Source: Rhizobiales bacterium GAS188 (GTDB lineage: Bacteria; Pseudomonadota; Alphaproteobacteria; Rhizobiales; Beijerinckiaceae). Taken from it: a stretch of 64,000 nt of DNA. A program made the position numbers and the translations under genes. Below are positions 1 through 64,000 of this stretch, piece after piece. The notes beneath the pieces are model-generated. The model saw only the letters and a list, made by a program, of their open reading frames with translations. It did not search any database and was not told the origin of the DNA. Numbering within the stretch: position 1 is the first letter of the stretch; each line of letters starts with the position of its first letter. Location of the stretch: contig FNSS01000001.1 of the NCBI GenBank assembly GCA_900104855.1, forward strand, positions 8,069,001 through 8,133,000, in the 5' to 3' direction.

Positions 1-881
1 GCGCCATCAAATCGCTCGGCGGATTGCAATGGAACGAAGCCCTGCTCGACCAGATGAGCGCCTATTGGCGCGGGGTCGGGGTGCTCAAGGGAAGCATCTC
101 GTTCCTGAACTCCTTCCTGGGCCGGCCATTCGTGCTCTTCGTGCTCAGCGCGCTCGTGGTGCTGTTCACGAGACCGGGATGGAAATCCCGCCCGCTCTGC
201 CTTGGCTTCCTGGCCGGCTTCGTCCTGTTCGCCGTCAAGCTCGTTGCGTTCTCCTCATGGGTCGTGTGGCCATGGTATGCCTTCCCCTCGATCATCGCAC
301 TCACCGCGCTGTTCCATGCGATCGATGATGCCCTGCTTGCGGCGCCGATCGACTTGCATCCGCGCCGCGAGCTGATCGCGACCATCGCACTCGCCCTCCT
401 CTTCGTCGGGCTGCAGCTGCGCCAGGGCTTGGCCAAAGCCGACAATTCCTTCGAAGCCGTCAATCTCGAAGCCGTCGCCAAGTTCGGCCCTGCGCTGCAT
501 GGCGCGCGCGTCGCCATGGGAGACCGAGCGGGCTCATTTGCTTCCCATTATGCGGGGCCGGTGACGCAGCTCGAGGGGCTGGTCAACGACAAGGCCTATT
601 TCGACCTCATCCAACAGCATGCCGATATCCGGCCTTTGCTCTGCCGCCGCGGCGTGCGCTACGTCCTGTCCTACCAGCGCGATCTCGGCCAATACGACAA
701 GGTGAGCCTCACCATTCTGCGGCATCCGCTCACCCATTTTGCCGGGCCGGTCCTGACATTCCGGCGTTCGGACGAAGTCGGTCGCGTCTCCGATCTTTCG
801 AAATACGACAACAGCGCCGAGGATGAAGGGGATAATTATCTCTATCTCTGGCGCCTCTCGGGTTGCGAAGCCGGCGGCTGA
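1..881 (+). CDS. C-terminal part of a membrane glycosyltransferase-like protein (5' end outside window)
   Basis: The frame is open to the left window edge, so the N-terminus is missing; about 293 codons are present. The visible part starts with amphipathic sequence, then three to four hydrophobic segments (roughly residues 35-60, 65-90, 95-110 and 125-140 of the visible part). A soluble C-terminal domain of about 140 residues follows, with several Cys, Tyr and Trp. This layout (membrane segments followed by an extracytoplasmic domain) fits GT-C type, polyprenyl-phosphate-sugar dependent glycosyltransferases, but no catalytic motif lies in the visible part. The next genes look like a polyprenyl-phosphoryl-arabinose synthesis set, so a role as the sugar transferase that uses that donor is a reasonable inference, not shown by sequence. 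Confidence 0.6.
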   Translation, partial: AIKSLGGLQWNEALLDQMSAYWRGVGVLKGSISFLNSFLGRPFVLFVLSALVVLFTRPGWKSRPLCLGFLAGFVLFAVKLVAFSSWVVWPWYAFPSIIALTALFHAIDDALLAAPIDLHPRRELIATIALALLFVGLQLRQGLAKADNSFEAVNLEAVAKFGPALHGARVAMGDRAGSFASHYAGPVTQLEGLVNDKAYFDLIQQHADIRPLLCRRGVRYVLSYQRDLGQYDKVSLTILRHPLTHFAGPVLTFRRSDEVGRVSDLSKYDNSAEDEGDNYLYLWRLSGCEAGG

Positions 882-968
882 ATCGGACCCATATGAACGT
901 CAGCGGCACCATGGTCGGGACCGCCCGCTGCCTACGCCCAGCCGCAGATACATTTTGGATACCCCAGG

Positions 969-2420
969 ATGCTAAGCTCTGCTCCCATGATCGAGGATCA
1001 AGTCGCTGCCGCCATTCCCCTGGTCGTCGATCTCGACGGCACGCTGATCCGTAGCGATCTGCTCGTCGAATCCTTTTTCCAGAGCTTCGGCGATGACTGG
1101 CTGGCGCCCGCCGCCCTCTTGCGGCCGCTCCTGCGCGGCAAGGCGCAGCTGAAGGCGGCCATCGCCGATCGCACCGAGATCGACCCCTCCGAGCTGCCTT
1201 ACGACGAAGCCGTGCTGGCCCGCATCCGCGCGGCGATCTCGCAAGGCCGAAAGGCCTACCTCGCTTCGGCCAGCCATGAGCGTTATGTGGCGGCGATCGC
1301 CGCTCATCTCGGGCTGTTCTCGGGCTGGTTCGCTTCGGACATGACCCGCAATCTGTCCGGCCCCGCCAAGGCGGCACGCCTGGTCGAGGCCTTCGGCCAG
1401 CATGGCTTCGACTATATCGGCAATGACGAGGCCGATCTCCCGGTCTGGGCGGCGGCGGCGACCCCGATCGGCATCAGGGTTGCGCCCGGCACGCGCCGGC
1501 GGCTGAGCCACATGGCGCCGCAGGCCGAGTTTCTGCCCTCCGAGCGGGCCTCGCTGACCGATTGGCTGAAGCTGATCCGCGTCCACCAATATGCGAAGAA
1601 CGCCCTGATATTCATTCCGCTGCTGACCGCGCAGAAATTCCAGGCAGCCTCCTTCCTGATCGCGCTCACGGCCTTCATCGCCTTCTCGCTCTGCGCCTCG
1701 GGCGTCTACATCCTCAACGATCTCGTCGATCTCGCGGCCGATCGCTGCCACCCGACGAAGAAGAACCGCCCGCTCGCGGCCGGCACCATCCCGCCTTTCG
1801 AGGGCATCGTCGCGGCCTGCCTGCTGCTCTGCAGCGCCGTGATCATCGGCGCGACGGTATCGCCTATGTTTCTCGGCGTTCTCGTCGCCTATTTCGCCCT
1901 GACGAGCGCCTACACATTTGCGCTCAAGCGCAAGATGCTCGTCGACGTCATCGTCCTGGCGATGCTCTACACCATCAGGGTCATCGGGGGCGCGGCCGCC
2001 GTCGACGTGCCGATGTCGGAGTGGCTGCTCGGCTTTTCCATGTTCATCTTCACGGCGCTGGCGCTGATCAAGAGATATACTGAATTGTCGGTACGCCTCG
2101 ACGGCGATCTGCCTGATCCGTCGAACCGCAACTACAAGATCGGCGACCTGCCTATCGTGGCGACCCTCGCAGCCGCTGCGGGCTTCAACGCGGTCACCGT
2201 CTTCGCGCTCTATATCTCCTCCGACACGGTGCACCGTCTCTATCGCCACCCGCTCCTGCTCTGGCTGATCTGCCCGATCCTGATGTACTGGATCGGCCGG
2301 GCGTTGATGCTGGCTCACCGGCGCATGATGGACGACGACCCGATCGTCTTCGCCTTGAAGGATTGGCGCAGCCGCGTCTGCGTCGGCATGGTCGGCCTCA
2401 TCCTGCTCGCCGCGATCTAA
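969..2420 (+). CDS. HAD phosphatase-UbiA prenyltransferase fusion, likely polyprenyl-phosphate phosphoribosyltransferase
   Basis: 483 aa. The N-terminal ~195 residues form a HAD domain: motif I DLDGT at residues 21-25, and a GNDEADLPVW motif near 155-165. The rest is a UbiA-type membrane domain with about 8-9 hydrophobic helices. Its first Asp-rich motif is NDLVDLAAD at 250-258, followed by HPTKKNRPLAAG, which closely resembles the motif of decaprenyl-phosphate 5-phosphoribosyltransferase (Rv3806c family). In the mycobacterial pathway that enzyme attaches phosphoribose to polyprenyl phosphate, and a separate phosphatase removes the 5'-phosphate. The fused HAD domain could supply that phosphatase step (inference). 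DprE1- and DprE2-like genes follow directly. A second possible start lies six codons downstream, at 987. Confidence 0.85.
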   Translation: MLSSAPMIEDQVAAAIPLVVDLDGTLIRSDLLVESFFQSFGDDWLAPAALLRPLLRGKAQLKAAIADRTEIDPSELPYDEAVLARIRAAISQGRKAYLASASHERYVAAIAAHLGLFSGWFASDMTRNLSGPAKAARLVEAFGQHGFDYIGNDEADLPVWAAAATPIGIRVAPGTRRRLSHMAPQAEFLPSERASLTDWLKLIRVHQYAKNALIFIPLLTAQKFQAASFLIALTAFIAFSLCASGVYILNDLVDLAADRCHPTKKNRPLAAGTIPPFEGIVAACLLLCSAVIIGATVSPMFLGVLVAYFALTSAYTFALKRKMLVDVIVLAMLYTIRVIGGAAAVDVPMSEWLLGFSMFIFTALALIKRYTELSVRLDGDLPDPSNRNYKIGDLPIVATLAAAAGFNAVTVFALYISSDTVHRLYRHPLLLWLICPILMYWIGRALMLAHRRMMDDDPIVFALKDWRSRVCVGMVGLILLAAI

Positions 2421-2425
2421 GCGCC

Positions 2426-2872
2426 ATGGTCGACCCATCCGGCAGCATCGCTTCGCGCTACCCGATTTCCGGCTATGCGATCTTTCGGCGCTATGTGGCG
2501 TTCGCGTTCGTGTCAGGGCTTGCGAACCTCGTGACCCAAGCTTTGTCCATACGTGTCGCGCCCATCTACCCCCTCCAGCTCTCGATCCTGTGCGGCACCG
2601 CCACGGGCTTCCTGGTCAAATACCTGCTCGACAGGCGCTGGATCTTCTTCGACGAATATGACGGGCGGGCGAGCGAGTTGCGCAAGATCATCGTCTACGG
2701 CCTGTTCGGCGTCGGCACCACCTTGCTCTTCTGGGGCGTGGAGCTCGCCTTCTTGCACATCGGGGGAACCGATGAAGCGAAATACGCCGGCGCCGCCATC
2801 GGGCTCGCGATCGGCAACGTCCTGAAATATCTGCTCGACCGGAAATACGTCTTCAAGGCGCGGCCGGCATGA
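2426..2872 (+). CDS. GtrA family membrane protein
   Basis: 148 aa from the ATG at 2426, six bases after the stop of the HAD-UbiA gene; an earlier in-frame start would run into that gene and is less likely. Four hydrophobic helices and the paired positively charged motifs (VKYLLDRRWIF and LKYLLDRKYVF near the ends of the two halves) are typical of GtrA. GtrA proteins are proposed to flip or present polyprenyl-phosphate-linked sugars; the mycobacterial Rv3789 gene sits beside dprE1 in the same way. The stop overlaps the start of the next gene (ATGA), so the genes are translationally coupled. Confidence 0.88.
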   Translation: MVDPSGSIASRYPISGYAIFRRYVAFAFVSGLANLVTQALSIRVAPIYPLQLSILCGTATGFLVKYLLDRRWIFFDEYDGRASELRKIIVYGLFGVGTTLLFWGVELAFLHIGGTDEAKYAGAAIGLAIGNVLKYLLDRKYVFKARPA

Positions 2873-4200
2873 TCGAGCTCTCCGGATGGGGGCGCTACCC
2901 TGTCGTTGCGACCGAGCTGCATTCGCCCTCGTCGCCTGAGCAACTGCGCGCCCTGTTGCCGAAGCTCGACGACCATGTGGCGCGCGGCAATGGCCGCGCC
3001 TATGGCGATGCCGCGATCGGCCTGCGCAACACTGTCTCGACCGGGCATCTCGACCGCATGCGCAGCTTCGACGCTGCGACCGGACGCTTGACGGTCGAAT
3101 CAGGTGTCAGTCTCAGCGACATCATCGCCGCCCTCCTGCCCCGCGGCTTTTTCCCTCCCGTCGTTCCAGGCACCAAATTCGTGAGCGTCGGCGGCATGAT
3201 TGCCGCGGATGTGCACGGCAAGAACCATCACAAGGACGGCGGTTTCGGCACGCATGTCGAGACGCTGAGTCTCGCTTTGGGCAATGGCGAGGTCGTGACC
3301 TGCTCAGCCAGGGAAAACCCCGAGCTCTTCGCCGCGACGGTCGGCGGCATGGGGCTGACCGGCACCATCCTCGAGGCGAGCTTTCGCCTGCGCTGCGTCG
3401 AGACCGCCTGGATCCGGCAGCGAACCCTCATTGCCGATAATCTCGAGGCGGCGATGCGGATATTGGAGAGCGAAGACGCATCGACCTATTCGGTCGCCTG
3501 GATCGATTGCCTGGCCAGAGGCGCGGCGCTTGGCCGATCGCTCATCTATCTCGGCGAGCACGCCACGGCCGCCGATCTGACGGCGGCTGCGAACCGAGCG
3601 CCGTTTCCGAAAGCTCGCGGCCGACGGCTCGCCGTGCCTTTCGATCTGCCGGGCTTCACCTTGAATTCCTTGAGCGTCGCGGCTTTCAACGAGATCTATT
3701 TTCGACGCGGTGCGGCCCGCGCGGGCCGAACCGAGATCATCCCCTGTGACCCCTATTTTTTTCCGCTCGACGGCTTGCTCGAATGGAACCGCATCTATGG
3801 CCGCCGGGGTTTCGTGCAGCATCAATGCGTCATACCGACAACGCAGGCCGCCCGCACGCTCGCCGAGATTATCGGGCGCATCGCTCAGCGCCGCGAAGGT
3901 TCCTTTCTCGCAGTGCTCAAGAAGCTCGGCGCAGGCTCCGGGCTGATGTCCTTCCCGATGCCGGGCTTCACGCTCGCTCTCGACTTTCCGGTCCGCCCCG
4001 GCCTCTTCGCCTTTCTGGACGAGATCGACCGGCTGGTCACCGAAGCTGGCGGGCGCGTCTATCTCGCCAAGGATGCGCGCCAATCGAGACGAACCTTCGA
4101 GGCCGGATATCCTGCGCTCGCCGAGTTCCAGGCGGTCCGGCAAGGTGCGGCCCGATCCTCCAATATTCGATCCCACCTGTCCGAGCGTCTCGGCATCTGA
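2869..4200 (+). CDS. dprE1: DprE1-like FAD-dependent polyprenyl-phosphoryl-ribose 2-oxidase
   Basis: 443 aa, the usual length for the family. An N-terminal FAD-binding PCMH-type domain includes ARGNGRAYGDAAIG (about 38-51) and the DprE1 signature VHGKNHH at 115-121. The C-terminal substrate domain holds GFVQHQCVIPT and AKDAR, with Lys401 at the position of the mycobacterial catalytic Lys418. DprE1 oxidises the 2'-OH of decaprenyl-phosphoryl-ribose to the keto intermediate, the first half of epimerisation to the arabinose donor. The position of the mycobacterial Cys387, the covalent target of benzothiazinones, is Ala370 here (FTLALDFP against WNICVDFP). The gene overlaps the upstream gtrA stop by four bases and is followed 12 bases later by the DprE2-like reductase. 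Confidence 0.88.
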   Translation: MIELSGWGRYPVVATELHSPSSPEQLRALLPKLDDHVARGNGRAYGDAAIGLRNTVSTGHLDRMRSFDAATGRLTVESGVSLSDIIAALLPRGFFPPVVPGTKFVSVGGMIAADVHGKNHHKDGGFGTHVETLSLALGNGEVVTCSARENPELFAATVGGMGLTGTILEASFRLRCVETAWIRQRTLIADNLEAAMRILESEDASTYSVAWIDCLARGAALGRSLIYLGEHATAADLTAAANRAPFPKARGRRLAVPFDLPGFTLNSLSVAAFNEIYFRRGAARAGRTEIIPCDPYFFPLDGLLEWNRIYGRRGFVQHQCVIPTTQAARTLAEIIGRIAQRREGSFLAVLKKLGAGSGLMSFPMPGFTLALDFPVRPGLFAFLDEIDRLVTEAGGRVYLAKDARQSRRTFEAGYPALAEFQAVRQGAARSSNIRSHLSERLGI

Positions 4201-4212
4201 GAGACATTCGTC

Positions 4213-4956
4213 ATGAGCGCAGCAGGCAAAACCATTCTCATTCTTGGCGGCACCTCGGATATCGGGCGCGCCACCGCCTTGCGCTATGCGCAGGATGGCT
4301 GGCGGGTTCGGCTCGCCGGACGTGACCCCGCCGGGCTGCGTCGAGAGGCCGACGACATCACGGCGCGCAGCGCTGCCGAAGTGACGACCTATCCGCTCGA
4401 CATTCTCGATGCCGGCGCCTTCACGGCTTTCGCCGACGCTTTGCCCGAGCTTCCCGACACGGTCCTGTGCGTCGTCGGCCAACTCGGAGACCAGAAGCGG
4501 GCGCAATCCGACATCGAGCATGCGGCCGAGATCATGCGCAGCAATTTCGAAGGTCCGGCGCTTCTGCTCGGCCTGTTCGCGGAGCGATTTGTGGCCCGGG
4601 GATCCGGGACCATCATCGGAGTCGGTTCCGTCGCCGGCGACCGGGGTCGAGCCTCGAACTATGTCTATGGCGCTGCCAAGGCCGGATTCGGCGCCTTTCT
4701 TTCGGGCCTGCGAAACCGGTTGGCCGGGGCAGGCATCCATGTCCTGACCGTGAAGCCGGGCTTCGTCAGGACCAGGATGACCGAAGGGCTGAAGCTGCCG
4801 CCGCCGCTGACGGCGACGCCGCAAGAGGTCGCGGAAGCCATCTTCCGTGCCGCCGCCCGTCGGCGTAACGCGATCTACGTCAAGGGAAGGTGGCGCGCCA
4901 TCATGACCGTTATCGGGCTGATCCCGGAACCGATATTCAAGAAGCTTAAGCTTTGA
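4213..4956 (+). CDS. dprE2: DprE2-like SDR, polyprenyl-phosphoryl-2-keto-ribose reductase
   Basis: 247 aa short-chain dehydrogenase. The nucleotide-binding motif is ILGGTSDIGRA at the N-terminus, and the catalytic pair is Tyr152/Lys156 (YGAAK), with the Ser in the preceding GVGSVAG. The C-terminus is hydrophobic and basic (IMTVIGLIPEPIFKKLKL), as in DprE2 homologues that associate with the membrane. With DprE1 it would complete the epimerisation of polyprenyl-phospho-ribose to polyprenyl-phospho-arabinose. The assignment rests on position next to dprE1 as well as on SDR features; a different keto-sugar reductase is possible. Confidence 0.8.
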   Translation: MSAAGKTILILGGTSDIGRATALRYAQDGWRVRLAGRDPAGLRREADDITARSAAEVTTYPLDILDAGAFTAFADALPELPDTVLCVVGQLGDQKRAQSDIEHAAEIMRSNFEGPALLLGLFAERFVARGSGTIIGVGSVAGDRGRASNYVYGAAKAGFGAFLSGLRNRLAGAGIHVLTVKPGFVRTRMTEGLKLPPPLTATPQEVAEAIFRAAARRRNAIYVKGRWRAIMTVIGLIPEPIFKKLKL

Positions 4957-5132
4957 ATGGCTATGATCCCATGGTGGCTGCGGACGATCGGCCACGGTCT
5001 CGTTCTTCCGGCATGTCAGCGGCTTCGTTCGCCTTTTGCGGCAATATGATGCGATAGACTGCTGCTCATGAGCGGGGCCGCCCGGGCGGCGCAAGCCCAT
5101 ATGAGCAACACCGACGGATATGAGGAGAGCAG

Positions 5133-6482
5133 GTGGCGGCGATGATGCGCCTTGGCGTAGCGCAGATGCGAGGAGATGAGGCGGCGCGAGCCCCGCTCAT
5201 GCTTTTCGGCTTGACGCTGGCCACGATCGCCTTCGCCTTCACGCTCTCGGCGCTGGCCCTGGCGCAGCTCGGCATCAATTACGGCGATCCGGGCGGCTTC
5301 CTGCTGGCGAAGATACATCCGGCCACCTATCTTGTGGCCGCTTCGCTCCTGGCCAGGCTCGCTCTGCACAAGCACCCGACACGCTTCCTGGTCGCCGCCG
5401 CTTCACGCCATCGCGGCGCCACGGTCTTTCTTTGGATCGCGGGGAGCCTGATCGCCTATGTGGCCGTCAATCTGCGTGTGCCCTTGTCGTTGCTCGTCGA
5501 CACCTTCGTCTTCCCGATTCTGGCGTTGATCCTGCTGGATGGCATCGACGAGACGAGCGCCCGGCGGCTCGCCCGGCTGCTCCACTTCATCTTTGCGGTC
5601 AATGCCATGCTCGGCCTTGCCGAGATGGCCAGCGGATGGCGGCTGACGCCGATCGTCGTGCTCGGCGTCGACATGTCGGCCCTCGAGCACCGTTCCTCCG
5701 CCCTTTTCGGCCACCCGCTCGGCAACGCCATGTTCACGGGCCTCTACGCCATTATCCTGGCCGTCGGCGGCGGGCGGGATCTGCCCTTCTGGGGCAGGTT
5801 TCCGGCGATGTTGCTGCAAACCGTCGCCATGTTCTCGTTCGGCGGGCGCCTCGCGACTGTGACGATGCTGTCCCTGCTCCTGCTTCTTGCCTTGCGCCAG
5901 CTCGCGCTCGTCCTCGCGGGGCAGCGCTTCCGGGCGTCGAGCGCCTCAGTCTATCTGGTCTTGCTGCCGGTGATGCTCGTGGCCGTGGCCGGCGCCTATG
6001 CGGCAGGCTTCTTCGACCTGCTCCTCGACCGCTTCGTCAATGATCAAGGCAGCGCGCAGGCGCGCGTCGTCATGTTCGACCTCTTCCCCCATTTCAGCTG
6101 GTTCCAGCTCCTGTTCGGGCCCGACCAGGAATTGCTGCGTTCGCTCATGTGGACGGAAGGGACCGAATACGGCATCGAAAGCTTCTGGGTGAGCTTCCTC
6201 CTGACTTATGGAGCGGTGCCGAGCCTCTTGTTCTTCCTGGGTTTCGGCGCTTTCCTCTTCGAGTTGTCGCAGCAGGCGCGCCAGGGCGTGGGCTGGGTCA
6301 TCACCTATTTCCTGATCGTCGTCTCGGGATCGCTCTCGATCGGCGACAAGACGCTGGCGCTCGGGGCTCTGGTGATCACCACGATGATCTTGTTGCGCCT
6401 GCCCGAGACGGAGCGAGCAGCGTTCGCCTGGCCTCGCGCGCTGCCTCGGGCCGGGCACGCAGCGGCGACGTCTCCGCTCTAG
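5133..6482 (+). CDS. Wzy/O-antigen ligase-like polysaccharide polymerase (VpsF-like)
   Basis: 449 aa with about 10-11 hydrophobic helices and one long periplasmic loop in the second half (around 290-345), the layout of Wzy polymerases and O-antigen ligases. The start is the GTG at 5133, with AGGAG a few bases upstream; in-frame ATGs lie at 5142 and 5145. It follows the arabinose-donor genes after a 176-base gap and precedes a Wzx-like gene by nine bases, so it probably polymerises or ligates the glycan made by this locus. Sequence alone does not separate polymerase from ligase. Nothing distinctive is seen in the gap. Confidence 0.75.
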   Translation: MAAMMRLGVAQMRGDEAARAPLMLFGLTLATIAFAFTLSALALAQLGINYGDPGGFLLAKIHPATYLVAASLLARLALHKHPTRFLVAAASRHRGATVFLWIAGSLIAYVAVNLRVPLSLLVDTFVFPILALILLDGIDETSARRLARLLHFIFAVNAMLGLAEMASGWRLTPIVVLGVDMSALEHRSSALFGHPLGNAMFTGLYAIILAVGGGRDLPFWGRFPAMLLQTVAMFSFGGRLATVTMLSLLLLLALRQLALVLAGQRFRASSASVYLVLLPVMLVAVAGAYAAGFFDLLLDRFVNDQGSAQARVVMFDLFPHFSWFQLLFGPDQELLRSLMWTEGTEYGIESFWVSFLLTYGAVPSLLFFLGFGAFLFELSQQARQGVGWVITYFLIVVSGSLSIGDKTLALGALVITTMILLRLPETERAAFAWPRALPRAGHAAATSPL

Positions 6483-6490
6483 ATCGCGCA

Positions 6491-7936
6491 ATGCTGCTCT
6501 ATCACACGCTGCTCTATTTGCCGGCCCAACTGCTCGGGCCGGCCTTCCAGTTGCTGGCCGCGGTCGTCTGGACGCATTGGCTCTCGCCCTCGGAATATGG
6601 CGTATTGGCGCTCATCATCGCGGCCCAGGAGCTGGTCTTCAGCCTCTGCCTGTCCTGGTGGTCGCAATACACGACCCGTTATTATGCGGCGCATCAGGAA
6701 GAGGGTTCGACCGCCCGCTTCCAGCCGACCGAGAACAGCGTGCTCCTGGGCAGCGTGCTGCTGCAGACGCTGGTCGCCTCGATCGCGCTTGCCTTCAGCG
6801 ATGCGAGGCTCGATCTCGCTCTCGTCGGCGCGACCGTCCTGTTCACCGTGACGCGCTCGATCGCGACCTATCTCGGCGAGCGCGCCCGTGCCTCGGGGCG
6901 GATCGCCGCCTACACCTTGGCGCAGACCTCTGGGCCGGTCATCGGCTGCCTCATCGGTTTTGCGGTGGTGCTCGAAGGTCATGCGAGCGCGACGGCGGTG
7001 CTGGCCGGCTTCGCAATCGCCCAGACACTCACCTTGCCGGTCTTGTGGCGCATGCTCGGTCTCGGCGCCGTGCTCGGACTCGACCGCGGCATCCTCTCGA
7101 TCGCCATCCGCTACGGCGCGCCGCTGCTCGGCGCGGGCGTCATTTCCTGGGCGAGCGTCAACGGGCTACGCGTGGTGGTCGACGTCTTCAACGGCGCAGC
7201 CGATGTGGGCCTCATATCGGTCGGCTGGAATCTCGGCCAGCGCGCCGCGGTCGTGGCGGCCATGCTGGTGACGGCCGCGGCCTACCCGCTCGCAGTGAGG
7301 CGCGCCGTCACCCATTCGCGCGGAGCCGCCCTGGCGCAGCTGGCGCAGGCGGGCGCCTTGCTGCTCGGTGTGCTGGCGCCGATCGCCGTCGGCTTGCTGA
7401 TCGTCAACCGCACGGCGGTGGAGCTCCTCATCGGCCCGGAGTTCCAGAGCATCACCATCGCGATCCTGCCCATCGCGGTGCTGTCGGGGGCGATCCGCAA
7501 CCTGCGCATGCACTATGCGGACCAGACTTTCCTGCTCTGCGAGCGCTCGGACATCGCGCTCATGGTTTGCGCCATCGAGGCGGTGCTCGTCGTGCCGCTA
7601 TGCATCATCGGGCTGCTGGTGAAGGGCCTGGTCGGCGCCTGTCTCGGCTGCCTCGCGGGCCATGCGCTCGCCGCCGTCATCATCTTCATCTTGGCGGTCG
7701 GCCGCTTCCGCCTGCCGGTCCCCTGGGCGCATTTCGGCCGCATCGCTCTCGCGACCCTGTGCATGGCGGGCTTGCTCGAAGGGCTGCCTTGGGCCGCAAC
7801 GCGGCTGGGGCTGATCGCCGAGGTCGCGGCCGGCGGCCTTGCCTATGCGGTCGTGATCGCCCTCCTCTATCGGCGCGAGCTGCGCGCTCTCCTCGCCGCC
7901 TGGATCGCGAGATCGGCCGCGCCCGCGGCGCCCTGA
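6491..7936 (+). CDS. Wzx-type polysaccharide flippase (oligosaccharide/LPS exporter family)
   Basis: 481 aa from the ATG at 6491. The reading frame extends further upstream, but that part lies inside the previous gene and is not protein-like. About 12-14 hydrophobic helices run the length of the protein with short loops, starting MLLYHTLLYLPAQLLGPAFQ and including the SPSEYGVLALI segment typical of polysaccharide transporters of the MATE/MVF superfamily. Its role would be moving undecaprenyl-linked repeat units across the inner membrane. It is nine bases from the polymerase-like gene, which supports a Wzx/Wzy-dependent export route. Confidence 0.8.
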   Translation: MLLYHTLLYLPAQLLGPAFQLLAAVVWTHWLSPSEYGVLALIIAAQELVFSLCLSWWSQYTTRYYAAHQEEGSTARFQPTENSVLLGSVLLQTLVASIALAFSDARLDLALVGATVLFTVTRSIATYLGERARASGRIAAYTLAQTSGPVIGCLIGFAVVLEGHASATAVLAGFAIAQTLTLPVLWRMLGLGAVLGLDRGILSIAIRYGAPLLGAGVISWASVNGLRVVVDVFNGAADVGLISVGWNLGQRAAVVAAMLVTAAAYPLAVRRAVTHSRGAALAQLAQAGALLLGVLAPIAVGLLIVNRTAVELLIGPEFQSITIAILPIAVLSGAIRNLRMHYADQTFLLCERSDIALMVCAIEAVLVVPLCIIGLLVKGLVGACLGCLAGHALAAVIIFILAVGRFRLPVPWAHFGRIALATLCMAGLLEGLPWAATRLGLIAEVAAGGLAYAVVIALLYRRELRALLAAWIARSAAPAAP

Positions 7937-8130
7937 ATTTTGCGGTCGAGCCCGGCGAATGGCTCACGGCGCGCTGCGTGCCTCGTTCGGCAAGCCAGCG
8001 TCACAGCCGACGTTAATCGAAACGTATCTGGCTCGCGCCTATTCAAGACCGCGTGGAGATGGCGACATGATCCGGTAGTCTCTGCGCCGCCCCGCGGCCG
8101 TTAGACCCTGCAAGGATGTGAAGGACCCTC

Positions 8131-9381
8131 ATGCGGCTTCTCGGTGTACATCGGTTGCATTACCGGATGGGCGGCGCGGAGGCCGTGCATCTCGATCATC
8201 TGACGCTCTTCCGCGAGAAGGGGTGGGAATGCGCCGAGTTCGCGATGGAGCATCCGCAGAACGATCCATCGGCGTTCGAAGAATATTTTCCCGCCTATTT
8301 CGAGCCGAAGAATGCAAGCGCCGCCGCTCGGCTCGGGGCGGCCGCACGTTTCCTGCATTCGGGTGAAGCGAAGCGCAAATTCGCCGCCCTCCTCGACGCC
8401 TTCCGCCCCGACATCATCCATATCCACGGCATCTACCACCAGTTGACGCCGGCGATCCTGGCGCCCGCGCTGAAGCGCAAGATCCCGATCGTCTACACTT
8501 TGCATGACTACAAGATCATCTGCCCAGCCTATAATTTCTTCCGGCCGGAAGTCGGGCCGTGCGAATTGTGCCGCGGCGGGCGTCAATGGAACTGCGCGAT
8601 ACACCGCTGCAGGCAGGATTCCTACGTCGTCAGCTCGCTCTATGCTCTCGACGGCTTCTTGCAATGGCATCGCGGAACGATCCGCAACACAGTCTCGGCC
8701 TTCATCGGACCGTGCCGTTTCATCGTCGACAAATTCGTCGAGCATGGCCTAGCGCGTGAAAAGCTTCATTACGTGCCGAATTTCTTCGAGACCGCAGATG
8801 ACCGGCCAGTCGAGCCGAGCAGCGTCGAGGCGCTGCGCCAGCGCTACGGGCAGTTCCTCTTGTATTTCGGACGCCTCGCCGTCGAGAAGGGATTGCCGCT
8901 TCTTGTCGAGGCCGCGAAGCAGGCCGACGTGACCGTCGTCTTTGCCGGAGAGGGCAAGGAAGAGGACGCGCTGAGAGCCCAGGCCTTGTCGCTCGGTCTT
9001 CGCGCCCATTTCACCGGGCATCTGAAGGGCACTGAGCTCTGGGCCCATGTCGAGGCGGCCCGGGCCATCGCCTTGCCGTCGATCTGCTACGAGAATGCCC
9101 CGAAAAGCATCCTGGAAGCGCATGCCCGCGGCAAGGTCGTGATCACCACGGCGATCGGCGGCATTCCCGAAATGGTGGAAGATGGCGTGACCGGCTTCCT
9201 GGTGCCTCCGAATGACGCGGCTTCGCTCGGCAACGCCATTTCTCGGGTCTTCGCCGCGAGCGATGCCGAGCGCGATCGAATCGGTGGGACGGCGCGAGCA
9301 CGCGTCTTCGCGACCTTCACGCGCGACAGGTATTTTCGCGAGATGAGCGCCGTCTACGAACAGCTGCTTCAACGCGCCTGA
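8131..9381 (+). CDS. GT4 family glycosyltransferase
   Basis: 416 aa with a GT-B fold pattern. The N-terminal domain has a Gly-rich stretch (YRMGGAEAVHLDHL) and a Cys-rich insert at about 130-160 (CPAYNFF, CELCRGG, CAIHRC) often seen in GT4 enzymes of polysaccharide loci. The C-terminal nucleotide-sugar domain starts near residue 240 (LYFGRLAVEKGLPLL). The donor-binding E-x7-E-like region is SICYENAPKSILEAHARGK, and the family motif EMVEDGVTGFLVPP follows. It would transfer a sugar to a lipid-linked intermediate on the cytoplasmic face. The gene is 194 bases after the flippase gene, and that gap shows no clear feature. Confidence 0.85.
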   Translation: MRLLGVHRLHYRMGGAEAVHLDHLTLFREKGWECAEFAMEHPQNDPSAFEEYFPAYFEPKNASAAARLGAAARFLHSGEAKRKFAALLDAFRPDIIHIHGIYHQLTPAILAPALKRKIPIVYTLHDYKIICPAYNFFRPEVGPCELCRGGRQWNCAIHRCRQDSYVVSSLYALDGFLQWHRGTIRNTVSAFIGPCRFIVDKFVEHGLAREKLHYVPNFFETADDRPVEPSSVEALRQRYGQFLLYFGRLAVEKGLPLLVEAAKQADVTVVFAGEGKEEDALRAQALSLGLRAHFTGHLKGTELWAHVEAARAIALPSICYENAPKSILEAHARGKVVITTAIGGIPEMVEDGVTGFLVPPNDAASLGNAISRVFAASDAERDRIGGTARARVFATFTRDRYFREMSAVYEQLLQRA

Positions 9382-9515
9382 TCCGTGCGCGCCGCAACGG
9401 CGACCGCGATCGCCAAGCGCATGGCCCTCGGCCGTTGGACCGAGCGTCGAGACCGTGCACGGCGCCTGCCGAGGCATCCAGCTGGACTGGATTCTCCGGC
9501 CCGCATTTTGGCACC

Positions 9516-10616
9516 CTACCCGCCATGCGCCTGCCCACCCGCTTCACTGGCGACCTCTTCAAACAGCCGCTCATAAGCCTCGACAGCCCGGTCGATGGAG
9601 AAAACCTCGGCACGCGCCACGCGCGGGGCCGGATCGCCCGGATCCTCGAGCGCTGCCTGCAAGGCCGCCGCGAGCGCGGCCTCATCGCCGACCGGCACCA
9701 GGACGCCCTCTTGCGGCCGCGAGATGATCTCAGCCGGTCCTCCGCAATCAGTGGACACCACGGGCAGGCCGTGGGCTAGCGCCTCAACGGCCACGTTCGA
9801 GAAGGATTCCGACAGCGACGAGATGGCGCAGACCCGCGCGCTCGCGAAGCGGTCCCAGGGCTCGTCGACATAGCCCGGCATCTCGACCCGTTCCGCCACG
9901 CCGAGCTTGCGCGCCTGCGCCTCGAGCGCCGCTCTCTGTGGCCCCTCCCCGATGATGACGAGCTTGGCGCGAGGCTGTTCGAGGCTCGCGAAGGCCGCGA
10001 TCAAGAGCGCAAAATCTTTCACCGGCTCCAGGCGGCCGACGGCCAGGATCACCGGATCGCGCCGCGACAGCTCGGCCGCATGGGCGGCCGGATGCGCCGC
10101 CTCGATCGACACCGGATTGTAGATGGTCACGGCGCGGCGAGAGCTGCCATGCAGATCCTGCACCACATGGCGGCGCATCCAGTCCGAGACGCAGATGGTT
10201 CGGGCGGCCAGCCGCGTCGTCAACGGTGTCAGCCGGTTCGATACGCGGTCGAGGAAGCGCGGCTCGGCCTCGACATGACCGTGATAGGACAGGATGGCGC
10301 GCGGCAGGCGACCGGCGATCGCTGCCGCGACGACATGTTTGAGATTGCGCACGCCGAGAGCCGAGAGCGAGATGTCCGGGCGTTCCTCGGCGAGCAGCTT
10401 CGCGAATTTCAGCGTGGCACGCCCATGATGGGCGCCGAGGTTGACCAGGCGCACACGCGGATCAAGGAAGGCTCTGTTCTCCCGCGCCTCCACCTCGACC
10501 GCGACGATGCATTCGACGCCGCGCCGCGCGAAGCCGGAGGCGAGCAGCGCAATGACGCGTTCGGCCCCACCCCGGCCGAGCGAATGGATGTAGAAGACGA
10601 GCTTGCTCAGCGCCAT
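9516..10616 (-). CDS. GT4 family glycosyltransferase
   Basis: 366 aa, GT-B fold. The N-terminus has the typical SLGRGGAERVIALLA loop. The C-terminal half starts with ILAVGRLEPVKDFALLI (about residue 200), and the donor-site region reads SLSESFSNVAVEALAHGLPVVSTDCGGPAEII, the E-x7-E pair of retaining GT4 enzymes. It is convergent with the preceding GT4 gene; the 134 bases between them show no strong terminator. It is likely part of the same glycan locus although on the opposite strand. Confidence 0.87.
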   Translation of the reverse strand: MALSKLVFYIHSLGRGGAERVIALLASGFARRGVECIVAVEVEARENRAFLDPRVRLVNLGAHHGRATLKFAKLLAEERPDISLSALGVRNLKHVVAAAIAGRLPRAILSYHGHVEAEPRFLDRVSNRLTPLTTRLAARTICVSDWMRRHVVQDLHGSSRRAVTIYNPVSIEAAHPAAHAAELSRRDPVILAVGRLEPVKDFALLIAAFASLEQPRAKLVIIGEGPQRAALEAQARKLGVAERVEMPGYVDEPWDRFASARVCAISSLSESFSNVAVEALAHGLPVVSTDCGGPAEIISRPQEGVLVPVGDEAALAAALQAALEDPGDPAPRVARAEVFSIDRAVEAYERLFEEVASEAGGQAHGG

Positions 10617-10640
10617 CCGCAGCGCCGCGGGTGGCCGGTC

Positions 10641-11354
10641 TCAGCCGCGCCCGGCCGCGATCGCATCGTCGATGCCGGCGTTGATGATGTCGCGATCGAG
10701 CTCGCCGACAGGATTGCGCCGGCTCGGCAGGAATTTGCGGAAATGCACCCAGCGCTCGCGGCTGACCCCTTCGAGCCGCGTCAGCTCGGCGAGCGGGTCA
10801 GCATGATCGTCGACGCGCAAATCGAGATCGGAATATTCCTCGGTCGAGGCGACGATCAGCGCAGCCGACTGCTTGCCGCGCTTGTCGCCACCTGCGGCCT
10901 CGCCCGCCTTCATGGCCGCGATCAGGCGTTGCGCCATGGGCAAGGCGGCGTTGTGCTCGAAAGCCTTCACGGTCTCCGCGACCACTTGCGGACCGGCCAG
11001 CATGTTGCCGGCGCACGAGCAATCCTTAGCCGTGAGATGCCCGGCCCATTCGACGCAGCCCGCTCCGGTATGGGCGGCGAAACGGCCATCCTTGTCCATC
11101 ACATGCAGCTGACGCACCCCGCGCCCGGCATCCGCCTCGGTCAACAGGCGAACCACATCGGCTGCCGGCACCCCGGCTTCGAGCAGAGCGAGGCCGCGGC
11201 GCCCATAGAGCGGGTTGACCAAAGCTTGCGTTGCCAGGCCTCCAAGGCCGGCACGCAGGAACGGCACGCGCCCACCGACCGCGAAGAACTTGGTCGCGAC
11301 CGCGATGCCGATCTCTCCCGTGCTCGTGTCGCGCGCGATGATGGACCAGGTCAT
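10641..11354 (-). CDS. DUF1028 family protein (putative Ntn-hydrolase fold)
   Basis: 237 aa, starting MTWSIIARDTSTGEIGIAVAT, the conserved N-terminus of DUF1028 proteins, with the RQLHVMDKDGRFAAHTGAGC segment also typical. The family is predicted to adopt an Ntn-hydrolase fold related to proteasome-like and gamma-glutamyl hydrolases; the physiological substrate is not known to me. It lies 24 bases downstream of the GT4 stop side, on the same strand, but no functional link to polysaccharide synthesis is evident. Confidence 0.8.
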   Translation of the reverse strand: MTWSIIARDTSTGEIGIAVATKFFAVGGRVPFLRAGLGGLATQALVNPLYGRRGLALLEAGVPAADVVRLLTEADAGRGVRQLHVMDKDGRFAAHTGAGCVEWAGHLTAKDCSCAGNMLAGPQVVAETVKAFEHNAALPMAQRLIAAMKAGEAAGGDKRGKQSAALIVASTEEYSDLDLRVDDHADPLAELTRLEGVSRERWVHFRKFLPSRRNPVGELDRDIINAGIDDAIAAGRG

Positions 11355-11372
11355 GTGACACCTCCCTCCGGG

Positions 11373-11480
11373 GCGAATAGCGAGTAGCGAATGGCGAATA
11401 GTCAGGCCCGAACGACGCCGGCACCCATCTCCTACTCACTACTCACTACTCGCTACTCGCTACTCGCTACTCACTACTCG
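11373..11480. repeat. Inverted arrays of a 7-bp repeat
   Basis: The left array (11373-11400) has four heptads of the type GCGAATA/GCGAGTA. The right array (11432-11480) has seven heptads of the type CTACTCA/CTACTCG, the reverse complement of the left type. About 31 bases separate them, so the region can form a long hairpin. It lies between the start of the DUF1028 gene and the end of the cyclopropane synthase gene, both on the minus strand. Confidence 0.85.
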
Positions 11481-11483
11481 CCA

Positions 11484-12776
11484 CTAACGATAAAGATCAG
11501 CGCGCGTCGACGGCAGCCCGGTTGCGCCCTTGATGCGCTTCGAGGCGAGCGTCTGATGCAGGCCCACGCTGTTGCGCTCGAAGGAGATCGAGCAGGCGGC
11601 GAGATACATCAGCCAGATGCGCGCCTTGACCGAGCCGACCTCGCGATTGGCCGCATCCATATTGGCGAGCAGCCGATCATGCCAATGACGGCAAGTGCGC
11701 TGGTAGTGCTCGCGCCAGCCCTCGACGTCATGGATCTCGAAGCCGAAGCGCTCGAGACTGGTCACGGTGCGGCCGATATAGTCGAGCTCGCCGCCCGGAA
11801 AGATGTATTTGGTCAGCGCCGCGAATTCCGGACGCTTCTGGCGCTTGCGCGCCTGATGGCTCTTGCCGGGACGCGTGATGGCGTGGTGGAGGAACAGGCC
11901 GCCAGGTTTAAGAGACCGGTGCACCGTCTTGAAATATGTAGGGAAATTGTCGATGCCGACATGTTCCAGCATGCCGATGGCGGCGACCTTGTCATAGACG
12001 CCTTCGACGGTCGCATAGTCTTTGAGCTCGACCTTGACCCGATCCTGGAGGCCGAGCCGCTTGATCTTCTCATTGGCGAAGGAGACCTGCTGCTCCGACA
12101 GCGTGACGCCATGGGATTTCACGCCGTAATGCTGCGCGGCATAGATCGAGAAGGCGCCCCAGCCGCATCCGAGATCGAGCACCGTCTCGCCGGGCTTCAG
12201 CCGCAGCTTGCGGCAGCACATCTCCAGCTTGTCGATCTGAGATTGCGCCAAGTCATTGTCCCATTTGGTGAAATAGGAACAGGTGTAGACCATTTCGGGG
12301 TCGAGCCAGAGCTCATAGAAGGCGTTCGACACATCATAGTGATAGGAGATGTTCTTCTTGTTCTCGGCGGCGCTGCCGTCGCTCTGATGCTCTTCACCGA
12401 TATTCTCGAGCGGCCAGGGGCCGCCGCGCGGCACGAACAGGAATTTCGCCGCGGTGCTCAAGATCAGCGATTTCGAGAGCATCTTGCGCATGTCGCGGGT
12501 GCGTACCGCCGGCCGGCGCTCCACGAGATCGAAGATCGTGCCGTTGCGGATATCGATGCGCGCCGCGGCCCAGAGATTGGCGAGCGTCTGCACATTGGGA
12601 CGGCGCACCAGCCCCGCAACCGCCCCTTCATCAGCGATCCGGACGCAAAGCCCATCACGGGGCCAGTTCGCCGGAACGAGGGAATCATCCCATAGGAGGA
12701 AGCCGAATTGCAGAGCGAATGTGCGATGCACATGGTCGAGGAAACGTCGCAGCGCCTCGAGGCGTCCGTTGGACAT
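11484..12776 (-). CDS. Cyclopropane-fatty-acyl-phospholipid synthase family methyltransferase
   Basis: About 430 aa from the ATG at 12776; a TTG three codons earlier is possible. The N-terminal domain (about 1-130) is the lipid-binding part of CFA synthases. The SAM domain holds VLDLGCGWGAFS (motif I) preceded by the family segment NISYHYDVSNAFYELWLD and YTCSYF, with EHVGIDNFPTYF and GGLFLHH further on. The enzyme methylenates unsaturated phospholipid acyl chains, using SAM, at the inner membrane. Length and motifs match functional CfaA-type enzymes of alphaproteobacteria. The 214 bases upstream, shared with the divergent DUF1194 gene, show no clear motif. Confidence 0.9.
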   Translation of the reverse strand: MSNGRLEALRRFLDHVHRTFALQFGFLLWDDSLVPANWPRDGLCVRIADEGAVAGLVRRPNVQTLANLWAAARIDIRNGTIFDLVERRPAVRTRDMRKMLSKSLILSTAAKFLFVPRGGPWPLENIGEEHQSDGSAAENKKNISYHYDVSNAFYELWLDPEMVYTCSYFTKWDNDLAQSQIDKLEMCCRKLRLKPGETVLDLGCGWGAFSIYAAQHYGVKSHGVTLSEQQVSFANEKIKRLGLQDRVKVELKDYATVEGVYDKVAAIGMLEHVGIDNFPTYFKTVHRSLKPGGLFLHHAITRPGKSHQARKRQKRPEFAALTKYIFPGGELDYIGRTVTSLERFGFEIHDVEGWREHYQRTCRHWHDRLLANMDAANREVGSVKARIWLMYLAACSISFERNSVGLHQTLASKRIKGATGLPSTRADLYR

Positions 12777-12999
12777 GGGTGACAAAATCTTCCGTTTGTG
12801 CCGGCAACGGCGCGCTTATTGGATCAGGCTCGACAGGAAGTCCAGCGGCGGGAGCGGGGAAAGCCGGCGCAGCTCGCCCTTCCGGAGCTGCTTCAACATC
12901 CTGTGACAAAAAGCTGACGGCGCTCGACGCAAGGTGAGCCGATCCCTATCTTCAAGGTTACGACTTGAAACCGGACCGGGCTTTCAGGGAGTTGGCACC

Positions 13000-13752
13000 A
13001 TGTCGCGATGGCTCGCCGCAATCCTTGTTTCGCTGCCGCTCATGCTCGCCTCGCCTGCCGTTCCTGCCGCCCGGGCGGCGGAGCAGGTCGACCTGTTGCT
13101 CGTCCTCGCCGCGGATGTATCGCGCAGCATCGACGACCAGAAATTCGAGCTCGAGCGGCGCGGCTATGCGGCCGCCCTGAGCGATCCGAGGGTGCTGCAG
13201 GCGATCGCGTCGGGCCCCAACGGGCGCATCGCCATCGCTTTCGTCGAATGGGCCGGCGCCGGCTCCCAGAAGCTTCTGATCGACTGGACCTTGGTGAGGG
13301 ACGCAAACGACGCCAGGAGCTTCGCCGGGCGTCTCCTCGAATCGCCACGCTCCTTCGCCGACCGTACCGCGATCGGCGCCGGCATCGATTTCGCGCGTGC
13401 CCAGTTCGCAAGGAGCCCTTATGTGAGCGACCGGCGCGTCATCGACGTCTCGGGCGACGGCACCAACAACAGCGGGCGCGATGTGCGTGCGGCGCGCGAC
13501 GAGGCGGTCGGCAATGAGGTGACGACCATCAACGGCCTCGTCATCTTGAGCGACACGCCGATCCCCTACAACCCGGAGCATACGAACCCGCCGGGCGGGC
13601 TCGACAACTACTACCGGGAAAACGTGGTCGGAGGCACGAACGCCTTCGTGATGGTGGCGGAGAATTTCGAGAGCTTCGGCAGGTCGATCGTCGCCAAGCT
13701 GATCCGCGAGATCTCGGCGCTGCCGCCGAACGAGACATCCTCGCCCGGTTGA
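13000..13752 (+). CDS. DUF1194 (von Willebrand factor A-like) exported protein
   Basis: 250 aa from the ATG at 13000, preceded by a CAGGGA ribosome-binding site; an earlier in-frame start would spoil the signal peptide. Residues 1-28 form a clear Sec signal (hydrophobic LAAILVSLPLMLASPAVPAA, ending ARA-A). The mature part starts with LLLVLAADVSRSID, which carries the DxSxS MIDAS metal site, and DVSGDGTNN later. The fold is therefore a vWA domain in the periplasm, probably for metal-dependent protein contacts. No partner gene (ATPase, CoxE-like) is nearby, so the role is unknown. Confidence 0.82.
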   Translation: MSRWLAAILVSLPLMLASPAVPAARAAEQVDLLLVLAADVSRSIDDQKFELERRGYAAALSDPRVLQAIASGPNGRIAIAFVEWAGAGSQKLLIDWTLVRDANDARSFAGRLLESPRSFADRTAIGAGIDFARAQFARSPYVSDRRVIDVSGDGTNNSGRDVRAARDEAVGNEVTTINGLVILSDTPIPYNPEHTNPPGGLDNYYRENVVGGTNAFVMVAENFESFGRSIVAKLIREISALPPNETSSPG

Positions 13753-13783
13753 GAACGCGATCGCTGGAGGTCGGGGACGGAAC

Positions 13784-14485
13784 TCAGGCGGTCAATCGCG
13801 ATTCGGCCTCGTTGGGCTCGCGCAGCACATAGCCGCGGCCCCATACGGTCTCGATATAGTTCTTGCCGCTCGAGGCGTTGGCGAGCTTCTTGCGCAGCTT
13901 GCAGATGAACACGTCGATGATCTTGAGCTCGGGCTCGTCCATGCCGCCATAGAGATGGTTGAGGAACATCTCCTTGGTGAGGGTCGTGCCCTTGCGCAGC
14001 GAAAGCAGCTCGAGCATCTGGTATTCCTTGCCGGTCAGATGCACCCGGCTGCCGGCGACTTCGACGGTCTTCTGATCGAGATTGACCGTCAGATCCCCGG
14101 TATTGATCACCGATTGGGCATGCCCCTTGGAGCGGCGCACGATGGCGTGGATGCGCGCCACCAGCTCGTCCTTGTGGAAGGGCTTGGTGAGATAGTCATC
14201 GGCCCCGTAGCCGAGCCCCCTCACCTTGTCGTCGGTATCGGCGAGGCCCGAGAGGATCAGGATCGGCGTCTTGACCTTGGCGACCCTGAGCGAGCGCAGC
14301 ACGTCGTAGCCGGACATGTCGGGCAGGTTGAGGTCGAGAAGGATGATGTCGTAGTCGTAGATCTTGCCGAGATCGACCCCCTCTTCGCCGAGGTCGGTCG
14401 TGTACGTGTTGAAGTTCTCAGACTTCAGCATCAGCTCGATGCTCTGAGCGGTGGCGCTGTCGTCTTCGATGAGCAAAACGCGCAT
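13784..14485 (-). CDS. ctrA: Cell-cycle response regulator CtrA
   Basis: 233 aa, OmpR-type response regulator. The receiver domain begins MRVLLIEDD, with phospho-acceptor Asp51 (ILLDLNLPD) and Lys in YLTKPF. The winged-helix DNA-binding domain includes [37 protein letters not shown] and [15 protein letters not shown], almost identical to CtrA across alphaproteobacteria. CtrA activates flagellar, division and DNA-methylation genes and, in Caulobacter, silences the origin. The C-terminus ends TA rather than the AA degron of Caulobacter CtrA. The start at 14485 was chosen because the conserved protein begins there. It is divergent from fliJ and convergent with the DUF1194 gene. Confidence 0.97.
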
Positions 14486-14794
14486 GAAGTGTCCCCAACC
14501 TCGACTTTGGCAGCTCCGCCCCCGCGCGGATACGCCTGACCGCAATCCCTGCGGACGATGCAACGGACACCATCCGACCTGATTCGCGACCCTACGCACC
14601 ATTGGTTAACAAAAACTGATTCGCTGCGGAAGCGTTTGCTGGCCTGTTTCGAGGAGGCGGCTCGGAAAAGTAACGATACAGCAACCTAAACGGGTAACGA
14701 AGCAGCAACCTCGACGCGGTAAGGTTACTGGGTCTCGCGCCAATTCGCCGCGCCTCCGTCGGCGCGCCTTCATGTGTTCAGGAGTAGCTCGTCG
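14486..14794. promoter_or_regulatory. ctrA/fliJ divergent control region with GANTC sites
   Basis: This 309-base gap between divergent ctrA and fliJ has no gene. It holds two GATTC sequences (14581-14585 and 14618-14622), the GANTC target of the CcrM methylase, about 95-135 bases upstream of the ctrA start. A TTAAC half-site lies between them (14606-14610), resembling half of a CtrA box. GANTC control of ctrA transcription is established in Caulobacter; use of these sites here is inferred. A complete TTAA-N7-TTAA box was not found. Confidence 0.5.
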
Positions 14795-15190
14795 ATGAAA
14801 ACGCGAGGATCCGTTATCCGCCTCAAGCGCTTCGCGGTCGAGGAAAAGCGCCGCAACCTGTCCCGCATCGAGCTGATGATCCGCGAATTCTCCAGGGATT
14901 CTGCCGAGCTCGACCGCGAAATCACCGCCGAAGAGGGGCGCGCTGGCATCAGCGACCCGAAACATTTCGCTTATCCGACCTACGCAAAGGCCGCGGCCCA
15001 GCGTCGCGACAATCTGCGCCGCTCGGTCGAGGACCTGAAGCAGCAGCTCGAGGAGGCGCGCGTCGAGCATGAGGACGCGCTTGCCGATCTCAGGAAGGTC
15101 GAGGCGCTCGACGAGCGCGAGCGTGCCGTCGAGGTGCCCCGCGACCAGCCTGGCCTCTCCTCGGGTGGCTTCGCGATGGCTCGCGCCTGA
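14795..15190 (+). CDS. fliJ: Flagellar export chaperone FliJ
   Basis: 131 aa from the ATG at 14795, with CAGGAG about ten bases upstream; a GTG seven codons earlier is less likely. The protein is highly charged, almost entirely helical coiled coil, and carries the segment SDPKHFAYPTYAKAAAQRR found in alphaproteobacterial FliJ. FliJ is the stalk-like cofactor of the flagellar type III export ATPase FliI. No other flagellar gene is in the window; placement opposite ctrA fits CtrA control of flagellar genes. Confidence 0.85.
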   Translation: MKTRGSVIRLKRFAVEEKRRNLSRIELMIREFSRDSAELDREITAEEGRAGISDPKHFAYPTYAKAAAQRRDNLRRSVEDLKQQLEEARVEHEDALADLRKVEALDERERAVEVPRDQPGLSSGGFAMARA

Positions 15191-15192
15191 AC

Positions 15193-15214
15193 GCGCCGGC
15201 CGTGCAACCGGCGC
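15193..15214. terminator. Possible hairpin after fliJ
   Basis: GCGCCGG (15193-15199) pairs with CCGGCGC (15208-15214) around an 8-base loop, just after the fliJ stop. No T-run follows, so it may stabilise the transcript end or act as a weak terminator. Confidence 0.35.
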
Positions 15215-15382
15215 CGCTCAGGGCGCCGGCATTTGTCGCGCCTCAGCCCACCCCCGCCTGAATTTCGGGCAGTTTCACGATTGCCTCCAGAGGCGGACTC
15301 CGCCTAGTCTCCCCGGCGCGGCAGGCAATAGACCTGCCCGTCCATAACAACACGCAGCTCGCGCTGCATGGGGAGAAACGCG

Positions 15383-16792
15383 ATGAATGATGAGGCGCAG
15401 AGCGCATCTCGCAAAGCCTTCTGGCGGCTGATGCCCTTTCTGATCCTGTGCTACTTCTTTGCCTATCTCGATCGGCAGAACATGTCGTTTGCCGCTCTCG
15501 GGATGAACAAGGATCTTGGCTACAACTCCGAGATCTTCGGCTTCGGGGCGGGCATTTTCTTCATCGGCTATTTCCTGTTCGAGGTGCCGAGCAACCTCAT
15601 CCTCGCCAAGGTCGGAGCGCGGGTGTGGATCGCGCGCATCATGATCACCTGGGGCGTGATTTCGCTGTGCATGATCTTCCAGGATGCGAGCTGGAACGCC
15701 ATCATGGTGCCGATCGCTGCGCCGATCGCTGCCTTCTATCGCGGCGTCTTGTGGCTGATCGGCACGCCGAGCAATTTCGTCGACCTGACGCCGAACGCCG
15801 CGATGCTGATCGTGCTGCGCTTCCTGCTCGGCCTCGCCGAAGCCGGCTTCTTCCCGGGCATCATCTTGTTCCTGACCTATTGGTTCACCGCCAAGGACCG
15901 CGCCAAGATGGTCGGCATCTTCATGGCGGCGATCCCCCTCTCGTCGGTGATCGGCTCGCCCGTCTCCTCCTGGATTCTGATACATGTCGACGGGCTGATG
16001 GGGCTTGCGGGCTGGAAATGGCTGTTCATCATCGAGGCCGTGCCGACCGTCCTGCTGGGCGTCGTGGTGTTCTTCTATCTGACGGACAAGCCTGAGGACG
16101 CCCATTGGCTGGAGCCCGAGGAACGCCAAGCGCTCGCCGCATCGCTCGCCGCCGAAAGGAGCAACCGTGAGGCCATGCGCCATTTCAGCCTGGGCCAGGC
16201 GCTCGCCAACCCGCGCGTCCTTGCCCTGTCGGCGGTCTATTTCGGCAATGTCACCTGCAATTACGGCCTCGGCTTCTTCATGCCGCAGATCTTGCAGCGT
16301 TTCGGCCTGTCGGTCTCGGAGGTCGGCTGGCTGGTGCCCATCCCCTATATTGCAGGCGCGATCGCCATGGTGCTGTGGGGCCGCCATTCCGACGACACCG
16401 GCGAACGCGTCTGGCACGTGGCCGCGCCGCTGATCCTGGCCGGGGTCTCGTTCGTCGCAGCCGCCTATGCCAACTCCTTGGTCCTGGCACTGATCGCATT
16501 GTCGTTTGCCGCGATCGGCATCTTCTCCTCGCTGCCGACCTTCTGGACCTTGCCGACCGGCTTCCTGACCGGGGCAGCCGCGGCCGGCGGCATCGCGCTG
16601 ATCAACTCGCTCGGCAATCTCGGGGGCTTTGTCGGCCCCTCGATCTTCGGCCATATCAAGCAGGTGACGGGACAGGACAGCTTTGCTCTCCTGACGCTCG
16701 CGCTCTTCCCGATCATCGCCGGCGTGATCACCGTCGTGCTTGGCCATGACAAGAGGCTGGAGATGGCCGGGGAGCCTGCGATCGTCCGATAA
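15383..16792 (+). CDS. MFS transporter, anion:cation symporter (ACS) type
   Basis: About 469 aa from the ATG at 15383, which has GGGGAGAA upstream; an in-frame ATG at 15368 lacks such a site. Twelve predicted transmembrane helices, with the ACS-type signature YLDRQNMSFAALGMNKDLG in the first loop and a GRHSDDTGERVWH motif between helices 8 and 9. Members carry organic anions such as tartrate, phthalate or hydroxyphenylacetate with protons across the inner membrane. No catabolic gene is adjacent, so the substrate is not predictable. The longer loop after helix 4 (about residues 105-135) is slightly unusual. Confidence 0.88.
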   Translation: MNDEAQSASRKAFWRLMPFLILCYFFAYLDRQNMSFAALGMNKDLGYNSEIFGFGAGIFFIGYFLFEVPSNLILAKVGARVWIARIMITWGVISLCMIFQDASWNAIMVPIAAPIAAFYRGVLWLIGTPSNFVDLTPNAAMLIVLRFLLGLAEAGFFPGIILFLTYWFTAKDRAKMVGIFMAAIPLSSVIGSPVSSWILIHVDGLMGLAGWKWLFIIEAVPTVLLGVVVFFYLTDKPEDAHWLEPEERQALAASLAAERSNREAMRHFSLGQALANPRVLALSAVYFGNVTCNYGLGFFMPQILQRFGLSVSEVGWLVPIPYIAGAIAMVLWGRHSDDTGERVWHVAAPLILAGVSFVAAAYANSLVLALIALSFAAIGIFSSLPTFWTLPTGFLTGAAAAGGIALINSLGNLGGFVGPSIFGHIKQVTGQDSFALLTLALFPIIAGVITVVLGHDKRLEMAGEPAIVR

Positions 16793-16973
16793 TGCCCGTC
16801 AGTCGCCGCGCATCTCTGGGAGGTGCGCGGCGCAGCCGGCGGGCCGAATATCCGAACGCGCCACCGCCCTCCTCTCGCTCCAGCAGCGTCATCGTCCGGT
16901 CGCCAATTTCTGCATTGGTCGCCCCTCTTGGACGAGACGCCTCGAACGCTGCCTATGATTCTTTTGCGATCAC

Positions 16974-18260
16974 ATGCAAAGCTATGGCATGGAGCCGGGG
17001 CAGACGCCGCGCCGCGGCGCCGCGACCATGAAACTTTGGAGTACCCCCGATCTGATGCCCGACCTGCCGAGCGGCCATAGCAAAGCCTCCGTCGCCTCCC
17101 CAAAAGGCGCAGCCATGCCGCTTGACGACGGTGCTCGGGACGAGGTCGAAATGGATCTCGGGGCGCAGCCGATGCCGAAAAAGGCCTGGCTTGAATATGC
17201 GTGGTCGGCGGTCGGCTTCGTCGCGGTCATCATCGCCGGCTATATGCTCTACGGTTTGCTGGCCCATACCTCGCCTCACGATGTCTCACGGGCCTTCACG
17301 CAGATCCCCCTGCATCGCTGGATTTTGGCGTTCGGCGGCACCCTTCTCGCCTATGCGGCGCTCGCCTGGTACGACAGGATCGCCCTCCTGCATCTCGGCA
17401 AACCTCTGAACTGGCTGTTCATTTCGCTGACCTCCTTCACCACCTACGCGCTCTCGCACAATATCGGCGCCTCGGTGTTCTCGGGCGCCGCCGTCAGATA
17501 TCGCGCCTATTCGACGAAGGGCCTCACGGCGGCCGAGGTGGGCGTGCTGGTAGCGCTCACCGCCTTCACCTTCACGCTCGGCAACGTGCTACTCGCCGGC
17601 ATCGTGCTGATCTGCGAGCCCGGCCTCGTGGCGCGGCTGCTGCACGTCAGCGAAGCCCTGGCGCGGACGGTCGGCGGCGTGACCCTCGCGGCCGTCGCCC
17701 TCTATGTGCTGGGTGCCTGGCTCGAGCTGCCGCCGCTCATCATCCGCGGCTTCAAGCTCGTCTATCCGCGCCTGCCCATCGCCTTGCGTCAATTGGTGGC
17801 AGCGCCCCTCGAGCTGATCGGGGCGGCCGCCATCATCTATTTCGCCATGCCGAGCCAGGGGAATCCCGGCTTTTTCGTTGTGCTCAGCGTGTTCATCATC
17901 GCCTTCTCGGCCGGCCTGATCTCGCATGCGCCGGGCGGTCTCGGGGTGTTCGAATTCTCGTTCTTCAAGCTGATGCCGCAGCTCACCGATGATCAGAAGG
18001 CGGGGGTGCTCGCCGCCCTGTTCGTATGGCGGCTCCTCTACCTGATGATCCCCCTGGCGCTCGGCATCGTCGTGGTCATGGTGTTCGAGAAGCGCCGCCA
18101 TGCCGAGACCGTGCGCAACCTGGCCGCCGACGGGGCGGCCAAGAATGCCGCCAAAAATACCGCGAAGAGCGGGGCCGCACCGCCGCGTCCGCCGGCCCCG
18201 TCCAATGTGGTGCCGCTCGAGCGGGCCGCGAAGCGCAAGCCGCGCCAGGATGGAGGCTAG
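16974..18260 (+). CDS. Lysylphosphatidylglycerol synthase-type transmembrane (UPF0104/YbhN-like) protein
   Basis: 428 aa. After an N-terminal polar tail of about 75 residues there are about 8 hydrophobic helices of the MprF-type flippase domain, including the SHNIGASVFSGAAVRYRAYS and ISHAPGGLGVFEFSFF signatures. There is no C-terminal aminoacyl transferase domain, so it is a flippase-only homologue rather than a full MprF. The C-terminus (about 375-428) is a low-complexity Ala/Lys/Pro tail. Several in-frame ATGs (17029, 17056, 17113 and 17170) could be the real start; the longest is given. The 181 bases upstream show nothing distinctive. Confidence 0.78.
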   Translation: MQSYGMEPGQTPRRGAATMKLWSTPDLMPDLPSGHSKASVASPKGAAMPLDDGARDEVEMDLGAQPMPKKAWLEYAWSAVGFVAVIIAGYMLYGLLAHTSPHDVSRAFTQIPLHRWILAFGGTLLAYAALAWYDRIALLHLGKPLNWLFISLTSFTTYALSHNIGASVFSGAAVRYRAYSTKGLTAAEVGVLVALTAFTFTLGNVLLAGIVLICEPGLVARLLHVSEALARTVGGVTLAAVALYVLGAWLELPPLIIRGFKLVYPRLPIALRQLVAAPLELIGAAAIIYFAMPSQGNPGFFVVLSVFIIAFSAGLISHAPGGLGVFEFSFFKLMPQLTDDQKAGVLAALFVWRLLYLMIPLALGIVVVMVFEKRRHAETVRNLAADGAAKNAAKNTAKSGAAPPRPPAPSNVVPLERAAKRKPRQDGG

Positions 18261-18373
18261 CTTCCGGAGGTTAGCCCCTTAGCTTCGATTGGGGCGGACC
18301 GGGAACAGCTCTCGATCTTCAAAGCGGCGCGATTCCATGCGATGGACCGGGGACGAGACGATGGAGCTCTCCC

Positions 18374-19030
18374 ATGTATCTGCCGCCTGCCTTCCGGATC
18401 GACGACCTCGCGAGCCTGCATGAGGCGATCCGCCACCACCCCTTGGCCACGCTCGTCACCCGCTCGGGAGACAGCGTCGTCGCCGACCATATCCCTTTTC
18501 TGATCGACGCCGAGCGCGGTGACAAAGGGGTGCTGCGCGCCCATGTGGCCCGCGCCAACCCGCTCTGGCACACCCATCCCGGCGACAGCGAGGCGCTGGT
18601 GATCTTCTCAGGCGCCGATCACTACATCACGCCGTCCTGGTACGAGACGAAGCGCGAGACCGGCAAGGTCGTGCCGACCTGGAATTACGTCGCCGTGCAT
18701 GCCTGGGGGAAGCTGCAGGTGTTCGAGGATCAGGACTGGCTGCGCGAGCAGATCGGCGCGCTGACCAGCCGGCATGAAGGGGATCGCGCTTCGCCCTGGT
18801 CCGTTTCGGACGCGCCCGCCGATTTCATCGCCGGCCAGATCAAGGGGATCGTCGGGATCGAAATCCCGATCACGCGCATCCTCGGCAAATGGAAGGTCAG
18901 CCAGAACCGCCCCGAAGCCGACCGCAAGGGCGTCGTCGAGGGCCTCGGCGCCTCACCGGCTCGAGACAGCCACGCCATGGCCGAACTCGTCGCCGGTCAT
19001 CAGGCGCTTGGCGCCAAGACGCAATCGTGA
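18374..19030 (+). CDS. PaiB-like FMN-binding negative transcriptional regulator
   Basis: 218 aa, starting MYLPPAFRIDDLASLHEAIR, the conserved N-terminus of the PaiB/FMN_bind_2 family. Other conserved parts are ADHIPFLID, SGADHYITPSWY, VPTWNYVAVHAWGKLQV and the C-terminal GIEIPITRILGKWKVSQNR. In Bacillus, PaiB represses sporulation and protease genes, but Gram-negative homologues are split-barrel flavoproteins of unclear role. The gene is convergent with sciP. The stop codon lies inside the first unit of a short tandem repeat. Confidence 0.85.
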   Translation: MYLPPAFRIDDLASLHEAIRHHPLATLVTRSGDSVVADHIPFLIDAERGDKGVLRAHVARANPLWHTHPGDSEALVIFSGADHYITPSWYETKRETGKVVPTWNYVAVHAWGKLQVFEDQDWLREQIGALTSRHEGDRASPWSVSDAPADFIAGQIKGIVGIEIPITRILGKWKVSQNRPEADRKGVVEGLGASPARDSHAMAELVAGHQALGAKTQS

Positions 19031-19076
19031 ATCACCATCGATCGTGAATCACGATCGGTCGTGAAGCACAATCGGG
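19026..19076. repeat. Three 17-bp imperfect tandem repeats with GAATC cores
   Basis: Three units of 17 bp of the type CGTGAATCACSATCGRT lie at 19026-19042, 19043-19059 and 19060-19076, followed by a partial fourth (ACGAATCACG). The first unit contains the stop codon of the PaiB-like gene. The GAATC core, a GANTC methylation site, is present in units 1, 2 and the partial fourth. The stretch lies between two convergent genes. Confidence 0.75.
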
Positions 19077-19089
19077 GACGAATCACGCT

Positions 19090-19365
19090 TCAGGCGCGGT
19101 ATTGCTGAATGCGGGTCGTACGCAATCCGGCGAGCCCATGCTCGTCGATCGAGGCCTGCCAGCTCAGGAACTCCTCGACGGTCAGCGTATAGCGCCTGCA
19201 AGCCTCTTCGAGGCTGAGCAACCCGCCACGCACTGCAGCGACGACTTCCGCCTTGCGCCGGATCACCCATCGCCTCGTGGCAACCGAGGGCAGATCGGCA
19301 ATCGTCAAGGGGCTTCCGTCGGGTCCGATAACATATTTTACCCGCGGTCGATGGGCATCGGTCAT
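19090..19365 (-). CDS. sciP: CtrA inhibitor SciP (DUF1153)
   Basis: 91 aa from the ATG at 19365. The protein is almost entirely the DUF1153 helix-turn-helix: RVKYVIGPDGSPLTIADLPS, then RRWVIRRKAEVVAAVRGGLL, LEEACRRYTLTVEEFLSWQ and a C-terminal RTTRIQQYRA. This matches SciP, a small protein that binds CtrA at promoters and blocks recruitment of RNA polymerase in late cell cycle. Having both ctrA and sciP within 5 kb gives the two arms of the circuit in one window. The 262 bases upstream hold its likely promoter; one GATTC site lies near 19503. Confidence 0.93.
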   Translation of the reverse strand: MTDAHRPRVKYVIGPDGSPLTIADLPSVATRRWVIRRKAEVVAAVRGGLLSLEEACRRYTLTVEEFLSWQASIDEHGLAGLRTTRIQQYRA

Positions 19366-19627
19366 GATACGCTCACACAAAACAGACCAACGACATTGCT
19401 TCTAGCCGAGGTGAGTTAATGATTTGCGTAGCCGATGCATCGAATTTCGCCTGATCGCCGCGATGCTTCCACCGACATGCGAGGCTTGTGCGATTGGCCA
19501 TTGATTCGCGGATCGATTTTGGCGTTTCCTGCGGGTGCCGGTACTATTCGTCCCGCAGCATTCGCATGAAACGCCGGGGCTCGCCATCCTCAGCCTCGGC
19601 CCCCCTTCAGAGGAAAACGAGACCCGC

Positions 19628-21085
19628 ATGAGCAACGAGCTTTGGCGTTGGGACGCCGTCGATCTGGCGCAGGCCATCCGCACTCATGCGATCTCGAGCC
19701 GGGAGGCGGTCGAGAGCTGCCTCGTGCGCCTCGACGCCGTCAATCCACGCCTCAACGCCGTCGTCGACAGCCTCGCGGTCGAGGCGCGCGCCGGCGCCGA
19801 CCAGGCAGACGCCGCGGTCAAGCGCGGCGATACGCTTGGATCGCTGCACGGCGTTCCGGTGACCGTGAAGATCAATGTCGATTTCGCCGGACGCGCCAAC
19901 ACCAACGGTGTCGTCGCCTATAAGGACGCCATCGCGCCGGGCGATGCGCCCGTGGTCGCCAATTGGCGCAAGGCCGGCGCCATCATCATCGGGCGCACCA
20001 ACACGCCCGCCTTCTCCTGGCGCTGGTTCACCGACAATGACCTGCATGGGCGCACTTACAGCCCTTGGGATCGCGGCATCACGCCCGGTGGCTCGAGCGG
20101 CGGTGCCGCGGCCGCGGTCGCCTCCGGCATCGGCCCCCTGGCGCATGGCAACGACATTGGCGGCTCGGTGCGCTATCCGGCCTATGCCTGCGGCATTGCC
20201 GGCATCCGCCCAACGCTCGGGCGCGTTCCCGCCTTCAATCCCTCGGCCAAGGAGGAGCGCCCGGTGATCGCCCAGCTCGCCTCGGTGCAGGGGCCGCTGG
20301 CCCGCTCGGTGCGCGATTTGCGAGTGGGCTTGCGCGCCATGGCGGCGCGCGACCCGCGCGATCCGTGGTGGGTGCCGGCTCCCCATGAACATGGCGGCGA
20401 GCGCCAGCCTTGCCGGGTCGCCATGCTGGCCGAGCTGCCGGGCGTGCCGCATGACAAGGCGGTGGTGGAGGCGGTGCGTCAATCGGCGGCCTGGCTCGAG
20501 GACGCCGGCTACCGGGTCGAGGAGGTCGCGCCTCCCCGCTGGACCGAAGCCGCCGAGACCTGGTCGCTGCTGGTGCTCAACGAAGCGCGATTCGCGATGC
20601 TGCCGACCATGGAAGCGCATGGCGACGAGGCCATCAAGCGGGCCGCGCGCGCCATGTTCGAAGTGACGCCCAACGTCGATTTCGAGGGATTTCGCACCGC
20701 ACTGGCCCGTCGCTCGACGATCCTGCGCGAATGGATGATGTTTTTCGAACGCTATCCCATCGTCCTGACGCCGACCTCCTGGCGCAAGCCCTTGCCGATC
20801 GACGCCGATCAGCATGGCGTCGAGGCCATGCGGGCGATCATCGAGGCGAACAGCCCGCTTTTCGTGCTGCCGCTCCTCGGCCTCCCCGGCCTGTCGGTGC
20901 CGACAGGCCTCGCCGACGGCCTGCCGATGGGCGTCCATTTGATCGGCGGGCGCTATGAAGAGGAGCGCCTGTTCGTGGCCGGCGAGGTGATCGAGGCGCG
21001 CTGCGGCCAGCTGACACCCATCGATCCGCGCGATGAGGCGGTCGATACCGCGATTCACCGCCCTGATGAGCTAACCGCCGCTTGA
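19628..21085 (+). CDS. Amidase signature family enzyme
   Basis: 485 aa from the ATG at 19628 (AGAGGAAAACGA upstream); an upstream in-frame ATG at 19535 lies in non-coding-like sequence. The amidase signature is clear: [12 protein letters not shown] (catalytic Lys), [20 protein letters not shown] (cis-Ser), and [20 protein letters not shown] with the nucleophilic Ser. Such enzymes hydrolyse amide bonds of small substrates in the cytoplasm. The Ser-Ser-Lys triad looks complete. It is not GatA: no gatB or gatC neighbour is present and the context is monocistronic. Confidence 0.88.
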
Positions 21086-21200
21086 AAATTCCCGCGCGAT
21101 ACCAACTTGCTGTGCGGTATGCTGGCGCGGAAGGCGCCGAGCATGTAAAACAAAGATCGTTCGCCACAGGGCGCCCGTCAGCGCCGGGCTTTCACATATT

Positions 21201-22376
21201 ATGCCGATGAATTCGCTCGATCTTCCCACCAAGCCCTCCGAGACGCGGGTCGTAGTCGCCATGTCGGGCGGCGTCGATTCCTCGGTCGTGGCCGCCTTGC
21301 TGAAGGAGGAAGGCTACGACGTGGTCGGCGTCACGCTGCAGCTCTATGATCATGGGGCCGCGATGCATCGGGTCGGGGCCTGCTGCGCGGGCCAGGATAT
21401 TCATGACGCGCGCAAGGTCGCATCGAAGATCAACATCCCCCATTATGTCCTTGATTATGAGGACAGATTCAAGACAGAGGTGGTCGACCGTTTCGCCGAT
21501 GACTATCTGGCCGGACGCACGCCGATCCCCTGTGTCGAGTGCAACCGCTCGATCAAGTTCCGCGACCTGCTGGGCACGGCGCGCGATCTCGGCGCGGCGG
21601 CCCTGGCGACCGGCCATTATTTGTCCTCGCGCTCGCTCGCCGATGGGCGCCGCGCGCTCTATCAGGCCTCCGATGCCAGCCGCGACCAGAGCTATTTCCT
21701 CTACGCCACCACGCCCGCCCAGCTCGACATGCTGCGCTTTCCGCTGGGTGACCGATCGAAGGCCGAGACCCGCGCGCTCGCGGCGCGCTTCGGCCTCGCC
21801 GTCGCCGAGAAGGCGGACAGCCAGGACATCTGCTTCGTGCCGACCGGCCGCTACGTCGAGGTGATCGAGAAGCTGCGGCCGGGCGCCAGCCGCCCCGGCG
21901 CCATCATCCATGTCGACGGCCGCGTGCTCGGCCAGCATCGCGGCGTGATGCATTATACGGTCGGCCAGCGCAAAGGGCTCGGCGTCGCAGATGGCGAGCC
22001 GCTCTATGTCCTGCGCCTCGACGCAGAGCGCGCCGAGGTGATCGTCGGCCCGCGCTCGGCGCTCGAGGTCGGCGGCATCACCCTCTCGGAGCTCAACTGG
22101 CTCGGCGACCTTGCGGTCGAGGCCTGGCCCGAGAACGGGCTCGAGGTCGCCGTCAAGGTGCGTTCCACCCGCCCTCCCCGCAAGGCGCGGCTCGATATCG
22201 ACGACGGAGTCTGCCGCGTCAGGCTCGGGGTCCCGGAAGAAGGAGTGGCACCGGGACAGGCCTGCGTGATCTATGACAGCCCTGCGCCGGGCGCGCGCCT
22301 GCTCGGCGGCGGCGTCATCGCGGCGACAAGCCCCTCCGCTTGCGCGAATCCGCGGGAGCGGGCATTGGCCTCTTGA
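21201..22376 (+). CDS. mnmA: tRNA-specific 2-thiouridylase MnmA
   Basis: 391 aa. The PP-loop SGGVDSS is at 22-28; the catalytic Cys pair lies in [11 protein letters not shown] and SQDICFVP; the [11 protein letters not shown] motif marks the central domain. MnmA adenylates U34 of tRNA Lys, Glu and Gln and inserts sulfur supplied by IscS/Tus partners. The small C-terminal barrel (about 285-375) is intact. The methyltransferase gene that follows starts 27 bases later and may be co-transcribed. The 115 bases upstream show nothing notable. Confidence 0.97.
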
Positions 22377-22403
22377 GGGATGAAACGCGCGGCGGGAGGC
22401 GTT

Positions 22404-23060
22404 ATGTCCGGTCAGCTCCAATCCATGCGGAAGGCCTACGACAAATGGGCTCCGATCTACGATCTTGTCTATGACGGCCTGACGGCGCCGGCGCGGCGCT
22501 CGGCCGTGCGGGCGGCGCTGAGCAATGGCAGGCGCATTTTGGAGGTCGGCGTCGGCACCGGCCTGTCGCTGCGCGACTATCCGCGCGAGACCGAGGTCTA
22601 TGGCGTCGATCTCTCCTACGCCATGCTGACGCGCGCCAAGGAGAAGATCGAGCGCCGCCGCCTCAAGCACGTCAAGCTGATCGCCGCCATGGATGCCTGC
22701 CGGCTCGGTTTCGCGGATGAGAGCTTCGATGCCGTCGTCGCCCAATTCGTGATCACGCTGGTGCCTCACCCCGAGGGCGCCCTCAACGAAATGGCACGCG
22801 TGCTGCGGCCGGGCGGCGAGATCGTCCTCGCCAATCATCTCGGTGCCGAAGAGGGCCTGCAAGCGGTGATCGAGGAGAAATGCTCGGCCATCGCCAAACG
22901 CATCGGCTGGTCGACCGAGTTCAAGCTGTCGCGCATCGAGAACTGGGCCCGGGCGAGCGGCATGATCGAGCATGTTTCGGCCAAGGACACCTTCCCGGGC
23001 GGCTTCTTCAAGGTGGTCCGCCTGCGCAAGCCCGCCGACAGCGACGCTATGGCGGCGTAG
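22404..23060 (+). CDS. Class I SAM methyltransferase, PmtA-like (phosphatidylethanolamine N-methyltransferase)
   Basis: 218 aa from the ATG at 22404, with GGGAGG four bases upstream; an ATG at 22380 has worse spacing. The N-terminal YDKWAPIYDLVYDGLTAPAR segment and motif I ILEVGVGTGLSL, then YGVDLSYAML, FVITLVPHPEGALNEMARVL and the C-terminal AKDTFPGGFFKVVRLRK, resemble the soluble PmtA of rhizobia and Rhodobacter that makes phosphatidylcholine from phosphatidylethanolamine. Generic ubiquinone/menaquinone methyltransferases share part of this pattern, so substrate assignment is moderate. Confidence 0.78.
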   Translation: MSGQLQSMRKAYDKWAPIYDLVYDGLTAPARRSAVRAALSNGRRILEVGVGTGLSLRDYPRETEVYGVDLSYAMLTRAKEKIERRRLKHVKLIAAMDACRLGFADESFDAVVAQFVITLVPHPEGALNEMARVLRPGGEIVLANHLGAEEGLQAVIEEKCSAIAKRIGWSTEFKLSRIENWARASGMIEHVSAKDTFPGGFFKVVRLRKPADSDAMAA

Positions 23061-23111
23061 CGGCGGCTATCCATCCCCCTATTCCGGCGGCGTGAGGCGC
23101 CGGGCGCCTCT

Positions 23112-23262
23112 CCTTCTCCCGCCCTTTCGCGGGAGAAGGTGCAAATCTTGAACAGAAAGACTCTGCGCAGTGAGGGCGGATGAGGGGCACCGGTGAAGCG
23201 CTCAACCGTCCCTCATCCGCCTCGGCTTCGCCTCGGCACCTTCTCCCGCGAGCGGGAGAAGG
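23112..23262. repeat. REP-like element, copy 1
   Basis: Two hairpins flank a central ~100-bp body. The first arm (23112-23139) pairs CCTTCTCCCGC with GCGGGAGAAGG, and the second arm (23239-23262) has the same stem. The body holds CTCATCCGCCTCGGCTTCG-type sequence. Copies of the same family occur near 60.37 kb (split by an insertion sequence) and at 63.38 kb. It fills most of the 347-base gap after the methyltransferase gene. Confidence 0.85.
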
Positions 23263-23300
23263 GACGCGCGCGTTCAGCATCGATCCCAGCACGAAACTTT

Positions 23301-23343
23301 ACACTGTCCAGATTGCCTGTTACTATCTTGACACTGTCTAGAT
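23301..23343. promoter_or_regulatory. Direct repeat upstream of Tat-exported dehydrogenase (possible operator)
   Basis: ACACTGTCCAGAT at 23301-23313 is repeated as ACACTGTCTAGAT at 23331-23343, exactly 30 bases apart (about three helical turns), with a CTTGACA promoter-like hexamer overlapping the second copy. The position, 65-107 bases before the start of the next gene, fits a regulator binding to two sites on the same DNA face. The regulator is not identified. Confidence 0.5.
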
Positions 23344-23407
23344 CGAGGCGCGAGACAGCTCTGAACCGGGGCTCCGCGCCGATGCGGATTATACGCGGGA
23401 GGCTCAC

Positions 23408-24340
23408 ATGGCGGACGACCAACAGCCACGCCCCGATCGCCGCCGGGTTCTCGGAACCGCGGCAGCCGGGACGGCGGGCCTGGCGCTCGGGCTCGCGGGC
23501 GGCGTCGCCCTCGCCCATGCGGCCGCTTCGCCGCCGCCGCCACGGCGGACAGGCCCGCCGCGCTTCGAAGGCAAGGTGGTGCTGATCACCGGCGCGACCT
23601 CAGGCATCGGGCGCGCGGCAGCCTTCGCCTTCGCGGCCGAGGGAGCAAAGCTCGCCTTCTGCGGCCGTCGCGAGGCGCTCGGCCATCAGGTGGAGCACGA
23701 CATCAGAGCGACGGGCGGCCAGGCCCTCTATGTGAAGGCCGATGTGCGGCGCGAAGAGGATATCCGCGCCTTCGTCGATCGCACTCTTGCCACCTATGGC
23801 CGGCTCGACGTCGCCTTCAACAATGCCGGCATCACCATCGAGAAGCCGTTGCACGAATACTCGGCCGACGAGTTCGACGATGTGCTGCACACCAATCTGC
23901 GCGGCGTCTTCCTCGCCATCAAATACGAGGTGCCCGCGATGCTCGCCACAGGCGGCGGCAATATCGTGGTGACCTCCTCCTCGAACGCCCTTGCCACCCA
24001 GGCTCGCCGCTCGGCCTATTCGGCGAGCAAGCGCGGCCTCGTCGGGCTGGTGCAAGCGGCAGCGCTCGACTATGCGAGCCGGAACATCAGGGTGAATGCG
24101 CTCATCCCCGGCACCACGGATACGGCATTCATCCGCAAGGTCGTCGGCATGGAGAATGTCCCGGACGCGGCCTGGGAAGTGGCGGCCGCCCAATGGGCCA
24201 AGCTCAACGTCCCAGGGCTCGGCCGCCTGGCGACGCCGGAGGAGATCGCGGCCGCGGCGCTGATGCTTGCTTCCGACGACCACCCCTTCATGACCGGGGC
24301 GAGCCTCGTGATCGATGGCGGCAAGACCGCCCATGCGTGA
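23408..24340 (+). CDS. SDR family oxidoreductase with Tat signal
   Basis: 310 aa. The N-terminus has a twin-arginine motif (PDRRRVLGTAAAGTAG, about 9-24), a hydrophobic stretch and an AHA-A cleavage-like site near residue 38. The enzyme part is a classical SDR: ITGATSGIGRAAAF, FNNAGI, SSSNAL, and the YSASK catalytic motif (Tyr/Lys). The C-terminal FMTGASLVIDGGKTAHA is also typical. Export by Tat would allow folding and NAD(P) loading in the cytoplasm first. The Tat motif lacks the preferred Phe after the arginines, so export is likely but not certain. Confidence 0.85.
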   Translation: MADDQQPRPDRRRVLGTAAAGTAGLALGLAGGVALAHAAASPPPPRRTGPPRFEGKVVLITGATSGIGRAAAFAFAAEGAKLAFCGRREALGHQVEHDIRATGGQALYVKADVRREEDIRAFVDRTLATYGRLDVAFNNAGITIEKPLHEYSADEFDDVLHTNLRGVFLAIKYEVPAMLATGGGNIVVTSSSNALATQARRSAYSASKRGLVGLVQAAALDYASRNIRVNALIPGTTDTAFIRKVVGMENVPDAAWEVAAAQWAKLNVPGLGRLATPEEIAAAALMLASDDHPFMTGASLVIDGGKTAHA

Positions 24341-24421
24341 GGCCGTCACCTCGCCCCGTTGGCGGGACCTAGCCAAGCCTGCGGCCGGATGCGAATGTCC
24401 GTGACCAATGACGGCAAAGCC

Positions 24422-25090
24422 ATGATCACGGTCCACCACCTGAACAATTCTCGGTCGCAGCGTGTGCTGTGGCTCCTCGAGGAGCTCGGCTGCCCCTATG
24501 AGATCATCCCCTATCAGCGTGATCCACGTACCCTTCAGGCGCCCGCTTCGCTGCGCCAGGTGCATGCTTTGGGCAAATCGCCCGTCGTCACCGACGGCGA
24601 CAGGACGGTCGCGGAATCGGGTGCCATCATTGCTTACCTGGTCGACACCCATGGCCAGGGACGCCTGGTGCCCGCTGCCGGCTCGGCGGAGCATCTGCGC
24701 TACAGCTACTGGCTGCATTATGCCGAAGGCTCGGCGATGCCGCCCCTGCTGCTCAAGCTCGTCTTCACGCGCCTGGCAGAAGGCCCCGCTCCCTTCTTCC
24801 TGCGTCCGTTGCTGCGCGGCATCGCGGCGAAGGCGCAGAAGGGCTTCATCGATCCTCAACTCATACTGCATGCCGACTATTGGGAAAGGGAACTCGGAAA
24901 AAGCTCCTGGTTCGCAGGTGAAGAGTTCACGGCGGCCGATATCCAGATGAGCTTCCCGCTCGAAGCTGCGTCCGCGCGCCTCGGCTTCGGCGCCGAGCGG
25001 CCGAGGCTTACCGCTTTCCTCGAGCGCATCCATGCGCGCCCGGCCTATCAAGGAGCGCTGGAAAAGGGCGGAGCTTTCGCGATCCCCTGA
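24422..25090 (+). CDS. Glutathione S-transferase family protein
   Basis: 222 aa from the ATG at 24422; earlier in-frame ATGs at 24389 and 24395 are possible. The thioredoxin-like N-terminal domain begins MITVHHLNNSRSQRVLWLLE, with the catalytic-site Ser in NNSRSQR and the cis-Pro in GKSPVVTD, followed by VAESGAIIAYL. The helical C-terminal domain contains FTAADIQMSFPLEA. It probably acts in detoxification or reductive metabolism in the cytoplasm; substrate unknown. The 281 bases downstream have no recognisable feature. Confidence 0.87.
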   Translation: MITVHHLNNSRSQRVLWLLEELGCPYEIIPYQRDPRTLQAPASLRQVHALGKSPVVTDGDRTVAESGAIIAYLVDTHGQGRLVPAAGSAEHLRYSYWLHYAEGSAMPPLLLKLVFTRLAEGPAPFFLRPLLRGIAAKAQKGFIDPQLILHADYWERELGKSSWFAGEEFTAADIQMSFPLEAASARLGFGAERPRLTAFLERIHARPAYQGALEKGGAFAIP

Positions 25091-25371
25091 TCGCGCCAAC
25101 AATCTCGCAGAGCAGCCTCGCGGCGTCCGGCAATCCCGCCAATCCTGGTGTCGACTTGCTAAATCGCCCCGGAACGCGGCAGAATCGGGATCTGCCGCCA
25201 AATCCCGGCCTTTCTGATACCGCAAATGAGGGATATCCCTGCGGTCATGACCATGGCGCGCCCGCGCCGCCATGAATCGGCCCGACGGGCCTGTTTCCCT
25301 GTATTTCACCTGTATTATCAGGCGAAGTGGTGATTCCGGCTTGGCCGGATGACGCCGTTGAGAGAGGCTGA

Positions 25372-26154
25372 ATGCGGCTCCTTCCCTACCTTGCGCTCGC
25401 CCTGACGCTGGTCTGCGGCGCGGATGCCAGATCGGCGGAACAGAAGCTCGCGGAACAGAAGCCCGATGCCGCCGAGCTGTGCCGTCCCCTCACCTATGGC
25501 GCAGCAAGCTATGTGGTGTGCACGCTCGACCTGACCCGTTACGAGCTCAAACTCTTTCTGCGCGGCGCCGACGGCGAGCCCTATGGCGGCTTCGATCGCC
25601 TGACGCAGTCGCAGGAAGGGGCGAGGCTCGTCTTCGCCATGAATGGCGGCATGTACGACAAGGACCGGCTGCCGATCGGGCTCTATGTCGAGGACGGGCG
25701 CATACTCAAGGGCGCCAATACGGCAAACGGCCGAGGCAACTTCCATCTCAAGCCGAATGGCGTGTTCTACACCGCCGGCGAGACGGCGGGCGTGCTCGAG
25801 ACCGGGCGCTATCTGGCCCTGAGGCCGAAGACGGAGATCGCCACCCAATCCGGACCGATGCTCGTCATCGATGGGCGCATCCACCCCAAATTCTCGGAGG
25901 AAGGCATTTCGCGCAAGCTGCGCAACGGGGTCGGCGTGCGCGACGGGCACATCGTGGTCTTCGCCATTTCGGACGCGCCCGTGACCTTCGGTGAGTTCGC
26001 GCATCTGTTCAAGGACGCGCTCTCCTGCCGCGATGCGTTGTTCCTCGACGGCTCGGTGTCGAGCCTCTACGCGCCCTCGCTCAATCGCTCGGATGGCTTG
26101 GCCCGGTTGGGGCCGATCATCGGCGCCGTCGCACGAAAATCGACTTCGCGCTGA
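25372..26154 (+). CDS. DUF2233 / phosphodiester glycosidase-like exported protein
   Basis: 260 aa. A Sec signal peptide covers about residues 1-22 (MRLLPYLALALTLVCGADA). The rest matches the NAGPA-like/DUF2233 family: ARLVFAMNGGMYD, PIGLYVEDGRILKG, NFHLKPNGVF, TQSGPMLVIDGRIHP, RNGVGVRDGHIVVFAIS and FLDGSVSSLYAP. Relatives cleave phosphodiester-linked sugars such as GlcNAc-1-phospho groups; the bacterial role is probably in the periplasm on cell-wall or lipid-linked glycans. Convergent with the NlpD-like gene, with a shared hairpin terminator between them. Confidence 0.85.
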   Translation: MRLLPYLALALTLVCGADARSAEQKLAEQKPDAAELCRPLTYGAASYVVCTLDLTRYELKLFLRGADGEPYGGFDRLTQSQEGARLVFAMNGGMYDKDRLPIGLYVEDGRILKGANTANGRGNFHLKPNGVFYTAGETAGVLETGRYLALRPKTEIATQSGPMLVIDGRIHPKFSEEGISRKLRNGVGVRDGHIVVFAISDAPVTFGEFAHLFKDALSCRDALFLDGSVSSLYAPSLNRSDGLARLGPIIGAVARKSTSR

Positions 26155-26202
26155 CTGCATATCACGCTGTCACTCCCAACCGCGCCAGATGCGGCACGTC
26201 GA

Positions 26203-26235
26203 AAGGCGACCGGGGAGGTCTCCACCGGTCGCCTT
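26203..26235. terminator. Hairpin terminator between convergent genes
   Basis: AAGGCGACCGG (26203-26213) pairs perfectly with CCGGTCGCCTT (26225-26235) around an 11-base loop, with A's before and T's at the end of the stem on either strand. It lies between the convergent DUF2233 and NlpD-like genes, so it could work in both directions. Confidence 0.6.
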
Positions 26236-26288
26236 CCGCGTAAACCGGCCGGTGTCTCGCGGCGGCCGGAGCTCTTGAGCCTGCGGCT

Positions 26289-27443
26289 TCAGCCGCCGGC
26301 GAGAAACTGTTGGGGATCGACGGGCGTCTTGCCCTTGCGCAGCTCGAAATGCAGCTGCGGCGAGGCGACATTGCCGGTCTGGCCGGACTTCGCCAGAACC
26401 TGCCCGCGTTTCACGGCCTCGCCCTTCTTGACGAGCAGGTCGCCATTATTGGCATAGGCCGAGACCCAGCCATTGGAATGGCGCACCAGCACCAGCTTGC
26501 CATAGCCTTTGATCTCGTCGCCCACATAGGCGACCGTGCCGTCCTCGGCGGCGCGCACCGACGTACCTTCCGGCACCGAGATATTGATACCGTCATTGCC
26601 GTCGCCGCCGAAGCGGCTGATGACGCGGCCGCGCGCCGGCCAACGGAATTGCGGCGAGTCAGGCTTCACCGCTCCGGTCGCCAGCGACGGGTCGACATCG
26701 TCAGCGGGCTCGGCCTTCGCCATCTCCTTGGGCTTGGCCGGCTGAGGCGGCGCAGCGGTCGCGGTCTTGAGCTTGGCGGGCTGCTCGGAGGGCACGGCTG
26801 CCGCCTTCTGCGACTCGGCAGTTGGCTTCTTGGCAGGGGCGGTCGCCGCAAGGCGCGGCGGTTCGCTCTTATGGCCCGACAAAGTCGGGGTGGCGGAATC
26901 GACCGCCTTGGCCGGGCTCGATTGGCCGACCGCCGGTCCGTAGCGATATACGGGAATGACGATCTGCGAACCCGGTGCCGGATTGGCGCCGGATGCGAGA
27001 CCGTTCGCGCCGCGCAGCGCCGTCTCGGGCACGCCGTAGCGCGACGACAAGGTCGCGATGGTGTCGCCGGACGCGAGCGTCATCGTGGTGCCCCCGACAG
27101 TCGACCAATTGCCGAAGCTCGCCTGCTTCACCGGCTGGGTGCTGGCGCGCGGTCGGATCGACCCCGTAACGATGCTGGTATCGGGCTGGGAGAGCGAGGC
27201 CTGCGAGCCGACGGCCGGCAGGCTGCGCGACTGAACCTTGCCGGTCGGCACAGCGGGAACGGGGGGTGTCGCATCCGCGGTGCCGCCCCCGAAGGGGCTG
27301 GTAAACGGATTATCGGAGAAACGCATCGCTTCCGAGCTGCAGCCGGTCGCAGCCATCGCGACGAGCGTCGCGAAGGCGATGCGCACGGTGACGCGGGACA
27401 AAATCAGAGGGCTCGAAGACTGCCGATTGGTGTCACTACGCAT
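26289..27443 (-). CDS. NlpD-like LysM/LytM (M23) lipoprotein, probable amidase activator
   Basis: 384 aa from the ATG at 27443. The N-terminus has a hydrophobic segment ending AATGC, a lipobox. A LysM domain (TLASGDTIATLSSRYGVPETALRGANGL, written here in two blocks) follows at about 128-175, and an Ala/Pro/Lys-rich linker leads to a LytM domain at about 275-380. The catalytic metal ligands are missing: the first site reads GNDGINISV instead of HxxxD, and the HxH motif reads QLH. It therefore resembles E. coli NlpD, a non-enzymatic activator of cell-wall amidases, acting in the periplasm during cell separation. It sits next to pcm and surE as in many proteobacteria. Confidence 0.85.
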   Translation of the reverse strand: MRSDTNRQSSSPLILSRVTVRIAFATLVAMAATGCSSEAMRFSDNPFTSPFGGGTADATPPVPAVPTGKVQSRSLPAVGSQASLSQPDTSIVTGSIRPRASTQPVKQASFGNWSTVGGTTMTLASGDTIATLSSRYGVPETALRGANGLASGANPAPGSQIVIPVYRYGPAVGQSSPAKAVDSATPTLSGHKSEPPRLAATAPAKKPTAESQKAAAVPSEQPAKLKTATAAPPQPAKPKEMAKAEPADDVDPSLATGAVKPDSPQFRWPARGRVISRFGGDGNDGINISVPEGTSVRAAEDGTVAYVGDEIKGYGKLVLVRHSNGWVSAYANNGDLLVKKGEAVKRGQVLAKSGQTGNVASPQLHFELRKGKTPVDPQQFLAGG

Positions 27444-27565
27444 CGGACCACTCACTTCACACGCTACCCAACCCATCCAGTAAAAACACGATTCAGGTTA
27501 AGGGGTGGTTGAGATGCGTAGAATTTGATGCAACGGGTGACCTCGGCCGGGGCGCAGCCGGCGGC

Positions 27566-28255
27566 TCACAAATACCGCGACATCCCCGCAATCGGCGGCG
27601 CGACCCGGGTCAGGCCGATCAATTCCTCGCGCCAGCCGCCGCCTGCGAGCTTTTCGGCGCGTACCAGATGGCACATCCGCTCATCGGGCCGCGCGAAGAC
27701 GCAGATCGCGCCGTCCACGAGCCGCCTCGCCACGGCCGGCGGCGGTTCGGGCACAGCGAAATCGATGAAGGCCCGATGAAAGGGACCCGCGGCCGGCACC
27801 TCGTCGAGGGCGTCGCCCTGCACCACCCTCACATTGGCGACGCCGCAGCCTTCGAGGCGCCGTTCGGCCTCGATGGCGAGGGTGCGGAAGCGCTCGATCG
27901 AGATCACCGCCCCCGCCAGCTGCCCCATCACGGCAGCCGCATAGCCCGAGCCCGTGCCGATATCGAGCGCGTGATGCTCCTTGCGCAATTCGAGCGCGGC
28001 GAGCGCCAAAGCGAGGTCCGAGGGGGCGCCGACAGTCTGGCCGCAGCCCGTGGGCAGAGCGACGTCGCGCCCCGCAAGGTCGCGATAGGCGGCGGGGGAA
28101 AAGAAGCTGCGCGGCACCGCCTCGAAGGCGCGCAGGACCAGAGTGTCGCCGACCCCGCGGGCGCGCAGCCGCATCAAAAGGTGCAATGTCTCCGCGGCAC
28201 GCGGCGAAGCGATCGAGCGGCCTTCACCGTCCTCGATCGGCTCCGCCATCGTCAT
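27566..28255 (-). CDS. pcm: Protein-L-isoaspartate O-methyltransferase
   Basis: 229 aa from the ATG at 28255 (a second ATG two codons later is possible). The reading frame runs further upstream but there it is antisense-shifted inside surE, so the shorter start is used. Motif I is [18 protein letters not shown], after the family segment [20 protein letters not shown]; post-motif [10 protein letters not shown] follows. Pcm repairs isoaspartyl residues in aged proteins with SAM. It overlaps surE by four bases (ATGA), a classic surE-pcm pair. Confidence 0.93.
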
Positions 28256-29013
28256 GCGAGTGTCCGCGCCACGTCCTCGATCAGCCCCTGATTGGTCAGG
28301 TTGAGCTGCAGGGGGGTGACCGAAATGCGCTTCTGATCGAGCGCCGCGATATCGGTGCCGGGTCTCGGCCTGGTCACGCCGCGCGCGAAGCCGAGCCAGA
28401 AATAAGCGTTGCCGCGACCATCCTTGCGCTCGTCGATCGAGAGCAGCGTCTGGTCGCGCTGGCCCTGCGACGTCGCCTCGATGCCGGTCACCTCGGCGGG
28501 CAGGCAATGGGGGAAGTTGACGTTGAACAGCGTGCCGCGCGGCACGCCTGCATCGAGCAGCTTGCGCAGCACCGGCACGGCGTGCTGGCGCGCGCAATCC
28601 CAATGCAGATGGCCGCGCCCCTCGGGCCCATAGGCTTGCGACAAGGCGATCGCCGGCACGCCGAGCATCGCCCCCTCCATGGCGCCGGCGACGGTGCCAG
28701 AATACAACACGTCCTCGGCGACGTTCTGGCCGCGATTGACCCCCGACAGAACGAGGTCCGGCTTCTCGCCCTTGAAGACGTGGCGCATCGCCAGGATGAC
28801 GCAATCGGTCGGCGTGCCCTTCACCGCGAAGCGTTGCTCGTCGATCTGGCGCAAGCGCAGCGGATCGGAAAGCGAGAGCGCATGCGCCACGCCGCTCTGG
28901 TCGGTCTCCGGTGCAACGATCCACACATCATCCGAAAGCGCGCGTGCCACTTCGGCGCACACCTCCAGCCCCTCGGCATGCACCCCATCATCATTAGTAA
29001 TCAAAATTCGCAT
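28252..29013 (-). CDS. surE: 5'/3'-nucleotidase SurE
   Basis: 253 aa. The N-terminus [19 protein letters not shown] holds the Asp-Asp metal site; [46 protein letters not shown] and the [20 protein letters not shown] end are all conserved. SurE is a metal-dependent nucleotidase and polyphosphatase involved in stress survival. It overlaps pcm and lies 101 bases downstream of serS on the same strand. Confidence 0.96.
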
Positions 29014-29114
29014 CGATCGATCATCATTCCAATTGCAACGCCCCTCGTCCCGCCAGGCGAATCGGCGGACGCCTCATGCGGCATCCACGGCGAAACCGAT
29101 CCTATACATGGTTC

Positions 29115-30542
29115 CTAGCTCGCGCACTCGATTCGCTTCAACTGGCCCATATAGGGCTGCAACGCCGACGGCACCTCGATCGAGCCGTCCTGGTTCTGAT
29201 AGGTCTCCATGACGGCGATGAGGGCGCGCCCCACCGCTACACCCGAGCCGTTGAGCGTATGCACGAGGCGCGGCGACACCGGCTTGCCATCGCTCGGCGC
29301 CGGGCGGTAGCGGGCATTCATGCGCCGCGCCTGGAAATCGCCGCAGACCGAGCAGGAGGAGATCTCGCGATAAGCCCCCTGCCCCGGCAGCCAGACCTCG
29401 ATGTCATAGGTCTTCTGCGAGGCGAAGCCCATATCGCCGGTGCACAATGTCATCACCCGGTAATGCAGGTCGAGCCGCTTGAGCACCGTCTCGGCGCAGG
29501 CGATCATGCGCTCATGCTCGGCGATCGAAGTCTCCGGCGTCGTGATCGAGACGAGCTCGACCTTGTCGAACTGGTGCTGACGCAGCATGCCGCGCGTGTC
29601 GCGCCCGGCGGCGCCTGCTTCCGCCCGGAAGCACGGGGTGAGTGCCGTGAAGCGCAGCGGCAGCTCGGCTTCCGGCGTGATCGCTTCGCGCACCAGATTG
29701 GTCAGCGGCACCTCGGCCGTCGGGACGAGCCAGAAATCTTCCTTGGCCGGCGCCCTGTCGATCACCGTGTCGACGAGCTGCTGTAAGGTGATCTCGCCTT
29801 GCACGAACCGCTCCTTATCGGCCTCGGAGACGAAGTCGAGCGCCTCATGCAGCAGCTCCTCGCGCGTCTTGGTGCGCGAGGCCATGAACTGGTCATCGGC
29901 GAATTTCGGCAGTTGCGCTGTGCCGAACATCACCTCGTCCTTGACCAGCAAGGGCGGCTGGATCTCGGTGTAGCCATGCTCGGTGACATGCAGGTCGATC
30001 ATGAACTGGCCGATGGCACGTCCGAGACGCGCGAGCCCTTGCTTGAGCACCACGAAGCGGGCGCCCGACAATTTGGCGGCGGTCTCGAAATCCATCTGGC
30101 CGAGCGCTTCGCCGAGCTCGAAATGCTGCTTTGCCCAGTTCAGGCCGCGCTGCGCCCCATGGCGGCGATATTCCACATTGCCATGCTCGTCGCTGCCGAT
30201 CGGCACGCCGGGCAACGGCGTATTCGGAATCTCGGAGAGCGCCCTGTTCAGCTCGGCCGTCGCTGCCTTCTCCTCGGCTTCCGCGGCCGCGATGCTTTCG
30301 CGCAGGCCCGCGACCTCGGCCATCAGCGCCTGAGCGCGCGTCTCATCCTTCTGCGACTTGGCCTTGCCGATTTCCCTCGACAGCGCGTTGCGACGTTCCT
30401 GGGCTGCCTGTGCCGCCCCGATCGCGGCCCGGCGCCTGTCGTCGAGCGCGATCAGTCGCGCCGATTCGTGAGAGAGCCCGCGCGCCGCAAGGCCGGCATC
30501 GAATGCCGCCACATTGTCCCTGATCCAACGGATATCGTGCAT
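29115..30542 (-). CDS. serS: Seryl-tRNA synthetase
   Basis: 475 aa from the ATG at 30542 (HDIRWIRDN follows, the usual start). The N-terminal coiled-coil arm covers about 1-110. The class II catalytic motifs are present: motif 2 region [18 protein letters not shown] and the [20 protein letters not shown] segment that precedes motif 3. The enzyme charges tRNA-Ser and tRNA-Sec with serine. It is followed by surE-pcm and preceded by tatC on the same strand, the usual Hyphomicrobiales order. Confidence 0.97.
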
Positions 30543-30696
30543 CGTCGCCAACCCGGTCATCATCCAGCGTCGCTGACGAGCGGGCCGCTGCGGCCGGTTT
30601 CGCCATCGATCGAGCGCTCTCGGTGTTCGGCTTCGATCGGCTTGTCAAGGATCAATGAGGGATCCACGAGGACCTGGCCGCTCGACGCAGCAGAAC

Positions 30697-31503
30697 TCAG
30701 TCGGCTGCCGCGTCTTCCCTCGCCTGCTGGCTCCGCTTCTCGATCATGCTCACCGCGATGATGCTGCCCTCGTAGAGGATGAGGGTCGGCACGGCGAGAG
30801 CCAGCATCGAGAAGGCATCGGGCGGAGCAAGCACGGCGGCGATGCAGAAGATGATGACGATGGCGTAGCGGCGCTGGCGTTTCAGGAAGGCCGCATCGAT
30901 GAAGCCGACGCGGGCGAGGATCGTCAGGATCACCGGCGTCTGGAAGCAGATGCCGAAGGCGAAGATCAGCGTCATCAACAGCGACAGGTAGGAATCGACC
31001 TTGGCGAGCAGCTCGATCGTCGGCTCGCCCTCGACACCCGTCTGCTGCATCGACAGCGAATAATACATCACGGCCGGCATGCCGAGGAAGAACACCACGC
31101 CAGCGCCGATCAGGAACAGGATCGGGGTGGCGACCAGGTAGGGATAGAAGGCCCGCTGCTCCTTCTTGTAGAGGCCGGGCGCCACGAATTTGTAGATCTG
31201 CGTCGCCACGATCGGGAAAGACAGGAAGGCCGCGCCGAACGCCGCGAGCTTGATCTTGGTGATCAGGAAGCCAAGCGGCTCGGTGAAGACCAGATGCGGC
31301 AGCGGCAGGTTGTGGCGGCTCGAGGCCCAGACATAAGGGATGAGCAGGAAATTGTAGATCTGCGTCGCGAATGCGAAGCAGCCGACGAGCAGTACCGCAA
31401 AGGCGATCAGCGAACGGATCAGCCTGGTGCGCAGCTCGATGAGATGATCGATCAGAGGCGCGCGTGACGCCTCTATATGGGCCTCGTCCGTCGTGTCGGT
31501 CAT
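30697..31503 (-). CDS. tatC: Sec-independent protein translocase TatC
   Basis: 268 aa with six hydrophobic helices. The conserved N-terminal APLIDHLIELRTRLIRSL, the FVAPGLYKKEQRAFYPY loop and FAFGICFQTPVILTILARVG, the signal-peptide binding surface, are intact. TatC is the receptor for twin-arginine precursors. It overlaps tatB by four bases. A Tat-motif dehydrogenase elsewhere in this window (23.4 kb) would be a substrate. Confidence 0.96.
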   Translation of the reverse strand: MTDTTDEAHIEASRAPLIDHLIELRTRLIRSLIAFAVLLVGCFAFATQIYNFLLIPYVWASSRHNLPLPHLVFTEPLGFLITKIKLAAFGAAFLSFPIVATQIYKFVAPGLYKKEQRAFYPYLVATPILFLIGAGVVFFLGMPAVMYYSLSMQQTGVEGEPTIELLAKVDSYLSLLMTLIFAFGICFQTPVILTILARVGFIDAAFLKRQRRYAIVIIFCIAAVLAPPDAFSMLALAVPTLILYEGSIIAVSMIEKRSQQAREDAAAD

Positions 31504-32249
31504 GCGGCGCGATCATCCCCCGACGGGAGCGGCTTCGGGGGCAGCGCCTTGGCGGCGCGCTTGCGCGGAGCCTTCACCGGAGCCGGGGCCGGCGCTGCGC
31601 CATCGACGCCGTTGGCGACGGCCTGACCGGCAATCTCCAACAGGTCGGTCTGGGAGGCCGGCGCCGAGGCCTCGGCAACCTTGGCCTTCGGTTTGGCCGC
31701 GGCGCGCTTCTTTCGGGCCGGCTTCTCGGCAGGCGTGTCGACTCCAACCGGGCTTATGGCCGTCTCGGTGACAGTGACCGCTGCAGGGCTCGCTTCGACG
31801 CTCAGCGTCGTCGATTTGGTGTCGGCAGGTTTGGAAGCGTCGTCAGGATTGGCAGAGTCAGGAGCTGAGGCTTCGTTGCCGCCCCCGGCGCTTGCCGGGA
31901 GCGCGGTCCCCTCGGTCGAACTCTCGATCTTAGGCGCCTCGGCGGCGGGTTGGACCACCGGCTGCGACGGCTCGGGCAACTGCGAGCCGATCGAATTGAA
32001 CTCGCTTTGCAAGCCGCTCGTCGTGGCGGCGAGATCCTGTTTGATATTGGCGACTTCTTGCTGGACGCTCTCGAGCTCAGCTTCGCGCATCGCCTCGCGG
32101 AAATGGTCCTGGAACTCGGAGGCCATGCGGCGCGCCTTCGCCGTCATGGCGCCAACGGCGCGCAAGGCTTTGGGCAAGTCTTTCGGGCCGATTGCGATCA
32201 ACGCAACCGCACCAATGACCACCATTTCGCTCCAGGCGATATCGAACAT
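31500..32249 (-). CDS. tatB: Sec-independent protein translocase TatB
   Basis: 249 aa. The N-terminal helix MFDIAWSEMVVIGAVALIAI and the amphipathic GPKDLPKALRAVGAMTAKAR give the TatB pattern, with Glu8 conserved. The rest is a long coiled-coil and Ala/Pro/Lys-rich low-complexity tail (about 95-249), much longer than E. coli TatB, as is usual in Hyphomicrobiales. It overlaps tatC and follows tatA by 42 bases. Confidence 0.94.
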   Translation of the reverse strand: MFDIAWSEMVVIGAVALIAIGPKDLPKALRAVGAMTAKARRMASEFQDHFREAMREAELESVQQEVANIKQDLAATTSGLQSEFNSIGSQLPEPSQPVVQPAAEAPKIESSTEGTALPASAGGGNEASAPDSANPDDASKPADTKSTTLSVEASPAAVTVTETAISPVGVDTPAEKPARKKRAAAKPKAKVAEASAPASQTDLLEIAGQAVANGVDGAAPAPAPVKAPRKRAAKALPPKPLPSGDDRAA

Positions 32250-32291
32250 GTGAACCCTGCCGCAACAGCGACGCCAAAAGCTGCGGACGGA

Positions 32292-32534
32292 TCAGCCGGC
32301 CTTGGTGTCGCGCGCCACAGGCGAGACTGGGGCAGGCTCCGCAGGCTGATGCTCGACCGGGCGCGGGGCCGCTTTCGCCGCCTCTGCCGCCTGATCATCA
32401 TCGGCCATGCCCTTCTTGAAGGACTTGATGCCCTTGGCGAAGTCACCCATCACATCGGAGATCTTGCCCTTGCCGAACACCAGCATCACGACAGCGATCA
32501 CGATCAACCAATGCCAAATGCTCAACGAACCCAT
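32292..32534 (-). CDS. tatA: Sec-independent protein translocase TatA
   Basis: 80 aa from the ATG at 32534. The N-terminus [20 protein letters not shown], the [20 protein letters not shown] hinge and amphipathic helix and an acidic/Pro-rich tail are standard TatA, the pore-forming unit. First gene of tatABC, read toward serS. The 238 bases upstream, to scpB, are free of genes and show no clear motif. Confidence 0.95.
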
Positions 32535-32772
32535 TGAATTCCTCCTCATACCGCGCCGCGCGCAGGCCTAGCGCGCGCCCGGCCGCAAGGCAACCTTCCC
32601 TGCCAAGGTAGGCTCAGGCTGCGGCGAAAACAAGAAACGCGCCAACAAACATGCCTCTGCCTGCCGCGATCCGCGCGAATTCGACTTCGGCATGATTACC
32701 GAAATGCGGCCTGCGTTATTCCGGCATTCGTGGACGAAGCGGATACCGCTTCGTAGGAAGATGCCCCTGCCC

Positions 32773-33555
32773 TCAGCCTTCCGGCTGTTGCGGCGCCTCG
32801 ACCGCCAGGTTTTCCACCGTGGAGTCTTCGACCGCCAAAACCTCGACCGCCAAAGCCTCGACCGCCAAGACCTCTTCGTCAAGCGGATCCCCGTCCAGCG
32901 GATCCTCATCTTGGCCGAGCGCATCGTCGTCGCGCGGCGTCGGAATGGAGAAGCCCTTCGCCACCCGCCCTTCGATCAAGCCGGCGCCCTTCAATTCATC
33001 GAGGCCCGGCAGGTCGGAGAGCTTGTCGAGGCCGAAATGGTCGAGAAAGCTCGGGGTCGTGCCATAGGTGATCGGTCGGCCGGGCGTCTTGCGCCGGCCG
33101 CGCATGCGCACGAATCCCGCTTCCAGGAGCGCATCGAGCGTGCCCTTGGCCACCGCCACGCCGCGAATGTCCTCGATCTCGGCCCGCGTCACCGGCTGGT
33201 GATAGGCGACGATAGCGAGCGTCTCGAGCCCGGCACGGGAGAGGCGGCGCGGCGCGCTCTCCTCTGAGGCGAGAAGATAGGCGAGATCCGGCGCAGTGCG
33301 GAAGGTGAAGCCGCCGGCCCGCTGCACCAGGTTGACGCCGCGATTGGCATAGAGGCCGCGCAGCTCCGAGGTCACGGCCTCGATGTCGGCATCCGGCGGC
33401 AGCTTCGCCGCGATTTCGTCGCGGGTCACGGGGGTGCGCGCCGCGAAGATCAGCGCTTCGGCGACGCGGACCGCCTGCTCCAGCTCCGGATTTGCCTCGA
33501 AGGGCGCGTCGAACGGCGCCTCGACCCGCCGTGCGAGACGGATGAGTTCGTTCAT
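32773..33555 (-). CDS. scpB: Segregation and condensation protein ScpB
   Basis: 260 aa. Two winged-helix domains: VAEALIFAARTPVTRDEIAA and LSRAGLETLAIVAYHQPVTR, then IEDIRGVAVAKGTLDALLEA and RPITYGTTPSFLDHFGLDKL, all characteristic. The last ~45 residues are a repetitive acidic tail of the type LAVEALAVEVLAVED, an odd low-complexity extension. ScpB dimers join ScpA in the SMC condensin complex. Overlaps scpA by four bases. Confidence 0.95.
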   Translation of the reverse strand: MNELIRLARRVEAPFDAPFEANPELEQAVRVAEALIFAARTPVTRDEIAAKLPPDADIEAVTSELRGLYANRGVNLVQRAGGFTFRTAPDLAYLLASEESAPRRLSRAGLETLAIVAYHQPVTRAEIEDIRGVAVAKGTLDALLEAGFVRMRGRRKTPGRPITYGTTPSFLDHFGLDKLSDLPGLDELKGAGLIEGRVAKGFSIPTPRDDDALGQDEDPLDGDPLDEEVLAVEALAVEVLAVEDSTVENLAVEAPQQPEG

Positions 33556-34379
33556 GCGAATGCTCCCGGTTGTGCGGCCGCCACGGCGCCCGCGGCCAAG
33601 GCGCCGGCGCGACGCACATGGATGGGGCCAAAAGCCTTGTCCTGATGCAGCGCCAGACTGCCGTCACGAGCCATTTCGAGCGCTGCCGCCAGCGCCGAGG
33701 CGCGAATGGTCGGGCGCATGCGCGGTGATGTGATGTAGCGCTCCAGGAACTCGTCGAGCACGGCCCAGTCGTGCAGGTCTCCCAAAAGGGCCGCAAGCGC
33801 CTCGCGCGCCTCGACTAATGTCCATACGAAGCGCTTGGCGACCGTCACTCGTGAAAGGGCCTGCCGCTCGCGGCGCGTCGCATAGACGCGCAGGAGATCA
33901 TAGAGATTGTCGGCGTAGGGGCGCTCCGGCGCCGCCGCCAAGGGCTCGGGATCGCCGCGCTGGAACACGTCGCGCCCGAGCAAGGCCCCGTCGCTCAGCC
34001 GCTTTGCCGCCTCGCGCATGGCCTCGAGGCGGCGAAGCCGCATGGCGAGCGCCGCGGCGAGGTCGGCAGCGGCCGGCTCGTCGGGCTTTTGCTGATCGGG
34101 CAGCAGCAGGCGCGATTTGAGATAGGCGAGCCAGGCTGCCATCACCAGGTAATCGGCGGCGAGCTCGAGCCGGATGCGCCTCGCTCCCTCGATGAAGGCG
34201 AGATATTGCTCGGCGAGCTTCAGGATGGAAATTCCGGCAAGATCGACGGTCTGACGCCGCGCAAGCTCAAGCAAGAGGTCAAGAGGCCCCTCGAAACCAC
34301 CGAGATCGACCACGAAAGCCGGATCGCTCTCGGCACGGTCGATTTCGGCCAAATCCTGGTCGAATAGGTCTTGGTTCAT
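33552..34379 (-). CDS. scpA: Segregation and condensation protein ScpA
   Basis: 275 aa from the ATG at 34379; a TTG two codons upstream is possible. The kleisin N-domain FVVDLGGFEGPLDLLLELAR and ISILKLAEQYLAFIE, YLVMAAWLAYLKSRLLLP and the C-terminal helices match ScpA. It bridges SMC heads and recruits ScpB in chromosome organisation. Translation is probably coupled to scpB through the four-base overlap, and nagZ lies just upstream. Confidence 0.95.
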   Translation of the reverse strand: MNQDLFDQDLAEIDRAESDPAFVVDLGGFEGPLDLLLELARRQTVDLAGISILKLAEQYLAFIEGARRIRLELAADYLVMAAWLAYLKSRLLLPDQQKPDEPAAADLAAALAMRLRRLEAMREAAKRLSDGALLGRDVFQRGDPEPLAAAPERPYADNLYDLLRVYATRRERQALSRVTVAKRFVWTLVEAREALAALLGDLHDWAVLDEFLERYITSPRMRPTIRASALAAALEMARDGSLALHQDKAFGPIHVRRAGALAAGAVAAAQPGAFA

Positions 34380-34441
34380 CAGCAAGGATCTTGGCTCATC
34401 GCTCTCCGAAACATGCGAATCGGTGTCCGAATCTGAACCCG

Positions 34442-35455
34442 TCAGGCGGTTCCCGCAAGCAGCGCCTGGAAATGGGCGCGGCCATCCACAGGATCAAAGG
34501 GCTCAGGTGTGTGGCGAATGCGCGCAAGCGCCGCTTCCGCCCGGCGCCTGGCCGCCCCGGTGAGCGCTTTAGCGGCCGAAACCACCGCCTTCGCCTCCTC
34601 GGGCTCGCCATTGCAGTGCAGCACGACATCGCAGCCCGCCCTATGGGCTAGCCGGGTACGCTCGGCGAAGGAGCCCGACAGCGCCTTCATGGACAGATCA
34701 TCGCTCATGACGAGGCCGTCATAGCCGATCTGGCCGCGGATCACCTCCTTGAAGACGCGCCGCGACAAGGTCGCTGGCCGGCGCGGATCGATGGCCTGGA
34801 ACACCACATGCGCCGTCATGGCGAGCGGCATGTCGGTCAGCATGCCGAAAGGAGCGAAATCATGTGCGGCGAGCTCGTCGCGCGTCGCCGCCACCTCGGG
34901 AAGGGCGAGATGGCTGTCGGCCGTGGCCCGGCCATGGCCGGGAATGTGCTTGATGACGGGCAGCACGCCGCCGGCGATCAGGCCCTCGGCCGCGGCCCGC
35001 CCCGCGATCGCCACCGGCTCGGGCGCAAAACCATAGGCGCGGCTGCCGATCACTGCGTTGGCCCCGGCCACCGGAATGTCGAGCACGGGAAGGCAATCGA
35101 CCGTGATGCCGAGCGCTGCGAGATCATGGGCGATGAGGCGTGCCCCGAGCCGTACGGCCTCGCGCCGGGCATGACGATCGTTGATGCGGGCGAAGACCGA
35201 TGCCGCAGGATAGGCTGGCCAGAGCGGCGGGCCGAGCCGTTGCACCCGCCCGCCCTCCTGATCGATCAGGACCGGCGCATCCTCTCGCCCGACGATCTCG
35301 CGGAACTCGGCGGTGAGGCGACGCAGCTGCGCGGCATCAGCGACATTGCGCTTGAAGAGGATCAGCCCCCAGGGTTGCGCCTCCTTCAGGAAGTCGCGCT
35401 CCTGCGCGCTGAGGGTCACCCCGGCACAGCCGAGGATCAACGCTCGGATGCTCAT
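34442..35455 (-). CDS. nagZ: Beta-N-acetylhexosaminidase NagZ (GH3)
   Basis: 337 aa, single-domain GH3. The signature IKHIPGHGRATADSHLALP holds the catalytic His, and VMSDDLSMKALSG holds the nucleophile Asp. GREDAPVLIDQEGGRVQRL is the substrate-binding part. NagZ removes GlcNAc from anhydro-muropeptides in the cytoplasm during cell-wall recycling. The gene lies between the SPOR-domain gene and scpA, as is standard in this order. Confidence 0.95.
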   Translation of the reverse strand: MSIRALILGCAGVTLSAQERDFLKEAQPWGLILFKRNVADAAQLRRLTAEFREIVGREDAPVLIDQEGGRVQRLGPPLWPAYPAASVFARINDRHARREAVRLGARLIAHDLAALGITVDCLPVLDIPVAGANAVIGSRAYGFAPEPVAIAGRAAAEGLIAGGVLPVIKHIPGHGRATADSHLALPEVAATRDELAAHDFAPFGMLTDMPLAMTAHVVFQAIDPRRPATLSRRVFKEVIRGQIGYDGLVMSDDLSMKALSGSFAERTRLAHRAGCDVVLHCNGEPEEAKAVVSAAKALTGAARRRAEAALARIRHTPEPFDPVDGRAHFQALLAGTA

Positions 35456-35505
35456 CGCTCAGATCGAAATGGTGCTGTGGGAACCGGAAGCCTGGTTCGT
35501 GCGGC

Positions 35506-37224
35506 TCATCCTCGGGTCAAGATGCACTCCGCACCGCCTGCCTTGAGCTGCGTGCAGATCTTGTCTGCGGCGTCGCGCGACAACGGCCCGACCCGCACGC
35601 GGTAGAAAACGCCCTTGCTGCCGAGATCGGCACGATGCACCGCCCCGCCCCCCAGAGCACTGGGGAATTGGCGCTGCAGCCGCGACAAGGTGGCGCGCGC
35701 ATCGCTCTCGGACGGGCTCGATGCGAGCTGGATCGAGAAACCGGATCCGCTCGTCGCATTGCTGCTCGTACCGGAGGCGGCGGCGGCCGGTGGCTGGATA
35801 TTCTGCACGGGAGCGGCGCTCGCGACCACCGTGTGCCCCCGAGGCCCTTGCGGCGTGATCGACATCGGCGCGCCGGAAGCCTCATGCTGATCGGCCTGTG
35901 TATTCTCGGCCTTGGGCTTCGGCTTGGTGCGGGTCGTGTCTGCGAGCTTCCTCGCGGCGGGCGTCACGCTGCCGGTCGCGGCCGGTGCGGTCGTCGTATC
36001 GGCCGAGGCAACCACCACGGGCTTCGACGGTGTGGTATCCGCCTTGATATCGGGCTTGGCATCGGTTTTCGGCTTGCCGTTCGACACGATCGTGCCATCG
36101 GGCTTGACAGACACCGTCGAGACGCGACGCGGCGTGCCGAAGACGGAGCTCTGGCCGGCGAGGGCCGGCGGCGCGGGCAGCGGCACATTGGCGGCGGAGG
36201 TCGACATCGCCGGCGCCCCCGCATTGGGCGCGGCAGGCGCGGCCGAGGCCGGTGCGGCAGCGAGCGCCCCGCCGGTCGACGCCTGCGAGGAAGCACCCGG
36301 CCCCGACAAGATGACGATGCCCGAGGATGCGGGCGGCTGGCCGAGAGCGGAATCGCGCGGCTGGGCGGACTTGGCCGCGGCCACCACATCGACCGGCTGC
36401 TCGGCGCGCACCAGCGAGACCTGGCTCGGCTTGCCCGACGCATCGGCTGCGCCGAGCGCCGCCTGGGATGGCGTCTGGTCACCGCTCGCGGCTTTGTCCG
36501 GCTGCACCTTGACGGGGGCGGCGTCGGCCGTGATCACCGGCGCCTCGCCGCCGATATGGCGCATCGGGCCGCCGCGCATCACGACGGCCGCCCCGACGCC
36601 GACGGCGACCAGCACCAACGGCACGGCAAGTGCGAGGGCGCGCGGCGACAGGAAGCTACGACGCGCAGGCGCGCCGGGCTCGGACCCGCCCTGCGGCATG
36701 CCTGGAACCTGCTCGACCCCATCGAAGCGCGGGGCGCCCTGCTCGTCGAGATCGCCGGCATCTTCCTGATAGGGAGGCTCCTCCCATTCCTCGGAATACT
36801 GAGCCGTTGCATCCTCGGGCGCGGCGGCATCCTGCTCGTAAGTCAGATCTTGGGCGAGGTCTTGCGCCTCATCGACATTGCCTTGGGCGTAATTCTGCAC
36901 ATGGTCGGCGCGCAGCGCATCCTTGATCGAGGCCTCGAGATCGAACTGGGACTGGTCGGCATGCGGGGCCCCGGGGCGCAGCTCGCTCATCCCCCCCTCG
37001 CGCGCAGCCGCCGCACGACTAGGGGCAGCTTCGGGCGCCTGGGCGCGTCCGCCGGGGACGGCGCGCAAGGGCTTGTCGCGGCCCACGATCCTGGCGAGCT
37101 CGGCGAGCGGATCATCCTTCTTCTTGGGCAAAGAAGAGACAGCAACTTCACGCAATTGACGCTCGAGATCATCTAGATCGATGGGTTGAACCGACGTCTT
37201 CGACAATGTCATTTCGGCCCTCAT
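35506..37224 (-). CDS. SPOR-domain protein with one transmembrane helix
   Basis: 572 aa from the ATG at 37224 (GGGGGA upstream); a start four codons later, with GAGG upstream, is equally possible. The order is an acidic cytoplasmic part (about 1-195), one helix LALAVPLVLVAVGVGAAVVM, a very long Ala/Pro/Lys-rich periplasmic linker, and a C-terminal SPOR domain (GFSIQLASSPSESDARATLS to the end) that binds denuded glycan at the division septum. Position upstream of nagZ is conserved in Hyphomicrobiales. Confidence 0.88.
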   Translation of the reverse strand: MRAEMTLSKTSVQPIDLDDLERQLREVAVSSLPKKKDDPLAELARIVGRDKPLRAVPGGRAQAPEAAPSRAAAAREGGMSELRPGAPHADQSQFDLEASIKDALRADHVQNYAQGNVDEAQDLAQDLTYEQDAAAPEDATAQYSEEWEEPPYQEDAGDLDEQGAPRFDGVEQVPGMPQGGSEPGAPARRSFLSPRALALAVPLVLVAVGVGAAVVMRGGPMRHIGGEAPVITADAAPVKVQPDKAASGDQTPSQAALGAADASGKPSQVSLVRAEQPVDVVAAAKSAQPRDSALGQPPASSGIVILSGPGASSQASTGGALAAAPASAAPAAPNAGAPAMSTSAANVPLPAPPALAGQSSVFGTPRRVSTVSVKPDGTIVSNGKPKTDAKPDIKADTTPSKPVVVASADTTTAPAATGSVTPAARKLADTTRTKPKPKAENTQADQHEASGAPMSITPQGPRGHTVVASAAPVQNIQPPAAAASGTSSNATSGSGFSIQLASSPSESDARATLSRLQRQFPSALGGGAVHRADLGSKGVFYRVRVGPLSRDAADKICTQLKAGGAECILTRG

Positions 37225-37331
37225 AGCTGTCCCCCAGCTTCGCGGCTTCAAGGTCGCGTATTCGAAAGCACCGCGAATGTGGCGCTAAGGTGATCTCCAA
37301 GTGATGATCGCTGGATCCGCGTCATGAGAAG

Positions 37332-39089
37332 TTAACGCATTTCCCGCGGAGCGGATACCCCTATGAGCGCCAATCCTGAAGCCAGCACGTTACGCAAGCC
37401 TGTCACCAGAGCGAGCCGCGCTGAAGTTAGATTTCTCGAATTTGCATTAATAAAGCGTAAGTCAGGGAAATCCTTGCCCTTGTTCCAATGGGCGTGGAAT
37501 TCGCTCGCGAGATCATAGAGATAGAATGTGACCCGGTGAGGCTCATGGGCCTGTGCCGCCTGTTGGACCACACGCGGATATTGCGCGATCAGGTTGATGA
37601 GGGCGCGCTCGGAGGCGTCGGCAAGGAGCTGAAGCTCGGCCGCGGCGAGCGCTTCATCGCCCTGATCGAGGGTCGGCAGCGCCTCGGCCGCCTGGCGGCG
37701 CACGCTCTCGCAACGTGCATGGGCATATTGCACATAGAAGACCGGATTATCCTTGGATTGCTCGATGACCTTGACGAGATCGAAGTCGAGCGGCGCATCG
37801 TTCTTGCGCATCAGCATCATGAAGCGCACGGGATCGGCACCGACCTCATCCACCACTTCACGAAGCGTGACGAAATCCCCCGAACGTTTCGACATTTTGA
37901 CGGGCTCGCCCTCGCGCAGCAGACGCACGAGCTGGCATAGACGCACATCGAGGTTCGCGGCTCCCGCGCTGACGGCGCGCACTGCCGCCTGCATGCGCTT
38001 GACATAGCCGCCATGGTCGGCGCCGAGCACATCGATCATGTGGTTGAAGCCGCGCTGGAACTTCGAGGCGTGATAGGCAATGTCCGCCGCGAAATAGGTG
38101 AAGCTGCCATCGGACTTCTTGAGCGGGCGGTCGACATCGTCGCCGAACTGCGTCGAGCGGAACAAGGTCTGCTCGCGATCTTCCCAGTCCTCGTCGACCT
38201 GGCCTTTCGGCGGCGGCAGCCGGCCCTGATAGACGAGGCCGCGTGCCTCGAGATCGGCGATCACCGCAGCCACGATGTCGCTGTTGTCGTCGATGAGGCT
38301 GCGTTCGGAGAAGAACACGTCATGGCGGATGCCGAGCGTCGCGAGATCCTCGCGGATCAACGCCATCATGGCCTGGATCACCTCGGCGCGGATGACGGGC
38401 AGCCACTCGGCCTCGGGCGCCTTCGCGAATTTGGCGCCGTGCCGGCGGGCGAGGCTTTCGCCGACCGGCTTCAAGTAATCGCCCGGATAGAGCCCCGCGG
38501 GGATCTCCCCGATGCTTTCCCCAAGGGCCTCGCGGTAGCGCAGATGCGCCGAGCGCGCCAGGACATCGACCTGGACGCCCGCATCGTTGATGTAATATTC
38601 ACGCGCCACATCGTGCCCGGTGAAGGCGAGAACGCTCGCTATGGCATCGCCGACGACGGCGCCGCGCCCATGGCCGACATGCATCGGCCCGGTCGGATTG
38701 GCCGAGACGAATTCGACATTGACCTTGGCGTCCTGCCCGAGATCCGAGGCGCCGAACTGCGCTCCCTGCGCCAGGCAGGCCCGCAGCACCTCGTCGAAAA
38801 CGCCGCGATCGAGCGTCAGGTTGATGAAGCCCGGCCCCGCCACCTCGGCCTTGACCACGCCTTGCGAGACGAGGCGCGGTGCGATCGCCTCGGCAAGCGC
38901 GCGCGGATTGGTCTTCGCCTCCTTGGCGAGCACCATGGCGGCATTGGTCGAGATGTCGCCGTGCTTGGCATCGCGCGGCGGCTCACAGACGACGCGCGAC
39001 AGGTCGAGACCCGCAGGGAGCGCTGCATCGGCCGCCATGGCCGCGAGTGCAGCGGCGATCCGGCGCTCGAACTCTTTGAAAATATTCAT
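37332..39089 (-). CDS. argS: Arginyl-tRNA synthetase
   Basis: 585 aa, class I synthetase. [12 protein letters not shown] corresponds to the HIGH motif (preceded by SANPTGPM) and [12 protein letters not shown] to KMSKS. The N-terminal Add1 domain and C-terminal DALR anticodon-binding domain ([20 protein letters not shown]) are complete. The enzyme charges tRNA-Arg. The 107 bases upstream to the SPOR gene and 118 downstream to the ATP12 gene hold no recognisable element. Confidence 0.97.
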
Positions 39090-39207
39090 CAGAAAGCCTG
39101 TTTCGAGGAGCGGCGGCGCTAACCCAGCCGCGCAACCAAGTCAAACACAGCACCCTCGCTTGGCCGAGGCGAGCTTCGCGTGCGGGCCCTGCCCTTTCGT
39201 CGCGCGC

Positions 39208-40014
39208 TCATCGCAAGGTCGACAGAAGGAAGGCGGCGGCATCGAATTCGACCCGCCGCGCGGCTCGACGCTCCTGCGCCTCGGCATCCTCGCCCCAGGC
39301 CGCGATCTGGAAATCCTCATCGACATGCGCTGCTGCCCACGCCGCATCCGGCGACAGCCGTCCCGCCGCAAGTGCGAGCGCCAGGATGGCCGAGCCGGTC
39401 AGCGTCGTGACGCTGTGGAGCGCGGCGAGACCGAAGGGCGCGGGCAGTTGCGACACGGCGCCGGCGACGGCAGCGATGGCCGCTTCCGGCTGCGGTGTGA
39501 ATATGACGCCTGCCGCCAGCGTGAAGCGGGCGCCATAAGCCTCGCGCATATAGGCGAGCGGCTGGTCCCAATGCGCGGCCTGGCGCGCGGCGAGCCGCTC
39601 ATTCAGCGCTTCGCGATAGCAGATCAGATCGCTTTCGGCATATTTGACGATGTCGGCCGCCACCGCCTCCGCATGGGCGGCCACGGCGTCGATCGCCGTA
39701 TTGACGAGGCGCGTCAGCGGCATTCGGGACGGATTTATCTCGGTATCGAGGTCCCGCCATTCGCCCGCCAACGCCTCGGCGAGCACTCGGTTCGGCACGG
39801 CGAGCTCGTGACGCGAGGGGGTGCGCGCGATCTTGCCGTCGAGCGCGACGGCGAAACCGTCGCCGCGCTCGACGACCGTCACCCCACGCCAGAAGCGTTT
39901 CGGCAAAGCGCGCTTCGCCGAGCGCCGCGACGCCTCCCTCGGGTCCAGCGGGTCGACGCCCGCCCCGAAGAGGCTTTCCAGGAAATCGCTCTCTCGAGAA
40001 TCCTCGGCCATCAC
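39208..40014 (-). CDS. ATP12 family F1-ATPase assembly chaperone
   Basis: 268 aa. The conserved blocks are KRFWRGVTVVERGDGFAVAL, DGKIARTPSRHELAVPN, LAGEWRDLDTEINPSRMPLT, VKYAESDLICYREA, and HSVTTLTGSAILALALAAG. ATP12 binds the alpha subunit of F1-ATPase during assembly and is typical of alphaproteobacteria and mitochondria. It overlaps the pseudouridine synthase gene by four bases. Confidence 0.9.
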   Translation of the reverse strand: MMAEDSRESDFLESLFGAGVDPLDPREASRRSAKRALPKRFWRGVTVVERGDGFAVALDGKIARTPSRHELAVPNRVLAEALAGEWRDLDTEINPSRMPLTRLVNTAIDAVAAHAEAVAADIVKYAESDLICYREALNERLAARQAAHWDQPLAYMREAYGARFTLAAGVIFTPQPEAAIAAVAGAVSQLPAPFGLAALHSVTTLTGSAILALALAAGRLSPDAAWAAAHVDEDFQIAAWGEDAEAQERRAARRVEFDAAAFLLSTLR

Positions 40015-41183
40015 TCTTCCGGTGCCTCCACGATCGGATCGTAGCGCGAGGCGTCGAAGCCGAGCAGGTTGAAGCTCTGCGCCATATGCGGCGGCAAGGG
40101 CGCCGAGACGTCGATATCCTCCCTGCCGCGCGGATGCGGCACGACGATGCGGCGCGCCAGGAGATGCAGCTTGTTTTGAAGACCTCGCGGGAACTCCCAG
40201 TTCTCGATGTCGAAATATTTTGGATCGCCGACGATCGGATGGCCGATATGGGCCGCGTGGGCGCGCAGCTGATGGGTGCGCCCGGTCACCGGCTTCATCG
40301 ACAGCCAGGCGAGCCTCTGCGCCGCCGTCTCCAACACGGCGTAATAGGTGACGGCATGCATCGCCCCTTCATCCCCGTGCCGGGCGATGCGCATGCGGCT
40401 GTCGTGCTCGCTCGTCTCCTCCTTCGAGAGGAAGGTCGAGACCTTGCCGTGCTTGACGCGCGGCACGCCGGCAACCAGCGCCCAATAGATCTTGCGCGCC
40501 GAGCGCGAGCGGAAGGTCTTGGAGAGCGCCGCCGCCGCGAAGCGGCTCTTGGCCACCAGCAGGCAGCCCGACGTGTCCTTGTCGAGGCGATGCACCAGAC
40601 GCGGACGCTGGCCGTCTCGGCCCTGCAGCACCTCCAGCATGCCGTCCACATGGCGCACCGTGCCCGAGCCGCCCTGCACCGCAAGCCCCATGGGCTTGTT
40701 GAGGACCAGCACGTCATCATCCTCGTAGAGCGTGATGCCTTTCAGGAACTCCCGGGTCTTCTCGGCTTCGCTCGCGGGGCCGGGCCGCTTCGGCGCGGCA
40801 AGCGAGAGCGGCGGCACGCGCACCTTCTGGCCGGGCTCCAATCGGTCCTTGGTCTCGACGCGGCGCCCATCGACCCGCAGCTCGCCTTTGCGCACCACGC
40901 GCTGGATATGGCTGAAGGAGAGCCCGGGAAATTTCGCCTCGAGGAAGCGATCGACGCGCATCCCGGCTTCATCTTGACCGACGGTCAGATTCTGCACGCT
41001 TTGGCGTTGCGCTGCGGCCTCGGGCGTCACCTGCTCGGCCTTACTTGCCGGCGCCGGCTTCGGCCGTGCACTGGCCTCATCCGCTTGGCGGGCCGAAACG
41101 GCCGCCGCAGGACGACCCGGCCGGCCGGCGCCCGGACCTTGGCGCTGCGGGCGCTGCGCGCGATCGACAGGGGCGCGGCTCAT
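40011..41183 (-). CDS. rluC: RluC/RluD-type 23S rRNA pseudouridine synthase
   Basis: 390 aa from the ATG at 41183; the frame runs further upstream but only inside crcB. After a ~75-residue basic Pro/Ala-rich tail there is an S4 RNA-binding domain (RVDRFLEAKFPGLSFSHIQR), then the catalytic domain with HRLDKDTSGCLLVAKSR (catalytic Asp) and TGRTHQLRAHAAHIGHPI. RluC isomerises uridines in 23S rRNA. The N-terminal tail is longer than in E. coli. It overlaps crcB by four bases and ATP12 by four. Confidence 0.9.
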   Translation of the reverse strand: MSRAPVDRAQRPQRQGPGAGRPGRPAAAVSARQADEASARPKPAPASKAEQVTPEAAAQRQSVQNLTVGQDEAGMRVDRFLEAKFPGLSFSHIQRVVRKGELRVDGRRVETKDRLEPGQKVRVPPLSLAAPKRPGPASEAEKTREFLKGITLYEDDDVLVLNKPMGLAVQGGSGTVRHVDGMLEVLQGRDGQRPRLVHRLDKDTSGCLLVAKSRFAAAALSKTFRSRSARKIYWALVAGVPRVKHGKVSTFLSKEETSEHDSRMRIARHGDEGAMHAVTYYAVLETAAQRLAWLSMKPVTGRTHQLRAHAAHIGHPIVGDPKYFDIENWEFPRGLQNKLHLLARRIVVPHPRGREDIDVSAPLPPHMAQSFNLLGFDASRYDPIVEAPEE

Positions 41184-41563
41184 GCGAGCGACCGCATGAC
41201 GGCGAGGCCCAGCACGCAGCCGGCGACCGCGAGCCCGACCGACAAGACCACATAGAGGGACGTAGCCATGTAGGCGCCTCGCTCGGCCAGCAGCACCGCG
41301 TCGAGCGAATAGGCCGAGAAGGTGGTGTAGCCCCCGAGCACCCCCGTGGTCAGGAAGAGGCGCAGCGGCTGCGACCAGCTCGCCTCGACCTTGAAGGCGA
41401 GCCATCCGGCGATCAGGCCCATCACCAGCGACCCCGAGATGTTGATCAGGAAGGTCCCCCAGGGGAAATCGGTGCCGAGCGCCTTGGCGGCGCCGAGATT
41501 GACGAGATGGCGCAACGCCCCGCCAATGCCGGCGCCGAGAAAGACGAGAAAGGTCAGTTGCAT
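41180..41563 (-). CDS. crcB: Fluoride exporter CrcB/Fluc
   Basis: 127 aa with four hydrophobic helices: GAGIGGALRHLVNLGAAKAL, GTFLINISGSLVMGLIAGWL and TTGVLGGYTTFSAYSLDAVL hold the conserved Asn and Ser/Thr pore residues and the FSAYS track. CrcB dimers export fluoride passively. The start overlaps that of the pseudouridine synthase region. No fluoride riboswitch was found in the short upstream gap. Confidence 0.93.
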   Translation of the reverse strand: MQLTFLVFLGAGIGGALRHLVNLGAAKALGTDFPWGTFLINISGSLVMGLIAGWLAFKVEASWSQPLRLFLTTGVLGGYTTFSAYSLDAVLLAERGAYMATSLYVVLSVGLAVAGCVLGLAVMRSLA

Positions 41564-41635
41564 GTGTTGATCCGCGACTTTGTCCGGCAGGGCTTACGCC
41601 AAAGGCGGCGGCACGTCACGCCATCCGCTCGCGCC

Positions 41636-41992
41636 TCAAGCTCCGGCGGAATGGTCGAACCGCTCCCGCGCGGCGTCGATCGCCGCTCCGTTCGCCCGCG
41701 CCCAATCGCCGAGCGCGGCGACCGGCGGCAACAGCGATCGGCCGAGCTCGGTGAGCTCGTAATCGACGCGCGGCGGAATGGTCGGAAAGACCGTGCGGGT
41801 GACGAGGCCGTCGCGCTCGAGGCCGCGCAGCGTCAAGGTGAGCATGCGCTGCGAGATGCCTCCGACCAGGCGCTTGATCTCGTTGAAGCGCTTGGGGCCG
41901 GCGCCGAGCAATGCGACGACCAGCACGGTCCATTTGTCGCCGACACGCGACAGGATCGTGCTCACCCTGCGGCAATCCTCGGATACATGCAT
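41636..41992 (-). CDS. HxlR family transcriptional regulator
   Basis: 118 aa from the ATG at 41992 (an in-frame start at 42040 is also possible). The winged helix is clear: VGDKWTVLVVALLGAGPKRF, NEIKRLVGGISQRMLTLTLR and LERDGLVTRTVFPTIPPRVD. The Cys at residue 7 (EDCRR) is where redox-sensing HxlR regulators carry a reactive thiol. It is divergent from azoR, a conserved pairing in which the regulator controls the azoreductase (inference). The 95-base gap holds a GGTTACAAAGCAAAACC-like imperfect palindrome. Confidence 0.87.
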   Translation of the reverse strand: MHVSEDCRRVSTILSRVGDKWTVLVVALLGAGPKRFNEIKRLVGGISQRMLTLTLRGLERDGLVTRTVFPTIPPRVDYELTELGRSLLPPVAALGDWARANGAAIDAARERFDHSAGA

Positions 41993-42087
41993 GTGACCCC
42001 GTATCAAGAATGTGCCTCCTTGCGCGCAGCTGATGGTCACTCATATAGCCTCGGTTACAAAGCAAAACCACCCCTGAGGCGAAAACC

Positions 42088-42702
42088 ATGAAACTCCTGC
42101 ATGTCGATTCCAGCATTCTCGGCAACCAGTCGGTGAGTCGCCAGCTCTCGGCCGAAGTGGTCGCCAAGCTGCTCGCGAGCGCGCCCGGTCTCGAGGTGAC
42201 CTATCGCGACCTCGCGGCCGAGCATGTGCCGCATCTCTCCGGCCACACGCTTCCGGCTGCCGCGGCTGCGCCGGGCGAGCGCAGCGCCGCGCTGCAGCAA
42301 GACATCGCCTTGGGCAACCAGGTGCTCGAGGAGTTCCTGGCGGCCGACATCGTGGTGATCGGCGCTCCCATGTATAATTTCGGCATCTCGAGCCAGCTCA
42401 AATCCTGGATCGACCGGCTGGCCATCGCGAACAAGACCTTCCGCTATACCGAGAAGGGGCCGGAGGGCCTGGCCGGGGCCAAGCGGGTCATCATCGTCTC
42501 CTCCCGCGGCGGCTTCTATGGCGCCGACACGCCGATGGCGCCTCTCGACATGCAGGAGCCTTATCTGCGCGCCATCTTCGGCTTCTTCGGCGTCAAGAGC
42601 ATCGAATATGTGCGCGCCGAGGGCATCGCAACCGGAGCCGAGCAGCGGCAGCGGGCGATCGAAGCCGCCAAGCGCGAGATCGAGACATTGAAGGCCGCCT
42701 GA
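42088..42702 (+). CDS. azoR: FMN-dependent NADH-azoreductase
   Basis: 204 aa flavodoxin-like enzyme. The start KLLHVDSSILGNQSVSR is the phosphate-binding loop for FMN; APMYNFGISSQLKSWIDRL and SSRGGFY bind the flavin, and LRAIFGFFGVKSIEYVRAEG is also conserved. It reduces quinones and azo dyes with NADH and protects against electrophiles. Divergent from an HxlR regulator. Confidence 0.93.
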   Translation: MKLLHVDSSILGNQSVSRQLSAEVVAKLLASAPGLEVTYRDLAAEHVPHLSGHTLPAAAAAPGERSAALQQDIALGNQVLEEFLAADIVVIGAPMYNFGISSQLKSWIDRLAIANKTFRYTEKGPEGLAGAKRVIIVSSRGGFYGADTPMAPLDMQEPYLRAIFGFFGVKSIEYVRAEGIATGAEQRQRAIEAAKREIETLKAA

Positions 42703-42739
42703 CGAGGTCTTCACCGAGGCGGGACCGAGCCTGGCGCAA

Positions 42740-42773
42740 CGCCGCTGTAAAATACAGGCGAAATACAGCGGCG
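42740..42773. terminator. Hairpin between azoR and convergent small gene
   Basis: CGCCGCTGTA (42740-42749) pairs perfectly with TACAGCGGCG (42764-42773) around a 14-base loop, 37 bases after the azoR stop. No long T-run follows. It would serve as a terminator or mRNA-stabilising stem for azoR and the convergent genes. Confidence 0.45.
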
Positions 42774-42850
42774 GCCCAAGTGGGGCCAATCGCCCCGGAG
42801 CGGACCTCTGGCCCCTCGCCCCATTCCATCTTGCCGGGCAATGGCGGGCG

Positions 42851-43054
42851 TCAACGCGCTTCCGACCTGTAGAACTCTGCCTTCCATTCCTCGGGCGTCA
42901 TCGACCAACACCTCGCGGAGGCCGCGGCCTCCTCCTCCGCGGTTGGCAACGAGCCATCCGGCCGTCGGGGGAGGCAACTGATCATCGGCCTGTCGGGCTT
43001 GCCCGACACGGCCCGCTCGATCTTGCCCAAGCGGCGATACGTGTCTCGGTTCAT
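42851..43054 (-). CDS. Small hypothetical protein
   Basis: 67 aa, starting MNRDTYRRLGKIERAVSGKP and ending with MTPEEWKAEFYRSEAR. No known domain was recognised. The start codon overlaps the stop of the upstream DUF5681 gene by four bases (ATGA), which is the main evidence that it is translated. Similar small proteins downstream of DUF5681 genes are seen in phage-like contexts; function unknown. Confidence 0.6.
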   Translation of the reverse strand: MNRDTYRRLGKIERAVSGKPDRPMISCLPRRPDGSLPTAEEEAAASARCWSMTPEEWKAEFYRSEAR

Positions 43055-43530
43055 CGCAAATTCTCCTCGAGCCTCGCGAGCCTTTCGTTGATGTCCGTCA
43101 GCTCGAGCGCACGGACATGGACGTCGACGAGCCTGGCGAGCTCGCACGCCTCCGATGGGGTGAGCTCGCCATCGGCGGCGGCCGACAGCAGCGCGGCCGA
43201 GGCTTTTGGAAGATCCGCGGCCGTCTTGATGTCCGGAAGCCGGAATGTGACGGGCCGACCGTGATGGGCCGGCAGGAGGCGGTCGAAGCAGGCCTTGAGC
43301 GCGCGGCTGTCGCCCGCCTTTGCGAGTTCGATCGCCTTGCGGGCAATCCCTTCCGCCTCCCCGTCAAGCAGGGCCTCGAGCATCAGCGTGACGGTGTTGC
43401 GAGCACCCTTCGGCCGGCCTGAGGGGTTGCCGGACCGGCCGGGCTTGAATGGCCGCCCTCGCCGTTTCGGCCCCGCGTCATCAGCGGCTAGCGCGGACCC
43501 GCGCGCCGGGCTTATCGAACCAGGATGCAT
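43051..43530 (-). CDS. DUF5681 domain protein
   Basis: 159 aa from the ATG at 43530 (GAGAGGGGG upstream). The hallmark RRGRPFKPGRSGNPSGRPKG, followed by ARNTVTLMLEALLDGEA, defines DUF5681, often found near phage packaging genes. The rest is helical (AIELAKAGDSRALKACFDRL, HGRPVTFRLPDI). Overlaps the next small gene. No terminase or other phage gene is nearby, so this pair may be a phage remnant. Confidence 0.72.
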   Translation of the reverse strand: MHPGSISPARGSALAADDAGPKRRGRPFKPGRSGNPSGRPKGARNTVTLMLEALLDGEAEGIARKAIELAKAGDSRALKACFDRLLPAHHGRPVTFRLPDIKTAADLPKASAALLSAAADGELTPSEACELARLVDVHVRALELTDINERLARLEENLR

Positions 43531-43641
43531 TCCATGCCCCCTCTCATCCTCACCAACGGTCCACACCGCCAGATAGAACATTATGCGAACAAAATACGGC
43601 AATTATGTGGCGGGTCACCCGATGACCGGCCACCGCAAGCT

Positions 43642-43731
43642 CTGGGAACGCGACCGTCTCGGTCGCCCTTCTTCCCAGCGGCACCCCAGCCTCGGTGTTC
43701 GCAAGGGCGGGCGGGACGCCCGCGGTCCCAG
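43642..43731. repeat. Nested-hairpin repeat element, copy 1
   Basis: About 90 bp bounded by CTGGGAACGCG (left) and CGCGGTCCCAG (right), near-perfect inverted ends. Inside the left end is GACCG-TCT-CGGTC and inside the right end is GGCGGGACGCCC, each a small hairpin. Two further copies lie at 57656-57745 and 58712-58800, always intergenic. The rest of the 333-base gap before the next small gene shows nothing else. Confidence 0.85.
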
Positions 43732-43863
43732 CCGCGTTCGTGACCCTGTGTTGCGACGCTGAAGGTTGGACGCCCTGCAAAAGACAATCCCGAAAAATTT
43801 ACGAAATATTTATCAATCACCGCGAATCATCTCTCCTGCCACTCTCATGCAGGAGTGCCACAT

Positions 43864-44019
43864 ATGAGCGAACCCGTGTTCCTGATCCTCGCTCCCATTT
43901 CCCTCTTGTGGGTCTTGCGGTTGATGCGCAAGGATCGGGCGGTGACTGCGCACGAGCTCAAATTGAGTCTGATGCCCAGGCGATGGACGGGAGTATACTG
44001 GCTCCTGCCAGATCGTTAG
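43864..44019 (+). CDS. Possible small membrane protein
   Basis: 51 aa from the ATG at 43864, with CAGGAG eight bases upstream and AT-rich, promoter-like sequence before it. It starts MSEPVFLILAPISLLWVLRL (one hydrophobic helix) followed by a basic tail with MPRRWTGVYWLLPDR. No homologue is recognised. A 41-codon frame on the other strand (44016-44141, MAPYWQYAAELLLKAA) touches its end and could be a fragment of another gene. Support is mainly the ribosome-binding site. Confidence 0.4.
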   Translation: MSEPVFLILAPISLLWVLRLMRKDRAVTAHELKLSLMPRRWTGVYWLLPDR

Positions 44020-44144
44020 AGCATGCCCTCCGCGTTGGGAGCCCGGCGCAGTTGCGCCCATGCGTCCTGCGACGCGTCCTTGCTGCTTCGAGTAGCGGCC
44101 TTCAACAGCAATTCGGCGGCGTATTGCCAATAGGGGGCCATTTG

Positions 44145-44207
44145 CGATTTCGGTGACAGTGCACTCGATTTCGGTGACAGTGCACTCGATTTCGGTGACA
44201 GTGCACT
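44145..44207. repeat. Three exact 21-bp tandem repeats
   Basis: The unit CGATTTCGGTGACAGTGCACT occurs, as the 21-mer split at 44145-44165, 44166-44186 and 44187-44207, with no mismatch. The third unit is the left end of the MITE-like element that follows, so the inverted-repeat end has been triplicated. Confidence 0.9.
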
Positions 44208-44280
44208 TAATTCGCCGCACGACGCACGCCGATTTGCGGTGGGCGCATGAATGCAAGAATTAAGTACACTTTCACCGTAA
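44190..44280. mobile_element. MITE-like element, copy 1
   Basis: 91 bp with 24-bp terminal inverted repeats: the left end TTTCGGTGACAGTGCACTTA and on to ATTC, and the right end (reverse complement) TTACGGTGAAAGTGTACTTA and on to ATTC, differ at three positions. The 43-bp core (GCCGCACGACGCACGCC and so on) is shared with copy 2 at 46705-46797 with two differences. No coding capacity. The 88 bases from here to the TetR gene hold nothing else. Confidence 0.75.
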
Positions 44281-44368
44281 CCCGAGTGCGCGCTGGCGAG
44301 TGGAGCCGCGCAAATTGCGCTAAGAGCATGGGACGTAGTCCCCTTTTCGCTGCTCGATCGGGTGTCGG

Positions 44369-45016
44369 TTATTCCTGAGGCGGCGATTCGGAGTGGGCAG
44401 GATTTACCAGCGCGGCGACGAGCGTCAGCGACAACCAGCGTTCATAATGATCCGGTGTCCAGGCGGCGTCCTGAACCAACATTCGGTAAATGTCGCGGCT
44501 GGTATACATCCACAATATGCGTCGCGCCTCGATTATCGACAGTCCTGGCTTCGCCTTGCCTTGGACAAAAAGTGCATTGATGCGATGCTCTTGCAACGCG
44601 AAGCGTATCTCCTCGAATTCTCGTTCGAGCGCGCGAAGCGCCGGTGAAAACGCCGATATGCCGCGCATGAAGCCAAGGTGGGACGCTTCACCTTCGTAGA
44701 TCGCACATGCGATACGAGCTGTCGCGCGTATCTGGTCGATGCCGTCGGAAATGCCGTCAAGCTGCGCCACCGCCGCCCTATATCGATCGCCAAATAGCGC
44801 TTCTTCCATCAGGGCGCGAAGTACGCCCTCCTTGGATTGGAACAAAGCATACACCGTCGATACGGACACGTTCGCGCCGGTCGCTAGGCTGGCGATTGTC
44901 ACCGCATCGATGCCGCGATCGGAAAACATTGACCTTGCGATGCTCAGGATGCGCGCGCGCGTGCGATGCGCGGATTCCAGGCGCCGACTCGCGGCATAGG
45001 CACGCTTTGGCTTCAT
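44369..45016 (-). CDS. TetR/AcrR family transcriptional regulator
   Basis: 215 aa from the ATG at 45016; a GTG four codons upstream would overlap the operator-like palindrome. The helix-turn-helix reads RARILSIARSMFSDRGIDAV and TIASLATGANVSVSTVYALF, typical of TetR. The ligand-binding part is helical and rich in hydrophobics (ACAIYEGEASHLGFMRGIS). It is divergent from the DUF998 gene with only about 58 bases between the starts, so it probably controls that gene and itself. Confidence 0.85.
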   Translation of the reverse strand: MKPKRAYAASRRLESAHRTRARILSIARSMFSDRGIDAVTIASLATGANVSVSTVYALFQSKEGVLRALMEEALFGDRYRAAVAQLDGISDGIDQIRATARIACAIYEGEASHLGFMRGISAFSPALRALEREFEEIRFALQEHRINALFVQGKAKPGLSIIEARRILWMYTSRDIYRMLVQDAAWTPDHYERWLSLTLVAALVNPAHSESPPQE

Positions 45017-45028
45017 TGCCTTATTCAC

Positions 45029-45042
45029 TGTAGTTCACTACA
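45029..45042. promoter_or_regulatory. Operator-like palindrome between TetR and DUF998 genes
   Basis: TGTAG-TTCA-CTACA is a perfect inverted repeat, with the overlapping direct repeat TTCACTGTAGTTCACTAC. It lies 12 bases from the TetR start and about 33 bases from the DUF998 start, where a TetR dimer would block both promoters. Function is inferred. Confidence 0.55.
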
Positions 45043-45074
45043 TTCAATATCAGTCGCGGCCAAGGAGATATCGA

Positions 45075-45722
45075 GTGACAATTTCGACTGCCTCCTTTTC
45101 CGACGCGTCTCACATCGCGGCCAGTGGCGCGACAGGTGCCGCAGGGCTGGCATTGCTCGCGCTGGCCGCTTTACACATACTCCGCCCGGATTTGGACCCA
45201 TCGCGTCAAATGATCAGCGAATATGCGATTGGCCGGTTCGGTTGGCTCATGACCGTTTGCTTCGCGCTGTTCGCAGCTGCCAGTGGCTCCCTGTGTGTTG
45301 CCCTGATGGGAAACACATCGACACTTGCCGGACGGATTGGTCTGATTTTCCTTTTGGTGGCAGCCACCGGACTTGCGATGGGCGCCACCTTCCAAACGGA
45401 TCCTGTATCTACGGCACCCGATGCCATGACCTTTTCCGGGCGCATGCATGGTCTGTCCTTCATGATTGGCGTTCCAGGCGTGCTTTTCGCGACCCTTCTC
45501 TTATCGGTCGCGCTTCGGACTCACGAAACCTGGGTTGGCCAGCCACTTCTTTCACTCACGGCGATCATATGGCTGAGCCTGGCTGTCATGGCTGTCGCCA
45601 TCGTCGTCACCATGAAGCACCTGGGAGCCGATGTATCCAGCGTCGTTGGCTGGACCAATCGGCTGTTTATGACCGGTTACACCCTGTGGGTCATCGTCGT
45701 AGCTTGGCCGATGGCACGATAA
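45075..45722 (+). CDS. DUF998 family membrane protein
   Basis: 215 aa from the GTG at 45075, with AAGGAG seven bases upstream. Six hydrophobic helices; the family pattern HILRPDLDPSRQMISEYAIG after helix 1 and MHGLSFMIGVPGVLFATLLL are present. DUF998 proteins are integral membrane proteins of unknown function, often paired with TetR regulators as here. The base composition is lower in GC than the neighbours, suggesting transfer. Confidence 0.85.
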   Translation: MTISTASFSDASHIAASGATGAAGLALLALAALHILRPDLDPSRQMISEYAIGRFGWLMTVCFALFAAASGSLCVALMGNTSTLAGRIGLIFLLVAATGLAMGATFQTDPVSTAPDAMTFSGRMHGLSFMIGVPGVLFATLLLSVALRTHETWVGQPLLSLTAIIWLSLAVMAVAIVVTMKHLGADVSSVVGWTNRLFMTGYTLWVIVVAWPMAR

Positions 45723-45787
45723 AGGCCTTGTTGGCCAGCGCGGGTAACATTTCCTGCCGGACGCAGCAGTGCCTCGCGACCGCTCGC

Positions 45788-45904
45788 GTCCAGACGGCCA
45801 AACTCAATGGTCTGAACCCCGAGGCCTGCATGCGCGATACGCCGGCAAAGATCGCTGACGGGCATCCGATCAGCCGGATCGACGAACTCATGCCGTGGTA
45901 TCAG
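45788..45904 (+). pseudogene. IS66 transposase (TnpC) C-terminal remnant
   Basis: In frame, the sequence reads VQTAKLNGLNPEACMRDTPA and then KIADGHPISRIDELMPWYQ, the well-known C-terminal tail of IS66-family TnpC (normally ending around RIDELLPW). Only about 39 codons remain, there is no start, and no other IS66 part is found nearby. It is the scar of a past IS66 insertion and deletion. Confidence 0.75.
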
Positions 45905-45930
45905 CGATCGCACCACGCTGGGGCTGCGTC

Positions 45931-46695
45931 ATGACTGATTGGAAGGCCCTCTCCCACGCCTATGGTGAGGCGAGCGGAATCCCTGCGCTTATCGGCGAGC
46001 TTCGCGCGAACCCCAGCGATACGGCCTGGCGGGATCTCTGGAGCTGCCTGTGTCACCAAGGCACCGTCTATTCCGCGAGCTATGCATCGCTCCAACCACT
46101 TTGCGAGCTCGCCAAGGCTCAGCCGCCGTCCGACCGGCTCTCGCCTCTGATTATGATCGGCGCGATAATCGCGTCCGACGATCTCTCTGGCGTGGACCGC
46201 AGACCGGTCGACGCAATCCAGGCACTCATCCCCGACCTTCAGGCGCTCGCGGATGAGAGCATGAAGGTGAGCGGCCTCGCGTCTGAGACCTTTATCTACT
46301 GTCTCCAGGCAGCGAGCGCTTTCGCCGGCGATCTCTTCTGGGGCCGCCACTTGAACCATCTCGTCGACGGCGAGTTTCCCGGCACCTGTCCAGACTGCGA
46401 CCACGACCTCCATCTTGTGATTGGCGCCCACGGGTTCTTCACGACGGCGCAGGAGTGGGTCAGGCCACGAGACGCCAACTCGAGGCGCAACCCGATTTCG
46501 GCCGCCGGTGAACACGACCTTTCCGGCAGCGCTGCCTGGCTTCACTCAACAGCGACCAAATGCGGCCAACGGCAGGTCGCCCTCTGGATCCGATATGTGT
46601 TCGGCACAGCAGCATGCCCGGCATGCAATGAACCGTTCCAAGTCGCTGAGGCAATCGCCAACGCCTATCCCCCGCGCCAAAACGCCGAGCACTGA
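45931..46695 (+). CDS. Hypothetical protein with two CPxC motifs (HEAT-like helical)
   Basis: 254 aa from the ATG at 45931. The protein is mostly helical: the first half resembles short repeat-like helices (SHAYGEASGIPALIGELRAN, DLWSCLCHQGTVYSASYASL). Two CPxC motifs, TCPDCDHDLHLVIG (about 148-160) and ACPACNEPF (about 227-235), form a probable zinc ribbon together. Similar proteins in actinobacteria begin with the same MTDWKALSHAYG-type sequence; no function known to me. It is inside the MITE-flanked cassette, so probably acquired. A toxin-immunity role is speculation. Confidence 0.65.
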   Translation: MTDWKALSHAYGEASGIPALIGELRANPSDTAWRDLWSCLCHQGTVYSASYASLQPLCELAKAQPPSDRLSPLIMIGAIIASDDLSGVDRRPVDAIQALIPDLQALADESMKVSGLASETFIYCLQAASAFAGDLFWGRHLNHLVDGEFPGTCPDCDHDLHLVIGAHGFFTTAQEWVRPRDANSRRNPISAAGEHDLSGSAAWLHSTATKCGQRQVALWIRYVFGTAACPACNEPFQVAEAIANAYPPRQNAEH

Positions 46696-46704
46696 CGAGC
46701 GGGA

Positions 46705-46797
46705 TTTCGGTGACCGTGCACTTAATTCGCCGCGCGACGCACGCCGATTTGCGGCGGGCGCATGAATGCAAGAATTAAGTGATTGCGGTCACCGTAA
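46705..46797. mobile_element. MITE-like element, copy 2
   Basis: 93 bp in the same orientation as copy 1. The left end is TTTCGGTGACCGTGCACTTA and on to ATTC; the right end, reverse complemented, is TTACGGTGACCGCAATCACT and on to TAATTC, with two extra bases. The 43-bp core differs from copy 1 at two positions. The right end directly abuts a truncated copy of a VOC-family gene. Confidence 0.75.
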
Positions 46798-46979
46798 ATC
46801 ATAGAAGCGGATCGCTTCATCGTATTCGCGTACCAGAAGAGTGACGGCGCCGATCTCCTGGCCCATGGCGGTGCCCTCGCCCGCGACATCGTCAAGAGCG
46901 AACGCCAGCGCGCCCGTGCGCTGGCGATCGTCCTGAGCATTGTCCTCGCCCTGACCCTCGCTATCTTCCTGGCGCCCTG
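46798..46979. pseudogene. Chimeric duplicated remnant of VOC gene and adenylate cyclase gene
   Basis: 46801-46870 matches 48131-48204 (the first ~25 codons of the VOC-family gene, read on the minus strand as MGQEIGAVTLLVREYDEAIR then FYDLR and a stop). From about 46871 to 46979 the sequence matches 48433-48539, the early part of the adenylate cyclase gene. The ~228 bases between these in the intact locus are missing. The copy ends at a TGA inside the cyclase match. It is therefore a duplicated and internally deleted fragment, cut on the left by MITE copy 2. Confidence 0.75.
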
Positions 46980-47358
46980 AACGGCGTCCGCCCCCTCCCA
47001 AGGGATGACAGGGGCCTCGAGCCATTTGGAAGCGCCGTGACGCCCAGCCTTTTGTTGCCCGCTATGTCCGGATGCGGGCGACCCAAAGGTTCCGCCTCAC
47101 GGAGCGAAAAAACGGGCAAATTGCCCGGTTCCGAGCAGCACATGTCCCGTCAGATGACGTTTCCGCGGCGCCAAGGGCCCCTCCAATGCCCCGATCACGC
47201 GCCAGCGCCGCCTTCTTCTCCCAAACAGGGCGCCGTGACCGCGACGGGAATTGTGGATAGCGACCGAGGGAGCCGTATTAGGGCTGGCGGCAATGCGTAG
47301 GATGAGCGGTACGTTGCAGTGATTCGTTCCCGGGGGCGGCAGTAAGCAGAGGCCGCAG
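46980..47358. other. Non-coding stretch
   Basis: About 380 bases without a convincing gene. A short palindrome CGGGCAAATTGCCCG lies near 47113, but no promoter or RNA was recognised. Frames here lack protein-like composition. Confidence 0.5.
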
Positions 47359-47601
47359 ATGACTGTAAAGTTGGTGGATGAGCACGCAGCATGGCGGATC
47401 GCGGTCGAGGCGCTTTTGATCGAGCTGATGCTAAGGTCTGCAAGCTCCCAGGGCGACCCAGCCTACGAGCTGGTCAGCTTGGGAGTTCTCGCCCTGGACA
47501 ATGTCGGAGACGATGAGGGCGGGCCTATGCCGCACGAGAAGCGGGATGTTGTGCGTATCATCAGCGACCTGACGCGCAGAGCGAGGGAGTTGATGGCTTG
47601 A
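47359..47601 (+). CDS. Small hypothetical protein
   Basis: 80 aa, starting MTVKLVDEHAAWRIAVEALL and ending LTRRARELMA. It is acidic and probably all helical, with no recognised domain. There is only a weak ribosome-binding site (GAGGCCGCAG). Codon use is normal for the window. It could be a genuine small gene in the accessory region, but evidence is limited to frame and composition. Confidence 0.45.
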   Translation: MTVKLVDEHAAWRIAVEALLIELMLRSASSQGDPAYELVSLGVLALDNVGDDEGGPMPHEKRDVVRIISDLTRRARELMA

Positions 47602-47639
47602 TCACTCTGTACTCATCCATCGAGCCTTGAGCTGACGCG

Positions 47640-47723
47640 CCTAAGGGTGGCGCACGCCGGTTCCTGCGTCGTGACCAGCGCCCCCACACAGAACCGTGCG
47701 TGCGGCTTTCCCGCATACGGTTC
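47640..47723 (-). ncRNA. Group II intron 3'-end remnant (domains V and VI)
   Basis: On the minus strand 47723-47691 reads GAACCGTATGCGGGAAAGCC and on to GCACGCACGGTTC: a 33-base hairpin matching the group II intron domain V consensus (GAGCCGTATGCG...CGTACGGTTC) with a GAAA loop. Next, 47685-47645 can form domain VI: GGGGGCGC pairs with GCGCC-A-CCC, leaving a bulged A at position 47648, about 8 bases from the likely intron end. The catalytic AGC triad of domain V reads AAC here, so it is probably dead. No reverse transcriptase gene remains. Confidence 0.6.
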
Positions 47724-47803
47724 CCACCGCGGGTGTTGCTCGCAATTGGAGAATGCGCACCGGTTCCGCAATTGAGCACGCGCGCGCCCAACGCAACACG
47801 CCC

Positions 47804-48196
47804 TCAGCTTCGCAACTGCAGCAGGTCCCAGCCATTGCCGTAGAGGTCCTCGAACACGGCGACGATGCCATATTCCTCCTCTCTCGGCTGCTCGCGGAAG
47901 ATGACGCCCTTCGCCCGCATCGCCTCGTAATCGGCGCGGAAATCATCGCTGTGCAGGAACAGGAAGACCCGACCGCCCGTCTGATTGCCGACACGGCTCA
48001 GCTGTTCGGGCGTCGCGGCCTTCGCCAGGAGGACGCGCGTGCCGCGTGATCCTCGCGGCGCCACCAGCACCCAGCGCTTGGCGTCGGACAGCACGGTGTC
48101 CTCGATCACCTCGAAGCCGAGCTTGTCCACATAGAAGCGGATCGCTTCGTCGTAATCGCGGACGAGAAGAGTGACGGCGCCGATTTCCTGGCCCAT
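47804..48196 (-). CDS. VOC (glyoxalase/bleomycin resistance) family protein
   Basis: 130 aa. One VOC module with two beta-alpha-beta-beta-beta halves: EIGAVTLLVRDYDEAIRFYV, DKLGFEVIEDTVLSDAKRWV, then GGRVFLFLHSDDFRADYEAM and IVAVFEDLYGNGWDLLQL. Metal ligand candidates are His in FLFLHS and Glu in VFEDL. VOC proteins are metal-dependent lyases, dioxygenases or resistance proteins; the substrate is unknown. Divergent from the adenylate cyclase gene. A truncated second copy of its first 25 codons lies at 46.8 kb. Confidence 0.87.
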   Translation of the reverse strand: MGQEIGAVTLLVRDYDEAIRFYVDKLGFEVIEDTVLSDAKRWVLVAPRGSRGTRVLLAKAATPEQLSRVGNQTGGRVFLFLHSDDFRADYEAMRAKGVIFREQPREEEYGIVAVFEDLYGNGWDLLQLRS

Positions 48197-48365
48197 GGCG
48201 GTGCCCCCTCCTTCTCCAAGGCCGGTGCTGCCCCCTCACCCGGCTTCTCTTCGCTTCGCTCATCGAAGCCGACCTCGCCCGCCAGGGGAGAGGTGGGCGC
48301 TGGTGCTCACCGTGTTGCGCCTTGCCGGCCACGGTCTTACGAATTGAACTCGGTTCGTCAAGGAC

Positions 48366-49679
48366 ATGAGCTCATTGTCTCCTCCCTCCTCCGCGGCGCC
48401 TGTCGCGCACCGGCAAGACGGCCATCGCGCCGCCCTCACCCGCGAGATCCTGAAGAGCGAACGCCAGCGCGCCCGTGCGCTGGTGATCGTCCTGAGCATT
48501 ATCCTCGCCCTGACCCTCGCCATCTTCCTGGCGCCCTGGCTGCGTGCGGCCTTCCCGCAGCTCAGCATCGTCACGCCGATTACGACCTACGTGCCTTTCA
48601 TCCTCTATGAGCTGATGGTCATCCGGCTGATCGGTCGCCGGTTGGCGAGCGGCCGCGACATTCCGCGCGTCGCCCGCTTCGCCAGCGCCCTGATCGAGAC
48701 GAGCCTGCCGACCGTGGTGCTGAACCAGCAGATCGAGGTCGTCCACGCAGAGATCGCGCTCGGCCTCTTCGCGCCGCTCCTCTATTTTCTCTTCATCGTC
48801 CTGTCGACGCTGCGGCTCGACTTCTGGCTGTCGCTGTTCACCGGCTTTGTGGCGGGCGTGCAGTTGTTCGTCATGGCGCGTTGGTATGGCGTCTTGCCGG
48901 CCGGTGACATCGACCCGCGCCTCGCGCTCGCCGGCCATCTGAGCCGCAGCCTGGTCCTCTTCGCCGGCGGGGTGATCGCCGGCTGGGTCGGGACGCGGCT
49001 GCGGCGCCAATTCGAGGCGACGCTGGAGGCGACGTCTGCCCATGACCGGGTGACCAACCTGTTCGGCCAGCATGTCTCGCCGCAGGTGGTCGATCGCCTG
49101 CTGGCCTCAGGGGCCGGCACGCTGAGCGAGATGCGACGGGTGGCCGTGATGTTCGTTGACATTCGCAGCTTCACCGCGGCGGCACGTTCGCGCCAGCCCG
49201 CCGAGGTGGTGGCGCGGCTCGACTCTGCCTTCGCGGTGCTGGTCGAGATCGTCGACCGCAATGGCGGCGTCGTGAACAAATTCCTCGGAGACGGATTCCT
49301 GGCGTTGTTCGGGGCGCCGCTCGCCGATGCCCGCGCCACTCAGCGCGCCGTCATCGCCGGGCGTGAAATGCTCGAAGCGATCGCACTGCACAACCTCGAC
49401 CATGCCGACTGGCCGATCCGCATCGGCATAGCGGTGCATGTCGGGGACACGGTGACAGGCACGGTCGGCTCGCCCCGCCGCAAGGAGTATACGGTGATCG
49501 GCGACACGGTGAATCTCGCGGCGCGCATCGAGGGGCTGAACAAGGAGTTCGGCGCCCAGTTCCTGATATCGAACGAAGCGCATCTCGACGCGGGCGCCGA
49601 GGCCGCAGAGGCCATCGGACTCGGCGACGTCGCCATTCGCGGCTATGACGCCAAGGTGCCGCTCTGGCGCCTCGCCTGA
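48366..49679 (+). CDS. Membrane-bound class III adenylate/guanylate cyclase
   Basis: 437 aa. Residues about 35-225 contain five or six hydrophobic helices (RALVIVLSIILALTLAIFLA and others). The catalytic domain starts near 235 with the linker HVSPQVVDRLLASGAGTLSE, then VAVMFVDIRSFTAAA (metal Asp), NKFLGDGFLALFGAPLAD (second Asp) and KEYTVIGDTVNLAARIEGLN (transition-state region). It would make cAMP, or cGMP, in response to membrane signals. The N-terminal sequence up to the first helix is duplicated in the remnant at 46.9 kb. Divergent from the VOC gene with 169 bases between. Confidence 0.92.
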   Translation: MSSLSPPSSAAPVAHRQDGHRAALTREILKSERQRARALVIVLSIILALTLAIFLAPWLRAAFPQLSIVTPITTYVPFILYELMVIRLIGRRLASGRDIPRVARFASALIETSLPTVVLNQQIEVVHAEIALGLFAPLLYFLFIVLSTLRLDFWLSLFTGFVAGVQLFVMARWYGVLPAGDIDPRLALAGHLSRSLVLFAGGVIAGWVGTRLRRQFEATLEATSAHDRVTNLFGQHVSPQVVDRLLASGAGTLSEMRRVAVMFVDIRSFTAAARSRQPAEVVARLDSAFAVLVEIVDRNGGVVNKFLGDGFLALFGAPLADARATQRAVIAGREMLEAIALHNLDHADWPIRIGIAVHVGDTVTGTVGSPRRKEYTVIGDTVNLAARIEGLNKEFGAQFLISNEAHLDAGAEAAEAIGLGDVAIRGYDAKVPLWRLA

Positions 49680-49689
49680 CTGTCCGGCG

Positions 49690-51498
49690 TCACACCGCCT
49701 GGCGCAGCGGATCGCCGGTTCTCGGCTCGGGGGCAGCGGGCTGGGCAGGAGGCTGGAAGGGGGCGAGCACCACGCGATTGCGGCCAAGGCGCTTCGCCTC
49801 GTAGAGCGCCGCATCCGCCGCCTTCAACAGGGGCTCCCAACCCGTGTCGCCGCGCCGGCCGACCGCGACGCCGAAGCTCGCGGCGACATCGATCTCCTTG
49901 CCGGGCGCGATCTCGATCTTGGCGCCGGCGATCGAGCGGCGCACCTTCTCGGCGAGCAGCCCCACTGTGTTCAGGTCGCGATTGGGAAGCAGAATGGCGA
50001 ATTCCTCGCCACCATAGCGTGCCACCACATCGGTCGCCCGCAAGCTGTCGCGGGTCCTGGTCGCGATCTCCTGCAGCGCTCTATCGCCGGCGACATGGCC
50101 ATGCAGATCGTTGACCGCCTTGAAGTGGTCGATGTCGAACAGGATGAGGCCCACTTCGAAACAAGGTGCCGGCCAATTTTCGACGACCCCTTGGCCGATC
50201 CGATCGAGGGCGCGCCGGTTCAGAAGCCCCGTAAGCGCGTCGGTCTCGGCCTGCTGCTTGAGCTTCGCGCTCAGCACCTCGCGCTCCTTTTCTAGCATGT
50301 CGCGGCGGTTCTGGCTGGCGCGCAGGATGTCCAAGGCCTCGAACAGCACGCGCAGCTCCACCGAACCGACCGCGCGCCGCTCGGGCGTGCTGACATCGCC
50401 CCCCGCGAGATCGATGATCTCGCGCCTTGTCGCCATCAGGGGGCGGAAGATATGGCGGTCGGCGAGCCAGATGCCGATCACGAGCGCCGTCAGGATGGTC
50501 GCCATCACGGCGCAGGAGAGCAGCATCCAGTCCCAGGCGGCGTCGCGCGCCTCCCTCACCCGCTCGACACCGATGTCGAGGAAGGTCTCGCGAAACATCT
50601 CCAGCGGAACGAGCTTCGGCGCGATGAAATCGGCGAGCTGCCGCGTCGTCATCGAGTAGTTGGACCCGCTCCGACCTTCCTCCAGAAGCCTCTCGATCTG
50701 CGCGAAGCCTTCGATGAAGAATTCCCCGAAGAAGGCGAGTTTCGCCTCCTGGATGCGCGGGTCGTCGAGATAAAGGCCGGCCTGATGATCGATCAGGAAG
50801 CGCAGCTCGTCGATACGCCCGTGCACACGGCTGAAATTGACCCGACTCTCGATGCTCAAGATCTTCCGATTGCTGATCGAGGGCGTGAACTCGGAGGCGA
50901 TGCGCCCGCCATATTCACGCAGATCTCCGAGCAACCTCGCCATCATCACGACGCCGGCGAGGCGCGGATCGTTGGTCACGACGCGCGTGCCGATCTGGTC
51001 GATGACCGGCTGCAGGTCGAAGACCACGCCGAACATGGATTCGATCGCGTTGCGCAACGCTGCCTCGCTGCGACGGGCGAGCGGCAGATGGATGAGAGCG
51101 TCGAGCGTGGCACGCGACGCCATGAGCGTCTGGCGGATATCCGTCAGGCTCAGCACGATGAGCCGGTCGCCGTCCTGCGGCCTGCCGGAGAACAGCGAGG
51201 CGACCCGATCGAGGGCGGCATCGCTGCGGCCACGGGCATCGCTCAGCCGCTTCACATCTTCGGCATCGCCCGAGGCTTCTTCCCCGAGCAGGCTGTCGCT
51301 CGGGCCATGCTCGGCGGCGAGCAGATTGGCGGCGCGCAGCACCTCCCGGTAGTCCTCGATATGGCCGAGGCTTGCCGCATCGCGTTTATATTCGCGATAG
51401 CTGTCCAGCAGGAGCTTGGCGCCGATCGCGGCCGTGCAGACCATCACGAAAATCGAGATGATCCAATATCTCTGGACGAGTGTGGCGTTCTTCAACAT
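49690..51498 (-). CDS. Diguanylate cyclase with periplasmic sensor domain
   Basis: 602 aa. Helix 1 is IISIFVMVCTAAIGAKLLLD; a ~300-residue periplasmic helical sensor follows; helix 2 is MLLSCAVMATILTALVIGIW, then a HAMP-like linker, a short coiled coil and a GGDEF domain. The active site is RYGGEEFAILLP, and the RATD four residues earlier is an inhibitory I-site, so it should bind and be inhibited by c-di-GMP. GLLNRRALDRIGQG and FDIDHFKAVNDLHGHVAGDR are the usual partner motifs. The substrate pocket is intact. It is convergent with the cyclase gene, 10 bases away. Confidence 0.93.
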   Translation of the reverse strand: MLKNATLVQRYWIISIFVMVCTAAIGAKLLLDSYREYKRDAASLGHIEDYREVLRAANLLAAEHGPSDSLLGEEASGDAEDVKRLSDARGRSDAALDRVASLFSGRPQDGDRLIVLSLTDIRQTLMASRATLDALIHLPLARRSEAALRNAIESMFGVVFDLQPVIDQIGTRVVTNDPRLAGVVMMARLLGDLREYGGRIASEFTPSISNRKILSIESRVNFSRVHGRIDELRFLIDHQAGLYLDDPRIQEAKLAFFGEFFIEGFAQIERLLEEGRSGSNYSMTTRQLADFIAPKLVPLEMFRETFLDIGVERVREARDAAWDWMLLSCAVMATILTALVIGIWLADRHIFRPLMATRREIIDLAGGDVSTPERRAVGSVELRVLFEALDILRASQNRRDMLEKEREVLSAKLKQQAETDALTGLLNRRALDRIGQGVVENWPAPCFEVGLILFDIDHFKAVNDLHGHVAGDRALQEIATRTRDSLRATDVVARYGGEEFAILLPNRDLNTVGLLAEKVRRSIAGAKIEIAPGKEIDVAASFGVAVGRRGDTGWEPLLKAADAALYEAKRLGRNRVVLAPFQPPAQPAAPEPRTGDPLRQAV

Positions 51499-51790
51499 AT
51501 GCCCGCACGCCGTCGGTTGTTCCGCCCCAGGCTCGCCTAGCAGGCAAAACTTGCCATGCTGTTAAGCCTTTAACCGGCTTTGCTGCAGCGTTCTCGCGCT
51601 TCTGGAGCGTGTCCTGGAAGGCGATCTGGTCAGCGGCTTCGGCGAGGCGTATCGTCGAAGACGGCGTCACGCCCCAATGCTGCTGCCATCGTCGGCACCG
51701 CGCGGCGAGCCGCATTCGAAGCCGATAACGGCTTGTCCTGCCAGATCGTTCCAAATCGATGGAGGCGCTGCACTCACCCCGGAGGACATG

Positions 51791-53230
51791 ATGACAAGCT
51801 GGAGACCCGATCCAAGCTTCTATCCATCCCCTCGCATGGCGATGAAGGCACCACCGGAAAAGCTTGCTTATGTCGCTGCCTTCGACCCCGATCGCCGAAA
51901 GCCGGATGCCATCGCCGTCGTCGATGTGGACCCTCAATCCCCCGCCTATTCAAGCATCGTCGGCACGGTCGAGATGCCGAATATCGGCGACGAGCTTCAC
52001 CATTTCGGCTGGAACGCCTGCTCGTCCTGCCTCTGCCCCAACGCGCCGCATCCCCATATGGAGCGCCGCTACCTGATCGTGCCGGGGTTGCGATCCTCGC
52101 GCATCCATGTCCTCGACACCAAGCCCGATCCGCGCAAGCCCAAGATCGTCAAGGTCATCAGCCCCGAGGACATCGCGGAAAAGACCGGCTATACGCGGGC
52201 CCATACGGTGCATTGCGGCCCCGGCGGCATCTACGTATCGGCGCTCGGAAATGCCGAGGGCAAGGCGCCCGGCGGCATCTTCGTCATGGACCAGGAGAGC
52301 TTCGAGCCGCTCGGTCGCTGGGAGGTCGACCGCGGGCCGCAACAGCTCGGCTATGACGGCTGGTGGCATCTCGGTTACGACACCATGGTGACGAGCGAAT
52401 GGGGCACGCCCGACACCTTCGAGAACGGCCTCGTGCCGGAAATCCTGCTCGGCAGCAAATATGGCCGACGCCTGCATTTCTGGGACTTCACCAAGCGCAA
52501 GCACCTGCAGGAGATCGATTTCGGCGAGGAGTACCAGCTCGTCTTCGAACTGCGCCCCGCGCATGATCCGACGAAGGCTTATGGCTTCGTCAATTGCGTG
52601 ATCAGCCTCAAGGATTTGTCCTCTTCGATTTGGGTGTGGCATCGCGACGGCGCGAAATGGGCGGTGAGAAAGATCATCGATATTCCGGCGGAGCCGGCAG
52701 ACCCGGACCTCTTGCCGCCGGTGCTGAAGGGGTTCAATGCCGTTCCCCCTCTCGTCACCGATATCGACCTCTCGATGGATGATCGCCAACTCTACGTGTC
52801 CTGCTGGGGCACGGGCGATCTGCAGCAATACGATGTGTCCGATCCCTTCGATCCGAAGCTCACCGGCAAGGTGCGGATCGGCGGCATCGTGTCGCGCGCG
52901 GCGCATCCCGGCGCCAAAACTGACGGCGCCAAGACTGCCGGCGCCAAGAAAGGGGGCTCGAAGAACGGCGCGCTCAATGGCGGGCCGCAGATGGTCGAAG
53001 TCAGCCGGGACGGGAGACGGGTCTATTTCACGAACTCGCTCTACGGCGCGGTCGACCCGCAATTCTATCCCGACGGCATCGACGGCTGGATGGTGAAGCT
53101 CGACGTGAAGCCGCAAGGCGGCATGGCCTTCGATCCGAAATTCTTCATCGATTGGCCAAAGGGCCACCGGCCGCATCAAGTCAGGCTCGACGGTGGCGAC
53201 TGCTCCTCGGATTCCTATTGCTATCCATAA
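51791..53230 (+). CDS. Selenium-binding protein 1 / methanethiol oxidase family
   Basis: 479 aa from the ATG at 51791 (GGAGGA five bases upstream; the ATG at 51788 is too close). SBP56 landmarks include FGWNACSSCLCPN (Cys site), HTVHCGPGGIYVSALG, HLGYDTMVTSEWG, HPGAK and the His-rich GHRPHQVRLDGGDCSSDSYC C-terminus. Copper-dependent methanethiol oxidases (MtoX) of this family convert CH3SH to formaldehyde, H2S and H2O2. There is no signal peptide, and no SCO1 or MauG gene beside it, unlike the Hyphomicrobium operon. A repeated GAKT insert lies at about 374-390. The following membrane gene may be in the same unit. Confidence 0.85.
   Translation: MTSWRPDPSFYPSPRMAMKAPPEKLAYVAAFDPDRRKPDAIAVVDVDPQSPAYSSIVGTVEMPNIGDELHHFGWNACSSCLCPNAPHPHMERRYLIVPGLRSSRIHVLDTKPDPRKPKIVKVISPEDIAEKTGYTRAHTVHCGPGGIYVSALGNAEGKAPGGIFVMDQESFEPLGRWEVDRGPQQLGYDGWWHLGYDTMVTSEWGTPDTFENGLVPEILLGSKYGRRLHFWDFTKRKHLQEIDFGEEYQLVFELRPAHDPTKAYGFVNCVISLKDLSSSIWVWHRDGAKWAVRKIIDIPAEPADPDLLPPVLKGFNAVPPLVTDIDLSMDDRQLYVSCWGTGDLQQYDVSDPFDPKLTGKVRIGGIVSRAAHPGAKTDGAKTAGAKKGGSKNGALNGGPQMVEVSRDGRRVYFTNSLYGAVDPQFYPDGIDGWMVKLDVKPQGGMAFDPKFFIDWPKGHRPHQVRLDGGDCSSDSYCYP
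52910..52955. repeat. In-frame 15-bp repeats inside the SBP56 gene
   Basis: Three units of GGCGCCAARACTGMC type (GAKTD, GAKTA, GAKKG in protein) lie in a surface loop of the SBP56-family gene. They suggest slippage-generated loop expansion. The reading frame stays open. Confidence 0.7.
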
Positions 53231-53287
53231 CGCGAGCGGTGCGCGGCGAATCCCGCATGGACGGCGCCTGAAGATGAGCGGCACGTC

Positions 53288-53338
53288 ATGAGCGGCACTT
53301 GGACATGAGCAGCACTTGGACATGAGCAGCACTTGGAT
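53288..53338. repeat. Three 17-bp tandem repeats carrying start codons
   Basis: ATGAGCGGCACTTGGAC (53288-53304), ATGAGCAGCACTTGGAC (53305-53321) and ATGAGCAGCACTTGGAT (53322-53338) each begin with ATG, in three different frames because the unit is 17 bp. Only the last ATG (53322) opens the long gene. A further degenerate half-unit precedes at 53274. Confidence 0.85.
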
Positions 53339-53957
53339 CGGTATATGGCCCTGGTTCACGCTCGCCGGGCTCGGCGTCTTCCATGGCGTCAATCCGGCGA
53401 TGGGTTGGCTGTTCGCCGTCGCGCTCGGACTGCAGCGGCGCAGCCGGACGATCGTGCTCGCCTCCTTGCTCCCGATCGCGGCGGGCCATGCAGCTGCGGT
53501 CGCGCTCGCTTTGGTCGCGGCGTTCGCGGCAGGCCTTGTCCTGGACGGTGCATCCTTAGGTAAGGCCGCGGGCGCTGCCTTGATCGCCTGGGCCGCCTGG
53601 CATGCCTGGCGCGGCCATCGCCAACGCCTGCGGGTCGGCATGCAGGTCGGGTTGGCCGGGCTAGCGATGTGGTCCTTCCTCATGGCCACCGCTCACGGCG
53701 CCGGGCTCATGCTCTATCCCATCCTGCTGCCGATCTGCCTGTCGGACGCGCCCGCTCTCGTTCAGGGCGGATCCGTGCCGAACGGGATTGCGGCGCTCTG
53801 CGTGCACAGCACGGCCATGCTGGCCACGATCGGGCTCGTCTCGGTCGTGGTCTATGAGTGGGCCGGGCTCGCTTTCCTGCGCTCCCACTGGATCAATCTC
53901 GATCTCGTCTGGCGCGCGGCGCTCGGCCTCAGCGGCGCGTTCTTGCTGCTGTCGTAG
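53322..53957 (+). CDS. Hypothetical multi-pass membrane protein
   Basis: 211 aa from the ATG at 53322, the last of three repeated ATGs. Five or six hydrophobic helices; a GHAAAVALALVAAFAAG segment and a FHGVNPAMGWLFAVALGLQ start. The pattern of Gly/His near the first helix (LGVFHGVNPAMGW) resembles NiCoT/RcnA- or UrtH-like transporters, but I do not recognise a family with certainty. It lies 91 bases after the SBP56-family gene on the same strand and overlaps the next, convergent gene by 29 bases. Confidence 0.65.
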   Translation: MSSTWIGIWPWFTLAGLGVFHGVNPAMGWLFAVALGLQRRSRTIVLASLLPIAAGHAAAVALALVAAFAAGLVLDGASLGKAAGAALIAWAAWHAWRGHRQRLRVGMQVGLAGLAMWSFLMATAHGAGLMLYPILLPICLSDAPALVQGGSVPNGIAALCVHSTAMLATIGLVSVVVYEWAGLAFLRSHWINLDLVWRAALGLSGAFLLLS

Positions 53958-54735
53958 AGCGACGCCTGAGGACCAGCATGGCGTTCCAAACGAGGCAGGT
54001 GCCGAGCGCCAGCAGCAGCGCCAGGGCCGAGCCGAGGGGGATGACGCTCACCTGCAGAACCAGGAGGGCGAGCGTAAAGCCGACCATGCCCGGCAGCGCA
54101 TGGGCGAAAACCAGCGAGGTCGCCTCGCCGCCGATGCGCGGATGCAGGATGAGCGCGAGGCTCGTGAGCACGACCGGCATCAGCGCCGCGATGCCGGCAG
54201 CCCTCGGCCCGAACAGATGTCCGACGACCAGCACCAGGACCACGATCCCCATCACGGCGAGCGCCCGCGACGGCAAGTCCCACCAGCGTGGCTGCGGCCT
54301 GCGTGCCACTGCCCCAGCTCGCGCCAGCCCGCGCAGGGCGGTGAAGCCGATGGCGAAGGCTGCGACATTCATGGCGACGACGCCGATGAGGGGCGCATCC
54401 ATCCAGATGATGGCGACGGCGCAGGCGATCCACAGCGCGAAAGACGCGGCAAGGCTGGCGAGGAGGCCATGGCGCCTCGCCAACAGCGCATAAAGCGACA
54501 GGAAGAGGATGGTCGCGGCGTTGATGCTGAGGCTCGAGAGGCTGCTCTTCGCGATGAAATCCGGCCCGTGCTCAAGGGCCAGCACCACATAGGCAGGCCC
54601 GGCCGAGATCGGCAGGGTTGCGACCATGGCGCCGATGAAAGGGCCTGAGCGCTCGACGATGATGGAAGCGGCGACCACGATGAGGGCGCTCGCTCCGAGC
54701 TTCGTCGCGAGCGCAAGCCAGAACCAATCGAGCAA
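53929..54735 (-). CDS. Hypothetical membrane protein
   Basis: 268 aa with about eight hydrophobic helices covering most of its length, and a short basic C-terminus (LVLRRRSTTAARTRR). The pattern LATKLGASALIVVAASIIVE, RSGPFIGAMVATLPISAGPA at the start is distinctive but not assigned by me. It overlaps the preceding convergent gene by 29 bases at the 3' end. Likely an inner-membrane protein of unknown role. Confidence 0.6.
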   Translation of the reverse strand: MLDWFWLALATKLGASALIVVAASIIVERSGPFIGAMVATLPISAGPAYVVLALEHGPDFIAKSSLSSLSINAATILFLSLYALLARRHGLLASLAASFALWIACAVAIIWMDAPLIGVVAMNVAAFAIGFTALRGLARAGAVARRPQPRWWDLPSRALAVMGIVVLVLVVGHLFGPRAAGIAALMPVVLTSLALILHPRIGGEATSLVFAHALPGMVGFTLALLVLQVSVIPLGSALALLLALGTCLVWNAMLVLRRRSTTAARTRR

Positions 54736-54798
54736 GGCGCAGTCCTCATCATTCGTCGCCGGAGGGTGATGACGGCCGCCGTTCTCCTCGCGCCGGCC

Positions 54799-55851
54799 TC
54801 AAGGCGTCAGCACTGCGCGTCCGACGAGCTTGCCGTCGCGCAGATCGTCCAGCGTCGCTTGCGCCTGCGCCAGGCGGCGGGTGGTCACGGGGATCGGCTT
54901 GATCTTCTTGGCGCGCACCAGGTCGAGGAGCTCCTGCGTCTCGCGCAGATTGCCGACATAGCTGCCCTGGATGGTGACCGCCTTGATCGGGATGAGCGGC
55001 AAGGCCCAAGGCGCGCCCCCGCCGAACAACCCGACCATGACCAGCTTGCCGCCTCTGGTGAGGCAATCGAAGCCGACCGCTGCCGTCGCCGCATTGCCGA
55101 CGAGATCGATCGCCGCCCGGATCGGCTGCCCGGCGGCCCGCGTGATCTGGCGGGTCACATCGGCAGCCGCGCCGTCGACCGTCGCCAGCGCCCCGGCCTG
55201 CATGGCGGCCTCGCGCTTGCGGGCATCGATATCGACGACGATCGCCCCCTTGCCACCCATCGCCTGCAGCAGCGAAAGCGCCATGAGGCCAAGCCCGCCG
55301 GCCCCGAAGATGACGATCGGCTCGGCGAAGGCGAACTCCACCTTCTTGAGGGCGCTATAGGTCGTCACTCCGGAGCAGGCATAAGGCGCGGCCGTGACCG
55401 GATCGAGCCCCTTGAGGTCGAGGAGGTAGCGCGGATGCGGCACGGTGATGTGGTCCGCATAGCCGCCATCGCAATAGACGCCGAGCGAACGCGGCTTCAG
55501 GCACATATTCTCGTCGCCGGCCTGACAGGCCGAACAGCTGCCGCAGCCGATCCAAGGATAGATGAGCCGAACCTCGCCGAGTTCCACGCCCTTGGCCTGC
55601 GGCCCCAGCGCCAGCACCTCGCCCACCGTCTCATGCCCCATGGTGAGCGGCAGCGCGATGCCGCGATCCTTCAGCGACAACTGCCCGCGCCCATGGCCGA
55701 GCTGGTAGCCGCCTTCCCAGATATGCAGGTCGCTATGGCAGACCCCGGACGCCCGCACCTTGAGCAGGACCTGCGTGCCCGACGGTTCGGGCGTCGGGGC
55801 GTCCATCTCCGCGAGCGCCGCGCCGAACTCGGTGACCTTGAAGCTCTTCAT
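54799..55851 (-). CDS. Zinc-dependent alcohol dehydrogenase (AdhA/Adh3 type)
   Basis: 350 aa MDR enzyme. Catalytic zinc ligands: SGVCHSDLH (Cys) and GHETVGEV (His/Glu). The structural zinc site is CGSCSACQAGDENMC, complete with four Cys. The NAD-binding motif GAGGLGLMALSL follows at about 180. It oxidises small alcohols or reduces aldehydes. An aldehyde product from the nearby methanethiol oxidase-like protein could be a substrate, but that is only inference. Stands alone on the minus strand, 63 bases from the membrane gene. Confidence 0.9.
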   Translation of the reverse strand: MKSFKVTEFGAALAEMDAPTPEPSGTQVLLKVRASGVCHSDLHIWEGGYQLGHGRGQLSLKDRGIALPLTMGHETVGEVLALGPQAKGVELGEVRLIYPWIGCGSCSACQAGDENMCLKPRSLGVYCDGGYADHITVPHPRYLLDLKGLDPVTAAPYACSGVTTYSALKKVEFAFAEPIVIFGAGGLGLMALSLLQAMGGKGAIVVDIDARKREAAMQAGALATVDGAAADVTRQITRAAGQPIRAAIDLVGNAATAAVGFDCLTRGGKLVMVGLFGGGAPWALPLIPIKAVTIQGSYVGNLRETQELLDLVRAKKIKPIPVTTRRLAQAQATLDDLRDGKLVGRAVLTP

Positions 55852-56054
55852 CCCTGGCTCCCGATCTCTTGACGCGCGATTATGGCTCGCGATTTCTTGG
55901 CTGCCGGTCTTTTGGCTCCCGCGCGCCCCTTAGGCATAGACACCATGACACCGCCGAGCGCGCAAGGCGACCGAGTGGACCCTGGCACGAGATCACATTA
56001 TGAGGGCGCGAGCGCCATCTTTCATCGTCTCGGGCGCATAGCAGGTTTCTTCAC

Positions 56055-57635
56055 GTGACGGACGACATACCGGCCGCGGTCGGCCGCAGGCGGACCTTTG
56101 CCATCATCTCGCACCCCGATGCGGGCAAAACCACCTTGACCGAGAAGCTCCTTTTGTTCGGGGGCGCCATCCAGCTTGCCGGCGAGGTCAAGGCGAAGCG
56201 CAACCGCGTCCAGACCCGCTCGGACTGGATGGGCATCGAGCGCGAGCGCGGCATCTCGGTCGTCACCTCGGTGATGACCTTCGAATATGGCGGCTGCGTC
56301 TTCAACCTGCTCGACACGCCGGGCCATGAGGACTTCTCGGAGGACACCTACCGGACGCTCACCGCCGTCGATTCGGCCGTCATGGTGATCGATGCGGCGC
56401 GCGGCATCGAGGCGCGCACCCGCAAGCTGTTCGAAGTCTGCCGCCTGCGCGACATCCCGATCGTCACCTTCATCAACAAAATGGACCGGGAGAGCCGCGA
56501 TCCGTTCGACCTGCTCGACGAGATCGAGAAAATCCTGGCGCTCGACGTCGCGCCGGTGAACTGGCCGATCGGCGCCGGCAGATCGTTCTCGGGCACCTAC
56601 GACCTGCGCCGCAATTCGATCAAGCGCCTCGATGTGGACGGGCCGGCGCTCGCCGTCTCCGGGCCGCATGACGAGGCGATCACGAAGCTCCTGCCGGCGC
56701 AGGACCTGCCCGCCTGGCACGAGGAGATCGGCCTGGCGCGCGAGGCGCTGAAGCCTTTCAATGCCGTCTCCTTCAATGAAGGGCATCTGACGCCGGTGCT
56801 GTTCGGCAGCGCCTTGCGCAATTTCGGGGTGAGCGACCTCATCGACGCCATGGTCGAGTTCGCTCAAGTTCCGCGCGGCCAGGGCGCCGATAAGCGCGTG
56901 GTCGAGCCCGAGGAGCCGAAGATGACCGGCTTCGTCTTCAAGATCCAGGCGAATATGGACCCAAATCACCGCGACCGCATCGCCTTCATGCGCGTCTGCT
57001 CGGGGCGGCTGGCGCGCGGCATGAAAGCGAAGCTGGTGCGCACCGGACGGCCGATCAGCCTCAATGCGCCGCAATTCTTCTTCGCCCAGGATCGCGCCAT
57101 CGCGGACGAGGCCTTTGCCGGCGATATCGTCGGCATCCCCAATCACGGCACGCTCCGCATCGGCGACACGCTGACCGAAGGCGAGGAGATCCTGTTCCGG
57201 GGCGTGCCGAGCTTCGCGCCCGAAATCTTGCGCCGCATCAAGCTGCAGGACGCCATGAAGGGCAAGAAGCTGCGCGAGGCCTTGCAGCAGATGGCCGAAG
57301 AAGGCGTGGTGCAGCTCTTCCTGCCCTATGACGGCTCGGCCGCCATCGTCGGCGTGGTCGGGGCGCTGCAGCTCGACGTGCTGGTCGAGCGCATGCGGGC
57401 CGAATACGGCTTGCCGATCGCCTATGAGGAGACGCGCTTCTCGCTCGCCCGCTGGATCGATCCCGACCCCGAGCTCGAGCGCTTCGCCGATGCGCATTCA
57501 TCGTCGATGGCGCGCGACCTCGACGGCGCGCCCGTCTTCCTCGCAGGATCGAGCTTCGATCTGACCTATCAGATGGATCGCTGGCCCTCGATCCGCTTCA
57601 CCGAGATCAAGGCCTATCAGGCGGTGGGCGGCTGA
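56055..57635 (+). CDS. prfC: Peptide chain release factor 3
   Basis: 526 aa from the GTG at 56055. Translational GTPase motifs: SHPDAGKTTLTEKLL (G1), RGISVVTSVM (G2), DTPGHEDFSEDTYRTL (G3) and FINKMDRESRDP (G4). The RF3-type domains II and III follow, with VVGALQLDVLVERMRAEYG near the C-terminus. RF3 removes RF1/RF2 after peptide release. The 203 bases upstream hold only spacer. Confidence 0.96.
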   Translation: MTDDIPAAVGRRRTFAIISHPDAGKTTLTEKLLLFGGAIQLAGEVKAKRNRVQTRSDWMGIERERGISVVTSVMTFEYGGCVFNLLDTPGHEDFSEDTYRTLTAVDSAVMVIDAARGIEARTRKLFEVCRLRDIPIVTFINKMDRESRDPFDLLDEIEKILALDVAPVNWPIGAGRSFSGTYDLRRNSIKRLDVDGPALAVSGPHDEAITKLLPAQDLPAWHEEIGLAREALKPFNAVSFNEGHLTPVLFGSALRNFGVSDLIDAMVEFAQVPRGQGADKRVVEPEEPKMTGFVFKIQANMDPNHRDRIAFMRVCSGRLARGMKAKLVRTGRPISLNAPQFFFAQDRAIADEAFAGDIVGIPNHGTLRIGDTLTEGEEILFRGVPSFAPEILRRIKLQDAMKGKKLREALQQMAEEGVVQLFLPYDGSAAIVGVVGALQLDVLVERMRAEYGLPIAYEETRFSLARWIDPDPELERFADAHSSSMARDLDGAPVFLAGSSFDLTYQMDRWPSIRFTEIKAYQAVGG

Positions 57636-57655
57636 CGCCCTACCCCGCCTCAGCG

Positions 57656-57745
57656 CTGGGACCGCGACCGTCTCGGTCGCCCTTCTTCCCGGCCGCGCCG
57701 CCAGCCTCGCTGTCTCAAGAGCGGGCGAGGCGCCCGCGGTCCCAG
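57656..57745. repeat. Nested-hairpin repeat element, copy 2
   Basis: 90 bp bounded by CTGGGACCGCG and CGCGGTCCCAG, a perfect 11-bp inverted pair, with GACCG-TCT-CGGTC and GGGCG-AGG-CGCCC hairpins inside. It fills most of the gap between prfC and the DUF2066 gene, where it could act as a bidirectional terminator. Confidence 0.9.
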
Positions 57746-57765
57746 AGCGGCGCGCATCAGGCTCT

Positions 57766-58617
57766 TCAGTTCGGGGTGTCGTGGCCGGACATCACGCGGA
57801 TCGCGCCACGCGTGAGATCGTTGATCGCCTCGTCGAAATTCACTCCGCTCACTTGCCAGGCGTAATCGGCGTCGTGCCAGCGCAACCGCCAGGAGCCGAC
57901 CCAGCCGATCGGCTCGCTCTCCTGGAACTCGAGCGTGCCGGCGACGAGCACCTGGCTTGCGGTGGGCGCCGCCGACGGGGATGGCAAACGATCAACGCCG
58001 ACGCCCCGCGCGCTCAATTCGGACTCGGTCGGGACGCGTAGCGTGATGCCGTATTTGACGCTGCTGTTGAAGAACGAGATGCGCTGATCGGCGCCCTGCG
58101 GGACCTCGGCGCTGAACAGATAGGGCGCCCCGACGACGGCTCGCACCCGCACCACCGGCACCACGACCGGACGCTCGCCGCGCCAGGGCTGCTCGCCGAG
58201 CTCCGCCAGCACCTTGTCGATCCGCTCGCGCTCGAAACGAACGGTGAGGTCGTAGGAGCGGTCATAAGTGCCTTGATCGTCATGCACCTTGATGCCGGCC
58301 ATCTGATCCGCATAGCCGAAGGATGCCACCAAGGTATCCGCATGGGCCGCCAATGGGTCGAGGCGGGCATCGGTCTGCAGGCGCGGCTCGCCCGACACCT
58401 TCACCAGAACCTCACGCAAGGCGCGCGAAAAGCCGATCGGGCGGCTGCGCATGTCGGTGCCCGTGACGATCACGGTCGCCTGATACATGCCGTCCATCTC
58501 TTTGGAACTCTCTTGGGCGCGGCCCGAGGCTCCAGCGAGGAAGCCGGCCAGAAGCAGAAACGCATAGGGGCTGAGGACGCGCCGAATTTGCTGATCGAGC
58601 ATGGCCATGACCGACAT
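57766..58617 (-). CDS. DUF2066 family exported protein
   Basis: 283 aa. A signal peptide occupies about 1-34 (SPYAFLLLAGFLAGASGRAQ). The conserved start of the mature part MYQATVIVTGTDMRSRPIGF, then RALREVLVKVSGEPRL and YDLTVRFERERIDKVLAELG, define DUF2066. The C-terminal half has a VAGTLEFQESEPIGWVGSWR beta-rich segment. Role unknown; likely periplasmic or outer-membrane associated. Flanked by two copies of the nested-hairpin repeat. Confidence 0.83.
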   Translation of the reverse strand: MSVMAMLDQQIRRVLSPYAFLLLAGFLAGASGRAQESSKEMDGMYQATVIVTGTDMRSRPIGFSRALREVLVKVSGEPRLQTDARLDPLAAHADTLVASFGYADQMAGIKVHDDQGTYDRSYDLTVRFERERIDKVLAELGEQPWRGERPVVVPVVRVRAVVGAPYLFSAEVPQGADQRISFFNSSVKYGITLRVPTESELSARGVGVDRLPSPSAAPTASQVLVAGTLEFQESEPIGWVGSWRLRWHDADYAWQVSGVNFDEAINDLTRGAIRVMSGHDTPN

Positions 58618-58711
58618 CTCTCAGGTGAGCGGGTGATCGACGATCGTGAATTTGGAGTTTGTGGGCGTGAAATCACCACCATTATATAGATGACCGGTTA
58701 GAAAGAGAAGC

Positions 58712-58800
58712 CTCGGACCGCGACCGTCTCGGTCGCCCTTCCTTCCTGCGGCGCGCCGGCGTCACCGTCGCAAGTGTGGGCGAGACGCCCGCGATCCCAG
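58712..58800. repeat. Nested-hairpin repeat element, copy 3
   Basis: About 89 bp, CTCGGACCGCG to GCGATCCCAG, with the same inner GACCG/CGGTC and GGGCGAGACGCCC hairpins. Its ends are more diverged than copy 2. It lies upstream of the DUF2066 gene, in the divergent gap before the membrane gene at 58.9 kb. Confidence 0.85.
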
Positions 58801-58906
58801 GCGCAATTGCGATGGCACTGCGAAAGCGCTAGCCCTGATGCGGAGCGCGCACGACGTCACCGAGCGGCCGAAGGGCCTCCGCATCTTAGAAGTGGCAGCC
58901 GGCATC

Positions 58907-59395
58907 ATGTCGACGGATCCATTGCCACGGCAATCGCTGCCCATCGATGCCATATTGGTGCTGGCGCTCGCCTGCTTCCTCTACATCGCCATGCTGAGCA
59001 GCGTTTCGCGGCCGGCGGGCGGTGGCGAGAGCGCGATCGGCGCGGCGATCCAGAGTTTTCTCTTGCTCGTCTTCCTGTGGATAGCGCTCGCCATCCTGCT
59101 GCTGATCGGCGGCCTCAGGGGAGACATGCCGCGTCGGGCGGCGATCCTCACCCTCATCCTGCACCCGCTCTCCGGCATCGCGGCCTTCGTCGCCATCGAC
59201 ATGTATTCGCGCCACGTCACATGGGCTGTCATCGTGCCGGCATTGCTGCCGCCGCTGATCGCCCTCTATGCGATGTGGGCCCGGCTACCTGCGTTGCACG
59301 CAGCGCTTCCGGCGCGAGCCACGAGCGTCGTCATCTGGGGCGCGATCCTGATCCTGACGATCGTCCCGTTTCCGGCTGCCTATTGGGGGCCCTGA
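58907..59395 (+). CDS. Hypothetical multi-pass membrane protein
   Basis: 162 aa from the ATG at 58907; an in-frame ATG at 58838 would add a polar stretch that does not look conserved. Four or five hydrophobic helices (AILVLALACFLYIAMLSSVS, FLLLVFLWIALAILLLIGGL, and later ones), ending PFPAAYWGP. No family recognised. No partner gene is adjacent. Confidence 0.6.
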   Translation: MSTDPLPRQSLPIDAILVLALACFLYIAMLSSVSRPAGGGESAIGAAIQSFLLLVFLWIALAILLLIGGLRGDMPRRAAILTLILHPLSGIAAFVAIDMYSRHVTWAVIVPALLPPLIALYAMWARLPALHAALPARATSVVIWGAILILTIVPFPAAYWGP

Positions 59396-59442
59396 GGGAC
59401 ACGGGCGAGAGCGGTCGTGTTCAGCCCCATCCGGCAGCCTGG

Positions 59443-59850
59443 TCAAATTGGTTCTTCCGGAAACTGCTCGGCATCTGAAGGGATCAGAACGCCCGGGACC
59501 TTGCGCGAGGTCCAAATATGCACGGCGCGCGAAGCATCGATCTGAACATCCAGCGAGCCAGCCTTGATGGTGACGGTCTCGCGGGGCGGATCGCCCTCAT
59601 GCCACAGACGCGACCCGCAGCGCGGACAGAAGACGCACCGCAGACGGCGACCGCTATCGGTTGCGCGGCTCCAGCTCTGCGGCTCTCCGCTGATGACGCG
59701 CAGGCCGGCGCGCGGAACTTCGAGCGACATGCCGAAGGCGGAGGCTGATTGCTTCTGGCATTCCCGGCAATGGCAAACGTAGAGCGAGAGAGCATCGCCC
59801 GAGCTCTCATAGCGAACATCGCCGCACTGGCACCCACCTGTTCTCACCAT
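59443..59850 (-). CDS. GFA family (glutathione-dependent formaldehyde-activating-like) protein
   Basis: 135 aa. Zn-binding Cys set typical of the GFA fold: GGCQCGDVRYES, CHCRECQKQSASAFG and CVFCPRCGSRLWHEG. Bulk function is uncertain; family members include Gfa, which speeds formation of S-hydroxymethyl-glutathione, and centromere protein V-like proteins. All seven expected Cys are present. Minus strand, 49 bases from the VOC gene. Confidence 0.88.
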   Translation of the reverse strand: MVRTGGCQCGDVRYESSGDALSLYVCHCRECQKQSASAFGMSLEVPRAGLRVISGEPQSWSRATDSGRRLRCVFCPRCGSRLWHEGDPPRETVTIKAGSLDVQIDASRAVHIWTSRKVPGVLIPSDAEQFPEEPI

Positions 59851-59899
59851 CCGCCCTCCTCCTGCGGCCGCCCGACCATGCGTCCGCCAAGCCCCATGC

Positions 59900-60289
59900 T
59901 CAGGTGCTCATGGCGCTGCAAATCTCCACCAGAAAACCGTTCGCGTCGCGCACACGGGCGACGGTCTGCCCCCAGGGCTTTTCTTGCGGGGTGGCGTAGC
60001 TCGTGGCGCCCGCCTCGAGCGCCCGCCCGAAGGCTGCCCGCACATCCTCGGCGATGAGAGCAACCTCCGCGCCGGCCGGTTGCTCGGCCGACCGGTTGGC
60101 GCGGAAGCCCTGGCCCTGGGCAGTGACAAAGGCCTCGTCCACGAAGGCCAGCGCCGTCGCGCCGGTCTCCATCTCGGCATATTGCCCGCTCTCATGGATG
60201 AAACGGCGAGCGAGGCCGAAGGCTCGTTCGTAAAACTCAACCGCAGCCGTCACAGCCGGCACAAAGATGACCACATAGCCCAGGCGCAT
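59900..60289 (-). CDS. VOC family protein
   Basis: 129 aa from the ATG at 60289. Single VOC module: MRLGYVVIFVPAVTAAVEFY, ERAFGLARRFIHESGQYAEM, then EVALIAEDVRAAFGRALEAG and TVARVRDANGFLVEICSAMS. The usual metal-site Glu (VEICS) is present and the first His ligand position is less clear. Likely a small-molecule lyase or binding protein. It lies just upstream of the REP element hit by the IS110 insertion. Confidence 0.85.
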   Translation of the reverse strand: MRLGYVVIFVPAVTAAVEFYERAFGLARRFIHESGQYAEMETGATALAFVDEAFVTAQGQGFRANRSAEQPAGAEVALIAEDVRAAFGRALEAGATSYATPQEKPWGQTVARVRDANGFLVEICSAMST

Positions 60290-60369
60290 GATTGTTCCCT
60301 TTATGTTCCATACCCGAACCTGGCATATCGCCAATTTTTGCGCAAGGGGGCGAGCCCCGGGGGCGCTAA

Positions 60370-60480
60370 CCTTCTCCCGCCTCTTTGCGGGAGAAGGTGC
60401 CGAGACGAAGTCGAGGCGGATGAGGGACGGTCGCGCGCTTCACCACCGCCCCTCACCCGCCCTCACTACGTTCGGGCACC
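60370..60480. repeat. REP-like element, copy 2 (left part; split by IS110 element)
   Basis: The first hairpin arm (60370-60397, CCTTCTCCCGC pairs with GCGGGAGAAGG) and the body up to GTTCGGGCACC at 60480 match copy 3 at 63.4 kb. In copy 3 the second arm follows GGGCACC directly; here it resumes only at 62199, after 1.7 kb of inserted DNA. Confidence 0.85.
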
Positions 60481-60482
60481 CT

Positions 60483-60697
60483 GTACCCTTGGCGTGTCTG
60501 AGGGCCAGTCTGCAGTGTAGACTGGTCGGACCGGGTCGACCTGCCGGGAGCAACCGAATGGCACCTGCGCCCGAGCACCTGGAGAGGACATGTGCCTCGG
60601 CAGGGAGACCGCGACTCAGGTCCGGTGGAAGGTTGCGCCGTGAGCGCCGGTACAGGGATCGACACAAGTCGCGGTGACCCGAACCTAGTGGAGAAGG
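60483..60697 (+). ncRNA. Candidate IS110 bridge RNA
   Basis: The non-coding DNA before the transposase has a 5' hairpin (CCAGTCT 60505-60511 with AGACTGG 60519-60525) and a long stem CCTGCCG (60540-60546) with CGGCAGG (60598-60604). Inside that loop, GGCACC (60560-60565) matches the left target flank and GGAGAGG (60581-60587) is the reverse complement of CCTCTCC at the right target junction. A second loop has GAAGGT (60628-60633), identical to the right IS end, and GGTACAG (60649-60655), the reverse complement of CTGTACC at the left IS end. The order target loop then donor loop is that of IS621 bridge RNA. RNA ends are approximate. Confidence 0.6.
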
Positions 60698-60700
60698 GTC

Positions 60701-61966
60701 ATGACCGATGACATCGAATGGTATGTCGGCTTCGACTGGGCCAGCGAGACGCATTGCGCTTGTCTCATGGACCGGGCCGGCCGGGTGGTCGGCAAACGCG
60801 AGGTGGCGCACGCGGGCGCCGATCTGGCGGAGCTGTGCGACTGGCTGATCCGCAAGACGGGCGCCGAGCCCGGACGGATCGGGGTGGCGATCGAAACGCC
60901 GCATGGACCGGTGGTCGAGACGTTTCTGGAGCGCGGCTTTGCGGTGTTCGCCATCAATCCCAAGCAACTCGACCGCTTCCGTGACCGCTTCACGGTGGCG
61001 GGCGCCAAGGACGACAGCCGTGACGCGCAGGTGCTCGGGGACTCCCTGCGCACCGACAGCCGCGCCTTTCGCCGTCTCGTCATCGATGATCCTGTGCGCA
61101 TCGAGCTGCGGGAGTGGTCGCGGATCGAGGATGAGCTGAAGCGGGAGCGAACCCGCCTCGCCAACCGGGTCCGCGACCAGCTGTGGCGCTACTATCCGCA
61201 AATGCTGCAGCTGAGCGAGGATCTCGCCGAGGACTGGCTGCTGGCCCTGTGGCGGCGGGTGCCGACCCCGGCCAAGGCCGCCAAGGCCTCCGAGGCCACG
61301 ATCCAGCGCATCCTCAAGGCGCACCGCATCCGCCGCATCGAGGCGCCGGAGGTGGTGCGCATCTTGCGCCAGACGCCGCTGAAGGTCGCGGCCGGTGCCA
61401 GCGAAGCGGCGAGCGCCCATATCCGCAGCCTCGCCGAGCGCATCGGGCTCATCAACCAGCAACTGAAGACGGCCGAGCGCAAGCTCGAGCAGCTCCTCAC
61501 TCGGCTCGAACAGGCGGCGCAGGACCAAGCGGGGCAGGACCAAGCGGGGCAGATGTCCGAGCAGCGCGACGTGACCATCCTGCGCTCCATGCCGGGGATC
61601 GGCAGGACCAATCTCGCCACGCTGCTCGCCGAGGGCTCGGAGCCCCTGGGCCGCAGAGACTACCACGTCCTGCGGACCCTGTCCGGGGTCGCGCCGGTGA
61701 CACGCCGCAGCGGCAAGGCCTGGATGGTGCTGCGCCGCCTGGCCTGCAACCGAAGGCTGAGGAATGCCCTCTACCATTGGGCCCGGGTCGCCACCCAGCA
61801 CGACCCGGTCAGCCGCCAGCGCTATGCTGCGCTGCGCGGGCGCGGCCACAGCCACGGCCGGGCCCTGCGAAGCGTCGGTGACCGCCTGCTCTATGTCGCC
61901 TGCACCTTGCTGCGACGCCAGGTTCTCTTCGATCCCGACCACAACAGCCTGGAGGCCGCGGCATGA
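60701..61966 (+). CDS. IS110 family transposase (recombinase)
   Basis: 421 aa. The N-terminal RuvC-like DEDD domain has Asp12 (VGFDWAS), Glu65 (VAIETPHG), Asp105 and Asp108 (KDDSRDA), the same spacing of the last two as in IS621 (102 and 105). A coiled-coil region at about 230-290 contains a QDQAGQDQAGQ duplication. The C-terminal Transposase_20 domain has MPGIGRTNLATLL and SGVAPVTRRSGKAW, with candidate catalytic Ser337. IS110 enzymes cut and join with a bridge RNA guide. The gene is complete, so the element may be active. Confidence 0.95.
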   Translation: MTDDIEWYVGFDWASETHCACLMDRAGRVVGKREVAHAGADLAELCDWLIRKTGAEPGRIGVAIETPHGPVVETFLERGFAVFAINPKQLDRFRDRFTVAGAKDDSRDAQVLGDSLRTDSRAFRRLVIDDPVRIELREWSRIEDELKRERTRLANRVRDQLWRYYPQMLQLSEDLAEDWLLALWRRVPTPAKAAKASEATIQRILKAHRIRRIEAPEVVRILRQTPLKVAAGASEAASAHIRSLAERIGLINQQLKTAERKLEQLLTRLEQAAQDQAGQDQAGQMSEQRDVTILRSMPGIGRTNLATLLAEGSEPLGRRDYHVLRTLSGVAPVTRRSGKAWMVLRRLACNRRLRNALYHWARVATQHDPVSRQRYAALRGRGHSHGRALRSVGDRLLYVACTLLRRQVLFDPDHNSLEAAA

Positions 61967-62198
61967 CCATCCCTGGGTTCGACCGCAGCGACCATCCCTT
62001 CGTCCCGACCTGCCCACGGGCAGAGCGCCGCGCGCCGCGCACGTCACCCCGAAGGGGGCGAAGCGCAGCGCAGCACCGCGCCCTTGCGCGGTTGACGCAG
62101 CCAGCGCGGCGCTACGCTCGTGCCCAGACGGGACACTACACTCGCTACCGTGCGGGGTTACCGCCCCGCAAATTAGGGCTTGCAAAAGGGTAGAAGGT

Positions 62199-62224
62199 CC
62201 TCTCCCGCGAAGGCGCGGGAGAGG
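62199..62224. repeat. REP-like element, copy 2 (right part)
   Basis: CCTCTCCCGCG (62199-62209) pairs perfectly with CGCGGGAGAGG (62214-62224) around AAGG. It is the second arm of the interrupted REP element, resuming right after the insertion sequence. Confidence 0.8.
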
Positions 62225-62242
62225 GTTTGCCCCTTCCCGCAC

Positions 62243-62770
62243 TCACGGATGCTTGTGGATCGGGTCGACCCAATAGACCTCTTCGGGCTTCTCGATCGGA
62301 TCGACATCGGTGATGTTGACGACCACCGCCTCATTGTCGGAGCGCACCAGCACGCATTCGAGCGGCTCGTCGGGGCTGGCATTGATCTCCTGATGCGGCA
62401 CGAAAGGCGGCACATAGATGAAGTCGCCGGGCCCCGCTTCGGCCACATATTCCAGGCGCTCACCCCAGCGCATGCGGGCCTTGCCGCGCACCACATAGAT
62501 GACGCTTTCGAGCTCGCCATGGTGGTGGACGCCGGTCTTGGCGTTCGGCTGGATGGCGACCGTGCCGGCCCAGATCTTCTGCGCCCCGACCCGGGCCTGG
62601 TTGATGGCGGCCTGGCGGAACATGCCCGGCGTCTGCGCCGTGTTGGGATCGAGCCGATCGCCCTTGATGACGCGCACCCCGTCATCCTTCCAGCGCGCTT
62701 CGCCGGACGCGCCAGGAGTTTCCGAGTGATGGTGACCCGAATGGGAATGGGAATGATGGTCGTCGCTCAC
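62243..62770 (-). CDS. Cupin domain protein
   Basis: 175 aa. A His-rich N-terminus (HHSHSHSGHHHSE) and a single cupin: TGVHHHGELESVIYVVRGKA (metal motif 1), and FVPHQEINASPDEPLECVLV (motif 2). Between them RMRWGERLEYVAEAGPGDFI is typical. The fold binds a metal and small substrates; the N-terminal His run may help metal capture. Function unknown. Located directly right of the IS110 element and read towards it. Confidence 0.87.
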   Translation of the reverse strand: MSDDHHSHSHSGHHHSETPGASGEARWKDDGVRVIKGDRLDPNTAQTPGMFRQAAINQARVGAQKIWAGTVAIQPNAKTGVHHHGELESVIYVVRGKARMRWGERLEYVAEAGPGDFIYVPPFVPHQEINASPDEPLECVLVRSDNEAVVVNITDVDPIEKPEEVYWVDPIHKHP

Positions 62771-62867
62771 GTGCAGTCCTCGTCAGTTCGAATGCCCGCG
62801 CAAGATACGCGCCTTCCCCTCCGAGAACCAGCGCCGTGCTTCGCCGATCACGGCACGGCTTCGGCGC

Positions 62868-63122
62868 TCACCACCATTCCCCGTAGGAGAGAACCGGCGA
62901 GCCGAGGCCGGCGAGCGCGATCTGGTGCGGATCGAGGCAAGGCTCGGGAGGTTCCGCCCCATTGGGCGAACCGAGGCGAGCCACGCTCCCCAAAGCGAGC
63001 GCAACGAGCGCCCCGATCGCCTTGACGGCAGGGCCGAGCCTTGGCCCCGAAGACACGTCACGGCGCGAGAAGGAGCCCTGCGCGAGGCCGGCGACAGATT
63101 CCGAGAGACCAGATAGCGACAT
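62868..63122 (-). CDS. Possible small hypothetical protein
   Basis: 84 aa from the ATG at 63122, with a strong GGAGGG ribosome-binding site seven bases upstream. One hydrophobic stretch (KAIGALVALALGSVARL) and a Gly/Pro-rich C-terminus. No family recognised. It lies 97 bases upstream of the cupin gene on the same strand. Evidence is the ribosome-binding site alone. The 255 bases between its start and the REP element show nothing recognised. Confidence 0.42.
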   Translation of the reverse strand: MSLSGLSESVAGLAQGSFSRRDVSSGPRLGPAVKAIGALVALALGSVARLGSPNGAEPPEPCLDPHQIALAGLGSPVLSYGEWW

Positions 63123-63377
63123 GAGCAAGCCCTCCAAACCGGTTGCGACCAGCCGCGACCATCAGGCTGGAATCTGGGCGTACGGCGGCTCCAGTCAACA
63201 AGAATGACTTTCCATAATCCTGAACGATGAGCAGATTATCTCCTCTCTGCCGGTGCTTGCTGAGCATATTCGTATCGCCGAAGAACAAAATTCTATCGGA
63301 GGAGCCGCCACGACGGATTTTATCTACGCAAATGCTCATGGGACGGAGACAAGCCCGCGGCGTCGAATCGACGCTTA

Positions 63378-63509
63378 CCTTCTCCCGCTCTTCCGCGGGA
63401 GAAGGTGCCGAGGCGAAGCCGAGGCGGATGAGGGCGGTGGAGCGCTTCACCGGCGTCCCTCATCCGCCCTCACTGCGTTCGGGCACCTTCTCCCGCTTGC
63501 GGGAGAAGG
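63378..63509. repeat. REP-like element, copy 3 (intact)
   Basis: First arm 63378-63405 and second arm 63486-63509, both with CCTTCTCCCGC / GCGGGAGAAGG stems, and a body containing GCCGAGGCGGATGAGGG. The second junction GGGCACCTTCTCCCGC is the uninterrupted version of the IS110 target. It lies just after the LLM monooxygenase stop. Confidence 0.9.
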
Positions 63510-63517
63510 AAAACGCC

Positions 63518-64000
63518 CTACTCCGCCGCCTGCGCTGCGCTCGTGAAGAAGCGGTTCTGCGGCCGCGGCAGGCCGAGATTCTCGCGCAAGGTCGTGCCCT
63601 CATATTCGCGCCGGAACAGGCCGCGTTTCTGCAGTTCCGGCACGACGCGATCGACGAAATCGTCGAGCCCTTCGGGCAGATAGGGGAACATGACGTTGAA
63701 GCCGTCGCAGCCTTCGGTCTCGAGCCATTCCTCCATCTGATCGGCGATCGTCTGCGGTGTGCCGATCATCTCGAGGGTGCCGAAGGCGCCGCCAACATAT
63801 TGGGCGAGCTCGCGCACCGTCATGTTCTCGCGCCGCGCCAGTTCCACCAATTTTTCCCGGCCGCTCTTGCTGGCATTGCTCTCCGGGATCTCGGGCAAGG
63901 GGCCGTCGAGATCGAAGCCCGAGACGTCATGGCCGAGCCTCACCGACAGCGAGGCGATGCCGCTATCCGGATGCACGAGGCCGTCGAGCCGCTTCTTTTT
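63518..64000 (-). CDS. LLM class flavin-dependent monooxygenase, C-terminal part (5' end outside window)
   Basis: The frame is open to the right window edge; about 160 residues of the C-terminus are visible. LAQYVGGAFGTLEMIGTPQT, IADQMEEWLETEGCDGFNVM and FPYLPEGLDDFVDRVVPELQ, RRGLFR-type end are typical of the NtaA/SnaA/DszA subgroup of luciferase-like monooxygenases, which use FMNH2 from a partner reductase. Substrate not predictable here. Confidence 0.88.
   Translation of the reverse strand, partial: KKKRLDGLVHPDSGIASLSVRLGHDVSGFDLDGPLPEIPESNASKSGREKLVELARRENMTVRELAQYVGGAFGTLEMIGTPQTIADQMEEWLETEGCDGFNVMFPYLPEGLDDFVDRVVPELQKRGLFRREYEGTTLRENLGLPRPQNRFFTSAAQAAE

Follow-up and report, generated by a model that had tools for sequence, protein, structure and literature searches.

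The left end of a complete IS110-group element (window positions 60480–62198, 1719 bp; the window is the whole 64,000-nucleotide stretch of the Rhizobiales bacterium GAS188 genome that was analysed) almost certainly encodes a bridge RNA with a mechanism after that of IS621, as judged from the sequences of the element and its relatives. RNAs of this kind have been known since 2024, and the variation found here is a CC crossover core, with CT sites left unused. The positions of the ends, guides and RNA structures are listed in Table 1.

Table 1. Coordinates in the window of the element's ends, its target, the recombinase gene and the bridge-RNA features.
Feature	Position	Strand	Remarks
Left target (LT) GGCAC, t3–t7, in REP-like repeat	60475..60479	+	GGCAC in 5/6 copies; GACAC in L003, where guide G could wobble
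Core dinucleotide CC, left copy	60480..60481	+	Relatives: N|CCTGTA left (CCTGTTCC in three), CC|N right, N variable
Right donor (RD) TGTACC, first bases of left end	60482..60487	+	
-10-like box TACCCT, circle-junction promoter (predicted)	60484..60489	+	TTGCAA-17-TACCCT
5' stem-loop of RNA	60503..60527	+	Single-sequence fold only
Conserved bridge-RNA scaffold, target-binding then donor-binding loop	60532..60681	+	29 pairs; held-out model 130.1 bits, E 5.4e-22
Target-binding loop	60540..60604	+	Stem 60540–60551/60594–60604, inner hairpin 60567–60578; helices 1 and 2
Left target guide (LTG) GGCACCU	60560..60566	+	t3–t8 Watson-Crick, t9 U-G wobble
Right target guide (RTG) GGAGAGG	60581..60587	+	Pairs core CC + TCTCC
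Target-loop handshake guide AC (putative)	60588..60589	+	Would pair donor d7 T, d6 G; A in at least 90% of 25 leaders
Donor-binding loop	60609..60674	+	Stem 60609–60616/60667–60674, inner hairpin 60635–60647; helices 3 to 5
Left donor guide (LDG) GGTGGAAGGT	60624..60633	+	Pairs right end GGTAGAAGGT
Right donor guide (RDG) GGTACAGG	60649..60656	+	Pairs core CC + TGTACC, contiguous
Donor-loop handshake guide G (putative)	60657..60657	+	Would pair target t7 C
IS110 recombinase P0001, 421 aa	60701..61966	+	DEDD domain, Transposase_20 domain, GVAPVTRRSG motif with Ser337
-35-like box TTGCAA, circle-junction promoter (predicted)	62180..62185	+	
Left donor (LD) GGTAGAAGGT, last bases of right end	62189..62198	+	
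Core CC, right copy	62199..62200	+	
Right target (RT) TCTCCC	62201..62206	+	Same in 6/6 copies

The recombinase showed matches to the Pfam domains PF01548 (DEDD_Tnp_IS110, 111.1 bits) and PF02371 (Transposase_20, 56.8 bits), passed the NCBI IS110 model NF033542 (154 bits, cut-off 140) and contains the G--P----SG motif of the C-terminal domain at residues 329–338. Among its three matches to solved sequences (up to E 1), the IS621 transposase was the best (E 1.3e-5), followed by the weaker match to the ISCro4 transposase (PDB 9t56; E 8e-4, residues 266–418), an element compared by protein only. In line with the IS110 group, the RNA lies in the left end, upstream of the recombinase gene, and the subterminal inverted repeats are short (TACCCTT/AAGGGTA, 7 bp, from inspection of the element ends by eye); the non-coding ends are similar in length (left approximately 219 nt, right approximately 232 nt), whereas a long left and a short right end is the trait of the group. 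The genome carries six full copies, identical save for one base in two of them and with identical guides, all inserted in one motif of the REP-like repeat. A remnant of 140 bp (L007, G000 contig C2 1500–1640; 85% identical) has kept the left end, LTG and RTG and lost the donor loop, and its left flank is ATCAC|CC as compared to GGCAC|CC; in one relative (L164, genome G016) about 1.8 kb of other DNA interrupts the recombinase gene. Relatives of P0001 at E 1e-60 were present in 2 of 385 genomes of the class and 4 of 397 of the order (own genome counted in each), and 19 of 100 near relatives matched at E 0.001, mostly weakly. According to database records the relatives are spread over several phyla, many being metagenome bins; phage records gave no match.

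To define the structure of the RNA, leaders of relatives in named genomes and plasmids were collected, and 25 of 26, including that of the window, were aligned with MAFFT (L021 was left out because of a long insert). A structure of 29 pairs, drawn by eye on the same alignment that was used for counting, was paired in 94.3% of 723 cells, with double-sided changes in 22 pairs; none of 500 shuffles scored as high on any of five measures, and pairing dropped to 30–43% when the partners were slid by 1 to 3 columns. The window element has a C-A mismatch at one pair of the target-loop inner hairpin. A covariance model built from the 24 other leaders, a check on IS110 5' ends that the first-pass annotation had proposed, recovered the scaffold in the window at 130.1 bits, the sole other window match up to E 10 reaching 6.9 bits. 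With the 25-sequence model, a search of the whole genome at E 0.001 (150 of 6277 first-look candidates scored) returned the six copies and one remnant. Among 299 genomes of the phylum, own genome counted, 2 had a match to the RNA model. At gathering thresholds the window had no Rfam match, and 60440–60720 had none up to E 1. The single-sequence fold was modestly better than shuffles (z -1.78) and lacked the conserved donor-loop stem, so that folding of this kind is weak and partly misleading evidence. The leaders of the relatives (149–187 nt) differ in length by non-multiples of three, which counts against a conserved coding frame.

Four guide-like words had been singled out in the leader by the first-pass annotation, and all four are in place (GGCACC 60560–60565, GGAGAGG 60581–60587, GAAGGT 60628–60633, GGTACAG 60649–60655), as are the flanking and end sequences it described. 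Its match lengths of 6–7 nt hold for GGAGAGG (7 nt) but were too short for the donor guides, given that LDG spans 10 nt (9 identities and one G-T wobble versus GGTAGAAGGT) and RDG 8 nt (GGTACAGG versus CCTGTACC). It had remarked that the left guides do not extend across the core. LTG meets the core with one C and one U-G wobble and LDG reaches only d8, by a U-G wobble; RTG and RDG pair with both C. The doubt it drew from this is largely explained by the CC core. To the left of t3 the target match is weak (t1 is unmatched, and t2 pairs by no more than a U-G wobble, in 4 of the 6 copies). The window scores 5 of 7 for LTG against LT (4.5 to 5.5 over the six copies) and 5 of 6 for RTG against RT. 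When the 213-nt leader was shuffled 20,000 times with its dinucleotides preserved, the individual words turned up in 10.2, 9.6, 9.4 and 1.4% of the shuffles, three or more at once in 25 shuffles and all four in none, and the product of the word frequencies divided by 24 for their order is approximately 5e-7. Since the words were picked after looking at the sequence, this shuffle overstates the case, and the real evidence lies in the family-level comparisons described below.

The junctions of the window element (left target ...GGCAC|CC; right end GGTAGAAGGT|CC|TCTCCC, 62189–62206; left end CC|TGTACCC) fit by themselves a core of either CC or CT, CCT being common to both. A core of CT as in IS621 (target GGCACC-CT-CTCCC, donor GAAGGTC-CT-GTACC), merely resembling CC, was our first reading and was dropped in view of the right junctions of the relatives; we now consider it very unlikely. 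These junctions read GTCC followed by A, C, G or T (GCCC in L036, whose donor is GC|CC rather than GT|CC), and the left junctions any base followed by CCTGTA or, in three, CCTGTTCC. Also at odds with CT, both core bases face a G in RTG, one alignment column being G in all 25 leaders and the other in at least 90%; because the guide parser seeks GGA after RTG, its output is no proof of GG or A, and the alignment was used instead. Taken together, right junctions of CC plus any base and a guide G opposite both bases identify the core, at the level of sequence comparison, as CC, a crossover dinucleotide unlike the CT of IS621. Use of sites in the genome points the same way: among 237 intact GGCACC(C/T)TCTCCCGC sites, 34 have a CC core and 203 a CT core at the same register, and all six insertions are at CC-core sites and none at CT-core sites (Fisher p 1.4e-5, or 8.7e-5 without the GACAC copy, on the premises that each insertion was an independent event and that the sites available then were like those of today). 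Opposite the guide G, the T of a CT core could form no more than a wobble pair, so RNA, protein or both may underlie the preference. No mention of a CC core was found in the text passages of open-licence papers that were searched; the cores of six other elements are drawn in figures of Durrant et al. (2024, PMC11208160).

Exact GGCACCYTCTCCCGC sites number 119 + 118 in the genome. Four REP-like target sites of one orientation, spaced by exactly 114 bp (G000:C1:41388–41744, L088–L091), perhaps constitute a tandem REP array. Two further REP-like pairs are present in the window (23129–23249, one site with a mismatch, and 63395–63496), both with the CT-core version of the site and with opposite orientations.

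Guide matching was then compared across the relatives by scoring guides against own and foreign flanks, with LTG free to shift by 0 to 2 bases whether the target was its own or a foreign one. The following were dropped before counting: copies of the window element (L002–L006), further contigs from the genome of L041 that share its leader (L042–L046), a second copy in the L083 strain (L085), L150 (taken as a duplicate of L021, with the same identity and model score), elements whose left end was not found (L038, L039, L086, L152), the remnant L007, and L032, L047, L050 and L051, which had no match to the RNA model up to E 1. L029, L040, L041, L049, L083 and L151, which have no right junction, entered the LT test only, and L175 stood outside the counts. 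Own pairs of LTG and LT totalled 178.5 in 33 elements compared to 126.6 after shuffling (sd 5.0, max 149), and own pairs of RTG and RT 133 in 27 elements compared to 77.5 (sd 5.6, max 97.5), with none of 20,000 shuffles reaching either total. The result persisted without the C-rich left guides (LT 113.5 versus 70.8, 20 elements) and without the G-rich right guides (RT 86 versus 42.7, 18 elements; 0/20,000 each). Relatedness is ignored in these shuffles and in those of the donor and handshake comparisons below; with one element per related group, the totals were 110.6 versus 80.2 for LT (21 groups) and 88.8 versus 50.6 for RT (18 groups), reached in 0/2,000 each. For its own sites the window guides ranked 1 of 33 (LT) and 3 of 27 (RT). 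Poor ranks were found for the own LT of L030 (20), L031 (27), L048 (21) and L147 (21) among 33 and for the own RT of L022 and L084 (12 and 14 of 27), and L035 scored only 3 of 6 for RT.

On the donor side, LDG against LD totalled 210 versus 173.1 after shuffling (sd 5.1, max 194; 27 elements), with a full 8 of 8 in 22 of the 27 and 7.5 in the window; as right ends were located with LDG-like words this test is partly circular, LT and RT lying outside those words. Where the left end differs, RDG differs with it (ATACAGG against TGTAT in L025, L030 and L031); L033, L048 and L151 have one mismatch each to RD. The left end of L153–L155 was taken as CCTGTTCC because RDG predicted it, and is hence no test of RDG.

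The leader could instead be a cis-regulatory RNA of the recombinase gene, its guide-like words being due to chance or relics of old target capture, and we regard this as extremely improbable. The leader does lie directly upstream of the gene, and covariation by itself is silent on what an RNA does. Against it, the guides change with the flanks across relatives at fixed structural places, and the base after RDG tracks t7 (see below). Moreover, five close elements, gammaproteobacterial according to database records, score 6, 6, 7, 4 and 7 for their own LT, the mean after swapping being 4.3; own RT scores for four of the five are 6, 4.5, 3 and 6 compared to 2.5. Insertion sequences of the IS3, IS4, IS5 and IS256 families are not known to use a guide RNA. 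The least probable reading, of nearly negligible weight, is that the recombinase reads the REP-like repeat as DNA, with common descent of ends and targets behind the similarity of the guides: REP is targeted by these four families besides IS110, five in all, as described by Tobes and Pareja (PMC1525189), but relatives with recombinases 40–71% identical are inserted in different targets, matched by the loops of their own RNAs, and the result is kept when each related group is represented by one element.

The elements L033, L034, L035, L048 and L049 have a nearly identical RNA scaffold and different target guides that mostly fit their own sites, a possible case of natural reprogramming to judge from these sequences. 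The claim of a bridge RNA with its guides in IS621 order is supported by covariation, the held-out model, guide matching to targets and donors across relatives and the presence of six copies in one motif. When copies in different targets were compared, as the first-pass annotation had suggested, guides followed their own flanks, and the observation that it said would speak against the claim, the same guides at other sites, was not made among the six same-guide copies, which sit in the same motif.

In IS621, as described by Hiraizumi et al. (2024, PMC11208158), the nucleotide that follows each right guide pairs with the other DNA once strands have been exchanged. The base after RDG was Watson-Crick complementary to t7 in 30 of 33 elements (mean after shuffling 22.0; 0/20,000), namely G with C in 25, A with T in 4 and T with A in 1, the exceptions being L020 (G-T wobble), L083 and L153. 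The target-loop counterpart is near-invariant (A in at least 90% of leaders, donor d7 T in 26 of 27), so no covariation signal is possible there. With a donor-loop base that follows t7, an independent set of elements supports the handshake pairing proposed for IS621.

According to the same report (PMC11208158), IS621 reads the core T through the main chain of G63, and the guide base facing the core C through that of A61; both residues fall in EATGTYMEPV of the IS621 chain (numbering deduced from the chain). In all 32 elements in which it was read, the window included (32 of the 33 guide-test elements, all but L164; the window as L001 and L163 as L053), the corresponding loop, which follows the catalytic Glu, is shorter by three residues. 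All 32 have E-(T/V/I)-x-x-(G/A), with PV or a similar pair three residues earlier (e.g. ETPHGPV), and the distant IS110 proteins L059 and L062 have EATGNY and EATGHY. We infer from this comparison that the short loop may cause the CC core. The L156 group, from another clade, has the same loop length (ERPSGLVV), and its junctions share CTCAT, leaving the position of the core ambiguous. This group consists of seven copies (L156–L162, genome G023) of a distant IS110 element of about 35% identity, all abutting CTCAT; the left flank GCTCAT is ATGAGC on the other strand, and the element may insert at start codons. The difference in core could stem from the protein or from the right guides, whose GG would pair with T only as a wobble. 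On balance, the clade probably moved its crossover core from CT to CC, with the shortened loop replacing the reader of the core T and the more numerous CT-core sites of the host being spared.

While RNA structure, guide matching, the junction promoter motif and the CC core at six insertions rest on sequence comparison, the biochemical steps are modelled on IS621. The element would excise as a circle in which the right and left ends join, creating a promoter (TTGCAA-17 bp-TACCCT) from which the RNA would be transcribed. Joined ends would give TTG and TA boxes spaced 16–18 apart in 20 of 27 elements and would lack this arrangement in the other 7; the arrangement is that of IS621 (PMC11208160, PMC11208158), predicted here from the ends. 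The recombinase would bind the bridge RNA, whose target loop would pair with GGCAC-CC and CC-TCTCC of the REP-like repeat and whose donor loop would pair with GGTAGAAGGT-C and CC-TGTACC of the circle junction. Strand exchange would take place at the CC core, aided by the pairing of each loop's handshake bases with the other DNA.

The element resembles IS621, as described in PMC11208160 and PMC11208158, in its left-end RNA, two internal loops, guide order LTG-RTG-LDG-RDG and handshake positions after the right guides, and both insert into REP sequences. It differs in its core, CC here compared to CT in IS621 and orthologues, where the second T is called almost invariant. Furthermore, RDG is contiguous over 8 nt, whereas in IS621 nine RNA bases pair discontiguously with seven donor bases, LDG has 10 nt compared to 8, and the 421-aa recombinase has the loop ETPHGPV, three residues shorter than EATGTYMEPV of IS621. 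The IS1111 group with its seekRNA (Siddiquee et al. 2024, PMC11187229) has in common a DEDD recombinase and RNA-guided target choice. As stated there, its RNA is usually downstream of the gene, its subterminal inverted repeats are usually 11–13 bp and its guide order is reversed; here, the RNA is upstream and by eye only a 7-bp repeat was seen. ISPpu9, ISPpu10, ISPa11 and ISRm19 are REP-targeting members of the IS110 family like the window element, a likeness by description rather than by sequence, with all copies in REP (7/7, 7/7, 6/6 and 4/4) in the account of Tobes and Pareja (2006, PMC1525189).

Bridge recombinases are under development as programmable tools for DNA insertion, excision and inversion, and the CT-core preference of IS621 limits the choice of sites. 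A CC-core clade offers naturally occurring parts for another core and allows core reading to be tested directly. If the shift from CT to CC is true, the clade would be a source of recombinases that use a different core, and the pattern of six insertions against 237 intact sites would represent a natural specificity experiment.
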